Source: an uncultured Pelagibacteraceae bacterium
Lineage (GTDB): Bacteria > Pseudomonadota > Alphaproteobacteria > Pelagibacterales > Pelagibacteraceae
Direction: 5' to 3'
NCBI GenBank assembly: GCA_902571375.1
Contig: CACGBP010000001.1
Coordinates: forward strand, 174,501-238,500
Length of the DNA: 64,000 nucleotides
The notes below the pieces were generated by a model, which worked only from the letters and a program-made list of their open reading frames with translations, was not told the DNA's origin and made no database searches. This document shows, piece after piece, positions 1 through 64,000 of the stretch; positions within the stretch are counted from its first letter, which is position 1, and each line of letters begins with the position of its first letter. Made by a program: the position numbers and the translations under genes.

Positions 1-1464
1 AAGGGAAAAGTTACCTTCAATGATGTTGCAGGCGTTGAAGAAGCTAAAGAAGAAGTTGAAGAGATTGTTGAGTTTTTAAAAGATCCAAAAAAGTTTAGTA
101 GACTTGGAGGTAAAATTCCAAGAGGTGCTTTATTAGTTGGTCCGCCAGGCACAGGTAAAACTTTGTTAGCAAGAGCAATAGCTGGTGAAGCAGGAGTTCC
201 ATTCTTTACAATTTCTGGATCAGATTTTGTGGAAATGTTCGTTGGTGTTGGTGCGTCTAGAGTTAGAGATATGTTTGAACAAGGAAAGAAAAATTCTCCA
301 TGCATTATATTTATTGATGAAATAGATGCTGTTGGAAGAAGTAGGGGAGCAGGTTTAGGTGGCGGCAATGATGAAAGAGAACAAACACTAAATCAATTAT
401 TAGTAGAAATGGATGGATTTGATACTAATGAAGGAGTGATAATAATTGCAGCTACTAACAGACCAGATGTCCTTGACCCAGCTTTATTGAGACCAGGAAG
501 ATTTGATAGGCAAGTTGTAGTATCTAATCCAGATATAATCGGAAGAGAAAAAATTTTAAAAGTTCATGTTAAAAAAATAAAAATGGCTCCAGACGTTAAT
601 TTGAGAACTATTGCAAGAGGGACACCTGGTTTTTCAGGAGCAGATCTTGCTAATTTGGTTAATGAGGCAGCTTTATTAGCAGCAAGAAAGAATAAAAGAA
701 TAGTCACTCTAAGTGAATTTGAAGATGCTAAGGATAAAGTAATGATGGGTGCTGAAAGAAGATCAATGGTTATGACTGAGGATGAGAAAAAACTAACTGC
801 TTATCATGAGGGTGGTCATGCTTTAGTTTCATTTAATATGCCTAGTTATGATCCAATTCATAAAGCAACAATTATTCCAAGGGGAAGAGCTTTGGGTATG
901 GTTATGAATCTACCTGAAAGAGACAAACATGGTTATTCAATCAAATACCTCAAAGCTAGGTTAGCAGTATGTTTTGGTGGTAGAGTAGCTGAAGAACTTA
1001 TATTTGGAAAAGATGACATTACTACTGGCGCAGGTGGCGGAAATGGTTCAGATATAAACCAAGCAACTCAACTTGCTCGGGCAATGGTAACTAAATATGG
1101 AATGAGTGAGGAAATGGGACCTGTGGAGTACGGAGAAAATCAAGAAGAGGTATTTTTAGGCAGATCCGTAACCCAAACTCAATCTGTCTCTGAAGCAGTT
1201 GCTCAAAAAATTGATAAAGAAATCAGAAAATTAGTTGATGAAGGTTACAATCAAGCTAAGAAAATATTAACTGAAAAAATAGATGATTTACATAAGATTG
1301 CTAAAGCTTTAATGACTTATGAAACTTTAACTGGAGAGGAAATTGAAAATATAATCAACAAAAATGAATATCCAAAAGATAAAAACTTAGAGAAGCCAGA
1401 AGATAAGAATGATGAAAGTTCAGCTTTAGGTGCAATGGGCTTAAAACCAAAAATAGTTCACTAA
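1..1464 (+). CDS. ftsH: ATP-dependent zinc metalloprotease FtsH (5' end outside window)
   Basis: Frame open from base 1 ([18 protein letters not shown]...), Walker [12 protein letters not shown] region [26 protein letters not shown] zinc motif (HExxH type). Confidence 0.97.
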
Positions 1465-1470
1465 AAATTA

Positions 1471-2517
1471 ATGAGCAGATATTACACAAGAGCGTGTAAT
1501 TTCTATTATGGCTTAAAATCAAAATCTTTAGTAAAGAAAAAAAAAACTTTGCCACTTAATGGCAATAACGAAATTTCTTTTGATAAAATTGAAATTATTT
1601 CAAGAAAATCAAGTAAAACTATTAATTTGAATGAAATTCATAAATTACCAATAAGTTTAAAAAAAAAAATTAAAAAAGATATAAAAAAAATTTCCTCAAA
1701 AAAAGATACTAAAAATTTACGTTTTGGATCAACACCAAAAGTTATGGGTGTTTTGAATGTTACTCCTGACAGTTTTTCTGATGGTGGAAAGTATAATAGA
1801 ATAAGTTCTGCAAAAAAACATTTAGATTATCTTTTTAAAAGTGGAGCAAATGTTGTTGATATAGGTGGAGAGTCCACCAGACCAGGGTCACAGCCTATAA
1901 GTTCAAATGTTGAATGGAAGAGACTAAAGAATATTTTAAAAAAACTTAATAAAAAAAAAATTATATCTCTTGATACAAGAAAATCAGAAATTATGGAGAA
2001 GGGAATTAAATTAGGAGTAAGTTTAATCAATGATGTTTCTGGTTTAAATTATGATAATAATTCAGTAAATATATTAAAAAAATATAAAGTCCCATTTGTA
2101 TTACAACATTCCCTGGGAAATCCCGATACGATGCAAAATAATCCAAAATATCAAAACGTGTTATTGGATATTTATGATTTTTTTGAAGATAGAATAAAAT
2201 TTTTAAGAAAAATAGGAATAAAGCATAATAATATTATTTTAGATCCCGGCATAGGGTTTGGAAAAAATTTGAAACATAATATGACAATTATAAAAAATAT
2301 ATCTATTTATCATTCTTTAGGATTGCCTATATTGCTTGGGATTTCTAAAAAAAAATATATTAAAGAACTGTCAGGAGAGAACGATAGCATGTCGAGAGTT
2401 GGAGGAACAGTTAGTGCAAGTATTTTTGTAATGATGCAAGGTGTACAAATGATAAGAGTTCACGATGTTAATGAAATAAATCAAAGTATAAAAGTTTTTA
2501 AAGAACTTATTAAATAG
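1471..2517 (+). CDS. folP: Dihydropteroate synthase
   Basis: VMGVLNVTPDSFSDGG, DIGGESTRPGS, DPGIGFGK motifs; N-terminal extension of about 85 aa before the catalytic barrel. Confidence 0.93.
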   Translation: MSRYYTRACNFYYGLKSKSLVKKKKTLPLNGNNEISFDKIEIISRKSSKTINLNEIHKLPISLKKKIKKDIKKISSKKDTKNLRFGSTPKVMGVLNVTPDSFSDGGKYNRISSAKKHLDYLFKSGANVVDIGGESTRPGSQPISSNVEWKRLKNILKKLNKKKIISLDTRKSEIMEKGIKLGVSLINDVSGLNYDNNSVNILKKYKVPFVLQHSLGNPDTMQNNPKYQNVLLDIYDFFEDRIKFLRKIGIKHNNIILDPGIGFGKNLKHNMTIIKNISIYHSLGLPILLGISKKKYIKELSGENDSMSRVGGTVSASIFVMMQGVQMIRVHDVNEINQSIKVFKELIK

Positions 2518-2519
2518 CT

Positions 2520-3845
2520 ATGAAATATTTTGGTACGGACGGTATTAGAGGTCAGGTTAATAGTAAAAATATTAATGGTGATATGTTTTTTAAATTTGGA
2601 TTAGCAGCTGGCAAATATTTTACTAATTTTAAGAAAAAAAAACAAACAGCTATAATTGCAAAAGATACCAGACTTTCAGGGTATACACTTGAGCCAGCTT
2701 TAGTTTCTGGACTCGCATCAGCTGGAATGCATGTGTTTACACTAGGACCATTGCCAACAAATGGTCTTGCGATGCTAACTAAATCTATGAAAGCAAATCT
2801 TGGTATAATGATTACGGCGTCACATAATTTATACAATGATAATGGTTTAAAATTATTTGGCCCAGATGGATTGAAATTGTCTGATAAGATACAAAGAAAG
2901 ATTGAAATTTTAATTGACAGCAAAGTAACCAATCACTTATCAAAACCAAATTTGTTGGGAAGAGTAAAGAGATTGGAGTCCGGAACAGATGAATACATAA
3001 AGATTTTAAAAAAAAGAATTCCTAAAAACTTTAAATTAAAAAATACTAAAATAGTACTAGATTGCGCCAATGGCGCTGGATATAAATCTGCTCCAAAAAT
3101 GATCCAATCCTTAGGGTCCAAGGTGATAGTTATTGGAAATAAACCTAATGGTTTCAATATTAATAAAGATTGTGGATCAACTTTTCCAACTAAGCTTCAA
3201 AGATCTGTTAAAAAACACAGGGCTGACTTGGGAATTTCATTAGATGGTGATGCAGACAGAATAATAATGTGTGATGAAAAAGGATCGATAGTTGATGGTG
3301 ATCAAATAATTGCTGCTTTGGCACTTCAATGGAAAAAAAAGCGCATCTTAAAAGGTGGTGTAGTTGGAACTTTGATGTCTAATTATGGATTAGAAAAATT
3401 TTTTAATAGAAAAAAAATTAAATTTATTCGAGCTAAAGTAGGAGATAGATATGTGAAAGAAATTATGCAAAAGAAAAAATTTAATTTAGGCGGTGAGCAA
3501 TCAGGTCATATAATTTTAGGAAAATTTGCAACGACTGGTGATGGATTATTAGTGGCTTTAGAGGTCATTCAAGCTCTAAATAAGAAAATTAAAGCAAGTA
3601 ACTTTTTTAATGTATTTGAAAAAATTCCTCAAATTTTAGTAAATATCACTGTTAAGGATAATGAAATAATAAGACGATCATCAGTAAAAAAATCTATTAA
3701 AATAGCCAACAGATTAATCAAAAATCAAGGAAGAATTCTGGTTAGAAAATCTGGCACTGAACAAAAAATAAGAATAATGGGTGAAAGTAAAAACAAAGTT
3801 TTACTCAAAAAATGTATTAGCATAATTTCTAAAACTATTAAATAA
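2520..3845 (+). CDS. glmM: Phosphoglucosamine mutase
   Basis: KYFGTDGIRG start, TASHNLYNDNGLK active-site serine loop, DGDADR metal loop. Confidence 0.95.
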   Translation: MKYFGTDGIRGQVNSKNINGDMFFKFGLAAGKYFTNFKKKKQTAIIAKDTRLSGYTLEPALVSGLASAGMHVFTLGPLPTNGLAMLTKSMKANLGIMITASHNLYNDNGLKLFGPDGLKLSDKIQRKIEILIDSKVTNHLSKPNLLGRVKRLESGTDEYIKILKKRIPKNFKLKNTKIVLDCANGAGYKSAPKMIQSLGSKVIVIGNKPNGFNINKDCGSTFPTKLQRSVKKHRADLGISLDGDADRIIMCDEKGSIVDGDQIIAALALQWKKKRILKGGVVGTLMSNYGLEKFFNRKKIKFIRAKVGDRYVKEIMQKKKFNLGGEQSGHIILGKFATTGDGLLVALEVIQALNKKIKASNFFNVFEKIPQILVNITVKDNEIIRRSSVKKSIKIANRLIKNQGRILVRKSGTEQKIRIMGESKNKVLLKKCISIISKTIK

Positions 3846-3846
3846 A

Positions 3847-6841
<2,995 letters not shown>

Positions 6842-6881
6842 AATCAGTTTATCTAATTAATAATTTTTTTTTTTCAATAAT

Positions 6882-7862
6882 TTATTTACTAGTGTTTCTT
6901 AGCATTTTTAAAATTTTTTCAAGTTCTTGTGGCAGAATTGAGTTAAAAATCATTTCTTTATTATTTTTGGGATGAATAAATCCAATAGTTTTTGCATGTA
7001 GAAATTGCCTATTTAAATTGGTTAGATTTTTTTCTAACAAAGGATCAATATTTTTAATTCTTTTAAATTTTTTTTTATATTTGTCATCACCAACTATACT
7101 ATTACCTAAATAGTTCATGTGGACTCTTATTTGATGTGTTCGTCCAGTCTCCAACTTACATTCTAATAAACTTAGGGTTGGAGTTTTAATATTATCGAAA
7201 ATTTCTAATGTTTTATAATTAGTAATAGCTTTTTTTCCTTTGGTTCTACTTACTTCCATCATCTGTCTATTTTTTGAGCTTCGAGAAATTAAAGTTTCTA
7301 TTCTTCCTTTAGAGGGTCTTATTTTTCCCCATATTAATAATTGATAAATTCTCGTTATTGTATGTTTGTTAAATTGATTTGATAGATGTTCGTGTGACTG
7401 GTTGTTTTTTGCAATTACAATTAAGCCTGATGTGTTTTTATCAATTCTATGAACTATTCCTGGTCTCAATTCATCCCCAATATTTGATAAAGAGTTTTTA
7501 TCATAATTCATTAATGCATTTACAATTGTATTATCAAAATTTCCTGCTCCAGGATGCATAACAATACCGGCAGGTTTATTTAAAATAATTAAATCATCAT
7601 CTTCAAAAACAATATCTAATTTGAAATTGTAGGGTTTTAAAGAAGCTTTTTTCGGTTCAGGTATTTTTAAAACTATGTGATCACCATCTGAAATTTTTTT
7701 AGCTGGATCAGTGATAGTTTTATTATTAATCTTAAGTTTTTTGTCTAAAATTAAATTTTTAATCCTACTTCTACTAATGTCATTTTCATTATTACTAATA
7801 AAAATGTCAACACGAACATTTTTAACACTTTCTTTAGCAATCAAATTTATTTTTTTTTCCAT
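6882..7862 (-). CDS. rluD: Pseudouridine synthase, RluD family (start set to MEKKINLI at 7862)
   Basis: HRIDKNTSGLIVIAKN motif, S4-like N-terminus, GRTHQIRVHMNYLG; the ORF-track 5' extension to 7970 runs antisense through a tRNA. Confidence 0.92.
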   Translation of the reverse strand: MEKKINLIAKESVKNVRVDIFISNNENDISRSRIKNLILDKKLKINNKTITDPAKKISDGDHIVLKIPEPKKASLKPYNFKLDIVFEDDDLIILNKPAGIVMHPGAGNFDNTIVNALMNYDKNSLSNIGDELRPGIVHRIDKNTSGLIVIAKNNQSHEHLSNQFNKHTITRIYQLLIWGKIRPSKGRIETLISRSSKNRQMMEVSRTKGKKAITNYKTLEIFDNIKTPTLSLLECKLETGRTHQIRVHMNYLGNSIVGDDKYKKKFKRIKNIDPLLEKNLTNLNRQFLHAKTIGFIHPKNNKEMIFNSILPQELEKILKMLRNTSK

Positions 7863-7885
7863 AAAATGATATATTAATATTATAT

Positions 7886-7962
7886 GCGCTTGTAGCTCAA
7901 CTGGATAGAGCGCCTGACTTCGGATCAGGAGGTTCTGGGTTCGACTCCTAGCAGGCGCACCA
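7886..7962 (+). tRNA. tRNA-Arg (anticodon TCG), CCA encoded
   Basis: 7-bp acceptor stem GCGCTTG/CAGGCGC, D arm AGCTCAACTGGATAGAGC, anticodon arm CCTGA-CTTCGGA-TCAGG, TTCGACTCC T-loop, ACCA 3' end. Confidence 0.96.
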
Positions 7963-8754
7963 TTATTCACCCATATTTATTAATGTTCCTTTAACTCTAG
8001 CTCTTAAAAAAGATAAATAAAATAATCCTATCCCACCAAAAAGATAAATTAGATTTAATAAATAAGCTTGTTTAATATTTTCATAATTTACAGAACCATT
8101 CAAAAGAATATTTCTAGTCTCATCAAAAATGTAAACTAATGGCAAACCCTTTGCAATAATCTGAAAAAAATTTGGAAGAATTTCTATTGGATAATATATA
8201 CATCCTAATGGAGCAAGTAAAAATAAAGATGACCAAGCTATATTTTCAAATGAGGGTCCAAATCTTATAAGTCCAGAACTGACAAATAATCCTAACGTTA
8301 TTCCAAATATATATAAGCTTAAGAACAATATAAGAAGGGGAAAACCTAATTTTAAAATTGAAACACCAAATAATGGAGAAGTAAGAATAATTGCAGGCAC
8401 CAATCCAATCAAAGTTCTTACTAAAGCAGTAAAAATTAGTGATGTAATAATTTCTTTCAAATTCAAAGGAGCTATGAATAAATTTGTAAAATTTCTACTC
8501 CAAATTTCCTCTAAAAAAAGCATATTAAAACTAATGCTGGATCTAAAAAGAATATCATAAAGAATTGCGCATGTAAGAATCACACCTAAAGTATTGCTAT
8601 AGTAGTTACTATAAATTGAAAAAAACTTAGAAATAAATCCCCAAAGAATTATTTGTATTGTTGGCCAATAAATTAAATCTAAAATTCTAGGAAATGAACT
8701 TTTGATTAGATAAAAATGTCTAAGAAATAGACCATACATTTTATTTAAGTTCAT
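7963..8754 (-). CDS. ABC-2 type transporter permease
   Basis: Six-TM ABC-2 like protein directly downstream of and overlapping its ATPase. Confidence 0.85.
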   Translation of the reverse strand: MNLNKMYGLFLRHFYLIKSSFPRILDLIYWPTIQIILWGFISKFFSIYSNYYSNTLGVILTCAILYDILFRSSISFNMLFLEEIWSRNFTNLFIAPLNLKEIITSLIFTALVRTLIGLVPAIILTSPLFGVSILKLGFPLLILFLSLYIFGITLGLFVSSGLIRFGPSFENIAWSSLFLLAPLGCIYYPIEILPNFFQIIAKGLPLVYIFDETRNILLNGSVNYENIKQAYLLNLIYLFGGIGLFYLSFLRARVKGTLINMGE

Positions 8755-9479
8755 ATTGTTTCTCTTGTAAGTTTTAAAAAAACTTCCTCCATATTTTTTC
8801 TTCCATGTTTATTAATTAATTCACCTGGGGTTCCCTGATCAATAATAGCTCCTTTATTCATCATAAGCACAGATGAACATAATCTCTCAACTTCTGACAT
8901 ATTATGTGAGGCAAGAAGAATAGATGTTTTTTTTTCTCTTTGATATTCCTCTAAAAAACTTCTTACAAAATCTCCTGTCTCAGGATCAAGAGAGGCTGTT
9001 GGCTCATCCAAAAGTAAAACCTCAGGATCATTAATAATTGATTTTGCTAAACTAACTCTATTTTTTTGCCCCGAAGAAAGTTCTCCAGTAATTTTATTTA
9101 TAAACTCATAAAGCCTTAATTTTTCGCACAGATAATCAATTTTTATTTTGAGCTTATTTACATCATAAAGTCTACCGTAAACTTCAAGATTTTGTTTTAC
9201 GGTTAATTTTTTTGGTAACTCTATATAGGGAGAGATAAAATTTAATTTATTTAATAGTTTGACTCTTTGACTTTCGATTTCTATACCGTTGATAAGTATT
9301 TTGCCTGATGTAGGTTTAAGTAAACCTAAAATCATTCCTATAGTTGTAGTTTTACCACATCCATTAGGACCAAGAATTCCAACTATTTCATTTTGACTCA
9401 ATTTAAATGAAATATTTTTTACAGCTTCTTTTGCATCATAAGCTTTTGATAAATTTATTATTTGAAGAGAATTGACCAT
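8751..9479 (-). CDS. ABC transporter ATP-binding protein (ABC-2 / drug-type exporter)
   Basis: Walker A GPNGCGKTT, signature LSSGQKNRVSLAKS, Walker B LLLDEPTASLDP. Confidence 0.93.
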   Translation of the reverse strand: MVNSLQIINLSKAYDAKEAVKNISFKLSQNEIVGILGPNGCGKTTTIGMILGLLKPTSGKILINGIEIESQRVKLLNKLNFISPYIELPKKLTVKQNLEVYGRLYDVNKLKIKIDYLCEKLRLYEFINKITGELSSGQKNRVSLAKSIINDPEVLLLDEPTASLDPETGDFVRSFLEEYQREKKTSILLASHNMSEVERLCSSVLMMNKGAIIDQGTPGELINKHGRKNMEEVFLKLTRETI

Positions 9480-10411
9480 TAAAATTTTGATGCCCTTAAT
9501 AATCTATCATTTATAGTTTTCCCCAATCCTCTATTAGGAATTTTACTTACTGCTATAGATTTATATTTATTTTTTTTGATCTTTCTCAATGTACTGTATA
9601 AGTTTTTAGCAGCCTCTCTTAAACTACCTTTTTTTGATAAGAAATAATAATTTGGTCTGTTTAATTTTTTCTTTTTAATCATTAAATAAGCTTCATCTTT
9701 TTTAATTTTTTTTACATTTAATCTTATTGGTATGCCTGGTGAATAATGGATTTTCAATTGACCAGGTACAGAAATTTTAGATGGGTTGATATTAAGTAAT
9801 ATTTTTTTTCTTAAAATTTTTTGAATAGTTGTTATGTCTAAACCACCTAATCGTAAAATTTTTGGTTTTTTTCTTAGATCAATTATAGTGGATTCAACAC
9901 CAATATTAGATCTTCCACCTTCAAGTATATATTTAATTTTCTTTCCAAAATCATCTTTCACATCACTAGAACTCACAGGACTTAATCTTGATGAAATATT
10001 TGCACTAGGTGCTGCAAGAGGAAATTTGAGTTTTTTCAATAAAATTCTTGCTATAGGGTGTTTTGGAAATCTAACTGCAAGAGTATTTTTTTTGTTTGTC
10101 GCAATTTTTGAAATCTTTGAATTTTTTTTTAAATTTAGAATAAAAGTTATAGGTCCAGGAGATAATTTTTTGAATAGTTTTAGAAAATTATCATTTAAAA
10201 TACAATCTTCTTTTACTTTTTTTAGATCATAGTAGTGAACTATAAGAGGATTATTATTTGGTCTTTTTTTTAATCTAAATATTTTTCTACATGCATGATC
10301 AGAATAAGCATTTCCGGCCAATCCATAAACAGTTTCAGTAGGTATAGCTACACACTCACTTTTATTTAAGAGATTTTTTGCTATTTTAATATTTGCAAGA
10401 TTAATTTTCAT
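9479..10411 (-). CDS. tsaC: L-threonylcarbamoyladenylate synthase (Sua5/YrdC family)
   Basis: CVAIPTETVYGLAGNAY, KRPNNNPLIVHY, APSANISSRLSPVSS; C-terminal Sua5-type extension (IHYSPGIPI). Confidence 0.93.
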   Translation of the reverse strand: MKINLANIKIAKNLLNKSECVAIPTETVYGLAGNAYSDHACRKIFRLKKRPNNNPLIVHYYDLKKVKEDCILNDNFLKLFKKLSPGPITFILNLKKNSKISKIATNKKNTLAVRFPKHPIARILLKKLKFPLAAPSANISSRLSPVSSSDVKDDFGKKIKYILEGGRSNIGVESTIIDLRKKPKILRLGGLDITTIQKILRKKILLNINPSKISVPGQLKIHYSPGIPIRLNVKKIKKDEAYLMIKKKKLNRPNYYFLSKKGSLREAAKNLYSTLRKIKKNKYKSIAVSKIPNRGLGKTINDRLLRASKF

Positions 10412-10431
10412 GTATTATTTGAGAGTATTAT

Positions 10432-10686
10432 ATGAAAGATAAAAATATACCAAATAATTATAATTCCTTATCTCTTGAGGAATTAACTGATGAAGCGAAT
10501 AAAATGATTGAGGATTTAGAAAATCAAAAAGATTTAGAAAATTCTATTGAGAAATATCAAGATTTATTAAAGTTAAATAATATCATTGAAAAAAAGTTTC
10601 AAAAAGATGTAAGAAATATTAGTGAAAAAACAAAAGAAAATATATTAAAGATTAACTCAAAAAAGAATGCAAAAAGAATTAAATAA
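10432..10686 (+). CDS. xseB: Exodeoxyribonuclease VII small subunit
   Basis: Short coiled-coil protein with LSLEELTDEANKMIEDLENQKDLENSIEKYQ (XseB-like) upstream of ispA/dxs, a common synteny. Confidence 0.8.
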   Translation: MKDKNIPNNYNSLSLEELTDEANKMIEDLENQKDLENSIEKYQDLLKLNNIIEKKFQKDVRNISEKTKENILKINSKKNAKRIK

Positions 10687-11539
10687 AATAGCCAAAGATA
10701 CAAATCTCTTTTTAAAAAAATTTATAAATAAACAAAAAAAGTCCGAATTAATAATTCCCATGCAGTATGGTTTATTTTCTGGAGGCAAAAAGATTAGATC
10801 CAAAATCTTAATTGATGTTGGGTCATTATTCAAAATAAATTATAAATCATTGATAATGATTGGTTCTGCTGTGGAATGTATACACGCTTATTCATTAATA
10901 CATGATGATTTGCCGTGTATGGATAATGACTCTATTAGAAGAGGTAAGCCATCAACACATATTAAATTTGGTGAGTCAACTGCTGTCCTAGCTGGTAATT
11001 CACTTTTAACTATGGCTTTCGAAATTTTAAGTCATAAAAATTTAAAAATTTCAGAAAAAAATAAAAATAATTTGATTAATAAAATTTCTGAATGTTCGGG
11101 ACATCTTGGTATAGCTGGAGGTCAATATTTAGATCTAACTTATGAGCACAAAAAAGTATCGCAAATAAAAATCGCTCAAATGGAAATAAAAAAAACTGGA
11201 AAACTATTTAGTTTTTGCTGTGCAGCTCCATTAATATTAAAAAATAAAAGTAAAAATGAAATCAAAAGATTTGAGGATATTGGAGCTGACATTGGTTTAT
11301 TGTTTCAAGTTGCTGATGATTTAATTGATTATAAAGGAAATTCAAAAATTGCAGGAAAAAAAACTGGAAAAGATAAAATAAAAGGTAAAGCAACTTTAAT
11401 TAGTTTATTAGGATATAAAAATACAATTAATTATGCTAATAATTTGATTTTAAAAATAAATAATAATGTAAAAAAATATGGTTCAAGATCTCATAATTTA
11501 TCTAAAACACTAAATTATATTTTAAATAGAAATAAATGA
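10667..11539 (+). CDS. ispA: Polyprenyl synthetase (farnesyl/geranyl diphosphate synthase type)
   Basis: GGKKIRSKI, first aspartate motif DDLPCMDND, second DDLIDYKGN; adjacent to dxs. Confidence 0.92.
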
Positions 11540-13449
11540 AAAAAGATTACGAATTTTTAAATCAGATAAACTTTCCATCAGACTTAAAAAAGATACCTGA
11601 AATAAAATTACAAAAAGTAGCAGATGAATTAAGAGAAGAATTAATCGACGCAGTTTCAGTTACTGGTGGACATTTAGGGGCAAGTTTAGGAGTTGTTGAG
11701 TTAAGCGTAGCTCTTCATTATATTTTTAATACACCTAATGATAAATTAATTTGGGATGTTGGTCATCAATGTTATCCTCATAAAATCTTAACTGGTAGAA
11801 AGGATAAAATTAGAACATTAAGACAAGGAAATGGTCTTTCTGGCTTCACAAAAAGATCAGAGAGTGAATATGATCCTTTTGGTGCCGCACATAGCTCTAC
11901 TTCAATTTCGTCAGCTTTAGGCATTGCAGTAGCAAACAAACTGGCTAATAAATCTGATAATGTTGTAGCAGTTATCGGCGATGGAGCTATAAGCGCAGGT
12001 ATGGCTTATGAGGCCATGAATAATGCTGGTGCTTCAAAAACAAAAATGATTGTTATTTTAAATGATAACGACATGTCAATAGCACGACCAGTAGGAGCTA
12101 TGAGTACTTACTTAGCAAAAATTTTTTCTGGTAAAGTTTACTTCAGTTTAAGGGAAACAATAAAATTAATTACCTCAGCATTTTCAAAAAGATTTAGTGC
12201 GAGAGCTGGTAAAGCAGAAGATTTACTTAGATCAGCCGTAACTGGAGGAACTTTATTTAGTTCACTAGGTTTTTATTATATAGGTCCTATAGATGGTCAT
12301 GATTTAAATTCTCTAATACCAATACTAAAAAATGCAAGGGATTCAAAACACGATGGGCCAATTTTAATTCATATAAAAACAAAAAAGGGAAAGGGTTATA
12401 CTTTTGCAGAAGAGGCAAAGGATAATTATCACGGAGTATCTAAATTCAATATAAAGACTGGTGAACAATTTAAAGGCTCAAGTAAAACACCATCGTATAC
12501 CAAAGTTTTTGCAAGCACTTTAATTCAGCATGCTAAAAAAGACAGTAAAATTGTGGCTATTACCGCAGCTATGCCTGATGGAACTGGCCTTGATACTTTT
12601 CGTAAAGAATTTCCAGATAGAACTTTTGATGTTGGTATCGCTGAACAACATGCTGTTACTTTTGCAGCTGGTTTGGCCACTGAAAACTTCAAACCATATG
12701 CTGCTATTTATTCTACATTTCTTCAAAGAGCTTATGATCAAGTGGTGCATGATGTAGCAATACAAAGCTTACCAGTAAGATTTGCAATAGATAGAGCAGG
12801 ATTAGTTGGTGCTGACGGACCAACACATGCCGGAAGTTTTGACACGACATATTTATCAACATTGCCAAATTTTGTAGTTATGGCTGCTAGTGATGAAGCT
12901 GAACTAGTAAGAATGATTAATACTTCAACTGAAATAAATGACCGACCTAGTGCATTTAGATATCCAAGAGGCTCAGGAATAGGAGCAGCTCTACCAAACA
13001 TAAATGAAAAAATTGAAATAGGTAAATCTAAAATTATTAAAGAGGGTAATAAAGTAGCTATTTTAAATTTTGGTGCAAGGCTTAATGAAACATTTAAAGC
13101 AGCTGAAAACTTAAAAAAAAAGGGAATTAATATAACAATTGTAGACGCAAGATTTGCGAAACCCTTAGATGAAAATCTTATTTGGCAACTAGCCACTACT
13201 CATGAAGCAATTGTGACTATTGAGGAAGGTTCTATAGGAGGTTTTGGTTCTCATGTTGTTGATTTTTTATCTAAAAAAGGTTTAATAGACTCAAACTTGA
13301 AATTTAGATCAATGACACTTCCTGATATTTTTATAGATCAGGATACACCAGAAAATATGTATAAAATTGCAAATCTAGACTCTAGCTCAATTGAGGAAAA
13401 AATCTTGGATGTTTTGAATTCAAATATTGTTTTGCAAAAACAAAAATAA
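11536..13449 (+). CDS. dxs: 1-deoxy-D-xylulose-5-phosphate synthase
   Basis: [74 protein letters not shown]. Confidence 0.98.
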
Positions 13450-13455
13450 ATTTAC

Positions 13456-14538
13456 TTAACCACACTGGGCTTTATTCATTAAATAATGATCTAATAGAAC
13501 ACATGACAACATAGCTTCACCAACTGGAACTGCTCTAATACCAACACATGGATCATGTCTACCAGTTACAGATATTGTAGTGTTTTTTCCAAATTTATTT
13601 ACTGTTTTTCTAGTTTTTAAAATTGAAGATGTAGGTTTAACGGCAAAAGAAACCACTATCTCTTGCCCAGAAGAGATGCCACCAAGTATTCCACCTGCAT
13701 TATTTGAACTAAATTTCATCTTTCTATTATTTTGTGAAATTTCGTCGGAATTTTCTTCACCAGATAACTGAGCAGAATTCATACCGGATCCAATATTGAC
13801 TCCTTTAACAGCATTAATACTCATCATTGCAGAAGCAATATCAGAGTCTAGTTTTGAATAAATAGGCGCACCTAAACCTGCGGGAACTCCATTAGCTCTT
13901 ACTTCAATTACCGCTCCACAGGAAGATCCTGCTTTTCGAACACTTAATAAATATTTTTCCCAAATTCTTAACATTGATTTGTCTGGGCAAAAAAATGGAT
14001 TTTTGTAAATTATTTTATCATTCCATTTTGAAGTATCACATCCAAGAATACCAAGCTGAGTAACTGCAGCAGTAATCTTAAATTTTTTACCCAACTTTTT
14101 TTCTAAAACTTTTTTTGCGATAGCACCTGCAGCAACTCTTGCAGCTGTTTCTCTTGCAGAAGATCGTCCACCACCTCTATGATCTCTAATTCCATATTTT
14201 TTGAAATAAGTAAAATCAGCATGCCCGGGTCTAAATTTATCTTTAATATTTTTATAATCTTTTGATCTCATATCTTCGTTATAAATTATTAGGGATATTG
14301 GTGTACCAGTTGTTTTACCTTCAAAGATCCCAGACAAAATTTGAACCCTATCACTCTCTTTTCTTTGAGTTGTAAATTTTGATTGCCCTGGTTTTCTTTT
14401 GTCTAATTCTTTTTGAATATCTTGCTCTTTTAGCTGAATTAGTGGGGGGCAACCATCAATTATACAGCCAATAGCTGGCCCATGAGACTCTCCCCAAGTA
14501 GTGAAACGAAAAAACTTTCCAAAAGTATTAAATGACAT
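13456..14538 (-). CDS. aroC: Chorismate synthase
   Basis: [66 protein letters not shown]. Confidence 0.98.
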
Positions 14539-14571
14539 TATTTATATTGTATAGATTATTTTGTTTAAATT

Positions 14572-15198
14572 ATGAATCAAAAAAACTCATTAGGGCTTAA
14601 TAAATGCTTTTTAGATCTAGATGATCCATTTAAATTATTTGAAAAATGGTTCGATGAGGCTAAAAAAAAAGAGATTAATGATCCCAACGCTTTAGCTTTA
14701 GGAACAGCTAGTAAGACCGGCATCCCATCTGTACGAATGGTTCTTCTAAAAGGTTTTGATAGCAATGGATTTATTTTTTATACTAATTTAAATAGCCAAA
14801 AAGGAAATGAATTAAGAGATAATCCAAATGCAACAATGTGTTTTCATTGGAAAAGTTTATTAAGACAAATCAGAATTGTTGGCACTTTAAAGTTAGTAGA
14901 TGATAAAACAGCTGATGATTATTATAATTCAAGAGCTTATGAAAGTAGAATAGGTGCATGGGCATCTAAACAAAGCAGTATTCTAAAAAATAGAGAAGAG
15001 CTTTTAAACTCTTTAGAAATTTATAAAAAAAAATATAAAGATAAAGATAATGTACCAAGACCTGATCACTGGTCTGGCTGGAATTTAAAACCATCAAGCA
15101 TTGAATTTTGGTTAGATGGAGATAATAGAATACATGAAAGATTAAAATATTCTTTAGATGAAAATAACAATTGGGTTAAAAAACTTTTAAGTCCTTAA
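14572..15198 (+). CDS. pdxH: Pyridoxamine 5'-phosphate oxidase
   Basis: ALGTASKTGIPSVRMVLLKGFDSNGFIFYTNLNSQKG, C-terminal IEFW..GDNRIHERLKY. Confidence 0.96.
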   Translation: MNQKNSLGLNKCFLDLDDPFKLFEKWFDEAKKKEINDPNALALGTASKTGIPSVRMVLLKGFDSNGFIFYTNLNSQKGNELRDNPNATMCFHWKSLLRQIRIVGTLKLVDDKTADDYYNSRAYESRIGAWASKQSSILKNREELLNSLEIYKKKYKDKDNVPRPDHWSGWNLKPSSIEFWLDGDNRIHERLKYSLDENNNWVKKLLSP

Positions 15199-16208
15199 AA
15201 ATTTCTTGATAAACTGAAAGAAGTTAAACTTTCAAGAATATTTTTTTCCTCACAATCATTAAAAACTGAAAGTGAGTTAGAGGCTAGATTAATATAGTGT
15301 TGAGCTTTTTGATAGCATGCATTGATGATATTATATCTTTTAATTAATGATAACGAATAATTTAAATCTCTTTCATCTCTAGTATTTTTTGAAAAAATAT
15401 CTTTTAATTTTTGCTTTTCTTCATAATTAGCTTTTTGAAATAATAAGATTATGGGTAGAGTAACTTTACCTTCATAGAAATCTTTACCAATTTTTTTTCC
15501 AAATAACTTTAATTCTGAATTATAATCTAAAGTATCATCGGCAATTTGAAAAGTTAAGCCAAGGTTTCTTCCATAAAATTCTAATGCTTCTTTTTCTTTA
15601 TTATTTCTGTCAGATAAGATTGCTCCAACTTTTGTTGATGCCGCAAATAATTCTGCAGTCTTAGCAGATATAATTTTAAGGTATGTTTCTTCTAACATAT
15701 CAACCTCACCCTGGTGTTGAAGTTGTAATACTTCCCCTTGAGCAATCTTTGAAGATGTCGAGGACAATAATTTTAAAACTTCTAAATTTCCGTCGGCCAC
15801 CATCATTTCAAAACATCTACTTAGTAAATAATCTCCGACTAATACTGATGAATGATTATTCCAAATTTTATTTAAAGTTTTTTTTCCTCTCCTTATAGCG
15901 CCATTATCTATAACATCGTCATGCATTAAAGTTGCAGAGTGAATTAATTCAACGCAAGCTGCTAAATTTATATCTCTAGTACCTTTTGAGTAATTGCATA
16001 ACTTTGCAGAACCTAAAGTGAGTAACGCTCTCAATCTTTTTCCACCAGAATCAAGATGGTAGTCAGTCATTTTTTGAACTAATTCAACTTCACTTGTTAA
16101 TTTTTGTTTAATTTTTTCCTCAACTAACAATAATCTGTTCTCAACTGAATCTTTTAGCTGAAAATAAGAATTATTAATTTGATTTTTGAGCTGTATTACA
16201 GTTCCCAT
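15195..16208 (-). CDS. ispB: Polyprenyl synthetase (octaprenyl diphosphate synthase type); alternative start at 16220
   Basis: GGKRLRALLTLGSAKL, DDVIDNGAIRRGK, DDTLDY; long-chain type. Confidence 0.9.
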   Translation of the reverse strand: MGTVIQLKNQINNSYFQLKDSVENRLLLVEEKIKQKLTSEVELVQKMTDYHLDSGGKRLRALLTLGSAKLCNYSKGTRDINLAACVELIHSATLMHDDVIDNGAIRRGKKTLNKIWNNHSSVLVGDYLLSRCFEMMVADGNLEVLKLLSSTSSKIAQGEVLQLQHQGEVDMLEETYLKIISAKTAELFAASTKVGAILSDRNNKEKEALEFYGRNLGLTFQIADDTLDYNSELKLFGKKIGKDFYEGKVTLPIILLFQKANYEEKQKLKDIFSKNTRDERDLNYSLSLIKRYNIINACYQKAQHYINLASNSLSVFNDCEEKNILESLTSFSLSRNF

Positions 16209-16323
16209 ATATGTGAACAAACTAATATAATAAGTTTATATTTATTACTTATCAATTGACGCACCTAAATCTTCAATTATAAGGTGTCTTTATATTCAAT
16301 TAAAAATTCTATAAAGATTAAAA

Positions 16324-17130
16324 ATGTTCTCTTTTTTTAGAAAGAAAAAAATTATTCCACATATAAAATTAATTGGAATTATTGGAAATGTAGGAAAGTT
16401 TAAGCAGGGAATAGATTTTTCAGGTCAAGAGGAGATTATCTCCAAAGCTTTTGCTTTAAAAAAAGCACCATGTGTTGCAATTACAATTAATTCTCCTGGA
16501 GGATCTCCAGTTCAATCTCATTTAATTTATAATTTTATACGACAACAAGCTAAAGAAAATAAGAAAAAAGTGATAGTTTTTGCCGAAGATGTAGCGGCTT
16601 CAGGCGGTTACTTAATTGCGTGTGCTGGAGATGAAATATATGCAAACTCAAGTTCTATTATTGGTTCTATTGGAGTTATCTATTCTTCATTTGGTTTTAC
16701 TGAACTAATAAAGAAAATTGGTGTTGAAAGAAGAGTTCATACTGCTGGTAAAAACAAAAGTACATTAGATCCCTTTCAAGAAGAAAAAAAGGAAGATATA
16801 GAAAGACTTAAAAATATTCAGTTAGACTTGCATAAAGATTTTATTGAAGTTGTTGAAAAAAGCAGAGGTTCTAAATTAAAAAAAACTGAAGTAGAGTTAT
16901 TTTCAGGAGAGTTTTGGTCAGGTAGAAAAGCAAAAGATCTAGGTTTAATTGATGAAGTTGGAGATGCCAATCAAATATTAAGAAAAAAATATGGAGAAGA
17001 TGTAGTAATCAAAAAATTTGAAAAATCAAAAAGCTGGTTAAGTAAAAAATTATCATCATCAAATGATCGTGTTGATCAGCTTGCAAATATATTGGATGAA
17101 AAATCTGTCTGGCAAAGATATGGCCTCTAA
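16324..17130 (+). CDS. S49 family signal peptide peptidase (SppA/SohB-like)
   Basis: [46 protein letters not shown] (catalytic Ser region). Confidence 0.9.
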
Positions 17131-18001
17131 AAAGAATAAAAAAACTCCAAAGTTTCAAACTTTCCAAGATACAATTTTTAATTTACAAAAATTTTGGAGT
17201 AAACATGGTTGTGTAATTTTACAACCTTATGACATGGAAGTTGGCGCTGGAACATTTCACCCAGCTACTACATTGAGATCTCTTGGACCTAAACCATGGA
17301 AAGCTGCTTATGTTCAACCTTCAAGAAGACCAACGGATGGCAGGTATGGAGATAATCCAAATAGACTTCAACATTATTATCAGTTTCAAGTTATAATAAA
17401 ACCATCTCCATCAAACATTAAAAAACTTTATTTAAATAGTTTGTCAGTTATAGGTATTAATCACAAAGATCATGATATTAGGTTTGTAGAAGATGATTGG
17501 GAAAGCCCAACTCTTGGAGCTGCAGGACTTGGATGGGAAGTATGGTGCGATGGAATGGAAATTACCCAGTTTACCTATTTTCAGCAAATGGCAGGTTTTG
17601 AATGTAAACCTGTTTCTGTTGAAATAACTTATGGTTTAGAGAGAATTTGTATGTTTACTCAACAAAAAAAAAATGTTTATGACTTGATTTGGAATAGTGA
17701 AGACGTGAAATACGGAGAAGTTTTTCATCAAGCTGAAAAAGAGTTTTCAGCATACAATTTTGAACATGCAAATACAGAAAATCTTTTTAAGATTTTTGAT
17801 ATGTTCGAAAATGAAGCAAAATCATTAGTTGAAAAAAAGGTATCTTTACCAGCATATGACCAATGTTTAAAAGCAAGTCATATTTTTAATGTGTTAGATG
17901 CACGAGGAGCAATTAGTGTAGCACAAAGAGCTGAATATATTAGCAGAATAAGAGAAATAACAAAATCTGCAGCAAAGATTTGGATTGATACTCAAATATA
18001 A
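17120..18001 (+). CDS. glyQ: Glycine--tRNA ligase alpha subunit (start set to MASKKNK at 17120)
   Basis: [78 protein letters not shown]. Confidence 0.98.
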
Positions 18002-18002
18002 G

Positions 18003-20075
18003 ATGTCAGAATTTTTTTTAGAGCTTTTTAGTGAGGAAATTCCCTCTGGTCTTCAAAAAAGTTTAAGAGAAAAAATTCTAGATGATTTCAAAAATTTGTT
18101 TGACAAAAATTTAATTAAATCAAAAAAAAGTTTTTCTTTATCGTCACCTAATAGAGTTGTTATAGTTTTTGAAGATTTGGATAATTTGATTAGCACCAAA
18201 TCAGAAGAGATTAGAGGACCTAAAACTGAAGCTCCTGAGCAAGCAATTGAAGGTTTTGTTAGATCTAATAAAATAGAAAGAAAGAATTTATATAAAAAAA
18301 AAACAGAGAAAGGAGAGTTTTATTTTTATCAAACAGAAGCAAAGTCTTTAAAAACATATGATTTTTTAATTGAATTTATTCCGAAAATTTTAGCAAACTA
18401 TCAATGGAAAAAATCAATGAAATGGGGTGAATATGATTTGAATTGGGGAAGACCATTAAAATCAATTTTATCAATATTTGATAAAAAAATTCTTAGTTTT
18501 AATTTTCATCATCTTGTTTCTTCAAACTCAACATTTATAGATAAAGACCTTGAAGATAAGAAAAAAAATTTTGATAATTTTAAAGATTATGAGAAGTTTT
18601 TTGAAAAACAGGGAATATTTATCGATCAAAATAAGAGATTAAAGATAATAAACAGCAATTTTTCAAAAATTTTAAACAAAAAAGGATTAAAAATTAATGA
18701 TAATCCAAAATTAATTGATGAAGTTGTAAATTTAGTAGATAGCCCAAATGTCTTATTATGTAATTTTGATAAAAAGTTTTTATCAGTTCCTAAAGAAATT
18801 TTAACTTTAACAATGGAAACACATCAGAAATATTTTCCTACTTTTAATGATAAAAATGAGATTACCAATCAATTTTTGATTGTTGCTAATCGAAAAGATC
18901 ATAAAGGCCTCATTAAAATAGGAAATGAAAGAGTGGTAGAGGCAAGATTAAGTGATGCAGAATTTTTTTGGAATAAAGACAAAGCTCAAAATTTGGTTAA
19001 GAAAGTATCAAATTTAAAATCTATGAATTTTTTCAAGGGTCTTGGAAATTATTTTGACAAAGTGCAAAGAATGAGAAAACTTGGTGGTATGATTTCGGAT
19101 GAATTATTAATTAGCAAAGAAAAAGTTGAACTATCAGCTTCAATTTGTAAAACCGATTTAACATCTGAATTGGTTGGTGAATTCCCTGAACTTCAAGGTC
19201 TGATGGGAGGATATTTTTCAACTTATCAAGGATTTGATAAAGATATTTCATTAGCTTTGACTGAGCAATATTTGCCGATTGGATTAAATTCTAGAGTTCC
19301 TAAAAAACCATTTAGTGTAGCATTATCGATTACTGATAAAATAGATACTATAGTTGGTTTTTTTGGTATTAATGAAAAACCAACGAGCTCTAAAGATCCT
19401 TTAGCACTTAGAAGGATAGCGCTTGGTATAATAAGAATTTTAATAGAGAATAAAAAAAATTTAAAGATAAATGATTTTTTGATTTATTCTTCAAGCCTAT
19501 TTCAAGATCAAGGTTACAGACTTGAAAATATAAATTTGCAAAAAGAATTAAATGAATTTTTAAAAGATAGATTTAAATATTACTTAAAAGAAAAAGAAAT
19601 AAGGCATGACATAACTGAAGCCATAATTTCATCATTTTCTCTAAATAAAATATTTTCTTCTTATGAAAAAGCACGATGTCTTAATAAAATTATAAACAAC
19701 CAAATTGGTCTAGATATTATTTCAAGCTTTAAAAGAGCCTCAAATATTTTAGAAAATGAAATGAAGAATAATAAAATTGAAATAGATAATACAACTGATC
19801 CTGGAATTTTTAAAAGTGATTTTGAAAAAAATTTATATAAAAAAGTAAATGAAATTCAAAAGTACTATTCTACAATCAATAATGATGAAAATTACGAAAA
19901 ATCATTGTCAATTTTAGCCGATGCTAAAAAAGAAGTTTTTGAATTTTTTGATAATGTCAAAGTAAATGAAGAAAACGAAACTTTAAGAAAAAATCGATTG
20001 GAACTTATAAATATGTTATGTAAAACGTTTCAAAATTTTACAAATTTTCAAATGTTAAAAACTAGTAATGAATAA
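18003..20075 (+). CDS. glyS: Glycine--tRNA ligase beta subunit (start set to MSEFFLEL)
   Basis: FFLELFSEEIPSGLQ, TMETHQKYFPTFN, DPLALRRIALGIIRIL; follows glyQ. Confidence 0.95.
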   Translation: MSEFFLELFSEEIPSGLQKSLREKILDDFKNLFDKNLIKSKKSFSLSSPNRVVIVFEDLDNLISTKSEEIRGPKTEAPEQAIEGFVRSNKIERKNLYKKKTEKGEFYFYQTEAKSLKTYDFLIEFIPKILANYQWKKSMKWGEYDLNWGRPLKSILSIFDKKILSFNFHHLVSSNSTFIDKDLEDKKKNFDNFKDYEKFFEKQGIFIDQNKRLKIINSNFSKILNKKGLKINDNPKLIDEVVNLVDSPNVLLCNFDKKFLSVPKEILTLTMETHQKYFPTFNDKNEITNQFLIVANRKDHKGLIKIGNERVVEARLSDAEFFWNKDKAQNLVKKVSNLKSMNFFKGLGNYFDKVQRMRKLGGMISDELLISKEKVELSASICKTDLTSELVGEFPELQGLMGGYFSTYQGFDKDISLALTEQYLPIGLNSRVPKKPFSVALSITDKIDTIVGFFGINEKPTSSKDPLALRRIALGIIRILIENKKNLKINDFLIYSSSLFQDQGYRLENINLQKELNEFLKDRFKYYLKEKEIRHDITEAIISSFSLNKIFSSYEKARCLNKIINNQIGLDIISSFKRASNILENEMKNNKIEIDNTTDPGIFKSDFEKNLYKKVNEIQKYYSTINNDENYEKSLSILADAKKEVFEFFDNVKVNEENETLRKNRLELINMLCKTFQNFTNFQMLKTSNE

Positions 20076-22728
20076 GTTAATTTTAAATTTTCAGTCAAAA
20101 GATACAAAAAAGATTAAGAATCCAAAAAATTTTTTAGGTGGCAAAGGTGCAAATTTATCTGAAATGGGCAGATTAGGTTTACCTGTACCCCCTGGATTTA
20201 CTATATCTACGAAAGTTTGTGAGATATTTTATAAAGATAAAAAAAAGTTAAATTTAAAATTAGTCAATCAAATAAAAAAAGAATTAAAAGTTATAGAAGA
20301 AGATGTATCTAAAAAATTTGGGGATTTAAAGAATCCACTTCTATTATCTGTAAGATCTGGTGCAAGAGTATCAATGCCGGGAATGATGGATACAATTTTG
20401 AATCTTGGTCTTAATGATAAAACAGTAGTTGCTCTTGCTAAAAAAACTTCTAATGGAAGATTCGCTAAAGATAGCTATAGAAGATTTATTCAAATGTATG
20501 GAAATGTAGTTATGGGTGTAGAGAGCTACCATTTTGAGGAATTGATTGAAAATTATAAATTAACAAAAGGTGTTCTTTTAGATACTGATCTAGATGAGCA
20601 AGATTGGGACGGATTAATTAAAGATTTTAAAAATACTGTTAAAGAAAAATCTAAAAAAGAATTTCCTCAAGATGTTTATCAGCAATTATTTGGTGCTATT
20701 AGTGCTGTATTTTTATCTTGGGAAAGCAATCGTGCAAAAATTTACAGAAAATTGAATCAGATTCCTTCTGAATGGGGAACAGCCGTAAATGTGCAATCTA
20801 TGGTTTTTGGGAACATGGGAAATGATTGTGCAACAGGTGTTGTATTTACAAGAAACCCTTCAGATGGATCAAACGATATCTATGGAGAGTATCTTATTAA
20901 TGCTCAAGGAGAAGATGTTGTTGCTGGAACAAGAACACCACAGTACATAACTAAAAAAGCAAAAAAAGAGGCAAAAGTAAAAGAGCCATCAATGGAAGAA
21001 TCGATGCCAAAAGTTTATTCTGAATTGCATAAAATTTTAAAGAAACTAGAGAGACATTATAAGGATATGCAGGATGTAGAATTTACAGTTGAAAATAATA
21101 AGCTTTGGATATTACAAACTCGTTCAGGAAAAAGAACTTCCAAATCAGCAGTAAAAATTGCTGTTGATATGGTTAAAGAAAAATTAATTTCCAAAAATGA
21201 AGCGGTTATGAGAATTGATCCAAATTCTTTAGATACTTTATTGCATCCTACTTTAGATGAGAAAAGCTCAATTGAAGTGATTGCTAGTGGTCTTCCAGCA
21301 TCTCCAGGTGCAGCAAGTGGTAAAGTAGTTTTTACATCTGAAGAGGCAGAGAGATTAAATGATATGATGCAAGATACAATTTTAGTTAGAATTGAAACAT
21401 CTCCAGAAGATATTCAAGGAATGCATGCAGCAAAAGGAATTTTAACAGCTAGAGGTGGCATGACTAGTCATGCGGCAGTTGTTGCAAGGGGTATGGGTAG
21501 ACCTTGTGTTTCTGGTTCAAGTGAAATTGATATTAATTATGATCAAAAAATATTTAAAACATCATCAATCGAAGTTAAAGAAGGTGATACAATTACTATA
21601 GATGGCTCAACTGGAAGAGTAATTTTAGGTACAGTCCCTACAGTAAAACCAGAAATTTCAGGAGATTTTTCAAAATTAATGAATTGGGCTGACAAGATAA
21701 GAAAATTAAAAATTAGAACTAATTCTGAAACACCACTTGACACTAAGACAGCAAGAGATTTCGGAGCTGAAGGAATAGGTCTATGTAGAACAGAACATAT
21801 GTTTTTTGATGAGGAAAGGATTTTATCAGTTAGAGAAATGATTTTATCAAAAACTCAAGAAGATAGAGCCAGAGCTTTAGAAAAACTTTTACCCCATCAG
21901 AAAAAAGATTTCATGGAAATATTTAAGATTATGTATGGTCTTCCTGTCACAGTGAGATTATTAGATCCACCGTTACATGAATTTTTACCTAGATCAAATA
22001 AAGAGATCAATGAAGTCGCAGTTGCGATTGGTGCAGATAAAAAAGATATTGAGTCAAGAATAGAGGAATTACATGAACAAAATCCCATGTTGGGTCATAG
22101 AGGTTGTAGATTAGGTATTTCTTTTCCAGAAATTTATGAGATGCAGTGTAGAGCAATTTTTGAAGCTTTATCTGATCTTAAAAAAAATAAACAAAAATCA
22201 GCTTTTCCAGAAATAATGATACCACTTGTATCAACAGAGACAGAGATTAAGATTATGAAAGATCTAGTTATAAATACTGCCAGAAAAGTTCAAAATGAAA
22301 ATAAAGTAAAAATAGAATTCTTAGTCGGTACAATGATAGAATTACCTAGAGCAGCAATAAAAGCAAAAGATATTGCTAAACATGCTGAATTTTTTAGTTT
22401 TGGCACTAACGATTTGACGCAAACTACTTTTGGAATCAGTAGGGATGATAGTGGTAAATTTTTAAATGATTATATCGATAATAAAATTTTTACAGTGGAT
22501 CCTTTTGTATCAATTGATGATGGAGTAAAAGATTTAGTGGAAATAGCTGTGGAAAGGGGAAAAAAACAAAATAAAAAACTTAAATTAGGGATTTGTGGTG
22601 AGCATGGAGGTGATCCAAAAAGTATTCATTTCTGCTCAAAAGTAGGATTAAACTATGTATCTTGTTCTCCATATAGAGTTCCAATTGCAAGATTAGCAGC
22701 TGCTCAAGCAGAACTTAAAAAAAATTAA
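20068..22728 (+). CDS. ppdK: Pyruvate, phosphate dikinase
   Basis: LGGKGANLSEMGRLGLPVPPGFTIST, GGMTSHAAVVARGMGRPCVSG (phospho-His), GTNDLTQTTFGISRDD. Confidence 0.98.
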   Translation: MNKLILNFQSKDTKKIKNPKNFLGGKGANLSEMGRLGLPVPPGFTISTKVCEIFYKDKKKLNLKLVNQIKKELKVIEEDVSKKFGDLKNPLLLSVRSGARVSMPGMMDTILNLGLNDKTVVALAKKTSNGRFAKDSYRRFIQMYGNVVMGVESYHFEELIENYKLTKGVLLDTDLDEQDWDGLIKDFKNTVKEKSKKEFPQDVYQQLFGAISAVFLSWESNRAKIYRKLNQIPSEWGTAVNVQSMVFGNMGNDCATGVVFTRNPSDGSNDIYGEYLINAQGEDVVAGTRTPQYITKKAKKEAKVKEPSMEESMPKVYSELHKILKKLERHYKDMQDVEFTVENNKLWILQTRSGKRTSKSAVKIAVDMVKEKLISKNEAVMRIDPNSLDTLLHPTLDEKSSIEVIASGLPASPGAASGKVVFTSEEAERLNDMMQDTILVRIETSPEDIQGMHAAKGILTARGGMTSHAAVVARGMGRPCVSGSSEIDINYDQKIFKTSSIEVKEGDTITIDGSTGRVILGTVPTVKPEISGDFSKLMNWADKIRKLKIRTNSETPLDTKTARDFGAEGIGLCRTEHMFFDEERILSVREMILSKTQEDRARALEKLLPHQKKDFMEIFKIMYGLPVTVRLLDPPLHEFLPRSNKEINEVAVAIGADKKDIESRIEELHEQNPMLGHRGCRLGISFPEIYEMQCRAIFEALSDLKKNKQKSAFPEIMIPLVSTETEIKIMKDLVINTARKVQNENKVKIEFLVGTMIELPRAAIKAKDIAKHAEFFSFGTNDLTQTTFGISRDDSGKFLNDYIDNKIFTVDPFVSIDDGVKDLVEIAVERGKKQNKKLKLGICGEHGGDPKSIHFCSKVGLNYVSCSPYRVPIARLAAAQAELKKN

Positions 22729-22750
22729 TTAATTTATAAAACTTAATATC

Positions 22751-23584
22751 TTAAATTTCTAATTTGAAATCTACAGCTGGTGCGCTATGAGTGATACTTC
22801 CAATAGAGATTCTATCTACACCAGTTGCAGCAATTGATTTGATCGTTTTAAAACTAATATTTCCAGAAGCTTCTGTTTCATAATATTTTTTTGATAGCTT
22901 AATACCTGCTTTTAAGTTTTTTATATTCATGTTGTCAAATAAAACAGTATCAAATTTTAGACCAATTATTTCTTTGAGTTGTTTTAAATTATCTACTTCG
23001 ACTGTAATTTTTTTTCCTCTCTTATTTTTAATAGCTAGTGAAACTAATTCTTTTAAATTCGAACTCGCAATATGATTATCTTTAATCAAAAATTCATCAC
23101 TTAAATTAAATCTGTGATTAGTACCACCTCCCAATTTGACTGCATATTTTTGAATAACTCTATAATTAGGAATAGTTTTTCTAGTGCAACAAATTTTACA
23201 TTTTTTCCCAACTAGCTTCACAAATTGATTTGTTTTTGTAGCTATACCAGAAATATGAGATAAAAAATTTAAAGCAACTCTCTCAGCAATTAATATCGAA
23301 CTTGCCTTACCCTTTATGATTGCTATCACAGAATTTTTTTTGATTGAAGATCCATCTCTTTTTTTTAATATAAATTTAATCTTTTTATCTACTTGATTAA
23401 AAGAGTGTTTTGCAAACAATAAACCTGCCACAATCGCTTTTTGATTTGAAACTAATTTTGCTTCAATAATCTCACTCTTTTTTAATAAGTTAGATGTAAT
23501 GTCCCCATAAGGATATAAGTCTTCTGCCAGAGCGAGTTTTACTCTATCTTTGATAAAAGTTTCACTTAATTTTATTTTTGACAC
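22751..23584 (-). CDS. nadC: Nicotinate-nucleotide pyrophosphorylase (carboxylating)
   Basis: ALAEDLYPYGDITSNLL, RKTIPNYRVIQKYAVKLGGGTNHRFNLSDEFLIKDNH. Confidence 0.96.
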   Translation of the reverse strand: MSKIKLSETFIKDRVKLALAEDLYPYGDITSNLLKKSEIIEAKLVSNQKAIVAGLLFAKHSFNQVDKKIKFILKKRDGSSIKKNSVIAIIKGKASSILIAERVALNFLSHISGIATKTNQFVKLVGKKCKICCTRKTIPNYRVIQKYAVKLGGGTNHRFNLSDEFLIKDNHIASSNLKELVSLAIKNKRGKKITVEVDNLKQLKEIIGLKFDTVLFDNMNIKNLKAGIKLSKKYYETEASGNISFKTIKSIAATGVDRISIGSITHSAPAVDFKLEI

Positions 23585-23590
23585 GAAGTG

Positions 23591-24580
23591 TTATCTACCA
23601 ATAGCAACCATTTTTTCTACTGATAATCTGGCCTTATCAATAGTCTCTTGGGCCATAATGATTTCGCCCGTTTCATTTTCTAGACAATCTAGAATTTTAG
23701 GTAAAGTAATTTTTTTCATATGAGGACACATATTACATGGTTTGATAAATTGAACATTAGGATTTTCAATTTGAATATTATCACTCATAGAACATTCTGT
23801 TACCATCATAACTTTTTTAGGTTGATTATCTTTAACATATTTAATCATACCTGAAGTTGATCCAGCAAAGTCACTAGCTTTAATTACTTCAGGTGGACAC
23901 TCAGGGTGAGCTATTATTTTTATTCCTGGATTATTTTTTCTTATGTCATTTATTTCATTTTCATTAAATTGATCATGAACTATACAAATTCCTTTCCAAG
24001 AAATAATTTCTACATCTGTTTGTGATGCAACATATTTTGCTAAATAATCATCTGGTAAAAAAATTACTCTTTTAACCCCCAAAGATTTTACAATTTTTAC
24101 AGCATTAGCTGATGTACAACAAACATCTGTCTCTGCTTTAACATCAGCTGATGTATTTACATATGAAACAACAGGAACTCCTGGATATTTTTCTTTTAAC
24201 AATCTAACATCTTTGCCAGTAATTGAAGATGAAAGAGAACAACCAGCATCCATATCTGGTAATAAAACTTTTTTATTTGGACTCATTAATTTTGCAGTCT
24301 CGGCCATAAAATGAACCCCTGCCATTACAATAATATCTGCTGAAGTCTTTGAAGCTTCAACTGCAAGAGCTAAAGAGTCAGCTGAAAAATCTGCGATCCC
24401 ATGATAAATTTCTGGTGTTTGATAATTATGAGCAAGAATGACTGCATTTTTTTCTTTTTTTAGTTGATTAATTTTGTGAATATATGGAGCATGTACCGAC
24501 CATTCAATCTCAGGCATAACCTTTGAGATTTTTTGATAAATAGGATCAGTAGCTTTTTTTACTTCTTGGTTAAATTCCAT
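23591..24580 (-). CDS. nadA: Quinolinate synthase
   Basis: AVILAHNYQTPEIYHGIADFSADSLALA, MPDMDAGCSLSS-like LPDMDAGCSLSSSI, C-terminal CNMCPHMK. Confidence 0.97.
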   Translation of the reverse strand: MEFNQEVKKATDPIYQKISKVMPEIEWSVHAPYIHKINQLKKEKNAVILAHNYQTPEIYHGIADFSADSLALAVEASKTSADIIVMAGVHFMAETAKLMSPNKKVLLPDMDAGCSLSSSITGKDVRLLKEKYPGVPVVSYVNTSADVKAETDVCCTSANAVKIVKSLGVKRVIFLPDDYLAKYVASQTDVEIISWKGICIVHDQFNENEINDIRKNNPGIKIIAHPECPPEVIKASDFAGSTSGMIKYVKDNQPKKVMMVTECSMSDNIQIENPNVQFIKPCNMCPHMKKITLPKILDCLENETGEIIMAQETIDKARLSVEKMVAIGR

Positions 24581-24637
24581 GAGTAAAATTTATCAATTTG
24601 AAACCTACTTGTCATTGATTTAATGTGGGTCATATTT

Positions 24638-24723
24638 GCGGCCATGCTGAAATTGGTAGACAGGCACGGTTGAGGGCCGTGTGGACTTTGTCCATGAGAG
24701 TTCGAGTCTCTCTGGCCGCACCA
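24638..24723 (+). tRNA. tRNA-Leu (anticodon GAG), CCA encoded
   Basis: Acceptor stem GCGGCCA/TGGCCGC, anticodon arm CACGG-TTGAGGG-CCGTG, long variable arm (TGGACTTTGTCCA), TTCGAGTCT T-loop, ACCA end. Confidence 0.95.
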
Positions 24724-24728
24724 AAAAC

Positions 24729-25616
24729 TTAAATCTTTAGCCAATCTGGTATGATAATTTTAAAGGTTGCATTTTTACTATCAAATATAAAATCTTTGTT
24801 AAAATTTTCATTTGAATACTTTATTAAAGCAAATGGATAGTCTTCATTGATAAGAACTTTGCCAATGTCAACATTATTATAGTATATTGTTTCGTCTTCA
24901 GAAAGTTTTCCGTTAATGATTTCAATAGGCAATAATCTCTTTGAAAGTTTATTTTTTAATTTAATTCTCGCAGTATTTTCTTGGCCAACATAACATCCTT
25001 TTTTAAAATCAATTCCGTTTAATTCCTCAAAATTACACTCAATTCCAAATAATTTATTTTTCAATTTATTTAAGTTTTTTGGAACTATGCCAAGTTTGTG
25101 GCTATGATTATAATAATTCTCAATTTTATCATTTTTTAAATCAAGTTTTTTAAGAGATAAATAAAGTTTTTCTAAATTTATTATCAACCTTGCACCTAAA
25201 TATCTATTCCTAGGATCTAATAAAATTGGATCTTCTCTATATTTAAAAGTAAAACCTATAATATCTTTTGAGCCTGAAATATTTAGATATTTTTCATATC
25301 CAAAACTAGCAACCACAAATTCATTACTTAAATTTAGAATTTCTACTTTTGATCTAATTTTATATAAATTAAGTTGTTTAAATATTTCTTCAGATTGAGA
25401 TTTTTCACAATCAATAAAGTAACCAGATTTATGTTTTAAAACTATAAATTCATATAAAAATTTGCCTTGGGGAGTTAATAAAGAAGCAAAACAACTAGAA
25501 CTATCAGAGACCTTATTTATGTCATTACTAATTAGATTTTGAAGAAAATCTTTTGCATCCTGGCCATTTATATAAAGTATGGCTCTATCTTCTAATATAT
25601 AAACACTATTATTCAT
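24729..25616 (-). CDS. YgfZ/GcvT-like folate-binding protein (start set to MNNSVYIL)
   Basis: LYINGQDAKDFLQNLISND and KGCYVGQENTARIKLKNKLSKRL (YgfZ signature K-G-C-Y-x-G-Q-E). Confidence 0.9.
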   Translation of the reverse strand: MNNSVYILEDRAILYINGQDAKDFLQNLISNDINKVSDSSSCFASLLTPQGKFLYEFIVLKHKSGYFIDCEKSQSEEIFKQLNLYKIRSKVEILNLSNEFVVASFGYEKYLNISGSKDIIGFTFKYREDPILLDPRNRYLGARLIINLEKLYLSLKKLDLKNDKIENYYNHSHKLGIVPKNLNKLKNKLFGIECNFEELNGIDFKKGCYVGQENTARIKLKNKLSKRLLPIEIINGKLSEDETIYYNNVDIGKVLINEDYPFALIKYSNENFNKDFIFDSKNATFKIIIPDWLKI

Positions 25617-25659
25617 ATTTGATTGATATTTAATTTTAATATAATAACTTTTCTCAAAA

Positions 25660-26967
25660 ATGTTAGATCTAATAATCAAAAATGGGCAATGTTATATTGA
25701 AGGAAAGTTAGAGAATAAAGATATTGCAGTTAAAGATGGCAAGATATCCAAAATAGGCGAACTATCAGAAGAATCAAAAGAAGTTTATGATGCGAAAAAT
25801 CAAACTGTTTTGCCAGGATGTATAGATACTCAAACTCATTTTAGAGAACCAGGCTCAACAGACACTGAGGATCTTCATTCTGGAAGTAGGGCTGCTGTGG
25901 CTGGAGGCATCACCGCAGTATTTGAAATGCCTAATACCAATCCACCAACCTCTAATATAAAAGAATTCCAAAGAAAATTGGATCTTGCAAAAAATAGAAT
26001 GTATTGCAATTACGCTTTTTATTTTGGTGCAACTGCGGACAACGTAAATCAATTAGCAGAACTAAAAGATCTAGAAGGATGCTGTGGTATAAAATTATTT
26101 GCTGGTTCTTCAACTGGTAATCTATTAGTAGCAGACGAAAAAGATATAGATAAGGTATTTGAAAATTGTTCAAAAGTTGTTGCAGTTCATTCAGAGGATG
26201 AAGAGATTTTAAATAGAAATAAAAAGTTAATTAAAAAAGGAGATGTTCACTCACATCCTATTTGGAGAAGTGAAGAGTGTGCAATGTCATCTACAAGAAG
26301 AATTGTTAGACTTGCTGAAAAGCATAATAAAAAAGCTCATGTGCTTCATATAACAACTAAGCAAGAAATAGATTTTTTATCTCAGCACAAAGGCAATATT
26401 ACTTTTGAAATTACTCCACAACACTTAACAATCTATGCTCCAGATTGTTATGATAGACTTGGAACATATGCTCAAATGAATCCTCCAATTAGAGACAAAT
26501 CTCATTATGATAGATTGTGGTATGCAGTGAAAAATAATTTAAACGATACAATCGGTTCAGATCATGCTCCACATTTAAAAGTAAATAAAGATAAAGAATA
26601 TCCCAACTCACCTTCAGGCATGCCCGGGGTTCAAACATTAATGCCAGTTATGTTAAATCATGTCAATGAAGGAAGGTTGTCACTTACTCAACTGATAAAT
26701 CTTGTATGTGAAAATCCAATAAAAATTTTTGGAATTCAAAATAAAGGATTTATTAAAGAAGGTTATGACGCTGATTTTACAATCATAGATATGAATAAAA
26801 AAATTGTTATTAAAAATGAAAATATCGAAAGTAAATGTGGATGGTCACCTTTCAATGGAGTTGAGTTTAAAGGAACACCTGTAGCAACAATAATTGCAGG
26901 TAAAACAAAAATGAAAGATGGTAAAATTTTAGGTGACCCCGAGGGCACTCCTTTGAAATTTAGTTAA
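25660..26967 (+). CDS. pyrC: Dihydroorotase
   Basis: LPGCIDTQTHFREPGSTDTEDLHSGSRAAVAGGITAVFEMPNTNPPT; IGSDHAPH. Confidence 0.92.
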   Translation: MLDLIIKNGQCYIEGKLENKDIAVKDGKISKIGELSEESKEVYDAKNQTVLPGCIDTQTHFREPGSTDTEDLHSGSRAAVAGGITAVFEMPNTNPPTSNIKEFQRKLDLAKNRMYCNYAFYFGATADNVNQLAELKDLEGCCGIKLFAGSSTGNLLVADEKDIDKVFENCSKVVAVHSEDEEILNRNKKLIKKGDVHSHPIWRSEECAMSSTRRIVRLAEKHNKKAHVLHITTKQEIDFLSQHKGNITFEITPQHLTIYAPDCYDRLGTYAQMNPPIRDKSHYDRLWYAVKNNLNDTIGSDHAPHLKVNKDKEYPNSPSGMPGVQTLMPVMLNHVNEGRLSLTQLINLVCENPIKIFGIQNKGFIKEGYDADFTIIDMNKKIVIKNENIESKCGWSPFNGVEFKGTPVATIIAGKTKMKDGKILGDPEGTPLKFS

Positions 26968-27292
26968 TTTTTCCTGCAAAACTATTAACTAGTATCACCC
27001 CAATAACAATAAGAAATAGTCCAGCAATAGCTTGCCACGCTAAAGTTTGTTTAAAAAAGAAATATCCAAGGATTGCTATTGTAAAAACTCCTAATCCACT
27101 CCAAGTGGCATATACAATTGCAATTGGAAGTTTATCCATGACAAATGTCATTAAATAGAAAGACACCAAATAAAATACTGTAAGACAAACTGTTGGAATA
27201 ATCTTTGTAAAATTTTGTGATACAGGCAACAACATTGTTCCAGCTACTTCGCAAAAAATGGCGATAAGTAAAAAGGAATATGTTTTAACCAT
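26960..27292 (-). CDS. Small multidrug resistance (SMR/EmrE-like) transporter
   Basis: About 110 aa, four TM, AIFCEVAGTMLL conserved Glu motif, YATWSGLGVFTIAILGYFFFKQTL. Confidence 0.88.
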   Translation of the reverse strand: MVKTYSFLLIAIFCEVAGTMLLPVSQNFTKIIPTVCLTVFYLVSFYLMTFVMDKLPIAIVYATWSGLGVFTIAILGYFFFKQTLAWQAIAGLFLIVIGVILVNSFAGKIN

Positions 27293-29186
27293 TGTTTAAT
27301 ACTTTATTATCAATTAAGTCTTGTTTTATTTCATCCAAAATAGCAGGATCATCAATTGTAGGGGGCATTTTATATTCTTCATTATCAGCTATTTTTCTTA
27401 TTGTTCCTCTTAAAATTTTTCCTGATCTAGTTTTTGGAAGCCTTTTAATAACTATTGCAACTTTAAATGCAGCAACTGGACCAATTTTTTCTCTTACCAT
27501 TTTAATACATTCTTTTGAAATATCTTCATGACTTTTATCTACACCTGCTTTTAGAACGACTAATCCAATTGGTAGTTGTCCTTTAAGTTTATCTGCAATC
27601 CCTAGCACAGCGCATTCAGCAACAGATTGATGTTCTGATAAGACTTCTTCAATTGCACCTGTTGATAATCTATGACCAGCAACATTAATGATATCATCAG
27701 TTCTTGACATGATCCAAATATATCCATCTTCATCAATGTGACCTGCGTCATAAGTTTGATAATACCCCTCGTAGTTACTCATATAATTTTCTTCATATCT
27801 TTTATCTGCATTCCAAAGGGTTGGAAAAGTTCCTGGAGGTAAAGGCAACTTAACAACTATGTCTCCCATTTCATTTGGTTTAGCTAAAGTTTGATCTGAT
27901 TTTATTATTTTTACATCGTAACCAGGTACCGCTTTACACGCTGAACCATACTTTGTTTTCATCATCTCTATACCTGTACAATTTGAGCTTATTGCCCAAC
28001 TAGTTTCTGTTTGCCACCAATGATCAATCACGGGAACCTTCAATAAATTTTCAGCCCATTTGATTGTATCTGGATCAGCTCGTTCCCCAGCAAGAAAAAG
28101 ACTTTCAAATTTACTTAAATCATATTTTGAGAAGAATTTTCCTTCTGGATCTTCCTTTTTAATTGCTCTAAATGCTGTTGGAGCCGTGAATAAAGATTTT
28201 ACTTTGTAGTCTGAGATTATTTTCCAGAAAGCACCAGCATCAGGAGTTCCAACTGGTTTACCTTCAAACAATACTGTTGTGCATCCTTTAAATAATGGAG
28301 CATAGACAATATAAGAATGACCCACTATCCAACCAATATCACTTGCGGACCACCAAATATCATCTTCATCGATGTTATATATATTCTTCATTGTCCATTT
28401 TAATGCAACTATGTGGCCCCCAATATCTCTCACAATACCTTTTGGTGTTCCAGTAGTACCTGAAGTGTAGAGTATGTAAGCAAATTCATTAGAATTCATT
28501 TCAACACAGTCTGTATCTTTTGCATTTGATAGTGCTTCATCCCAACTAATTTCATTAGGTGCATTTAATTTGACTTCTTGACCTTTTCTTTGAAATAAAA
28601 TCATCTTACTGATTTTATGTTGAGCTTGTTTTACTGCTTCATCCACTAACGGTTTGTATTCAACTGTTCTTCCTGGTTCAAATCCACATGAAGCTGTCAC
28701 TAAAAGCTTAGCTTTACTATCATCAATTCTACTTGCTAGCTCATTAGATGCAAAACCACCGAACACAACAGAGTGTATGGCTCCAATTCTTGCACATGAA
28801 AGCATCGCAATCACAGCCTCAGGTATCATTGGCATATAAATAATGACTCTATCACCTTTAGTAACACCTTGATTAGTAAGAGCACCTGCAAACTTTGAAA
28901 CTTTTGATCTTAACTCATCATAAGTAAACTTATTTTTGTTTCCAGTTATCGGGCTATCGTAGATTAAAGCGGTTTTTTTATCTTTTCCTTGGTCAATATG
29001 AAAATCTAAAGCGTTATAACAAGTATTCGTTACTCCATCTTCAAACCATTTGTAGAAAGGAGGGTTAGATTTGTTTAAAATTTTGGTAGGTTTTTTAAAC
29101 CAAAAAATATCATTAGAAGATTCTTGCCAAAATTTTTCAGGATTTTTTATAGATAGTTGGTAAATTTCACTGAACTTCTTTGACAT
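27285..29186 (-). CDS. prpE: Acyl-CoA synthetase, propionyl-CoA synthetase type (PrpE-like)
   Basis: YILYTSGTTGTPKGIVRDIGGHIVALKWTM, SVVFGGFAS, TKSGKILR-like KTRSGKILRGTIRKIAD. Confidence 0.87.
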   Translation of the reverse strand: MSKKFSEIYQLSIKNPEKFWQESSNDIFWFKKPTKILNKSNPPFYKWFEDGVTNTCYNALDFHIDQGKDKKTALIYDSPITGNKNKFTYDELRSKVSKFAGALTNQGVTKGDRVIIYMPMIPEAVIAMLSCARIGAIHSVVFGGFASNELASRIDDSKAKLLVTASCGFEPGRTVEYKPLVDEAVKQAQHKISKMILFQRKGQEVKLNAPNEISWDEALSNAKDTDCVEMNSNEFAYILYTSGTTGTPKGIVRDIGGHIVALKWTMKNIYNIDEDDIWWSASDIGWIVGHSYIVYAPLFKGCTTVLFEGKPVGTPDAGAFWKIISDYKVKSLFTAPTAFRAIKKEDPEGKFFSKYDLSKFESLFLAGERADPDTIKWAENLLKVPVIDHWWQTETSWAISSNCTGIEMMKTKYGSACKAVPGYDVKIIKSDQTLAKPNEMGDIVVKLPLPPGTFPTLWNADKRYEENYMSNYEGYYQTYDAGHIDEDGYIWIMSRTDDIINVAGHRLSTGAIEEVLSEHQSVAECAVLGIADKLKGQLPIGLVVLKAGVDKSHEDISKECIKMVREKIGPVAAFKVAIVIKRLPKTRSGKILRGTIRKIADNEEYKMPPTIDDPAILDEIKQDLIDNKVLNNG

Positions 29187-29331
29187 AAAAATTTGATTCG
29201 AATATCCTTATTTGTTTGATTTTTAAATTATAAATTGTATTTAATTTTAAAAAGTAAGTAAAATCAATGTAAATTAACGACAATTAAGTCTTCAATAATC
29301 TCATTATATTTGCTATCAAACGCACAACTTT

Positions 29332-29351
29332 GGCTTAGGGAAGCCTAAGCC
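29332..29351 (+). promoter_or_regulatory. Perfect inverted repeat / RNA hairpin in proteorhodopsin leader
   Basis: GGCTTAGG-GAAG-CCTAAGCC, 8-bp perfect stem 47 nt upstream of the ATG. Confidence 0.6.
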
Positions 29352-29367
29352 TAGTTTATATAAACTA
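29352..29367 (+). promoter_or_regulatory. Perfect 16-bp palindrome abutting the previous inverted repeat
   Basis: TAGTTTATATAAACTA, perfect 8+8 palindrome. Confidence 0.5.
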
Positions 29368-29397
29368 AATAAAAACTAACTAAAGAGGGAGTTTTTT

Positions 29398-30171
29398 ATG
29401 AAAAAACTTAAATTGTTTGCTTTAGCTGTTGCAGCATTGATTGGTGTGACTGGCGTAGCAAACGCAGCTTCTGCTACGATGTTAGCTCAAGATGACTTCG
29501 TTGGAATATCTTTCTGGATAATTTCAATGGGTATGTTGGCTGCTACAGCGTTCTTCTTCATGGAGAGAAACACTGTTGCTCCTGGCTGGAAAACGTCAGT
29601 AACTGTTGCAGGGCTAGTAACTGGTATTGCATTCATCCACTATATGTACATGAGAGAAGTATGGGTGATGACTGGCGATTCACCAACAGTATACAGATAT
29701 ATTGACTGGTTAATTACTGTGCCATTACAGATGATAGAGTTTTACTTAATTCTAGTAGCTGTAAGAAAAGCAAATTCTGGAATTTTCTGGAGATTGTTAA
29801 TCGGTTCATTAGTAATGTTAATCGGTGGATATTTAGGAGAAGCTGGATACATCAACGCTACACTTGGTTTTGTAATCGGTATGGCTGGATGGATTTACAT
29901 TCTTTATGAAATATTCTCAGGTGAAGCTGGTAAAGCTGCTGCTAAGAGCGGAAACAAAGCTCTAGTAACTGCGTTCAGTGCAATGAGAATGATTGTAACT
30001 GTAGGTTGGGCTATTTACCCATTAGGTTATGTATTTGGTTACCTAACAGGTGGAGTAGATGCTAACTCATTAAACGTAGTTTACAACTTAGCTGACTTTA
30101 TAAACAAAATTGCATTCGGTCTAGTAATCTGGGCTGCTGCAGTAAGTTCAGCTGGCGCAAGAAGCAGATAA
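29398..30171 (+). CDS. Proteorhodopsin (predicted blue-tuned light-driven proton pump)
   Basis: Signal-like N-terminus; helix C RYIDWLITVPLQMIEFYLIL gives D97/T101/E108 (DTE pump motif) and Q105; His75 region IAFIHYMYMREVW; retinal Lys in helix G NLADFINKIAFGL. Confidence 0.98.
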   Translation: MKKLKLFALAVAALIGVTGVANAASATMLAQDDFVGISFWIISMGMLAATAFFFMERNTVAPGWKTSVTVAGLVTGIAFIHYMYMREVWVMTGDSPTVYRYIDWLITVPLQMIEFYLILVAVRKANSGIFWRLLIGSLVMLIGGYLGEAGYINATLGFVIGMAGWIYILYEIFSGEAGKAAAKSGNKALVTAFSAMRMIVTVGWAIYPLGYVFGYLTGGVDANSLNVVYNLADFINKIAFGLVIWAAAVSSAGARSR

Positions 30172-30191
30172 TTACTGTTTAAATTAAATTT

Positions 30192-30233
30192 ATAGGGCGA
30201 GTATGTTTTTACATACTTGCCCTATTTTTTTTG
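30192..30233 (+). terminator. Rho-independent terminator after proteorhodopsin
   Basis: ATAGGGCGAGTATGT-TTTT-ACATACTTGCCCTAT followed by a T run. Confidence 0.88.
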
Positions 30234-30250
30234 AGGCTTATATATAACTT

Positions 30251-30571
30251 ATGGCAAAAATAACCTACATAACTTCAGATAATAAAATTCATGAAATTGA
30301 TGTTCAGAATGGCCTAACTGTTATGGAGGGAGCAGTGCAAAATGATATCCCAGGAATTGATGCTGATTGTGGTGGAGGGATGGCATGTGCAACTTGCCAT
30401 GTTTATGTCAAAGAAGAGTGGTTAGATAAATTACCAAAAAAAGAAGATGGTGAAGAGGATATGTTAGACATGGCATTTGAGCCAAAAAAAAATAGTAGAC
30501 TTAGTTGTCAGCTTGTAGTCTCGGATGATCTAAATGGTTTAACAGTAGATATTCCATCCAAACAAGGATAA
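30251..30571 (+). CDS. [2Fe-2S] ferredoxin
   Basis: [17 protein letters not shown] and [21 protein letters not shown] cluster ligands. Confidence 0.93.
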
Positions 30572-31591
30572 ATGAATAAAACAGATGCATTGATAATTGG
30601 AGCAGGTCCAACAGGTTTGTTTACAGCGCACCAATTAAAATTAATTGGTCTTGATTGTGAGATAGTTGACAATTTAGATAAAATTGGTGGACAATGTATT
30701 GAACTTTATCCGGACAAACCCATTTATGATATTCCAGCTATACCAGAGTGTACTGGAGAAGAGTTAACTAATAATTTAACTAATCAATTAAAACCTTTTA
30801 ATATTAAGTTTCATTTAAGTGAAAGAGTAGATGAGGTAAAAAAAGATGGAGATAATTGGATTGTTAAAACAAGTAACGGCACAAGATTTCAAACTCCAAA
30901 TGTAATTATAGCTGGTGGCGTTGGTTCATTTGAACCAAGAAAATTTCCTGTTAAAGAGTGTGAAAAATTTGAAAATCAATCAGTATATTATTCAATTAAA
31001 GACAAAAAAATGTTTGAAGGTAAAACTGTTACTATATTTGGAGGTGGTGATAGTGCTCTAGATTGGGCAGTTGAATTAACTAAAAATTCGAAAGTAAACT
31101 TAATTCATCGAAGAGATGACTTTAGAGGAGCTCAAGCAACAGTAGACAAAGTAAAGCAATTAGCAAAAGAGGGAAAAATAAATCTTTTTACTAAGTTTCA
31201 AATGACTTCAATCAAAGGAGAAAACAAGTTGGAAAGTATTGATATTACAAGTGATGATAAAGAGGTAAAAACTCTTAAAACTGATTATGTTTTAGGATTT
31301 TTTGGTTTGATTATGCAACTAGGTCCAATAGCAAATTGGGGTTTAAATATTGATAAAAAAACAATTGAGGTTGACACAGAGAAATTTGAGACAAATCAAA
31401 AAGGTATTTATGCAGTTGGGGACATATGTAATTATCCCGGTAAATTAAAATTGATTTTATCAGGTTTTCATGAAGGTGCACTTGCAGCACGAGCTTGTTT
31501 TAAATTAGCAAGACCAAATGAAAAATATAGATTTGAATTCACTACCTCATCTAAAACAATAAAAAATCGACTTGGTGTGAAAGGTGATTGA
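30572..31591 (+). CDS. Thioredoxin-reductase-like ferredoxin/flavodoxin--NADP+ reductase (type 2)
   Basis: FAD motif IIGAGPTGLFTAHQL, NADPH motif IFGGGDSALDWAVEL, GIYAVGDICNYPGKLKLILSGFHEGALAA; no CxxC redox pair. Confidence 0.88.
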   Translation: MNKTDALIIGAGPTGLFTAHQLKLIGLDCEIVDNLDKIGGQCIELYPDKPIYDIPAIPECTGEELTNNLTNQLKPFNIKFHLSERVDEVKKDGDNWIVKTSNGTRFQTPNVIIAGGVGSFEPRKFPVKECEKFENQSVYYSIKDKKMFEGKTVTIFGGGDSALDWAVELTKNSKVNLIHRRDDFRGAQATVDKVKQLAKEGKINLFTKFQMTSIKGENKLESIDITSDDKEVKTLKTDYVLGFFGLIMQLGPIANWGLNIDKKTIEVDTEKFETNQKGIYAVGDICNYPGKLKLILSGFHEGALAARACFKLARPNEKYRFEFTTSSKTIKNRLGVKGD

Positions 31592-32210
31592 ATTATTCTC
31601 AGCTAACACACCCAACGGAAAAAAGATCAGTATCATGCTTGAAGAAATTGGTTATGATTACAAAGTAACTAATGTTGATATAAATAATGGAGAACAATTT
31701 AGGGATGATTTTAAGAAAATAAGTCCTTTTAGTAAGATCCCTGTAATAATTGATCATGAAAATAGTAAAACTATTTTTGAATCTGGTGCAATCTTAATTT
31801 ATTTAGCTGAAAAAAGTGGAAAGTTTTATGATAAAAATAATAGGACTGAAATTAATCAATGGCTAATGGCACAGATGGGATACGTTGGACCAATGCTTGG
31901 TCAGCATCATCAATTTCATCATTATAATCCTGGTAAAAGTAAATTTGGAGAAGAAAGATATTTCAAAATTTCAAAAAGAATTTATCAAGAGCTTGATGAA
32001 GTTTTATCAAAATCAAAATTTTTATCTGGTAATGATTATACAATTGCAGATATTGGAACTTTCCCTTGGATAGCTCGTCATGAATGGCACGATATTGGAC
32101 TAAAAAAGTATGAAAATTTAACTAGATGGTACTTAGAAATATCTGAGAGAAATGCTGTGAAAAAAGGTTTTTCTTTTATGAATAAAGATGAGGTTCCACC
32201 CAGGCCTTAA
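31584..32210 (+). CDS. Glutathione S-transferase family protein (GTG start)
   Basis: Thioredoxin-fold N-terminus ELFSANTPNGKKISIMLEEIGYDYKVTNVDI, IFESGAILIYLAEK, C-terminal ADIGTFPWI. Confidence 0.9.
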   Translation: MIELFSANTPNGKKISIMLEEIGYDYKVTNVDINNGEQFRDDFKKISPFSKIPVIIDHENSKTIFESGAILIYLAEKSGKFYDKNNRTEINQWLMAQMGYVGPMLGQHHQFHHYNPGKSKFGEERYFKISKRIYQELDEVLSKSKFLSGNDYTIADIGTFPWIARHEWHDIGLKKYENLTRWYLEISERNAVKKGFSFMNKDEVPPRP

Positions 32211-32315
32211 TTAATTCATTGAACCAAGCAATCTAAACAAAGACGCGAAAATACCATATCCAGAAAGTTCTATGGCAATAACAATAATGATAATAATAAT
32301 TAAGTTTTTATTCAT
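32211..32315 (-). CDS. Small hydrophobic ORF (34 aa), candidate single-pass membrane protein
   Basis: MNKNLIIIIIIVIAIELSGYGIFASLFRLLGSMN*; ATG overlaps the TGA of the 42-aa ORF; stop abuts the gst stop with no spare base. Confidence 0.5.
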   Translation of the reverse strand: MNKNLIIIIIIVIAIELSGYGIFASLFRLLGSMN

Positions 32316-32440
32316 CTAGTAAATACAAATACTAATAAAAGTATCCAAAAAAAAGCATAATAAAAATAAATATACTTTTTTGTGAAATTATAAGTAATGG
32401 GGTTATGCACTTTTTTGGTTTTTTTTCTTTTTTTAGTCAT
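32312..32440 (-). CDS. Small basic/hydrophobic ORF (42 aa), candidate single-pass membrane protein
   Basis: MTKKRKKTKKVHNPITYNFTKKYIYFYYAFFWILLLVFVFTR*; ATG lies inside the last codons of dksA (GATGACTAA). Confidence 0.5.
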   Translation of the reverse strand: MTKKRKKTKKVHNPITYNFTKKYIYFYYAFFWILLLVFVFTR

Positions 32441-32957
32441 CAGCGTGTACCTTTTCATCTTTTTCGTGTTTTTCTTGTGCTGCAATAGTGTATTTTGCAA
32501 CCGGACGAGCCATTAATCTTTTTAAACCAATTGGTTCAGCAGTATCTAAACAATATCCATAAGTGTCTTCTCTTATTCTACCTAAAGCTTTATCAATTTC
32601 AGAAATTAATTTAATTTGTCTATTGATTGCTTTCATCTCAACATTTTTATCTGTGTAGGAGCTTGCTTGATCAACAATGTCTGCAGAAATACTATTATCA
32701 TCCATACTACCGTTATAAAGTGCTTCATTGTTTGCTTTAATTAATTCTTTTTTCCATTCTTGTAGTTTCATTCTAAAAAACACTTTATGTTTTTCACACA
32801 TGTATTTTTCAGTATCTTTAGGAATATAAGTTTTTGAAATTTTAATAGGACCTTTATTTGTTTCTTTTGGCTTACTAACAACTTTTGGTTTTGCTTTGCT
32901 AGAAGATTTAACCTTAACTTTTTTTACTTTTTTTTTTGCTTTGCTGGTTTTAGGCAT
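32433..32957 (-). CDS. dksA: DksA/TraR family transcriptional regulator with Lys-rich N-terminus
   Basis: EIDKALGRIREDTYGYCLDTAEPIGLKRLMARPVAKYTIAAQEKHE; only one of the four canonical zinc-finger cysteines. Confidence 0.88.
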   Translation of the reverse strand: MPKTSKAKKKVKKVKVKSSSKAKPKVVSKPKETNKGPIKISKTYIPKDTEKYMCEKHKVFFRMKLQEWKKELIKANNEALYNGSMDDNSISADIVDQASSYTDKNVEMKAINRQIKLISEIDKALGRIREDTYGYCLDTAEPIGLKRLMARPVAKYTIAAQEKHEKDEKVHADD

Positions 32958-33036
32958 ACTTTTAATTTAAATTCGACGGAGTATATTCAGCAAATTAGGG
33001 GTGTCAAGCAAGCTTAATTATTGTAAATAATTATAA

Positions 33037-34362
33037 ATGAATGTTTTAAATAGAAATATTAATAATATTTTTTTAATTTTTGCTTTATCTCATTTGATTA
33101 TTTGGACCTTTGTACCATTCTTAACAAATAAAAATTTACCTTTAGATACTATTGAGGCACTTGCATGGGGCAGTAATTTGGATTGGGGTTTTAATAAACA
33201 TCCTCCGATGAGTGCTTTTTTTTCTGAAATTTTTTTTCAAATTTTTGGCCCTCAGGATTGGGCTTATTATTTATTAAGTCAGATTTTTGTTTTAATAGCT
33301 TTTTATTTTGTTTTTAAATTTGCTTGTGAAATTTTAGGAAATGTAAAATTAAGTTTAATTTCTGTCTTGTTATTAGAGTCAATTTATTTTTATAATTTTA
33401 CAACCCCTGAATTTAATGTAAATGTTTGCCAATTACCTTTTTGGTCTCTAGTTATTTTTTATTCATGGAAAATTTATGAAACTAAAGAAATCAAATTTGT
33501 AGATTGTTTTTTAATTGGATTATTTGCTGCCTTAGGTTTTTTATCAAAATATTTATTTATCTATCTATTGGCTTCAATTACATTATTTTTTATTTACTTA
33601 GTATTTGTAAAAAAAACTAAAAAATTTGATTTTAAATATCTAATTACTATTGAAGTATTTATTGTTCTTCTTATCCCGCATTTAATTTGGCTTTTAAATA
33701 ATGAATTTATTACATTAACCTATGGTCTTAAAAGAACTGGTTTAGAGGGGTCAGGTATTATAGACCATTTAAAACATCCAATTATTTTTTTAGGAAAACA
33801 AATAGGAATTTTAATCCCTTTCTTCTTTTTGATTTATTTATTAGTCAAAAAAATTAAAATAAAATTTAATTTAAAAGATAAAAAATTACTATTTTTGATA
33901 TTCATAAATGTTCTTCCAATAGTTTTAATATTATTAACTTCAATAATTACAGGGTCGAAAGTAAGAACAATGTGGATGACGCCCTTTTATTTATTTTTTG
34001 GAGTTTTATTTGTGTATATATTTCAATCTCAAATTAATCCTAAAAAGATTAATTCATTCTTATATGGTTTTTTAATTTTATTTTTCTTGTCACCAATTTT
34101 GTATACATATGAATCTATCAGCAAAACAGATAAAAGAACTGATTATCCTGGTAAAGAAATTGCAGCAAAAGTTCAAATTGCTTGGCAACAGGATTTTAAT
34201 AAAGAAATTGAATTTGTAATAGGAAATGAATGGAAAGCAGGTAATTTATCTTATCATTTAAAATCAAGACCAACATGGGAAGGATTTATTAATGATGAAA
34301 TATTTAGAATTGCCAATGAATATCTTTGTATTGATGATGTTTGTGTAGGAACATATAAATAG
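33037..34362 (+). CDS. Glycosyltransferase family 39-like (ArnT/PMT_2 type) membrane protein
   Basis: Multi-TM; NLPLDTIEALAWGSNLDWGFNKHPPMSAFFSEIFFQIFG with the acidic loop typical of GT-C PMT_2 enzymes. Confidence 0.82.
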   Translation: MNVLNRNINNIFLIFALSHLIIWTFVPFLTNKNLPLDTIEALAWGSNLDWGFNKHPPMSAFFSEIFFQIFGPQDWAYYLLSQIFVLIAFYFVFKFACEILGNVKLSLISVLLLESIYFYNFTTPEFNVNVCQLPFWSLVIFYSWKIYETKEIKFVDCFLIGLFAALGFLSKYLFIYLLASITLFFIYLVFVKKTKKFDFKYLITIEVFIVLLIPHLIWLLNNEFITLTYGLKRTGLEGSGIIDHLKHPIIFLGKQIGILIPFFFLIYLLVKKIKIKFNLKDKKLLFLIFINVLPIVLILLTSIITGSKVRTMWMTPFYLFFGVLFVYIFQSQINPKKINSFLYGFLILFFLSPILYTYESISKTDKRTDYPGKEIAAKVQIAWQQDFNKEIEFVIGNEWKAGNLSYHLKSRPTWEGFINDEIFRIANEYLCIDDVCVGTYK

Positions 34363-34366
34363 ATTA

Positions 34367-35371
34367 ATGAACAATTTTGAGAGCATTACTCAGTTTATAA
34401 ATCAAAGTCCAAAAACAGAATTACATTTACATATTGAGGGAAGTTTGGAACCGGAATTAATGTTTAAGCTTTCTAAGAGGAATAAAATTGAAATTCCTTT
34501 TAAATCTGTAGAGGAAATAAGATCTGCATATAATTTTACAAATTTAGATAGTTTCCTTAAAATTTATTATCAAGGATCTAATGTTTTAATTAATGAGGAA
34601 GATTTTTTTGATTTAACCTGGGAATATATTTTAAGGTGTAAACAAGATAATATAGTTCACACTGAAATATTTTTTGATCCTCAATCACATCTACCAAGAG
34701 GGGTTAGTTTTGACACAGTTATACAAGGTATTCATAAGGCATTACAAAAAGCAAAAGATGAATTTAATATTTCTTCAAAAATTATAATGTGTTTTTTGAG
34801 ACATTTAGATGAAGAATCTTGTTTTGATGTATTGAACCAAGCTTGTAAACATAGAGATAAGATAATTGGAGTAGGATTAGATTCATCTGAAAAAGGTAAT
34901 CCACCATCAAAATTTAAAAGATTATTTGAACAAGCAATTGCAGAAGGTTTTTTAACTGTAGCTCATGCTGGTGAAGAAGGTCCTTCTGAATATATTTGGG
35001 ATAGTTTGAATTTACTCAAAATAAAAAGAGTAGATCATGGAGTTCAATGTTTAAATGATAAGAAATTAGTTGAAAAACTTGTTAAAGACCAAATTCCTCT
35101 AACGGTATGTCCTTTATCAAATGTAAAGTTGTGTGTATTTGATAAACTTGAAAATCATAATTTGAAGAAAATGTTAGATAAAGGTTTAAGAGTAATGGTT
35201 AATTCTGATGATCCTGCTTATTTTGGAGGATATCTAAATAAGAATTTAATTGAAACATCAAAAGCATTAAACCTTGAGTTTTTAGATGTAAAAAAATTAA
35301 TTGAAAATTCTTTCAAATCATCATTTTTAAATGATGAGAATAAAAAAACCTGGTTAAAAAAAATTAATTAA
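34367..35371 (+). CDS. add: Adenosine deaminase family protein
   Basis: KTELHLHIEGSLEPELMFKL, TVAHAGEEGPSEYIWDSL, RVDHGVQC, VNSDDPAYF. Confidence 0.93.
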   Translation: MNNFESITQFINQSPKTELHLHIEGSLEPELMFKLSKRNKIEIPFKSVEEIRSAYNFTNLDSFLKIYYQGSNVLINEEDFFDLTWEYILRCKQDNIVHTEIFFDPQSHLPRGVSFDTVIQGIHKALQKAKDEFNISSKIIMCFLRHLDEESCFDVLNQACKHRDKIIGVGLDSSEKGNPPSKFKRLFEQAIAEGFLTVAHAGEEGPSEYIWDSLNLLKIKRVDHGVQCLNDKKLVEKLVKDQIPLTVCPLSNVKLCVFDKLENHNLKKMLDKGLRVMVNSDDPAYFGGYLNKNLIETSKALNLEFLDVKKLIENSFKSSFLNDENKKTWLKKIN

Positions 35372-36240
35372 TGAAATTTAAAATTCTAATTCCTGCTTAT
35401 AATGACTGGCAATCTGTTTCAGAATTATTAGATAATATTGACCACAATTTATCAGATGTAGATCATGAAATTTCAGTCATTATTGTCAACGATGCCTCTA
35501 ACCATGACAGAAAAGAAGAGGATAAAACTTTTGAAAATATTCATTCAATTAAGATTTTAAATATGAGAATAAACCAAGGTCATGCAAGATGTATTGCTAC
35601 GGGTTTGAAGTATATTTATGAGAAAGAAGAATTCGATTATATTATTCCTATGGACGGTGATGGTGAAGATAGACCTGAGGAAATAAAAGAATTTATAAAC
35701 CAAATTCATAACTCAAATGGCAAGCCTATAGTTGGAAGAAGGATAAAAAGATCTGAAGGTTTATTTTTTAAGATATGTTATGAGTTTCACAAATTAATAA
35801 CTTTAACATTTACGGGAAAATCAATTAAATTTGGAAACTACACTTGCCTTCCAAAAACGACTGTTGAAAAAATGATAAATGAAAAAGCTACTTGGAATAG
35901 TTTTTCAGGTTCATTATCTAAATTAGAGAAAGATTTATTTGAGATACCATCTATTAGAGGAGATAGATATTTTGGACCTTCTAAGATGAGTTTTTTGAAT
36001 TTAATTACACATTCTTTTTCTATGATTAGTGTGTTTAGAAAAACTGTACTATTCCGCTCAGCATTATTTATTATTGTGTATATTTATATGATTAAAAGCA
36101 ATGCATCAGTTCTCACAGCATTACCGTTAATACTTTTGTTGATAATGATTTATTCAATTTCTAATTTAGCTTTAAGAGAAAACATGGACGAATTTGATAA
36201 AGCTTTATCTAATATAAAAAATATAGAGGAAATTAAGTAA
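35371..36240 (+). CDS. Glycosyltransferase family 2
   Basis: ILIPAYNDWQSVSELL, VIIVNDASNHD, DYIIPMDGDGEDRPEEI, C-terminal TM segments. Confidence 0.88.
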   Translation: MKFKILIPAYNDWQSVSELLDNIDHNLSDVDHEISVIIVNDASNHDRKEEDKTFENIHSIKILNMRINQGHARCIATGLKYIYEKEEFDYIIPMDGDGEDRPEEIKEFINQIHNSNGKPIVGRRIKRSEGLFFKICYEFHKLITLTFTGKSIKFGNYTCLPKTTVEKMINEKATWNSFSGSLSKLEKDLFEIPSIRGDRYFGPSKMSFLNLITHSFSMISVFRKTVLFRSALFIIVYIYMIKSNASVLTALPLILLLIMIYSISNLALRENMDEFDKALSNIKNIEEIK

Positions 36241-36346
36241 TTTCTTCTTTTGCAAAATCTTAATAAATGGTAGGCTAGTTTGTTGCGGTAAGTGTGGTTG
36301 TGCTCACTTGTTTAAAAAGGGACAACATAAAAAAGGAGCATAACTT

Positions 36347-37717
36347 ATGAAAAGAATATTAGTAATTATTACTTTAAGCTTATTAACTTCAAGCAATCTA
36401 TTTGCTGATGAGAATTTTAAAATTAATAATTTTAATTTTTGGCTTTATGATAATGGATATCATCAATATTTAAACATTGAAGAAAACCCAGTGTGTAAAG
36501 AAGAACCAAAATATAGTAATCTTTGGTACTATAATAAATGTGATAAATTTCAAGGATCTAACAATTTAAATATTAAAATAAAAAATAAAGCATTATCTGC
36601 TACTAATATTGCCTATCATTCGAACCCAAATAGAGACTCTTTAATTTATTACTTATGGAAATACTCATATAGAGATAGAAGTCAGCATTTAAAAGAATTT
36701 AAACCAACAAATAATTCCTACGATTTTAAATTCAACTTAATTGAAGATAAAATTTTAAAAAAACAAATGAAAACTAAAGGTATCCTTAGTTATTTATATT
36801 ATCAAGATGGTGAAGTGTTGATTGACGAACTTTCTCCGAAAGAAAGATTAGGAGAGTTTTTGAATAATGAAACAAAATTTTATTCAATGTCAATGGGTAA
36901 GTCAGTAACTTCTTATTTAGTAGGCCACGCCATATGTGAAGGTTATATTGATGGAGTTGATGCTAGAGTAAACGACTGGCCTATAATAAAAGATTCACTT
37001 TATCATGATCAAAAATTAATTAATTTTTTAAATATGAATACTGGTGATCAAAAATATATTGATGAATTTAAAGATGGTACAAGCAAATTAGGCGCATATG
37101 AAGATAGGGATATTGAAACAACTATGCGTTTACACTTTAGAAACAAAAATACAAAAAAATCTAAGGAAAGATACAACTACAATGGATTTGTTACTCAGTT
37201 AATTTTAAATTATATGAAATTTAAAGTCGGTGAAGATTATGACAAATTTTATAGCAAAGTTTTCAACGATAAAATAAAGATCAAAAATAGCATTCGTTAT
37301 GGCTATACAAGTTTTAAAGAACATTTTGGAAATGGACATCCCAACATAATGGCAACAAGATTTGATTATCTTAGAATTGGAAAAGCTATAATGGATGATT
37401 ATCAGAATGATACTTGTGTTGGAAAATATTTAAAAGAAATTTATAAAAGAAGAATATCAAAAGGAAGCATAGAAAAAGACGAGCCTTTAGTTGGTCGTAC
37501 TAAATCTTATGGAGGTCAATTCCATATGGATTATCCAGGATTAAAAGATAAGATTATCTTTGGGATGAGTGGTTATGGTGGGAATATGATTTTAATTGAT
37601 GTAGAAAATTCAAGAATACTGGTTCTAAATTCACTTCATTATAACAATACCCAATATAAATATAATCATAAAAAACTAATATTAGATGTATTTAAAAACG
37701 GTAAACAAATAAATTAA
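36347..37717 (+). CDS. Exported serine hydrolase, beta-lactamase / class C (penicillin-binding-like) fold
   Basis: Signal peptide MKRILVIITLSLLTSSNLFADE; SxxK motif MSMGKSVTSYLVGHAICEGYIDGVDARVNDW; YNYNG second motif; GQFHMDYPG...FGMSGYGGNMILID. Confidence 0.75.
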   Translation: MKRILVIITLSLLTSSNLFADENFKINNFNFWLYDNGYHQYLNIEENPVCKEEPKYSNLWYYNKCDKFQGSNNLNIKIKNKALSATNIAYHSNPNRDSLIYYLWKYSYRDRSQHLKEFKPTNNSYDFKFNLIEDKILKKQMKTKGILSYLYYQDGEVLIDELSPKERLGEFLNNETKFYSMSMGKSVTSYLVGHAICEGYIDGVDARVNDWPIIKDSLYHDQKLINFLNMNTGDQKYIDEFKDGTSKLGAYEDRDIETTMRLHFRNKNTKKSKERYNYNGFVTQLILNYMKFKVGEDYDKFYSKVFNDKIKIKNSIRYGYTSFKEHFGNGHPNIMATRFDYLRIGKAIMDDYQNDTCVGKYLKEIYKRRISKGSIEKDEPLVGRTKSYGGQFHMDYPGLKDKIIFGMSGYGGNMILIDVENSRILVLNSLHYNNTQYKYNHKKLILDVFKNGKQIN

Positions 37718-37729
37718 ACATTTAACTCA

Positions 37730-38923
37730 ATGAAAAAATTTTTAATAATTTTTCTATTGTTATTTCATAATTCAAATATTTCTCATGCAGATTTTAAGAA
37801 AATAAAAAAGAAAGCAACAGTTACTCAACCAGAGATTATTTTCCCAATTCAAAAAGATAAAAAAGGGTGCATAAAAGATTTATATGTAAGTCCAGATAAG
37901 AACTATGTTTTACCAGTATTAAAAGTCGAAGCACCCTCTGGATACGGTCTTGATAATAGATTTGATTATGCTTTGAGTAAATTTGAAGATTTTAGTTTTC
38001 CATGTGGTAGTGGAAATGTAGAAGCATGTCAAAATGTAAAAAGAGTTATTTTAGAATGGGCAAAAGCTAACGCTGCCCAAAGAACTGGACCTTCTGATGG
38101 AGAAGGAAGACACTGGAACGATACTTTAACTGTTAATCTTTATATAGCTTCACCAATGATGGCGGCATATTCATTTGCCAAACAAGTTATTGAAGTTACA
38201 GAAGCAGAGGACAAAATTATAAAAGATTGGTTTAAAAAGATTGTCAAAAAAAATAAACATTTAATGTATGAATACTCAAACTATAAACCAGGATCTGGTG
38301 CAGCTGGTACACCTAAAAGAGCACATAATCATGCTTTATCATCCGCAATGAGTCATATGCAATTAGGAATTTTACTAAATGATAATAAGTTATTTAGAAC
38401 TGCTTTTAAAAATTTTGAAGCCGCTATAAAATATCAAAGAAAAGATGGAAGTATGCCTATTGAGACAAGAAGAGGTGGACGGGCAATGTTCTATCAAGCA
38501 AGAGCTATGAATGCATTGGCTGTAATTGCTTTATTAGCTGAAAATCAAGGTTACAATGTTTGGGATTATGAACATAAGGAAAAAAATTATCATAACATTG
38601 TTAAATTTTTTATAGATTTTACTGAAAATAATGAAATTGTTTTTGAATACGCAAAAAGCATGAAACATCCAGGACCTGCAAAAAATTATAAAAAACAAGA
38701 CCTCAATAGTCGATCAAGTAGTAATTGGGGATGGTTATATGCCTATGTTTCAAGATTTCCTGATCATGAAAATGTACAAAGATTAAAAGAATGGTCTCAA
38801 GATAAAAGTAAACTTAATAGTTATCAGTGGGATATAGTTCATCACTATTTAAATATTGGCAACAGACCTTTTGGTTCAGCTTCTTGGACGGTAGTTGAAG
38901 CCAACTGTCACTTTACAAGATAA
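37730..38923 (+). CDS. Exported alginate-lyase-like protein (PL5-like alpha/alpha toroid)
   Basis: Signal peptide; RAHNHALSSAMSHMQLGILLND and DGSMPIETRRGGRAMFYQARAMNALAVIALLAENQGYNVWDY, resembling PF05426/PL5 alginate lyase. Confidence 0.7.
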   Translation: MKKFLIIFLLLFHNSNISHADFKKIKKKATVTQPEIIFPIQKDKKGCIKDLYVSPDKNYVLPVLKVEAPSGYGLDNRFDYALSKFEDFSFPCGSGNVEACQNVKRVILEWAKANAAQRTGPSDGEGRHWNDTLTVNLYIASPMMAAYSFAKQVIEVTEAEDKIIKDWFKKIVKKNKHLMYEYSNYKPGSGAAGTPKRAHNHALSSAMSHMQLGILLNDNKLFRTAFKNFEAAIKYQRKDGSMPIETRRGGRAMFYQARAMNALAVIALLAENQGYNVWDYEHKEKNYHNIVKFFIDFTENNEIVFEYAKSMKHPGPAKNYKKQDLNSRSSSNWGWLYAYVSRFPDHENVQRLKEWSQDKSKLNSYQWDIVHHYLNIGNRPFGSASWTVVEANCHFTR

Positions 38924-38926
38924 TTT

Positions 38927-39934
38927 ATGAAAAGATTGTTTATATTTTTAATTTCATTTTTTATTTTTACAAATATTGCAAGTTCGGAATCAAGATTTGG
39001 AGAATTGACAGAAATGCGTGATAAAAAAATGCGTGGTAAAGAAGGTCAATGGGTTAGACCTCATCCTGGTCCTTTTGTTTGGAATAAAATTGAGAATGAA
39101 AAAGGAAAATTTTCTTGGGAAGAAGTGGACAAAAATGTTCTTTATGCCCAAGAACATAATCAGACAATATTAGCAACCATCTGGCCTCACGCAGATTGGG
39201 AACAGAAATCTTGCAAAAGAAAGAAAGTGAGAAGTCCTTTCGGCAAAGGTTTTACAAAGTATTTAAGTAAACCTTGTTCAATGGAAGATTATAAAACTTT
39301 TCTTTTAAAATTAGTGGATCGTTATGATGGTGATGGTTCTAATGATATGCCAGGATTAACTAAACCTATCAAATATTGGGACATAATGAATGAACCTGAG
39401 TTTGATATGTTTTTTAGAGGAAGCCAGGAAGACTTTGTTGAAATTTTTAATTTCTCATCAAAAATAATTAAAGAAAAACAAAAAGATGCAGTAATTGTTA
39501 TGGCTGGAGCCGCAGGAATGTTTCCAGAAAATAAAAAATATTGGAAATCAGTTTTACCAAAAATTAGAGATCATTTTGATATTGCAAACATTCACCACAT
39601 AAGCGGACCAGATGGACAATGTGATAGGGAACTATGGGTTGATGAGTTTGCAGCTTTATTAAAAAGTGTAAATGTTGATAAGCCTATTTGGGTAACAGAA
39701 GCTATGACTTGTGGTTCACCTGTAAAAGCTTGGGTGAAGGCATTTGTAAATGGAGCTGAATTGATTATTGATGTTGGTGTAAATGCTCCAGGTCCAAAAA
39801 TGAGTAAAAAAGGTAGAAAACAATTAAATGAGTTTATTAATGAATATGATGGTTTTACATCTATAAAAAGTATTTCAAAAAAACAAGTGGAATTTACTTA
39901 TAAAGACGGTTCCAAAAAAATTTTAGAATTTTAA
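38927..39934 (+). CDS. Exported glycoside-hydrolase-like TIM barrel (clan GH-A type)
   Basis: Signal peptide; GPFVWNKIENEKGKFSWEEVDKNVLYAQEHNQTILATIWP, acid/base motif YWDIMNEPEFD, nucleophile-like PIWVTEAM. Confidence 0.72.
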   Translation: MKRLFIFLISFFIFTNIASSESRFGELTEMRDKKMRGKEGQWVRPHPGPFVWNKIENEKGKFSWEEVDKNVLYAQEHNQTILATIWPHADWEQKSCKRKKVRSPFGKGFTKYLSKPCSMEDYKTFLLKLVDRYDGDGSNDMPGLTKPIKYWDIMNEPEFDMFFRGSQEDFVEIFNFSSKIIKEKQKDAVIVMAGAAGMFPENKKYWKSVLPKIRDHFDIANIHHISGPDGQCDRELWVDEFAALLKSVNVDKPIWVTEAMTCGSPVKAWVKAFVNGAELIIDVGVNAPGPKMSKKGRKQLNEFINEYDGFTSIKSISKKQVEFTYKDGSKKILEF

Positions 39935-39935
39935 T

Positions 39936-41177
39936 ATGAAAAAAATTTTTATTCTAATTTTAATTTTTTTTACCAACAATGTATTTGCAAACCAAGAAGA
40001 GATTAAAAAAATGGTATTTAAAAGTGAAAGTTATAATCTTGGCTTAAATAAAAAAGATACCACTATTCAAGGAATAAAACTTAAACCAATTACAAGAACT
40101 GATGCTTTTAAACATTCTGTCAAAAAAAAATACGGTTGGACAAAATATGGAATTAAAATTGTTAATTCTTCTGAAGGAATGCCGATTAGACATGGTGACA
40201 CTGCAATAAGATTTGAACTTCGTTATGATGATTGTGGTTTTTTGTATAAAAATGGCAAAGAGAGAGATTGCATTAGATCAACACCCCATCACCGAGTCGA
40301 AATAGGACAAGGTCATAATAAAGATATTAGTTTAGGATTTAAACACAAACAGGATTATTGGTATACCGCTTCCTTCTACTTTCCAAAAGAACATAAATTT
40401 TATCGAAAACAATCTGTATTTCAATTTCACTCAAGTGAAGGACCCTATCATCCTCCATTCCATTTAGAAATCTTTCCTAAAGAAGGATTGATAGCTTCAA
40501 TAAGCACATCAGAGGGAGTTTATGCAGATAAAGAAAATGCTTGTGGGGGAAGCGTTAAACAAACAATAAATTATTGTGAGAAAGTTAAACTTGAATATTT
40601 AGTTATGAGTCCTGATGAACTAGAGGATAGTTTAGGTAAATGGACTGATTTAGTAATTCATGCGATTTGGGATAAACGTGCCTCAGATCATGAAAAAAAT
40701 AAGGGTATGATCGAAGTATTCATTAATGGAAAAAAAAAATTACATTATGAAGGTCAATCTATGTGGAATATTGGTTTAGCAGTAATGCAGCTGGGTATTT
40801 ATCAAAGCAAAGAAGCAAAAACCTTTAAAGGAAAAACTCCCTCATTACAGGAGATGAGAGACACTCCAACTATCATGTTTTATGATGAAATATGGGCCAA
40901 AAAGAAGTGCAAAGATCTTCTGTTAAATCGTTTAGGTTATTCTTGTGAAAGCTTGGAAAATCAATCTGATGATATTACTAAGCCTTATTACGTAGATAGA
41001 GTTTCACAACAGGAATATATTGTAATTGTAAAGAATAAAATTGATAAAAATATTTTAATCAAATTAAGAGGTTTTGATAAAAAGAGTTTAGTCAAAAAAG
41101 CTATGGAAGAGTGTGCTAATAAAAATAAAGATGGATGTTATGTTCATTATTCAAGTATGCTTGCCATTGGTCAATAA
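39936..41177 (+). CDS. Exported polysaccharide-lyase-like jelly-roll protein (PL13/PL20, heparin-lyase-I-like)
   Basis: Signal peptide; GDTAIRFELRYDDCG..., RSTPHHRVEIGQG, YWYTASFYFPKEHKF...QSVFQFHSSEGPYHPPFHLEIF, KWTDLVIHAIWDKRASDH..GMIEVFINGKK. Confidence 0.65.
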   Translation: MKKIFILILIFFTNNVFANQEEIKKMVFKSESYNLGLNKKDTTIQGIKLKPITRTDAFKHSVKKKYGWTKYGIKIVNSSEGMPIRHGDTAIRFELRYDDCGFLYKNGKERDCIRSTPHHRVEIGQGHNKDISLGFKHKQDYWYTASFYFPKEHKFYRKQSVFQFHSSEGPYHPPFHLEIFPKEGLIASISTSEGVYADKENACGGSVKQTINYCEKVKLEYLVMSPDELEDSLGKWTDLVIHAIWDKRASDHEKNKGMIEVFINGKKKLHYEGQSMWNIGLAVMQLGIYQSKEAKTFKGKTPSLQEMRDTPTIMFYDEIWAKKKCKDLLLNRLGYSCESLENQSDDITKPYYVDRVSQQEYIVIVKNKIDKNILIKLRGFDKKSLVKKAMEECANKNKDGCYVHYSSMLAIGQ

Positions 41178-41178
41178 A

Positions 41179-42456
41179 TTAAGTTCTAATCGTAGGCAAA
41201 CAATAAAAATCAGCAGTATCTATTTTGGAAGAGTATTGTCTTCTCATATTCCATTTTTTATGAACACCTGCACTTGCAAGACTTAAAGTAGATCTTCCAT
41301 ATCTATAATTAGTATTATCAATTGATCGCATTAAACTTTTTATTTTTTCATCTTTTTCCGATGAAAATAAATTTTTCCTACCATCATCGTTACGCAATCC
41401 TGTAAGCATGACACCCGCTTTTTGATAATGATAACCATTTTTAAATATACTTTCTAAAATTGAAACTGCTGTTTTAACGGTTTCAATACTATTGTTTGTT
41501 GCAATTGGAAAATCAACTGTCTTTGCATTTGAATAATATCCAAAATCTCTTTGAAAAGGACTAGTTCTAACAAATACAGTAATTGCTTTTGCAACTAAAG
41601 ACTCTGATCTAATCTTTTCAGATGCATTTAGACAATAGTTTGCAACTGCTTCTTTAAGTTCTTGAAAACTTTCAATTCTTTTTCCAAATGATCTTGAAAC
41701 TACACAACTTTTTCTTTTGGTTTGTGCTGTTTCTAAATTGATACAAGGAATACCTCTAAGTTCCATTGCAGTTCTTGAACTTAAAACATTAGAACATTTT
41801 TTAATCCATGTGTTAGATTTATTCTTAAGTTGTTTAGCATTATAAATTCCATTTTTTTGATAAAATTTTGTCAACTGTCTACCAACACCCCATACATCAT
41901 TAATTTCGACTTTTTCCAAAATTGGATCTAGATTTTCTATACCAATTAAACTGACAACACCTGATTGTTTTTTCTTTGCAATATGATTTGCAATTTTGCT
42001 TAAAGTTTTTGTTTTAGCAATACCAATACTAGTTGGAATACCTGTCCATTGTAAAACTGTTTCTCTAATTTCTCTTCCAACTTTTTCAACTTCAAAGTCT
42101 GGAAAATTAGATAAATCTATAAATGCTTCATCAATTGAGTATACTTCTATTTCTGTATTAAATCTTTTAAGAGTTCTCATTACTCTTCTAGATAAATCTC
42201 CATATAAAGAATAATTTGATGAAAAGACTTCAACTTTGTTTTTAAGAATAATATCTTTTGCTTTAAAATAAGGTTCACCCATTTTAATTCCCAGAGCTTT
42301 TGCTTCATTAGATCTAGAAATAATACAACCATCATTATTGGATAAAACTACAACAGGTTTTTTTCTTATTCTTGGATTGAATAATCTTTCACAAGAAACA
42401 TAAAAAGAATTACAATCAACTAAAGCTAATTTTTTAGTACGTTGAATGGATGACAT
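41179..42456 (-). CDS. umuC: Y-family DNA polymerase V subunit UmuC
   Basis: ALVDCNSFYVSCERLFNP, VVVLSNNDGCIISRSNEAKALGIKMGEPYF, EVYSIDEAFIDL. Confidence 0.96.
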   Translation of the reverse strand: MSSIQRTKKLALVDCNSFYVSCERLFNPRIRKKPVVVLSNNDGCIISRSNEAKALGIKMGEPYFKAKDIILKNKVEVFSSNYSLYGDLSRRVMRTLKRFNTEIEVYSIDEAFIDLSNFPDFEVEKVGREIRETVLQWTGIPTSIGIAKTKTLSKIANHIAKKKQSGVVSLIGIENLDPILEKVEINDVWGVGRQLTKFYQKNGIYNAKQLKNKSNTWIKKCSNVLSSRTAMELRGIPCINLETAQTKRKSCVVSRSFGKRIESFQELKEAVANYCLNASEKIRSESLVAKAITVFVRTSPFQRDFGYYSNAKTVDFPIATNNSIETVKTAVSILESIFKNGYHYQKAGVMLTGLRNDDGRKNLFSSEKDEKIKSLMRSIDNTNYRYGRSTLSLASAGVHKKWNMRRQYSSKIDTADFYCLPTIRT

Positions 42457-42859
42457 AAGTTACAACCCCCCAAATAAAAACATCTTCTTCTTCATTGATT
42501 AAAATTCTATTAGAAAAATCTTTGGATCCTGATGTTAGAAATCTTTTATCTCTTTCTTGAACCAAAGTTTTGACAACAAGTTCGTCATGAACATTTGCAA
42601 TAACTGTTGAAAAGTTTTTTGGCTTTAAACTTTTATCAACTACTAATAAGTCCCCATCATTAATCCCAACATCCACCATGGATTTACCTTGAACTCTGAT
42701 AATGAAAGTGGCTGGAACATTTCTGATTAAATGCATGTTTAGATCGATATCTTCTTCGATATAATCAGTGGCAGGTGAGGGAAAACCAGCACCAGCTTTA
42801 TGTAGATAATAAGGGACGGTTAGTTTCATGTTCTTGTTTTGTTCTAATTTATAGCCCAT
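42434..42859 (-). CDS. umuD: UmuD-like S24 autoprotease (alternative start at 42829)
   Basis: Cleavage site AG|FPSPATDYIEEDIDLN, catalytic GKSMVDVGINDGDLLVVD, second catalytic Lys region VIANVHDELVVKTL; overlaps umuC. Confidence 0.94.
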   Translation of the reverse strand: MGYKLEQNKNMKLTVPYYLHKAGAGFPSPATDYIEEDIDLNMHLIRNVPATFIIRVQGKSMVDVGINDGDLLVVDKSLKPKNFSTVIANVHDELVVKTLVQERDKRFLTSGSKDFSNRILINEEEDVFIWGVVTYVIHSTY

Positions 42860-42901
42860 TTATACAATGCACGCAAGAGGTTGTATTTTGAGTCTGTAAC
42901 T

Positions 42902-42930
42902 GAATCAAAAGTGAATCAAAACGTGAACAT
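42902..42930. promoter_or_regulatory. Candidate LexA/SOS operator upstream of umuDC
   Basis: GAATCAAAAGTGAATCAAAACGTGAACAT: 11-12 nt spaced GAAT/GAAT/GAAC half sites; CAAAACGTGAACAT matches 12/14 with the recA upstream motif. Confidence 0.45.
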
Positions 42931-43017
42931 CAAAACCACATTTTGTATAGTTGTGGATAACTTTAACCAAGGATAGTTTAAGTTAACTAATAAGATATAT
43001 AACTTTTTAAACTAATT

Positions 43018-43383
43018 ATGAAATTAAATTGTCATTGTGGATCTATTGAAGCTGAAATTAATGCTTCAATAAATGAATTAGCAAAAATAGTAAGATGCAA
43101 TTGCTCTATATGTAAAAGAAAAAACGCAACAATGGGTATGGTTAAAAATGAAGATTTTAAAGTTACCAAGGGGAAAGATAAATTAAAACTTTACCAGTAT
43201 CACACAAAGATTGCCAATCACTACTTTTGTACCGAATGTGGAATTTACACTCATCATAATCCAAGAAGTGCACCAGCGATGACAGGATTTAATTTAGGTT
43301 GTGTTGATGAAGTTAATGTGGATGATTTAAAAGATATAGCTTTCTTTGATGGTAAAAATCATCCGATGGATCAAAAAAAATAG
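43018..43383 (+). CDS. GFA/CENP-V family zinc-binding protein
   Basis: CHCGSIEAEIN, RCNCSICKRKNATMG, HYFCTECGIYTHH cysteine pattern. Confidence 0.88.
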   Translation: MKLNCHCGSIEAEINASINELAKIVRCNCSICKRKNATMGMVKNEDFKVTKGKDKLKLYQYHTKIANHYFCTECGIYTHHNPRSAPAMTGFNLGCVDEVNVDDLKDIAFFDGKNHPMDQKK

Positions 43384-43389
43384 ATTTCA

Positions 43390-44319
43390 ATGAAATTAAC
43401 CGATGAGTGCTTTGATAATGTTAAAAAAGATTGTTTAAAATTTATTAAATCTCAGGAAACAAAAGCAGATAAATTTAAAAATAAAGAAAGAATGATTAAA
43501 TTATTCTTAATTCCCCTATGTTTTTGGATCAGTAAAAAGGCTGATAAAAAAAGACCTTATTTTGTAGGTTTGGCAGGGGGACAAGGAACTGGCAAAACAA
43601 CAATAAGTTCTTTAGTAAAGATTATATTAATTAAATACTTTAAGTTAAAAGTTTTTAGAATTTCGATAGATGACTTTTATAAAACAAGAAAAGAGCGAAT
43701 TAACTTATCAAAAAAAGTGCATCCAATGCTTTTAACAAGAGGAGTACCTGGAACACATGATATTAATATGATGTTGAGTTTTTTTAGAGAAGTAAAAAGA
43801 ACAAAGTTTAAAAAATTAAAATTGCCGTCATTTAATAAAGCAATCGATGACCGATATAATAAAAATCGTTGGTACGATTTAAAACAAAAACCAGATGTAA
43901 TTATTTTTGAGGGTTGGTGTGTGGGTGCAAAATCTGAAAAAAACAATACATTAAGAAAAACAATTAATTCTGTGGAAAAAGCAAAAGATCAAAAACAAAT
44001 TTGGAGGAAGTATGTAAACCAACAATTAAAATTAAAATATAAAAAATTATATTCACAGCTAAATTGTTTAATTTACTTGAAAGCAAAAAATTTTAGTTTG
44101 CTGCAAAAATGGCGATTAAAACAAGAGCGAAAACTTTGGTTAAGTAGTAAAATTAAATCAAATCTTAAAATTATGAGCAAAGGTGATATAATTAATTTTA
44201 TGCAAACTTATCAAAGAATTACACAAAATATGTTCAGACACATGCCAAAATATGCTTCAATTATTTTAAATTTAAACACTAACCATCAAATCAAATCTGC
44301 AGTATATAAAAAGAAATGA
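43390..44319 (+). CDS. P-loop kinase, D-glycerate 3-kinase (GLYK-like)
   Basis: GLAGGQGTGKTTISSLV Walker A, SIDDFYKTRKER, HPMLLTRGVPGTHDI, FEGWCVGAK. Confidence 0.8.
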   Translation: MKLTDECFDNVKKDCLKFIKSQETKADKFKNKERMIKLFLIPLCFWISKKADKKRPYFVGLAGGQGTGKTTISSLVKIILIKYFKLKVFRISIDDFYKTRKERINLSKKVHPMLLTRGVPGTHDINMMLSFFREVKRTKFKKLKLPSFNKAIDDRYNKNRWYDLKQKPDVIIFEGWCVGAKSEKNNTLRKTINSVEKAKDQKQIWRKYVNQQLKLKYKKLYSQLNCLIYLKAKNFSLLQKWRLKQERKLWLSSKIKSNLKIMSKGDIINFMQTYQRITQNMFRHMPKYASIILNLNTNHQIKSAVYKKK

Positions 44320-45611
44320 AAATATTTTTAAAAGTTTTTCTTATAATTATTTTTTTTATAGGTTCTGTCTCAGCAGAAACTTTTAATGCAGCTTTAAAGA
44401 GAGCTTTTGAAACCAATCCAGAATTAAATGCTGAAAGGGAAAGTTTAAATATCTCTGAACAAGAATTAAAAGTTTCAATAAGTTCTTACCTTCCAACAAT
44501 TACTTTAGAAGGAACTAGAAGCCAGGAAGATACAGAAAAACTAACTAACCAAGACGGCACTAATGCTGCATTTACAGATGTAGATCCTGAATCAAGATCA
44601 ATTAAAATTACACAAACATTAATTGATTTTGGAAGAGGAGCTGAACTTGCAAAAAGTAAAATTGGGATAGATTTGGCAAAAGCAAAACTTTTAAAAAAAG
44701 AACAAGAAATTTTATATAAAGCTGCTGATGCCTATACTGGTTTAATTTCTGCGAAAGAAAAATTTACAATCAATAATTCCAATGTTAACTTATTGGAAAG
44801 ACAAGTAGAAACTGACAGAATTAGGCTAGAAAGGGGAAATATATCTTTGTCAGATGTAGCTCAATCAGAGTCATCTCTAGCTGGAGCAAAAGCTAAATTA
44901 ATACAAGCTGAAAACGATCTTTTAACAAGTAGATTAAATTATGAAAATATAATTGGTCAAGTAAATGATATTGAAAGTTTAGATAAAAATTCAATTAATA
45001 ATTTAAATTTGCCTAATCAATTAAGTGATGCAATTGAAATATCAAAAAAGAATAATCCTGATTTAATTATTGCTAAACTTGAATATGAACAATCAAAAAA
45101 AGATACAATTAGTGCTAGATCAGATTTAGCACCAACAGCCAAACTATCTCTTGATAGAACCAAAACGGATGATTTTAGTTCAACGTATGATGAAAAAGAG
45201 CAAGATACTTTAAAAGCCACTGTTACCTGGCCTTTTTTCTCTGGAGGGAAAAATTATGCAAATTTGAACAAGAGTAAAAGTGCTGAATTACAAAAAAGCT
45301 TACTGTTGGATAATTCTATAAAAAAAAATCAAACAGATGTAGCTAGCGCTTGGTCTTCATATCAATCTAATCAAAGTTTATTGAATTCTGTTCGAGCGCA
45401 AGTCGATGCTGCCGAAATTGCTAACGAAGGTATTGTTGCCGAATATAATAGTGGTTCAAAAAGAACAACTCTAGAAGTTATTCAATCCAACTCTTTATTA
45501 TTAAATGCTCAGATTTCATTGGCAGACTCAGAAAAAAATTACATTCTTTCGCAATTTAACCTTCTTAAGTCTATCGGTCTTCTAAACAGTGATTATCTAA
45601 AAATTAGGTAA
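44316..45611 (+). CDS. tolC: TolC-family outer membrane efflux protein
   Basis: Signal peptide; TolC-like repeats (LNAERESLNISEQELKVSISSYLPTITLEG; IKITQTLIDFGRGAELA; VTWPFFSGGKNYANL). Confidence 0.92.
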   Translation: MKIFLKVFLIIIFFIGSVSAETFNAALKRAFETNPELNAERESLNISEQELKVSISSYLPTITLEGTRSQEDTEKLTNQDGTNAAFTDVDPESRSIKITQTLIDFGRGAELAKSKIGIDLAKAKLLKKEQEILYKAADAYTGLISAKEKFTINNSNVNLLERQVETDRIRLERGNISLSDVAQSESSLAGAKAKLIQAENDLLTSRLNYENIIGQVNDIESLDKNSINNLNLPNQLSDAIEISKKNNPDLIIAKLEYEQSKKDTISARSDLAPTAKLSLDRTKTDDFSSTYDEKEQDTLKATVTWPFFSGGKNYANLNKSKSAELQKSLLLDNSIKKNQTDVASAWSSYQSNQSLLNSVRAQVDAAEIANEGIVAEYNSGSKRTTLEVIQSNSLLLNAQISLADSEKNYILSQFNLLKSIGLLNSDYLKIR

Positions 45612-45654
45612 TATTTGGCTTTTTAATAGTGTATTAAATTATTCTTGCTAAAGA

Positions 45655-45671
45655 GAACAAAATGTGTACAT
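45655..45671. promoter_or_regulatory. Candidate LexA/SOS operator upstream of recA
   Basis: GAACAAAATGTGTACAT (GAAC-N7-GTAC), close to the alphaproteobacterial GAAC-N7-GAAC box and to the umuD upstream motif. Confidence 0.5.
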
Positions 45672-45718
45672 TTATTATATGATTCGAGTGTTAAAAAAAG
45701 CAATAAAAGAGGCAAAAA

Positions 45719-46867
45719 ATGACTAAAAATAACTTAAAAGTAGTTAAATCTACAAAAGATCAAGAATTGGATATTAAAGAAAAAAATAAAGCATTAGATG
45801 CTGCTATCAGCCAGATAACTGACAACTTCGGAAAAGGTTCAGTTATGAAGCTAGGTGAAAAAAGAGCAATGGATATCGAGTCGATATCTACAGGTTCTTT
45901 GAGCTTAGATTTGGCTTTAGGAATAGGTGGATTACCTAAAGGAAGAATTATTGAAGTATACGGACCAGAGTCATCTGGAAAAACAACATTGGCACTACAA
46001 GTTGTTGCTGAAGCTCAAAAGGCTGGTGGAATTTGTGCGTTTGTTGATGCTGAACATGCTTTAGATCCAGTTTATGCAAAAAAATTAGGAGTGAACACTG
46101 AAGAGCTTTTAATTTCACAGCCAGATGCAGGTGAACAAGCTCTAGAAATAGCAGATACGCTAGTAAAATCAGGGTCTATTTCAGTTATCGTAATTGACTC
46201 TGTTGCTGCTTTAACTCCAAAAGCTGAAATTGAAGGAGAGATGGGAGATCACCATGTTGGTCTTCAATCAAGATTAATGAGTCAGGCTTTAAGAAAATTA
46301 ACTGGTTCAATTTCAAATACAAATACAATGATGATTTTCATTAACCAAATCAGAATGAAAATTGGAGTTATGTTTGGAAGTCCAGAGACAACATCAGGTG
46401 GAAATGCATTGAAGTTTTATTCATCTGTTAGAATGGATATTAGAAGAATTGGTGCCATAAAAGATAAAGATGAAATTATTGGTAACTCTACAAGAGTGAA
46501 AGTAGTTAAGAATAAAGTTGCACCACCATTCAAAGTTGTTGAGTTTGATTTGATGTATGGAAGAGGAATTAGCAAAATGGGTGAATTAGTAGACCTAGGA
46601 GCTAAAGCTGATATTATTGAAAAATCAGGAGCATGGTATGCTTACAAAGGTGAGAAAATAGGACAAGGTAGAGAAAATGCTAAAGTCTATTTAGCTCAAA
46701 ATCCACAAGTTGCTGCTGAGATCGAAATGGCAATTAGGGAAAAAGCTGGTGTAATTTCTAAAAAGATTGAGGGAAATCCGCTAAGTCCTGAAAAAATTGA
46801 AAAAGAGAAGAAAGTAGCTGAAAAAGAAGAAGCTAATAAAGAAGCTACTCCTCCTAAAAAGAACTAG
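45719..46867 (+). CDS. recA: Recombinase A
   Basis: [66 protein letters not shown]. Confidence 0.99.
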
Positions 46868-46893
46868 AATTAAAGGTCATCTTTAAATTGTAA

Positions 46894-46922
46894 AAAGGCG
46901 CTTATTATAAGCGCCTTTCCCC
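46894..46922 (+). terminator. Perfect 11-bp hairpin after recA (probable terminator, C-run instead of U-run)
   Basis: AAAGGCGCTTA-TTA-TAAGCGCCTTT followed by CCCCCTT. Confidence 0.65.
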
Positions 46923-46968
46923 CTTAGCACTATCTAGACATAGAACAAAAAAGCTGTATTTTAAAAAT

Positions 46969-49635
46969 ATGGCTCAAAAATCGTTAAATCAGATAAGAGA
47001 AACATTCTTAAAATATTTTGAAAAGAATGATCATAAAATTGTTGAGTCTAGCAATTTAGTACCAAACAATGATCCAACATTGATGTTTGCGAATTCTGGT
47101 ATGGTTCAATTTAAAAATGTATTCACAGGCTTAGAAAAAAGGGATTATCAAAGAGCAACTACTTCACAAAAATGTGTAAGAGCTGGTGGAAAACATAATG
47201 ATTTAGAAAATGTCGGTTACACACCTAGGCACCATACATTTTTTGAAATGCTGGGAAATTTCTCATTTGGTGATTATTTTAAAGAAAAGGCAATTCATTA
47301 TGCTTGGGATTTAATTACTAAAGATCTTGGAATAGATAAAAATAGACTTTATGTAACCGTTTTTCACGAAGATGATGAGGCATTTAATTTTTGGAAGAAA
47401 ATAAGCGGTTTAAGTGATGATCGAATTATAAGAATTTCAACATCAGATAATTTTTGGTCTATGGGTGAAACAGGACCATGTGGCCCTTGTTCAGAAATTT
47501 TTTATGATCATGGAGATCATTTAAAAGGTGGATTGCCAGGAACAAAAGATGAGGACGGAGATCGATTTATTGAAATATGGAATTTGGTTTTTATGCAATA
47601 TGAGCAAGTAACAAAAGACAAAAGAATAAATTTACCTAAACCTTCTGTTGATACTGGTATGGGTTTAGAAAGAATTGCAGCTCTTTTACAAGGAACGCAT
47701 GATAATTATGAAACTGATCATTTTAAAAAGTTAATTCAATCAACTTCAGATATTGTTAAGAAAAAACCTGATCAAAAAAATCTTTCAAGTTTTAGGGTCA
47801 TAGCTGATCATTTAAGAGCAAGTTCTTTTTTGATTGCTGAAGGAGTTTTGCCGTCTAATGAAGGTAGGGGTTATGTTCTGAGAAGAATTATGAGAAGAGG
47901 AATGAGACATTCACATTTATTAGGATCTAAAGAACCAGTATTTTATAATTTATTTGATACATTAAAAAATGAAATGTCAGGTAATTATCCAGAATTAAAA
48001 AGAGCAGAGTCATTGATTAAAGAAACTCTAAGAATGGAAGAAGAAAAATTTTTAGTTCTTTTAGATAGAGGTATAAAAATTTTAAATGAAGAGATATCCA
48101 AAATAGATAAAGTGCTTCCTGGGGATGTTGCGTTTAAATTATACGATACATATGGTTTTCCATTAGATCTTACTGAAGATATTTTAAGAAACAAATCTCT
48201 TTCTATTGATACAAAAAAATTTCAATCTTTGATGAAAGAAAGTAGAGAACTTGCTAAAAAAAATTGGAAAGGTTCTGGAGATGCCGCAGTTGAAGATATT
48301 TGGTTTGGTATTAGAGATAAATTAGGTGCTACAGAATTTTTAGGCTATGAAACAAACCAAGCTGAAGGGGTAATCCTATCTTTACTTAAAGACAATAAAG
48401 AAGTTAAAGAATTAAAATCAAATGATGAAGGAATGATTATAACAAATCAAACACCTTTTTATGGAGAATCTGGTGGCCAGGTTGGAGATTCAGGTGAAAT
48501 TATTTCTGGGGATTTTAAGTTTGAAGTCAATGATGTTCAAAAAAAACTAGGAGATCTATTTGTTCATTACGGTAAAGTTACTAATGGTTCAATAAAGTTA
48601 AATGATAGTGTTGAAATGAAAATAAATGAATCAAGGAGAAATGACACAAGAGCATATCATTCAGCTACTCATTTATTACATGAATCTTTGAGAAGGGTTT
48701 TAGGTACTCATGTTACACAAAAAGGATCTTTGGTGGAACCAACACGACTAAGGTTTGACTTTAGTCATATGAAACCGATTTCAAATGAAGAAATAGATAA
48801 AATAGAGTCTTTTGTGAATTCGATGGTTTCAAAAAAATCAGATGTTAGAACTCGACTCATGACACCAGATGAAGCTGTTGAGAATGGTGCATTAGCACTT
48901 TTTGGAGAAAAATATGGTGATGAAGTGAGAGTACTTTCAATGGGTGATGATAATGGGAAGTATTTTTCAACTGAATTATGTGGTGGAACACACGTTAAAA
49001 ACACAGGTGATATTGGTAAATTTAAAATTACAAACCAATCTTCTATTGCAGCAGGTGTCAGAAGAATAGAAGCTTTAAGAGATAAACAATTGGAAGATTA
49101 TTTAAGAAATAAAGAAAAATTATCGAATTTATCTTCTGAGAAAAATGATGAATTAATAAAAGATTTAACGAAACAAATAATTAGCTTAGGTGGAAAACCA
49201 ACTATAGATGATGCAGATCAAAAATCTTTAATAAAAAATTTAACAAAACAATTAGATACTTTATCAGTCAAATCTATTCTTAATGATAAATCAAAAAACA
49301 AAATTAAAGATGAAGAAATCAAAGGTATCAAAATTAGATTTCAAAATGTTGATGGCTTGCCACCAAAAGAATTAAGAAAACTTGTGGATAATGGTAAAAA
49401 AGATTTAGGTGAGGGAATTATAGTAGTTTTTGCAAGCAAAGACGACAAAGTAGGTGTTGCAGTTGGTATAACAGATAAATTAACTAATAAATTTGATGCT
49501 GTAAAATTTGTAAAATTAAGTTCTGAGATTATTGGTGGTCAAGGAGGCGGGGGTAGAAAAGACTTTGCTCAAGCAGGTGGTCAAGACCAAAGTAAGATTA
49601 ATGAAGCTTTCGAAAAAATTAAGTCTTTAATTTAA
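46969..49635 (+). CDS. alaS: Alanine--tRNA ligase
   Basis: [75 protein letters not shown]. Confidence 0.99.
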
Positions 49636-50841
49636 CTTTTTTTTAAGATTTTGATCAATTACATCTAAAAATTGATTTGTTGTTAAATATTTACTTGAGG
49701 GACCAACTAATATTGCAAGATCTTTAGTCATAGATCCACTCTCAACACACTCAATACAAACTTGTTCTATTGTATTTGAGAATTTAATTAGTTCATCATT
49801 TCCATCTAATTTTCCTCTATGAGCCAGTCCTCTTGTCCAAGCAAAAATTGAAGCTATCGGGTTAGTTGAAGTTTCTTTTCCCTGCTGATGCATTCTGTAA
49901 TGTCTAGTTACAGTACCGTGTGCTGCTTCTGCTTCCATTACTTTTCCATCTGGGGTTAGCAAAGTACTTGTCATTAAACCTAATGATCCATAACCTTGAG
50001 CCATTGTATCTGATTGAACATCACCATCATAATTTTTACATGCCCAAATATATTTTCCACTCCATTTCATTGCACATGCAACCATGTCATCTATTAATCT
50101 ATGTTCGTAAGTAATTTTGGCTTCCTCAAATTTTTTCTTAAATTCATTATTAAAAACTTCTTCAAAGATATCTTTAAATCTTCCATCATATTTTTTAAGA
50201 ATTGTATTTTTAGTAGAAAGATAGACAGGCCATTTTTTTATCAATCCATAACTAAAGCAAGATCTTGCAAAGTCCTCGATTGATTTATCTAAATTATACA
50301 TGGAAAGAGCTACACCAGGACCTGTGAAATTAAATACCTCGTGCTTAATTTCTTCTTTGCCATCTTCAGATGTCCATTTGATTTCCATTTTACCTTTACC
50401 TGGAACTTTAAAATCCGTTGCTCTATATTGATCTCCAAAAGCGTGCCTTCCTATTACCACAGGATCTGACCATGAAGGAACTAATTTCGGAATATTTGAA
50501 CATAGAATTGGTTCTCTAAAAACTGTTCCTCCAATAATATTTCTTATAGTTCCATTCGGAGATCTCCACATTTTTTTTAGCTTAAATTCTTCTACTCGTG
50601 CTTCATCAGGAGTAATTGTTGCACATTTAATACCGACACCAATTTTTTTTATTGCATTAGCAGAGTCAATTGTAATTTGGTCATTTGTATTATCTCTACT
50701 TTTCATTCCCAAATCATAGTATTCAATGCCTAGATCAAGATAGGGAAGTATCAATTTTTTTTTTATAAATTCCCAGATTATTCTGGTCATTTCGTCACCA
50801 TCTAACTCAACAACGGGGTTTTTTACGGTAATTTTACTCAC
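49627..50841 (-). CDS. icd: Isocitrate dehydrogenase (NADP+), monomer-fold dimeric type
   Basis: [61 protein letters not shown]. Confidence 0.97.
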
Positions 50842-50914
50842 TTATATTTTATCTTATTAATTGAATTTCGCGATTTTATATACATATTAATGAAAAATTA
50901 TCAAATAGAAGAAT

Positions 50915-51562
50915 ATGTTTAGTAAAATATTTCCAAAAATTCACGCAGAGGGATATAAATTTTTAGTTATAGCCGGAATAATTACTATACTGTTTTACAT
51001 TTTTAGTGATTTTTTGGGTCTTATAGGACTTGTTTTAACTATTTGGGTTTATTATTTTTTTAGAGATCCTGAGAGAGTTATAATTGATGATGATAATTAT
51101 CTTGTAAGTCCTGCAGATGGAGAAATTATAAAAGTTGAAGAAGTTGATGGACCTAAAGAACTTGGTTTAGAGAATAAAAGATTCCAAAAGATAAGTGTCT
51201 TCATGAATGTTTTTGACTGTCATGTTAACAGAACACCATGTGATGGAAAAATTGAGGAAATTTTATATAAGCCAGGAAAATTCTTAAATGCTTCATTGGA
51301 TAAAGCGAGTGAGGACAATGAGAGAAATTATTTCAAAATTAAAGACAATCAAAACAATGATATAGTTGTTGTTCAAATAGCTGGTTTAGTCGCACGTAGA
51401 ATTGTCTGTGAGTCCAATAAAGATCAACAACTTAAACAAGGTGATAGAATTGGAATGATAAGATTTGGAAGTAGAGCAGATGTATACTATGAAAATTATC
51501 AACCATTAGTTAAGATTGGTCAAAAAGCTATTTCTGGAGAGACATTGTTAGCAAAGAAATAA
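50915..51562 (+). CDS. psd: Phosphatidylserine decarboxylase proenzyme
   Basis: YYFFRDPERVIIDDDNYLVSPADGEI, FMNVFDCHVNRTPCDG, MIRFGSRADVYYE (GS pyruvoyl site). Confidence 0.96.
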   Translation: MFSKIFPKIHAEGYKFLVIAGIITILFYIFSDFLGLIGLVLTIWVYYFFRDPERVIIDDDNYLVSPADGEIIKVEEVDGPKELGLENKRFQKISVFMNVFDCHVNRTPCDGKIEEILYKPGKFLNASLDKASEDNERNYFKIKDNQNNDIVVVQIAGLVARRIVCESNKDQQLKQGDRIGMIRFGSRADVYYENYQPLVKIGQKAISGETLLAKK

Positions 51563-51563
51563 A

Positions 51564-52367
51564 ATGGAACCACAGAAAAACAATTTAAAAATAGTAGCAG
51601 ATAAAAAAAATGCGAGAATGTTATTACCAAATATGCTTACACTAATAGGTGTATGTATTGGTTTAACATCAATTCGTTTTGCATTAGATGAAAAATTTGA
51701 ACTTGCAATTATTGCAATAATTTTTGCAGCATTGATTGACGGCTTAGATGGTAGAATAGCTAGATTAATCAAGGGAACTTCTAAAGTAGGTAAAGAGCTA
51801 GACTCACTTACTGATATGATTAGCTTTGGAGTGGCTCCAGCGTTTATTATGTATTTTTGGAAACTAAATACTTTAGGAAGATTTGGTTGGTTATTATGTT
51901 TGGTTTATGTGATTTGTGTAGCATTAAGATTAGCAAGATTTAATATTAATTCTAATCAAGAGCCCTCTTGGAGAGATAACTTTTTTGAAGGAGTTCCATC
52001 ACCAGCAGGAGGTATACTGGTACTAACACCTTTAATTATAAGTTTAAGTGGATTTGATTTATTTCAACTAAATTATGATTTAATTGTGCCAACATTTTTT
52101 ATTCTGACCTCGCTTTTATTGATAAGTAAGTTTCCAACTTATTCTTTTAAAAAGATAGTTATACCAAGAAGAACAACTATTTTTCTTCTTTTTGGGATTG
52201 TTTTATTTTTTGGTCTTTTATTAATTTATACATTTAATGTTATTGCAATTAGTGCAGTTATATATGTATTTTTATTGCCGATAAGTTTCTTTCATTTTCA
52301 AAAAATTAAAAAACAACATGAAAATGACAAAATTCAAGAGGAAGATGATCTTGAAGACGTACTTTAA
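51564..52367 (+). CDS. pssA: CDP-diacylglycerol--serine O-phosphatidyltransferase
   Basis: CDP-alcohol phosphotransferase motif DGLDGRIARLIKGTSKVGKELDSLTD. Confidence 0.95.
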   Translation: MEPQKNNLKIVADKKNARMLLPNMLTLIGVCIGLTSIRFALDEKFELAIIAIIFAALIDGLDGRIARLIKGTSKVGKELDSLTDMISFGVAPAFIMYFWKLNTLGRFGWLLCLVYVICVALRLARFNINSNQEPSWRDNFFEGVPSPAGGILVLTPLIISLSGFDLFQLNYDLIVPTFFILTSLLLISKFPTYSFKKIVIPRRTTIFLLFGIVLFFGLLLIYTFNVIAISAVIYVFLLPISFFHFQKIKKQHENDKIQEEDDLEDVL

Positions 52368-53278
52368 TGAAAAAAAATGTAATTGTTTCATTAGCAGATG
52401 CTAATTATTTTCCTCTTTTAGAAGAGTTAGTAGACTCAATTAAAAGATTTAAAGAAAGTGAAAAAGTTGCCATTTGTATTTTAGATGCTGGACTAACTTC
52501 AGAGCAAAAAGAAAAATTATCAAAAAAAGTAGATGAAATAAAGCCCGCTGAATGGGATATAGAAGTTTCAGATTTTAAAGTTAAGGGAAAGGAATGGTTA
52601 AAAAGCCAAGTCTCGAGAGCATTTCTTCCAAAATATTTTCCAAATTATGAAAAATATTTATGGATTGATTGCGATGCTTGGGTAAACGATTGGAATAGTG
52701 TTGAGTTATATTTTAAAGCTTGTGATAACGGAAAACTTGGTATCACACAAACTATAGGTCCAGGATATAAAATTACCTCTAAAGCAAATTGGTTAGTTGG
52801 AAAATTAGCTATAATTAAGTCACAAAATTTTAAACATGCTGTTAAATCAAAAATTGGATATGACAAAGCTAGAAAACTTGCTTTTGCTCCTCATATAAAT
52901 ATAGGGGTTTTTTCCTTAGAAAAAAATTCGAAAGGTTGGAGCTCTTGGCAAAACAATTTGTCAAAAACTTTAAAAGCCGGCAATATCTTTGGTTCTGAGG
53001 GTTTAGCAATAAATATGTCGGTATATATTGATGATTTAGAAACTGAATTTTTACCTTTAAATTGTAATTGGATTACAAGTAATTTACTTCCCAAATATGA
53101 TGAAAATCAAAAAACTTTTGTAGAACCTTATCTACCAAATTATAAAATAGGTATTATGCATCTTGCAGCAGGGATTTGGAAAGATGGAAAAGATATGCGA
53201 ATTGATAAAAGTATAGAAATTGATATTGAGAATTTAGAAAATAAAAAGATAAAAAGAAGTCTTAGATTTAAAAAATAA
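52367..53278 (+). CDS. Glycosyltransferase-like protein (GT-A/GT8-like)
   Basis: VSLADANYFPLLEELVDSIKRF, DxD-type motif YLWIDCDAWVND, HINIGVFSLEKNSKGW, IMHLAAGIWK. Confidence 0.65.
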   Translation: MKKNVIVSLADANYFPLLEELVDSIKRFKESEKVAICILDAGLTSEQKEKLSKKVDEIKPAEWDIEVSDFKVKGKEWLKSQVSRAFLPKYFPNYEKYLWIDCDAWVNDWNSVELYFKACDNGKLGITQTIGPGYKITSKANWLVGKLAIIKSQNFKHAVKSKIGYDKARKLAFAPHINIGVFSLEKNSKGWSSWQNNLSKTLKAGNIFGSEGLAINMSVYIDDLETEFLPLNCNWITSNLLPKYDENQKTFVEPYLPNYKIGIMHLAAGIWKDGKDMRIDKSIEIDIENLENKKIKRSLRFKK

Positions 53279-53890
53279 TTGAAAAAAAATAAAATTTCAA
53301 AAAATTGGATTAACAAACAAAGAAGAGATACCTACGTTCGCCAATCAAAAGTAGATGGGTACAGGGCTAGATCAGCTTATAAATTAATTGAAATTAACGA
53401 AAAGTTTAAAATATTTAAGGGAGGTATGTTTGTTTTAGACATAGGCGCTGCTCCTGGAAGTTGGTCTCAGTATGTTTCAAAAATTGTTAAAAATGGAAAA
53501 ATTATTTCAGTTGATCTAAAAAAAATGGAAAAAATTGAAAACACTATTCAAATTAAAGGTGATTTTACAAACCAAGTCACTCAAGAAGAAGTTAAGAATT
53601 TCTTGGAAAAAAGATTTGATGTGGTGATGTCAGATATGGCTATAAATACTACTGGAATAAAAAACATAGATTCGATTCAAACAGGAGAATTATGTAAGGA
53701 AGCAATGATTTTTTCAAAAGATGTGATTTCAAATAATGGCTTTTTTATTTCAAAAATATTCATGGGAAGTACTTTTAATGAAATTGTCGCACTTGGTAAA
53801 AAGATTTTTAAAGAAGTGAAGGTTTTTAAACCAAAGTCTAGTCGAAAAGATTCTAAAGAAAGTTTTATTATTTGTAAAAATTTAAGATAG
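53279..53890 (+). CDS. rlmE: 23S rRNA 2'-O-methyltransferase RlmE/FtsJ (TTG start)
   Basis: RARSAYKLIEINEKFKIFKGGMFVLDIGAAPGSWSQYV, DVVMSDMAINTTG, SSRKDSKESFIICK. Confidence 0.95.
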   Translation: MKKNKISKNWINKQRRDTYVRQSKVDGYRARSAYKLIEINEKFKIFKGGMFVLDIGAAPGSWSQYVSKIVKNGKIISVDLKKMEKIENTIQIKGDFTNQVTQEEVKNFLEKRFDVVMSDMAINTTGIKNIDSIQTGELCKEAMIFSKDVISNNGFFISKIFMGSTFNEIVALGKKIFKEVKVFKPKSSRKDSKESFIICKNLR

Positions 53891-53921
53891 AGACTTTAAT
53901 TCTTAAAGGAATCGTATATAA

Positions 53922-55004
53922 ATGATTATGGTTCCTATAAAAGAAGCGCTTACCTTCGATGATGTTACTTTAATCCCTAAGTACTCTGAAGTATTACCCT
54001 CAGAAGTTGATACCAGTATAAAATTAACTCAATATTTAAAATTAAAAATTCCACTATTATCATCTGCTATGGATACGGTTACAGAAAGCAAAATGGCGAT
54101 TGCAATTGCTAAAGCTGGAGGTTTAGGAATTATTCATAGAAATTTGGATATAAGAGATCAAGTTAGAGAGATTAAAAAAGTAAAAAATAAGAAATTGTTA
54201 GTTGGCGCTGCTGTAGGTGCAGGTCCTAAAGAATTTAAAAGAGCTGAAGTAATTTTAAAAGAAAATATTGATATGATTGTTGTTGATACGGCACATGGTC
54301 ATACTAAAAAAGTATCAGAAATCATAAAGTTTATAAAAAAGATGAAAAATAAAAAGACTGCATTATGTGCAGGAAATATTGCTTCAGCAGAGGCAGCAAA
54401 ATTTCTTTTAAAATTGGGCGTTGATATTATTAAGGTTGGTATTGGTCCTGGCTCAATTTGCACTACAAGATTAGTAGCTGGTATTGGCGTACCTCAACTA
54501 AGTGCAATTCTTAATGTTAGAAATGGAATTAAAAATAAAAGTGTAAAAATTATCTCTGATGGTGGAATAAAATATTCTGGAGATTTGGCAAAAGCATTTG
54601 CAGCAGGAGCTGATGCAGTTATGATAGGATCATTATTTGCTGGAACAGATGAGGCTCCAGGCAAAATTATAAAAAAAGGTGGTAAATTATTCAAAAGTTT
54701 TAGAGGCATGGGCTCGGTTGGCGCAATGAATAAAGGATCTGCTGATCGATATTTTCAATCTAAACAGAAAGATTTCTCTAAATATGTTCCAGAAGGCGTG
54801 GAAGGACTAGCAAAATATAAAGGGAAAGTAGATAGTATAATTTTTAAATTAGTAGGTGGTTTAAGATCATCCATGGGTTATCTTGGTTCTAAACAAATAA
54901 AATACTTAAGAAATAAACCTCAATTTGTTAAAATTACTAAGGCAGGATTTTATGAAAGTATGGTCCATAATGTTGATATTGTAAAAAATGATAACAAATA
55001 CTAA
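53922..55004 (+). CDS. guaB: Inosine-5'-monophosphate dehydrogenase lacking the CBS (Bateman) domain
   Basis: [80 protein letters not shown] joined directly to [12 protein letters not shown]. Confidence 0.96.
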
Positions 55005-55444
55005 TGAATAAAATATTTAAACTAGCTCTGTTTTTTTACTTAATAATAAATTTAACCAATTCATCTTTTAGTAAAGAAAGCTTTTTTGACGAAGGATTAA
55101 AATTATATAAAGATAAAAAATATGAGGATGCACGATTTATGTTTGAAAGAAGCATTGTATTTAATCCAAAGGACTCTAAATCTTACCTATATTTAGCAAA
55201 AATTTATAACATTGAAGAAGATCAAAAAAAGGAGGAGAAAAATTTAGAGGCAACATTATTAATTGAGCCTGATAATGAAGAGGCAATTTTAATGACAATG
55301 AAAATTGCTCTTAAAAAATCTAATTATTCAAAAGTAAAAGATTTATCAAAAACATTTACTAAAGTTTGTAAAAAATTATGTGAAGAAAACAAAGGTATTC
55401 TCGAGACTCTTGCAAATATAGAACCAAAAAATAATGAGTCTTGA
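55004..55444 (+). CDS. Exported TPR-repeat protein
   Basis: Signal-like N-terminus; [68 protein letters not shown]. Confidence 0.75.
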
Positions 55445-56996
55445 CCGTATTTTAAATAAAATTTTAATAATTGATTTTGGCTCACAATTCACTCAACTGA
55501 TTGCGAGAAGAATTAGAGAATTAGGTGTCTATTCAGAAATTATAAGTCATAAACAAATTAAAAATCAAAATATCAATCAATCGATTAAAGGTATTATCTT
55601 ATCTGGGGGTCCACTAAATGTTTATCAAATAAATAAATACTCATTTGATAAAAATATTATTGAAAATGGAATACCAGTATTAGGTATTTGTTTTGGTCAC
55701 CAAATTCTATCAAAATTGAATGGAGGTAGAGTTAAACAATCTAAACACAGAGAATTTGGTTTAGCAAATATATATAAAAAAAAAAATAGTCCCTTAACCA
55801 AAAATTTGTTCAACAAAAAAAAGATGATTAAAGTTTGGATGAGTCACGCTGATCAGGTATCCAAACTACCAAAAAAATTCAGTGTAATTGCTTCAAGTCA
55901 AAATTCTAAATTTGCTATAGTTGAGAACAAATCCAAAAATTTTTATGGAGTTCAGTTTCATCCAGAGGTAACACATACTAAAAATGGGAAAAAACTAATT
56001 AGCAATTTCATTTTTGATATATGTAAAATTAAAAAAAATTGGTCATCTAAACATCAAAAAAAGAAACTAATTAATGATGTAAGATATCAAGTTGGAAATA
56101 ATAAAGTTATCTGTGCTTTATCTGGAGGTGTGGACAGTAGCGTCGTTGCTCAATTACTTTATAAAGCTATCGGAAAAAAATTATATTGTATTTTTGTCAA
56201 CACCGGCCTACTTAGAAAAAATGAGGAAAAACAGGTTGTGAAAACATTTAAGAAAAAATTAAAGATTAATTTAATTTATGTTAATGCTGAAAAAGAATTT
56301 TTAATGAAATTGAAAAATGTTTCTGATCCTGAAAAAAAAAGAAAAATAATTGGAAATTTATTTATTAAAATCTTTGAACGTTATGCTAAAAAAATAAAAA
56401 ATGTAAAATTTTTAGCACAAGGTACTCTTTATCCTGACTTAATAGAAAGTAAATCAGTGACTGGTAGCCAAACATCAAAAATTAAATCACATCATAATGT
56501 CGGAGGACTGCCAAAAAAAATGAAATTAAAACTAGTTGAGCCACTTAAATTTTTATTTAAAGATGAAGTAAGAAAACTGGGATTAGAATTGAATTTAAAT
56601 AAAGAAATAATTTCTAGACATCCTTTTCCAGGTCCTGGTCTTGCAATAAGAATGCCTGGTTTAGTTACGAAAGAAAAAATAAATATTTTAAAAGAAGCTG
56701 ATCATTATTTTATCCAAGCCTTAAAAGAACATGGGCTTTACCATAAAATTTGGCAAGCTTACGCAGCTTTGCTTCCAGTAAAAACTGTGGGTGTAATGGG
56801 TGATAATAGAACTTATGAATATTTATGTTTACTTAGAGCAATTACCTCTGAAGACGGTATGACTGCAGATTTTTTTGAATTTAAAAAATCATTTATACAG
56901 GAGATCTCTAATAAAATTGTGAATAGTATTAGGGGAATTAATAGAGTAGTTTATGATATAACTTCAAAGCCTCCTAGTACTATTGAGTTAGAGTAA
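55434..56996 (+). CDS. guaA: GMP synthase (glutamine-hydrolysing)
   Basis: [61 protein letters not shown]. Confidence 0.98.
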
Positions 56997-57776
56997 ATGA
57001 ATAAAAAAATAAAAAAAATTCTTAATAAAAAAAATAAATCAAAAATTGTTTGTCTTACTGCATATTCAAAAAATATTGCTGAAATCTTAGATAAACATTG
57101 TGATTTAGTTTTAGTTGGAGACTCACTGGGTTCAGTTCTTTATAATTTTAAATCAACTAAAGAAGTGACACTTCAAACAATGATTAATCACTCAAAGAGC
57201 GTAAGACTTGGAGTGAATAAGTCTTTGATGGTATTTGATATGCCTTATAACACTTATCGAAATCCTCAAGAGGCTTTAAAAAATGCAAAATTAGTTATTA
57301 AAGAGACGAAATGTGATGCAGTTAAATTAGAGGGTGGAAAAAAGATAATTCCAATAGTTAAAAAATTAGTTCAAAACAAAATACCTGTTATGGGCCATGT
57401 TGGCATATTACCCCAAACCGACAAGAAATTTACTTTCAAAGGAAAGAAACAACAAGAAAGTGATAGAATTTTAAATGATACAAAACTTTTGGAAAATGCA
57501 GGAGCTTTTTCTATCGTATTGGAATGTATAGAAACAAAGTTATCAAAAAAAATTACTCATAATCTTTCGATACCAACAATCGGAATAGGTTCATCTGCTA
57601 GTTGCGATGGCCAAGTCTTAGTAATTGATGATTTGATTGGTTTAAGTAAAAGTAAATTTAAATTTGTCAAAAAGTATATCGATATTAGTAAAATTATTGA
57701 AAATGCAGTTAAAAGATATAAATCAGAAGTCATAAAAAAAAGATTCCCTACCAGAAAACATTCATTTAATACTTAA
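56997..57776 (+). CDS. panB: 3-methyl-2-oxobutanoate hydroxymethyltransferase
   Basis: VCLTAYSKNIAEILDKHCDLVLVGDSLGSVLY, VKLEGGKKIIPIVKKLV, VMGHVGILPQ, PTIGIGSSASCDGQVLVIDDLIGL. Confidence 0.97.
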   Translation: MNKKIKKILNKKNKSKIVCLTAYSKNIAEILDKHCDLVLVGDSLGSVLYNFKSTKEVTLQTMINHSKSVRLGVNKSLMVFDMPYNTYRNPQEALKNAKLVIKETKCDAVKLEGGKKIIPIVKKLVQNKIPVMGHVGILPQTDKKFTFKGKKQQESDRILNDTKLLENAGAFSIVLECIETKLSKKITHNLSIPTIGIGSSASCDGQVLVIDDLIGLSKSKFKFVKKYIDISKIIENAVKRYKSEVIKKRFPTRKHSFNT

Positions 57777-57802
57777 TCAAACTATGGTTAATTAACCATT
57801 AA

Positions 57803-58546
57803 ATGAAAATTAGTAAATTAGAGCCAAAATATATTAAAAAAAATAATCCTAGAATAGGTTTAATTACTTTAGCTAGTGATTTTAGGATTGAAAAAGATTT
57901 CAATAATATAATTTATGGAAGAGATATAGATTTGTATTCAAACAGAATTAAATCTTATAATCCACTTACAAATGAAACTTTAAAAAAAATGGCTGATGAT
58001 ATTACTGATGTAACCAAGGAAATTTTGCCAGAACAAAAACTAGATTGTGTTGCATATGGATGTACTTCAGGAACTATAGCTGCAGGATATAAATCTATTT
58101 ATGAGAAGGTAAACTTAGCTAAACCAAATACCAAAGTAACCACTCCAATTACATCTGCAATCAGCGCATTGAAAAATCTTAAGATAAATAAAGTGTCAAT
58201 ATTCACTCCATATACAGATGAAATTAATCAGTCTGTTGTTAAATACTTTGAGGAAGAAAATATAGAAATTTCAGAGTTATCTTATTTTGATATTGCTACA
58301 GATTTAGATATTGGAAAAGTCGACCCCAATCATTTATATGATGTGTTAAGTAAGCTAGACCTTTCAAATAGTGATGCATTGTTTGTATCTTGTACAGCAT
58401 TACCAGTCCTATCTATAATTAATGAATTAGAAAAAAAATTAGGAAAGATAGTATTGTCAAGCAACCAAACATTAATTTGGGATACTTTTAATCAAATAGG
58501 TTATAAAAATAAAATTGTAGGCTATGGAGAATTATTTAATAATTAA
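57803..58546 (+). CDS. Asp/Glu racemase-fold protein (maleate isomerase / arylmalonate decarboxylase / EutA-like)
   Basis: LDCVAYGCTSGTIAAGYKSIYEKV and LFVSCTALPVLSIINELEKKLGKIVLSSNQTLIWDTFNQIG: two-Cys Asp/Glu racemase architecture. Confidence 0.8.
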   Translation: MKISKLEPKYIKKNNPRIGLITLASDFRIEKDFNNIIYGRDIDLYSNRIKSYNPLTNETLKKMADDITDVTKEILPEQKLDCVAYGCTSGTIAAGYKSIYEKVNLAKPNTKVTTPITSAISALKNLKINKVSIFTPYTDEINQSVVKYFEEENIEISELSYFDIATDLDIGKVDPNHLYDVLSKLDLSNSDALFVSCTALPVLSIINELEKKLGKIVLSSNQTLIWDTFNQIGYKNKIVGYGELFNN

Positions 58547-58548
58547 TT

Positions 58549-59718
58549 ATGCTTTTTAGTAAAGAGGAATATAAACAAAGACTTAATAAAGTTCAAAAAA
58601 TGATGCAAGAAAAAGGCATAGAGCTTTTAATTTCTCACGATACAAACAATATGAATTATTTAACTGGTTATGATGCCTGGTCTTTTTATTATGCACAATG
58701 TGTAATAGTACATGTGAATGCTGATGAACCAATATGTTTTGTTAGAGATCAAGATGCTGGCGGAGCTTTCATAAAAACTTATTTAAAAAAAGAAAATATT
58801 ATTGTTTATGATGAACACTATATTCATACATGGCCAAAACATCCTTATGATTATTTAGTTAAAATAATTAAAGACAAAAAGTGGGATAAATTTTCAATAG
58901 GATTAGAAATGGATGCTCACTATTTCACAGCATTTTGCTATGAAAAAATTAAACAAGGTTTGCCAAATGCAAAAATAAAAGACTCAGAAAGATTGGTAAA
59001 TTGGGTAAGATTAGTAAAATCCAATAAAGAAATTGGTTATATGAAATCTGCTGCAAAAATTTCAGAAATAGGAATGAAAACAGCTTTTGATGTAATCAAA
59101 CCTGGCGTCCGACAGTGTGATGCTGTCGGGGAAATACAAAAAGCACTATTTTATGGAACACCTGAATTTGGCGGAGAGTATTCAAGTATTGCAACTTTGT
59201 TACCAACTGGAAAAGGAACTTCAGCCTCACATTTAACTGCCACACAGGATAAATTTGTGGAGGGTGAGGCTACAATTATTGAGCTATCAGGTGTTTACAA
59301 AAGATATCATGCACCGATGGCTAGAACAGTTTTGTTAGGAAAACCTGATCAATTAAAAATTGATACAATGAAAAAAACAATTGAGGCACTTCAAGCAGGA
59401 ATAGATGCAACAAAACCTGGAAATAAAGTAGATGACGTTGCCCAAGCTTTCTGGAAAGTATTAGATAAATATGGGATAGAAAAAAAATCTAGAACTGGCT
59501 ATTCAATTGGAATTGGTTATCCACCAGATTGGGGAGAACATACACTTAATATATATAAAGGAGACATGACAGTTTTGGAGCCTAATATTTGTTTTCATAT
59601 GATCGCTGTTATGCAGTTTGGAGATTGGGGTGTTGAAGCCTCAGAAGCAATAAGAGTAACAGATAAAGGAGCTGAATTATTTTGTAATATGTCCAAAGAA
59701 CTTCACGTTAAAAGCTAA
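58549..59718 (+). CDS. M24 family peptidase-fold hydrolase, ectoine hydrolase DoeA/EutD-like
   Basis: NNMNYLTGYDAWSFYYAQCVIVHVNADEPICFVRDQDAGGAF, GYPPDWGEHTLNIY; pita-bread fold; resembles DoeA from memory of the family. Confidence 0.65.
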   Translation: MLFSKEEYKQRLNKVQKMMQEKGIELLISHDTNNMNYLTGYDAWSFYYAQCVIVHVNADEPICFVRDQDAGGAFIKTYLKKENIIVYDEHYIHTWPKHPYDYLVKIIKDKKWDKFSIGLEMDAHYFTAFCYEKIKQGLPNAKIKDSERLVNWVRLVKSNKEIGYMKSAAKISEIGMKTAFDVIKPGVRQCDAVGEIQKALFYGTPEFGGEYSSIATLLPTGKGTSASHLTATQDKFVEGEATIIELSGVYKRYHAPMARTVLLGKPDQLKIDTMKKTIEALQAGIDATKPGNKVDDVAQAFWKVLDKYGIEKKSRTGYSIGIGYPPDWGEHTLNIYKGDMTVLEPNICFHMIAVMQFGDWGVEASEAIRVTDKGAELFCNMSKELHVKS

Positions 59719-59769
59719 TTATTTAAGGTTGAAATTTATACTCACAAATGTTTTATAGTTATTTATTTT

Positions 59770-60855
59770 ATGTCAAAACAAAAAGATTTCGTTAAGTTTG
59801 AAAATGTTGATAAAAGCTATGACGGTAAAGTCTTAGTTGTTAAAAACCTACAGCTAGATATTTCAGAAGGTGAATTCATCACAATGTTAGGACCCTCTGG
59901 CTCTGGTAAAACTACATGTTTAATGATGTTAGCAGGTTTTGAAACTCCTACGAATGGTGAAATTTATTTAGGCGGCAAAGCAATTTCAAGTATTCCTCCG
60001 CACAAAAGAGGTATTGGAATGGTATTTCAAAATTATGCATTGTTCCCACACATGACTGTTTATGAAAATTTAGCGTTTCCACTGAGAGTTAGAAAAATTC
60101 CAAAAGATGAAGCTGATAAAAAAATTGATAAGGCATTATCGATGGTGTCACTTCAAGGCTTTGCATCAAGAATGCCAGGACAATTGTCAGGTGGACAACA
60201 ACAGAGGGTAGCAGTCGCAAGATCGTTGGTGTTTGATCCACAATTAGTTTTAATGGATGAACCTTTAGGAGCTTTAGATAAAAATTTAAGAGAGAGCATG
60301 CAATATGAAATTAAACATATTCATGAAAGTATTGGAGTAACTGTTGTTTATGTTACTCACGATCAAAGCGAAGCCTTAACAATGTCAAATCGAATTGCAG
60401 TATTTAATGACGGTAAAGTTCAACAGCTTTCAAGTCCTGATGAATTGTATGAAAAACCAGTTAACTCTTTTGTTGCTGAGTTTATTGGAGAGAATAACAC
60501 ATTTAATGGTGAGGTTTCAGATGTATCAGGTGGAAAATGTAAAGTTAAATTAGCTAATGCTGAAATAATTGCAAATCCTATATCTGTGAAGTCAAAAGGT
60601 GAGAAAACTAAAGTTTCTTTAAGACCTGAAAGAGCTTTGATTAATCCTAAAGACAAAATGGATAATATTCATAATGGTAAAATTGAGGAAGTAATTTATC
60701 ATGGCGACCATACGAGAGTTAGAATTAATCTATTAGGCAATCCAGAATTCATTCTTAAAGTACCAAACAGTTCTGCAAATCTTGATATTAAACTTGGAAA
60801 CGAGATCAAGATTGGTTGGAACAGTGAAGATGCTCGTGCACTAGACCCAAAATAG
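59770..60855 (+). CDS. potA: Spermidine/putrescine-type ABC transporter ATP-binding protein
   Basis: LGPSGSGKTTCLMMLAGFETPTNGEI, LSGGQQQRVAVARSLVFDPQLVLMDEPLGALDKNLRESMQYEIKHIHE, C-terminal TOBE domain. Confidence 0.93.
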   Translation: MSKQKDFVKFENVDKSYDGKVLVVKNLQLDISEGEFITMLGPSGSGKTTCLMMLAGFETPTNGEIYLGGKAISSIPPHKRGIGMVFQNYALFPHMTVYENLAFPLRVRKIPKDEADKKIDKALSMVSLQGFASRMPGQLSGGQQQRVAVARSLVFDPQLVLMDEPLGALDKNLRESMQYEIKHIHESIGVTVVYVTHDQSEALTMSNRIAVFNDGKVQQLSSPDELYEKPVNSFVAEFIGENNTFNGEVSDVSGGKCKVKLANAEIIANPISVKSKGEKTKVSLRPERALINPKDKMDNIHNGKIEEVIYHGDHTRVRINLLGNPEFILKVPNSSANLDIKLGNEIKIGWNSEDARALDPK

Positions 60856-60929
60856 ACATCACAATATTACTATAGAATAAGTGAAAAAGGGCTGTTGACT
60901 CTCTTCTCTGAAGTTGTTTTAATTAGTTT

Positions 60930-60943
60930 TTTAAACGTTTAAA
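60930..60943. promoter_or_regulatory. Perfect 14-bp palindrome immediately upstream of the potD-like ribosome-binding site
   Basis: TTTAAACGTTTAAA directly followed by CGGAGGAAAAATG. Confidence 0.4.
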
Positions 60944-60953
60944 CGGAGGAAAA

Positions 60954-62081
60954 ATGAAAAAACTAAGTAAAATATTACTAGCTATTTCTTTTGTACTTTC
61001 ACTAACTACTTCAGCATTTGCAACAACAGTAACTGCAGTGTCTTGGGGTGGGGCTTATACTGAGTCTCAAAAGTTAGGTTATGGTGATCCAACTGCTAAG
61101 AAACTAGGCATTAACATTGCCTGGGTTGACTATTCAGGTGGTTTATCAGAAATCAAAGCACAAAAAGAAGCTGGTAAAATCACGTGGGATATTATCGACG
61201 TGTTTGCAATGGATACTATAACTGGATGTGACGAAGGATTATTTGTTGAATTTGATTTTGACAAAGACTTCCCACCAGCTCCAGATGGAACTCCAGCAAG
61301 TAAAGATTTCTTTACTGCAATGCCAAGTAAATGTGCTGTAGGAAATATTTTATATTCTTGGAACTACGCTTATAACACTAATAATGTTAAAGGTACTCCA
61401 AAGACTATCAAAGATTTCTTTAACACAAAGAAATTCCCTGGAAAAAGAGCTATCTACAAAAGCGCTCTAACTAATTTAGAGATCGCTTTAGCTGCAGATG
61501 GTATTAAGCCAGGTAAAGGCGGAGCAAAAATCTACAAAGCTTTAGAAACAGAAAAAGGTGTTGAAAGAGCAATGAACAAGATCAAAGAATTATGTACAGA
61601 TCCAAAAGGTGGATGTGTATTTTGGTCTGCAGGTGCTCAACCACCAGAACTGTTAGTATCAGGTGAAGTAGTAATGGCTACTGGTTGGAATGGTAGATTC
61701 TTCAATGCTGAAATTGGAGAAGGTGCACCAATCAAACAAGTTTGGGATGGCCAAGGTCTTGACTACGAATATTTCGTACAAGTTAAAGGTGGACCAAACG
61801 ATGCTAATGGTATGGCTAAAAAAGCTTTAGCTATGATGACTAGTTCTGAAATGTTAGCAGGAAGTGCAAAATACATTGCATATGCTCCTTGGAGAAAATC
61901 TTCAATTGGTATTATGGAAAAAGGTGAGCCTTGGTATAAAGATGGTAAGACTAATATGGTACCACAAATGCCAACTGCACCGGCTAACACTAAAAACTAC
62001 TTCCTAGTAGATCCAATTTTCTGGGCTGATAACGGAACAGAGCTTGGTGAAAAATGGGAAGCTATGAAAGCTGGTCTATAA
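60954..62081 (+). CDS. potD: Extracellular solute-binding protein, PotD-like
   Basis: Signal peptide MKKLSKILLAISFVLSLTTSAFA; TVTAVSWGGAYTESQKLGYGDPTAKKLG; family 1 polyamine-type SBP; between potA and permeases. Confidence 0.88.
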   Translation: MKKLSKILLAISFVLSLTTSAFATTVTAVSWGGAYTESQKLGYGDPTAKKLGINIAWVDYSGGLSEIKAQKEAGKITWDIIDVFAMDTITGCDEGLFVEFDFDKDFPPAPDGTPASKDFFTAMPSKCAVGNILYSWNYAYNTNNVKGTPKTIKDFFNTKKFPGKRAIYKSALTNLEIALAADGIKPGKGGAKIYKALETEKGVERAMNKIKELCTDPKGGCVFWSAGAQPPELLVSGEVVMATGWNGRFFNAEIGEGAPIKQVWDGQGLDYEYFVQVKGGPNDANGMAKKALAMMTSSEMLAGSAKYIAYAPWRKSSIGIMEKGEPWYKDGKTNMVPQMPTAPANTKNYFLVDPIFWADNGTELGEKWEAMKAGL

Positions 62082-62118
62082 TTTAAGTTTTATTAAACTT
62101 AATTATATATTATAATTT

Positions 62119-62148
62119 AAGGGCGGTTATTTATAACCGCCCTTTTTT
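62119..62148 (+). terminator. Hairpin plus T-run between SBP and permease genes (terminator/attenuator)
   Basis: AAGGGCGGTTAT-TT-ATAACCGCCCTT followed by TTTT, ending 4 nt before the permease ATG. Confidence 0.85.
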
Positions 62149-62152
62149 ATTT

Positions 62153-63406
62153 ATGAGTTCAGAAACAAAACAAATTTTAACAACAGACGGAATACCTTTA
62201 GAGGTAAGTCTTAAAAAAGCAGAGAGAAAGAATAAGATCAAAGCTTTCCTATTAGTCGCTCCTTTATTATTTTTTTTAATCATTACTTATGTATTTCCAA
62301 TAGGTGACATGTTGTTCAGAAGTGTTGATGATAAAATGGTTACACAAATGCTTCCAAAAACTTTTAAGGCAATGGAAAATTGGGACGGTCAAGAATTACC
62401 TGAAGAGGAAGTTTTTGCTGCTTTTCATGAGGACTTTATAAAACTCGTTGAAGATAAACGAGAAGGTAAATTATCTACTCAATTAAATTACACAAAGAAC
62501 GGCTTTAAAAGTATTATTAAAAAATTAAGAAGAGCATCTAAAAAATTTGAAGAGGGAAATTATAAAGAACAAATAATGGCAGTACACAAAAGATGGGCTG
62601 ATGTTGAGTACTGGAGAGCAATTCAAAGAAGAGCTCCTGAATTTACAGGTCAAAAATATCTAAAAGGAATGGATATGTATGTAAATGAGGAGGGAAAGAT
62701 AGTAAGTGTTGAGGAAGATAGAAGAATTCATAGAGTGTTGTGGTTAAGAACTTTGGAGATTGCATTCTTTGTAACAGTCTTTTGTTTCTTAATGGCTTAT
62801 CCAATAGCTCATTTGTTGGCTACTTTACCTATGAAGTATAGTAACTTACTAATGATCTGTGTACTGCTTCCATTTTGGACTTCATTACTTGTAAGAACTG
62901 CTAGCTGGATGATCTTATTACAGCAACAAGGGATTGTGAATGATTTCTTTGTTGGAATAGGATTAGTAGCTGACGATAATAGACCTGAAATGATGTACAA
63001 CAAAACAGGAAGTTATGTGGCAATGACACAAATCTTATTACCATTCATGGTTTTACCACTTTACAGTGTGATGAAAACTATCTCACCAAGTCTAATGAGA
63101 GCAGGAAAATCATTAGGTGGAACACCATTCATAGCATTTTGGAAAGTTTATTTTCCACTAACAATCCCTGGAATAGGTGCAGGATGCTTATTAGTATTTA
63201 TTTTAGCGATAGGTTATTACATTACCCCAGCTCTAGTTGGTGGTGCCTCTGGTACTTTAATAAGTAATCAAATTGCCTTTCATATGAAGAGTACTCTCGA
63301 TTGGAGTTTTGCATCAGCAATGGGATTAATGTTATTGAGTGGAGTATTGGTGATTTATTGGCTTTATAACAAAATAGTTGGAATTGATAATATTAAATTA
63401 GGATAA
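62153..63406 (+). CDS. potB: ABC transporter permease, PotB-like, with large extracytoplasmic insertion after TM1
   Basis: Binding-protein-dependent permease TM core and EAA-like loop KSLGGTPFIAFWKVYFPLTIPGIGAGCLLVFILAIGYYITPALVGG. Confidence 0.9.
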   Translation: MSSETKQILTTDGIPLEVSLKKAERKNKIKAFLLVAPLLFFLIITYVFPIGDMLFRSVDDKMVTQMLPKTFKAMENWDGQELPEEEVFAAFHEDFIKLVEDKREGKLSTQLNYTKNGFKSIIKKLRRASKKFEEGNYKEQIMAVHKRWADVEYWRAIQRRAPEFTGQKYLKGMDMYVNEEGKIVSVEEDRRIHRVLWLRTLEIAFFVTVFCFLMAYPIAHLLATLPMKYSNLLMICVLLPFWTSLLVRTASWMILLQQQGIVNDFFVGIGLVADDNRPEMMYNKTGSYVAMTQILLPFMVLPLYSVMKTISPSLMRAGKSLGGTPFIAFWKVYFPLTIPGIGAGCLLVFILAIGYYITPALVGGASGTLISNQIAFHMKSTLDWSFASAMGLMLLSGVLVIYWLYNKIVGIDNIKLG

Positions 63407-63411
63407 TTAAA

Positions 63412-64000
63412 ATGGCTTTACCAAAATATACAGAACCACATTATAGAATTTGGCATTATGTGTATTTAACTATTTGTGGAGCTGTTTTCTTTTTTTTAAT
63501 TGCACCATTATTTGTAATCTTTCCATTATCGTTTAATGCTGAAGAATTTTTAAGTTTCTCTGAAGGTATGAAAAGTCTAGATCCAGATGCTTTTTCATTA
63601 AGATGGTATAAAGATATGATTTATGGAACAAAAAATCCTTGGGGATTAGCTGCTAAGAATAGTTTTATTATAGCAATCTTTGCAACAATAGGATCAGTGA
63701 TACTTGGAACTGTTGCCGCTTTAGGATTGAGCAGTAGACATATGCCTTATAAAGGGTTGATCATGGCAGTATTAATTTCTCCGATGATTGTTCCTTTAAT
63801 CATTTCTGGTGTTGCAATATTTTTCTTTATGGCAAAAGCTGGTTTGGCAGCAACACATACAGGAATAGTTCTGGCTCATATTATTTTAGGAACACCTTTT
63901 GTTGTAATTACAGTAACAGCAACACTCTCAGGTTTCGATCATAGTGTAACAAGAGCTGCTGCAAGTTTAGGAAGTGATCCGGTGAATACATTTATGAAAA
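63412..64000 (+). CDS. potC: ABC transporter permease, PotC-like (3' truncated by window end)
   Basis: Translated from ATG at 63412: MALPKYTEPHYRIWHYVYLTICGAVFFFLIAPLFVIFPLSFNAEEF...LSRWYKDMIYG-like...AAASLGSDPVNTFMK; open to window end. Confidence 0.88.
   Translation, partial: MALPKYTEPHYRIWHYVYLTICGAVFFFLIAPLFVIFPLSFNAEEFLSFSEGMKSLDPDAFSLRWYKDMIYGTKNPWGLAAKNSFIIAIFATIGSVILGTVAALGLSSRHMPYKGLIMAVLISPMIVPLIISGVAIFFFMAKAGLAATHTGIVLAHIILGTPFVVITVTATLSGFDHSVTRAAASLGSDPVNTFMK

Follow-up and report, generated by a model that had tools for sequence, protein, structure and literature searches.

The four predicted exported enzyme genes at positions 36,347 to 41,177 of the window represent one of many contents of a gene-exchange hot spot in Pelagibacter, located where the core gene GT2 and umuC meet 3′ to 3′. 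The window is the whole stretch of 64,000 nucleotides analyzed (contig 1, positions 174501-238500), from a genome of 1.01 Mb that is 86% complete in 24 contigs. This genome size and the window's relatives, 69 Pelagibacteraceae single-cell genomes, bear out the SAR11-like origin proposed in an earlier sequence-only reading. We give an even chance to the explanation that the hot spot is filled with exchangeable exported enzymes whose periplasmic targets would be small acidic oligosaccharides. The region contains the following features.

33037..34362, + strand: PMT_2 (GT-C, ArnT-like) glycosyltransferase, core gene of the upstream flank (PF13231, 2.2e-27)
34367..35371, + strand: adenosine deaminase between PMT and GT2 (PF00962, 5.7e-91)
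35371..36240, + strand: GT2 glycosyltransferase, weakly ArnC-like, left island boundary (PF00535, 5e-13)
36241..36346, + strand: leader of 106 nt from GT2 to the first cargo gene (from coordinates)
36347-37717, + strand: SH, predicted exported serine hydrolase, 456 aa (ORF list)
37730-38923, + strand: PL5, alginate-lyase-like enzyme, 397 aa (ORF list)
38927-39934, + strand: GHA, clan-A-like glycosidase, 335 aa (ORF list)
39936-41177, + strand: PL20-like lyase, 413 aa (ORF list)
41013..41165, + strand: DUF4189-like C-terminal tail of the PL20-like protein, residues 360-410 (profile search of ORFs)
41179..42456, − strand: UmuC, convergent right island boundary, 1 nt from the PL20 stop

The ORF list agreed exactly with the four exported plus-strand genes described earlier, including the gaps of 12, 3, and 1 nt in the order SH-PL5-GHA-PL20. 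All four N-termini resembled signal peptides: each began with K/R residues and had a hydrophobic segment. Export was called here and below by a simple hydrophobicity rule rather than SignalP, and this rule misses Tat signals. Values of dN/dS against homologues were 0.06–0.25 for the four genes, indicating purifying selection, and we therefore consider the ORFs to be real genes.

GT2 (+) and UmuC (−) were convergent neighbors across the genus. We located UmuC in 224/248 genomes of the order and read the adjoining region in 139. The site was found in 134 Pelagibacter genomes including the window, and was empty in 22, occupied in 111, and cut off by the contig in one. GT2 was the left anchor of 128 complete islands, and almost every Pelagibacter genome had PMT together with GT2. 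At six empty sites the GT2 and UmuC stop codons overlapped by 8 nt, and filled islands extended to more than 18 kb. Conserved flanks, variable content, and empty sites, which define a flexible island, were all present. The PMT-GT2 junction was variable too, as only a few other genomes had an adenosine deaminase there.

At least one of the SH, PL5, GHA, and PL20 families occupied the site in 75/134 genomes, in shuffled combinations, and the SH-PL5-GHA-PL20 order was unique to the window. The sequence-only reading had treated the four genes as a functional unit and suggested a test of their co-occurrence across SAR11 genomes. Subsets did occur together elsewhere, but with the full set in 1/134 genomes and weak pairwise co-occurrence we rejected a fixed four-gene operon. 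The most common island contents were a PL20-like gene alone (14 genomes), PEP carboxylase (PEPC) with PL5 (12), PEPC alone (11), and PL5 alone (9), and an ammonium transporter-SpoIIE content was found in five. Other cargo included urease genes, a TRAP transporter with a sulfatase, DUF1800/DUF1501, FG-GAP proteins, and an exported amidohydrolase. By the hydrophobicity rule 150/435 island genes were exported, versus 3/47 genes elsewhere in the window.

Several cargo types had features of their own. The ammonium transporter was fused to a SpoIIE-type phosphatase domain in L183, L184, L190, L191, and L193 (e.g. L193:16354-18501). UreD, UreC, UreF, and UreG were present at the GT2-umuC site in 19 genomes (islands of L150-L182), often beside lyases. 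The DUF1800/DUF1501 pair was the most common first cargo in one lineage (islands of L149-L181), and the DUF1501 signal was Tat-like.

Genomes with ~97% DNA identity in the flanking genes differed in island contents. PL5 shared 94% DNA identity between L141 and L147 over flanks of 72–88%, and 74% identity between L113 and L131 over flanks of 91–96%. The PL5 similarities conflict with those of the flanks, and these genes have therefore been exchanged. Cells gain, lose, and swap cargo genes at this site, probably via homologous recombination in the conserved flanks. A site-specific element was rejected, as the cassette repeats were weak and AT-rich and no integrase or transposase was among the annotated island families. 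A phage origin was also rejected, since viral contigs had no GHA or PL5 homologues and their PF14099 matches were remote (22–37%). Spacing between cargo genes was often −4 to +12 nt, and in L105 and L136 the first cargo gene begins inside the GT2 stop codon. This arrangement is consistent with cargo that lacks promoters of its own and is probably expressed by read-through from the core PMT-GT2 operon; in the window itself, the 106-nt leader precedes the first cargo gene. The number of promoter-like sites in the region (45 vs 39 in shuffles) was not informative about a cassette-specific promoter.

The family assignments made from the letters alone were sustained for all four proteins, and active-site residues were conserved in each. 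Profile searches were divided: PF05426 and PF14099 matched above their cut-offs, while PF00144 gave no match and GH10 remained below its threshold.

PL5 matched PF05426 at 1.2e-31 (110.7 bits vs a gathering cut-off of 22.2) and the A1-III alginate lyase among PDB sequences at 3.7e-9. Residues aligned to A1-III were strongly conserved in homologues (N200 68/68, H201 63/68, R248 68/68, Y255 66/68), and we take the Asn/His, Arg, and Tyr to have the catalytic roles generally known for such lyases. By profile and catalytic residues, PL5 is a predicted PL5-type lyase. It shares PF05426 and the catalytic Asn-His, Arg, and Tyr with the PL5 alginate lyases A1-III, AlgL, and Smlt1473, but has no alginate synthesis or utilization genes around it, and some of its SAR11 relatives have a DUF4189-like tail or a Lys in place of the His. 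The Lys substitution marks a distant PL5-like subgroup (L152:1429-2667, L162:10032-11270) in which activity may differ.

The PL20-like protein matched PF14099 at 2.7e-20 (73.6 bits vs a gathering cut-off of 29.9) and had no match to any solved structure among PDB sequences. R85, R120-x-E122, Q163-x-H165, Y289, and D317-E318 were invariant in 25 homologues at 26–94% identity. The R-x-E, Q-x-H, and Tyr presumably have the active-site roles they have in jelly-roll lyases generally. We classify the protein, from its profile and these residues, as a putative PF14099 jelly-roll lyase of the PL13/PL20 group. The jelly-roll profile, R-x-E, Q-x-H, and late Tyr are shared with PL13 heparinase I and PL20 glucuronan lyase, whereas the SAR11 proteins differ in having a tail domain and up to six copies per genome. 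Of 121 Pelagibacter genomes, 51 encoded PF14099 proteins, one genome having as many as six, and the copies were spread over several contigs. Tail residues 360-410 matched the C-termini of PL5-like enzymes in L041, L045, L062, and L089, and those of a second PF14099 subgroup. The DUF4189 match in three tailed PL5-like relatives was weak (1e-3 to 1e-2, below the Pfam cut-off). Because the two lyase folds are unrelated, their common tail may point to a role that both share, such as binding the same partner or glycan type.

SH had no Pfam family at E ≤ 0.1, PF00144 (Beta-lactamase) included. Its AlphaFold2 model (pLDDT 79.4, pTM 0.85) matched PIB-1 (4.9e-13), as well as 6-aminohexanoate-dimer hydrolase, DltE, and FmtA, in Foldseek, and S182-x-x-K185 and Y278 were invariant among homologues. 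The predicted fold, S-x-x-K, and catalytic Tyr identify SH as a putative serine beta-lactamase-fold (class C-like) hydrolase. These three features are held in common with PIB-1, 6-aminohexanoate-dimer hydrolase, and DltE, from which SH differs in its ~13–18% identity, additional N-terminal part, and lack of a Pfam match.

GHA was above the cut-off in no Pfam family and was marginal to GH10 (PF00331; 14.1 bits vs a cut-off of 22.1). N155-E156-P157 and E258, which include the catalytic Glu of the MNEPEFD and VTEAM motifs noted earlier, were invariant in 28 homologues. Foldseek matched the AlphaFold2 model (pLDDT 75.5, pTM 0.80) to clan-A TIM barrels, the best being 5z3k (4.9e-9), followed by GH10, GH5, GH30, GH39, and GH44 structures. 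On this moderate-confidence model, GHA is a predicted clan-A-like TIM barrel in which the acid/base Glu follows strand 4 and the nucleophile Glu follows strand 7. The barrel, NEP acid/base, and late Glu nucleophile are those of clan A (GH10, GH39/PslG, GH5, GH30), but GHA fell under every Pfam cut-off and its strong homologues here were in SAR11 only. Among 349 Pseudomonadota genomes, the only strong match was in the SAR11 genome, and three others were partial, near 1e-6.

GHA was not confined to the island: in L086, L088, L090, L094, and L098 it lay inside or next to a Liv-type ABC operon and, in L091, adjoining an 815-aa exported partner with a TRAP transporter nearby. In L088:30-2990, L090:3548-6509, and L086:6127-11418, GHA and other exported genes lay between Liv-type branched-chain ABC permease genes, often with abutting or overlapping start and stop codons, making this operon a second insertion site. 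In many genomes the gene immediately preceding GHA encoded an exported protein of ~815 aa with no Pfam match, which suggests that the two are a functional pair. Examples of this pair are listed below.

L041:5493-9005: ~815-aa protein and GHA
L043:5463-9014: ~815-aa protein and GHA
L052:5596-8999: ~815-aa protein and GHA
L091:5482-8969: ~815-aa protein and GHA
L093:5512-9008: ~815-aa protein and GHA

The absence of SusCD and TonB-dependent transporters noted for the window was genome-wide in the 8/8 genomes tested. No TonB receptor (PF00593), KDPG aldolase, or KduI was found in these eight genomes, and all eight contained TRAP binding proteins. KDPG aldolase and KduI belong to the standard route for unsaturated uronates, so this route is missing, and without a TonB receptor as well the cassette is not an ordinary polysaccharide-utilization locus.

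Periplasmic scavenging of oligo-uronates is our preferred reading, held with moderate confidence and predicted from folds and context. Each gene would be an exchangeable exported hydrolase or lyase expressed by PMT-GT2 read-through. Small acidic oligosaccharides would reach the periplasm through porins, where SH may take off ester groups, PL5 and PL20 would cut uronate linkages by beta-elimination, and GHA would free sugars for import by general TRAP/ABC transporters. We favor scavenging because other cargo at the site consists of nutrient genes, namely urease, Amt, and TRAP with a sulfatase, and GHA elsewhere lies in or near transporter operons. Against it, the standard uronate route is missing, the cassette in the window contains no transporter, and GHA may have come to lie in transporter operons simply by insertion rather than for a functional reason. 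In a bolder version, which we consider less likely than not, Pelagibacter populations would hold a combinatorial pool of predicted periplasmic polyuronate enzymes. These would be interchangeable catalytic cores, some with the common C-terminal tail, docked without promoters at operon ends, and SAR11 would collectively process acidic glycans without TonB by a non-canonical uronate pathway.

The strongest rival, which we consider rather unlikely, is that the enzymes work on a glycan that the cell itself makes and exports, such as a hypervariable LPS O-chain, by trimming, releasing, or clearing it, and that they differ by glycotype. AlgL acts in this way in alginate synthesis and PslG in Psl synthesis. 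The cassettes are always downstream of the PMT_2/GT2 pair that weakly resembles ArnT/ArnC, a weak GHA relative elsewhere adjoins a gene that looks, by eye, like a Wza-type export protein, and neither canonical uronate catabolism nor a TonB receptor is present. SAR11 O-chain clusters are also strongly variable (PMC11898729). However, the known O-chain cluster is at another place, the same enzyme families occur at other sites as well, and cargo such as urease, Amt, and PEPC has no glycan role. The AlgL-like linkage of lyases to glycan synthesis genes was not seen at this site, as PMT and GT2 flank empty and filled islands alike. This weakens the earlier proposal, in which the upstream glycosyltransferases would build a glycan and the lyases would trim it, and we disfavor a dedicated clearing role because these glycosyltransferases are present with or without lyases.

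It is improbable that the enzymes serve protection or competition by degrading the glycans of phage receptors, gels, or neighbors rather than in feeding; rapid turnover and paralogue arrays are consistent with such a role, but neither a secretion system nor a surface anchor was seen beside the genes, and there were no close viral homologues. Least probable of all is that the four enzymes make up an invariable pathway for a single glycan and were acquired as a unit. The tight spacing, the subsets found elsewhere, and a GHA and SH co-occurrence slightly above chance (uncorrected p = 0.024) would point to this, but the full set is confined to one genome, the commonest state is PL5 or PL20 as the sole exported gene, and no gene pair was significant once corrected for six tests.

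SAR11, the most abundant bacteria of the ocean, are usually portrayed as specialists that live on small dissolved compounds. The preferred reading of oligo-uronate scavenging suggests that many SAR11 cells handle acidic sugar chains. With exported lyase-like enzymes in 51/121 sampled Pelagibacter genomes, swapped at a fixed site, acidic-sugar turnover by SAR11 becomes testable, and close relatives that differ in whether this site is empty or filled provide a clean natural experiment. We found no report of the GT2-umuC site, its cargo, or these lyase families in SAR11 in a literature search with partial coverage of journals.

Like polysaccharide utilization loci, the SAR11 cassette groups several exported carbohydrate-active enzymes in a cluster, but it differs from them in having no SusC/D, TonB receptor, or dedicated sugar catabolism genes. 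A metagenome study listed PL12 and GH5 for Pelagibacter (PMC10322874). SAR11 islands already described include the four hypervariable regions HVR1-4, at loci other than GT2-umuC (PMC2217521), phosphate/phosphonate and purine islands (PMC7318151), and a glycine betaine island (PMC12421898), and a 2025 study placed habitat genes mostly outside islands (PMC12636525). The GT2-umuC site is like the known flexible islands in its fixed position, variable cargo, nutritional genes, and lack of obvious transfer genes, and it likewise probably spreads by homologous recombination. It lies elsewhere than HVR1-4, near recA (SAR11_0641), and is distinguished from the known SAR11 islands by a cargo of which roughly one third looks exported, including many lyases and hydrolases.
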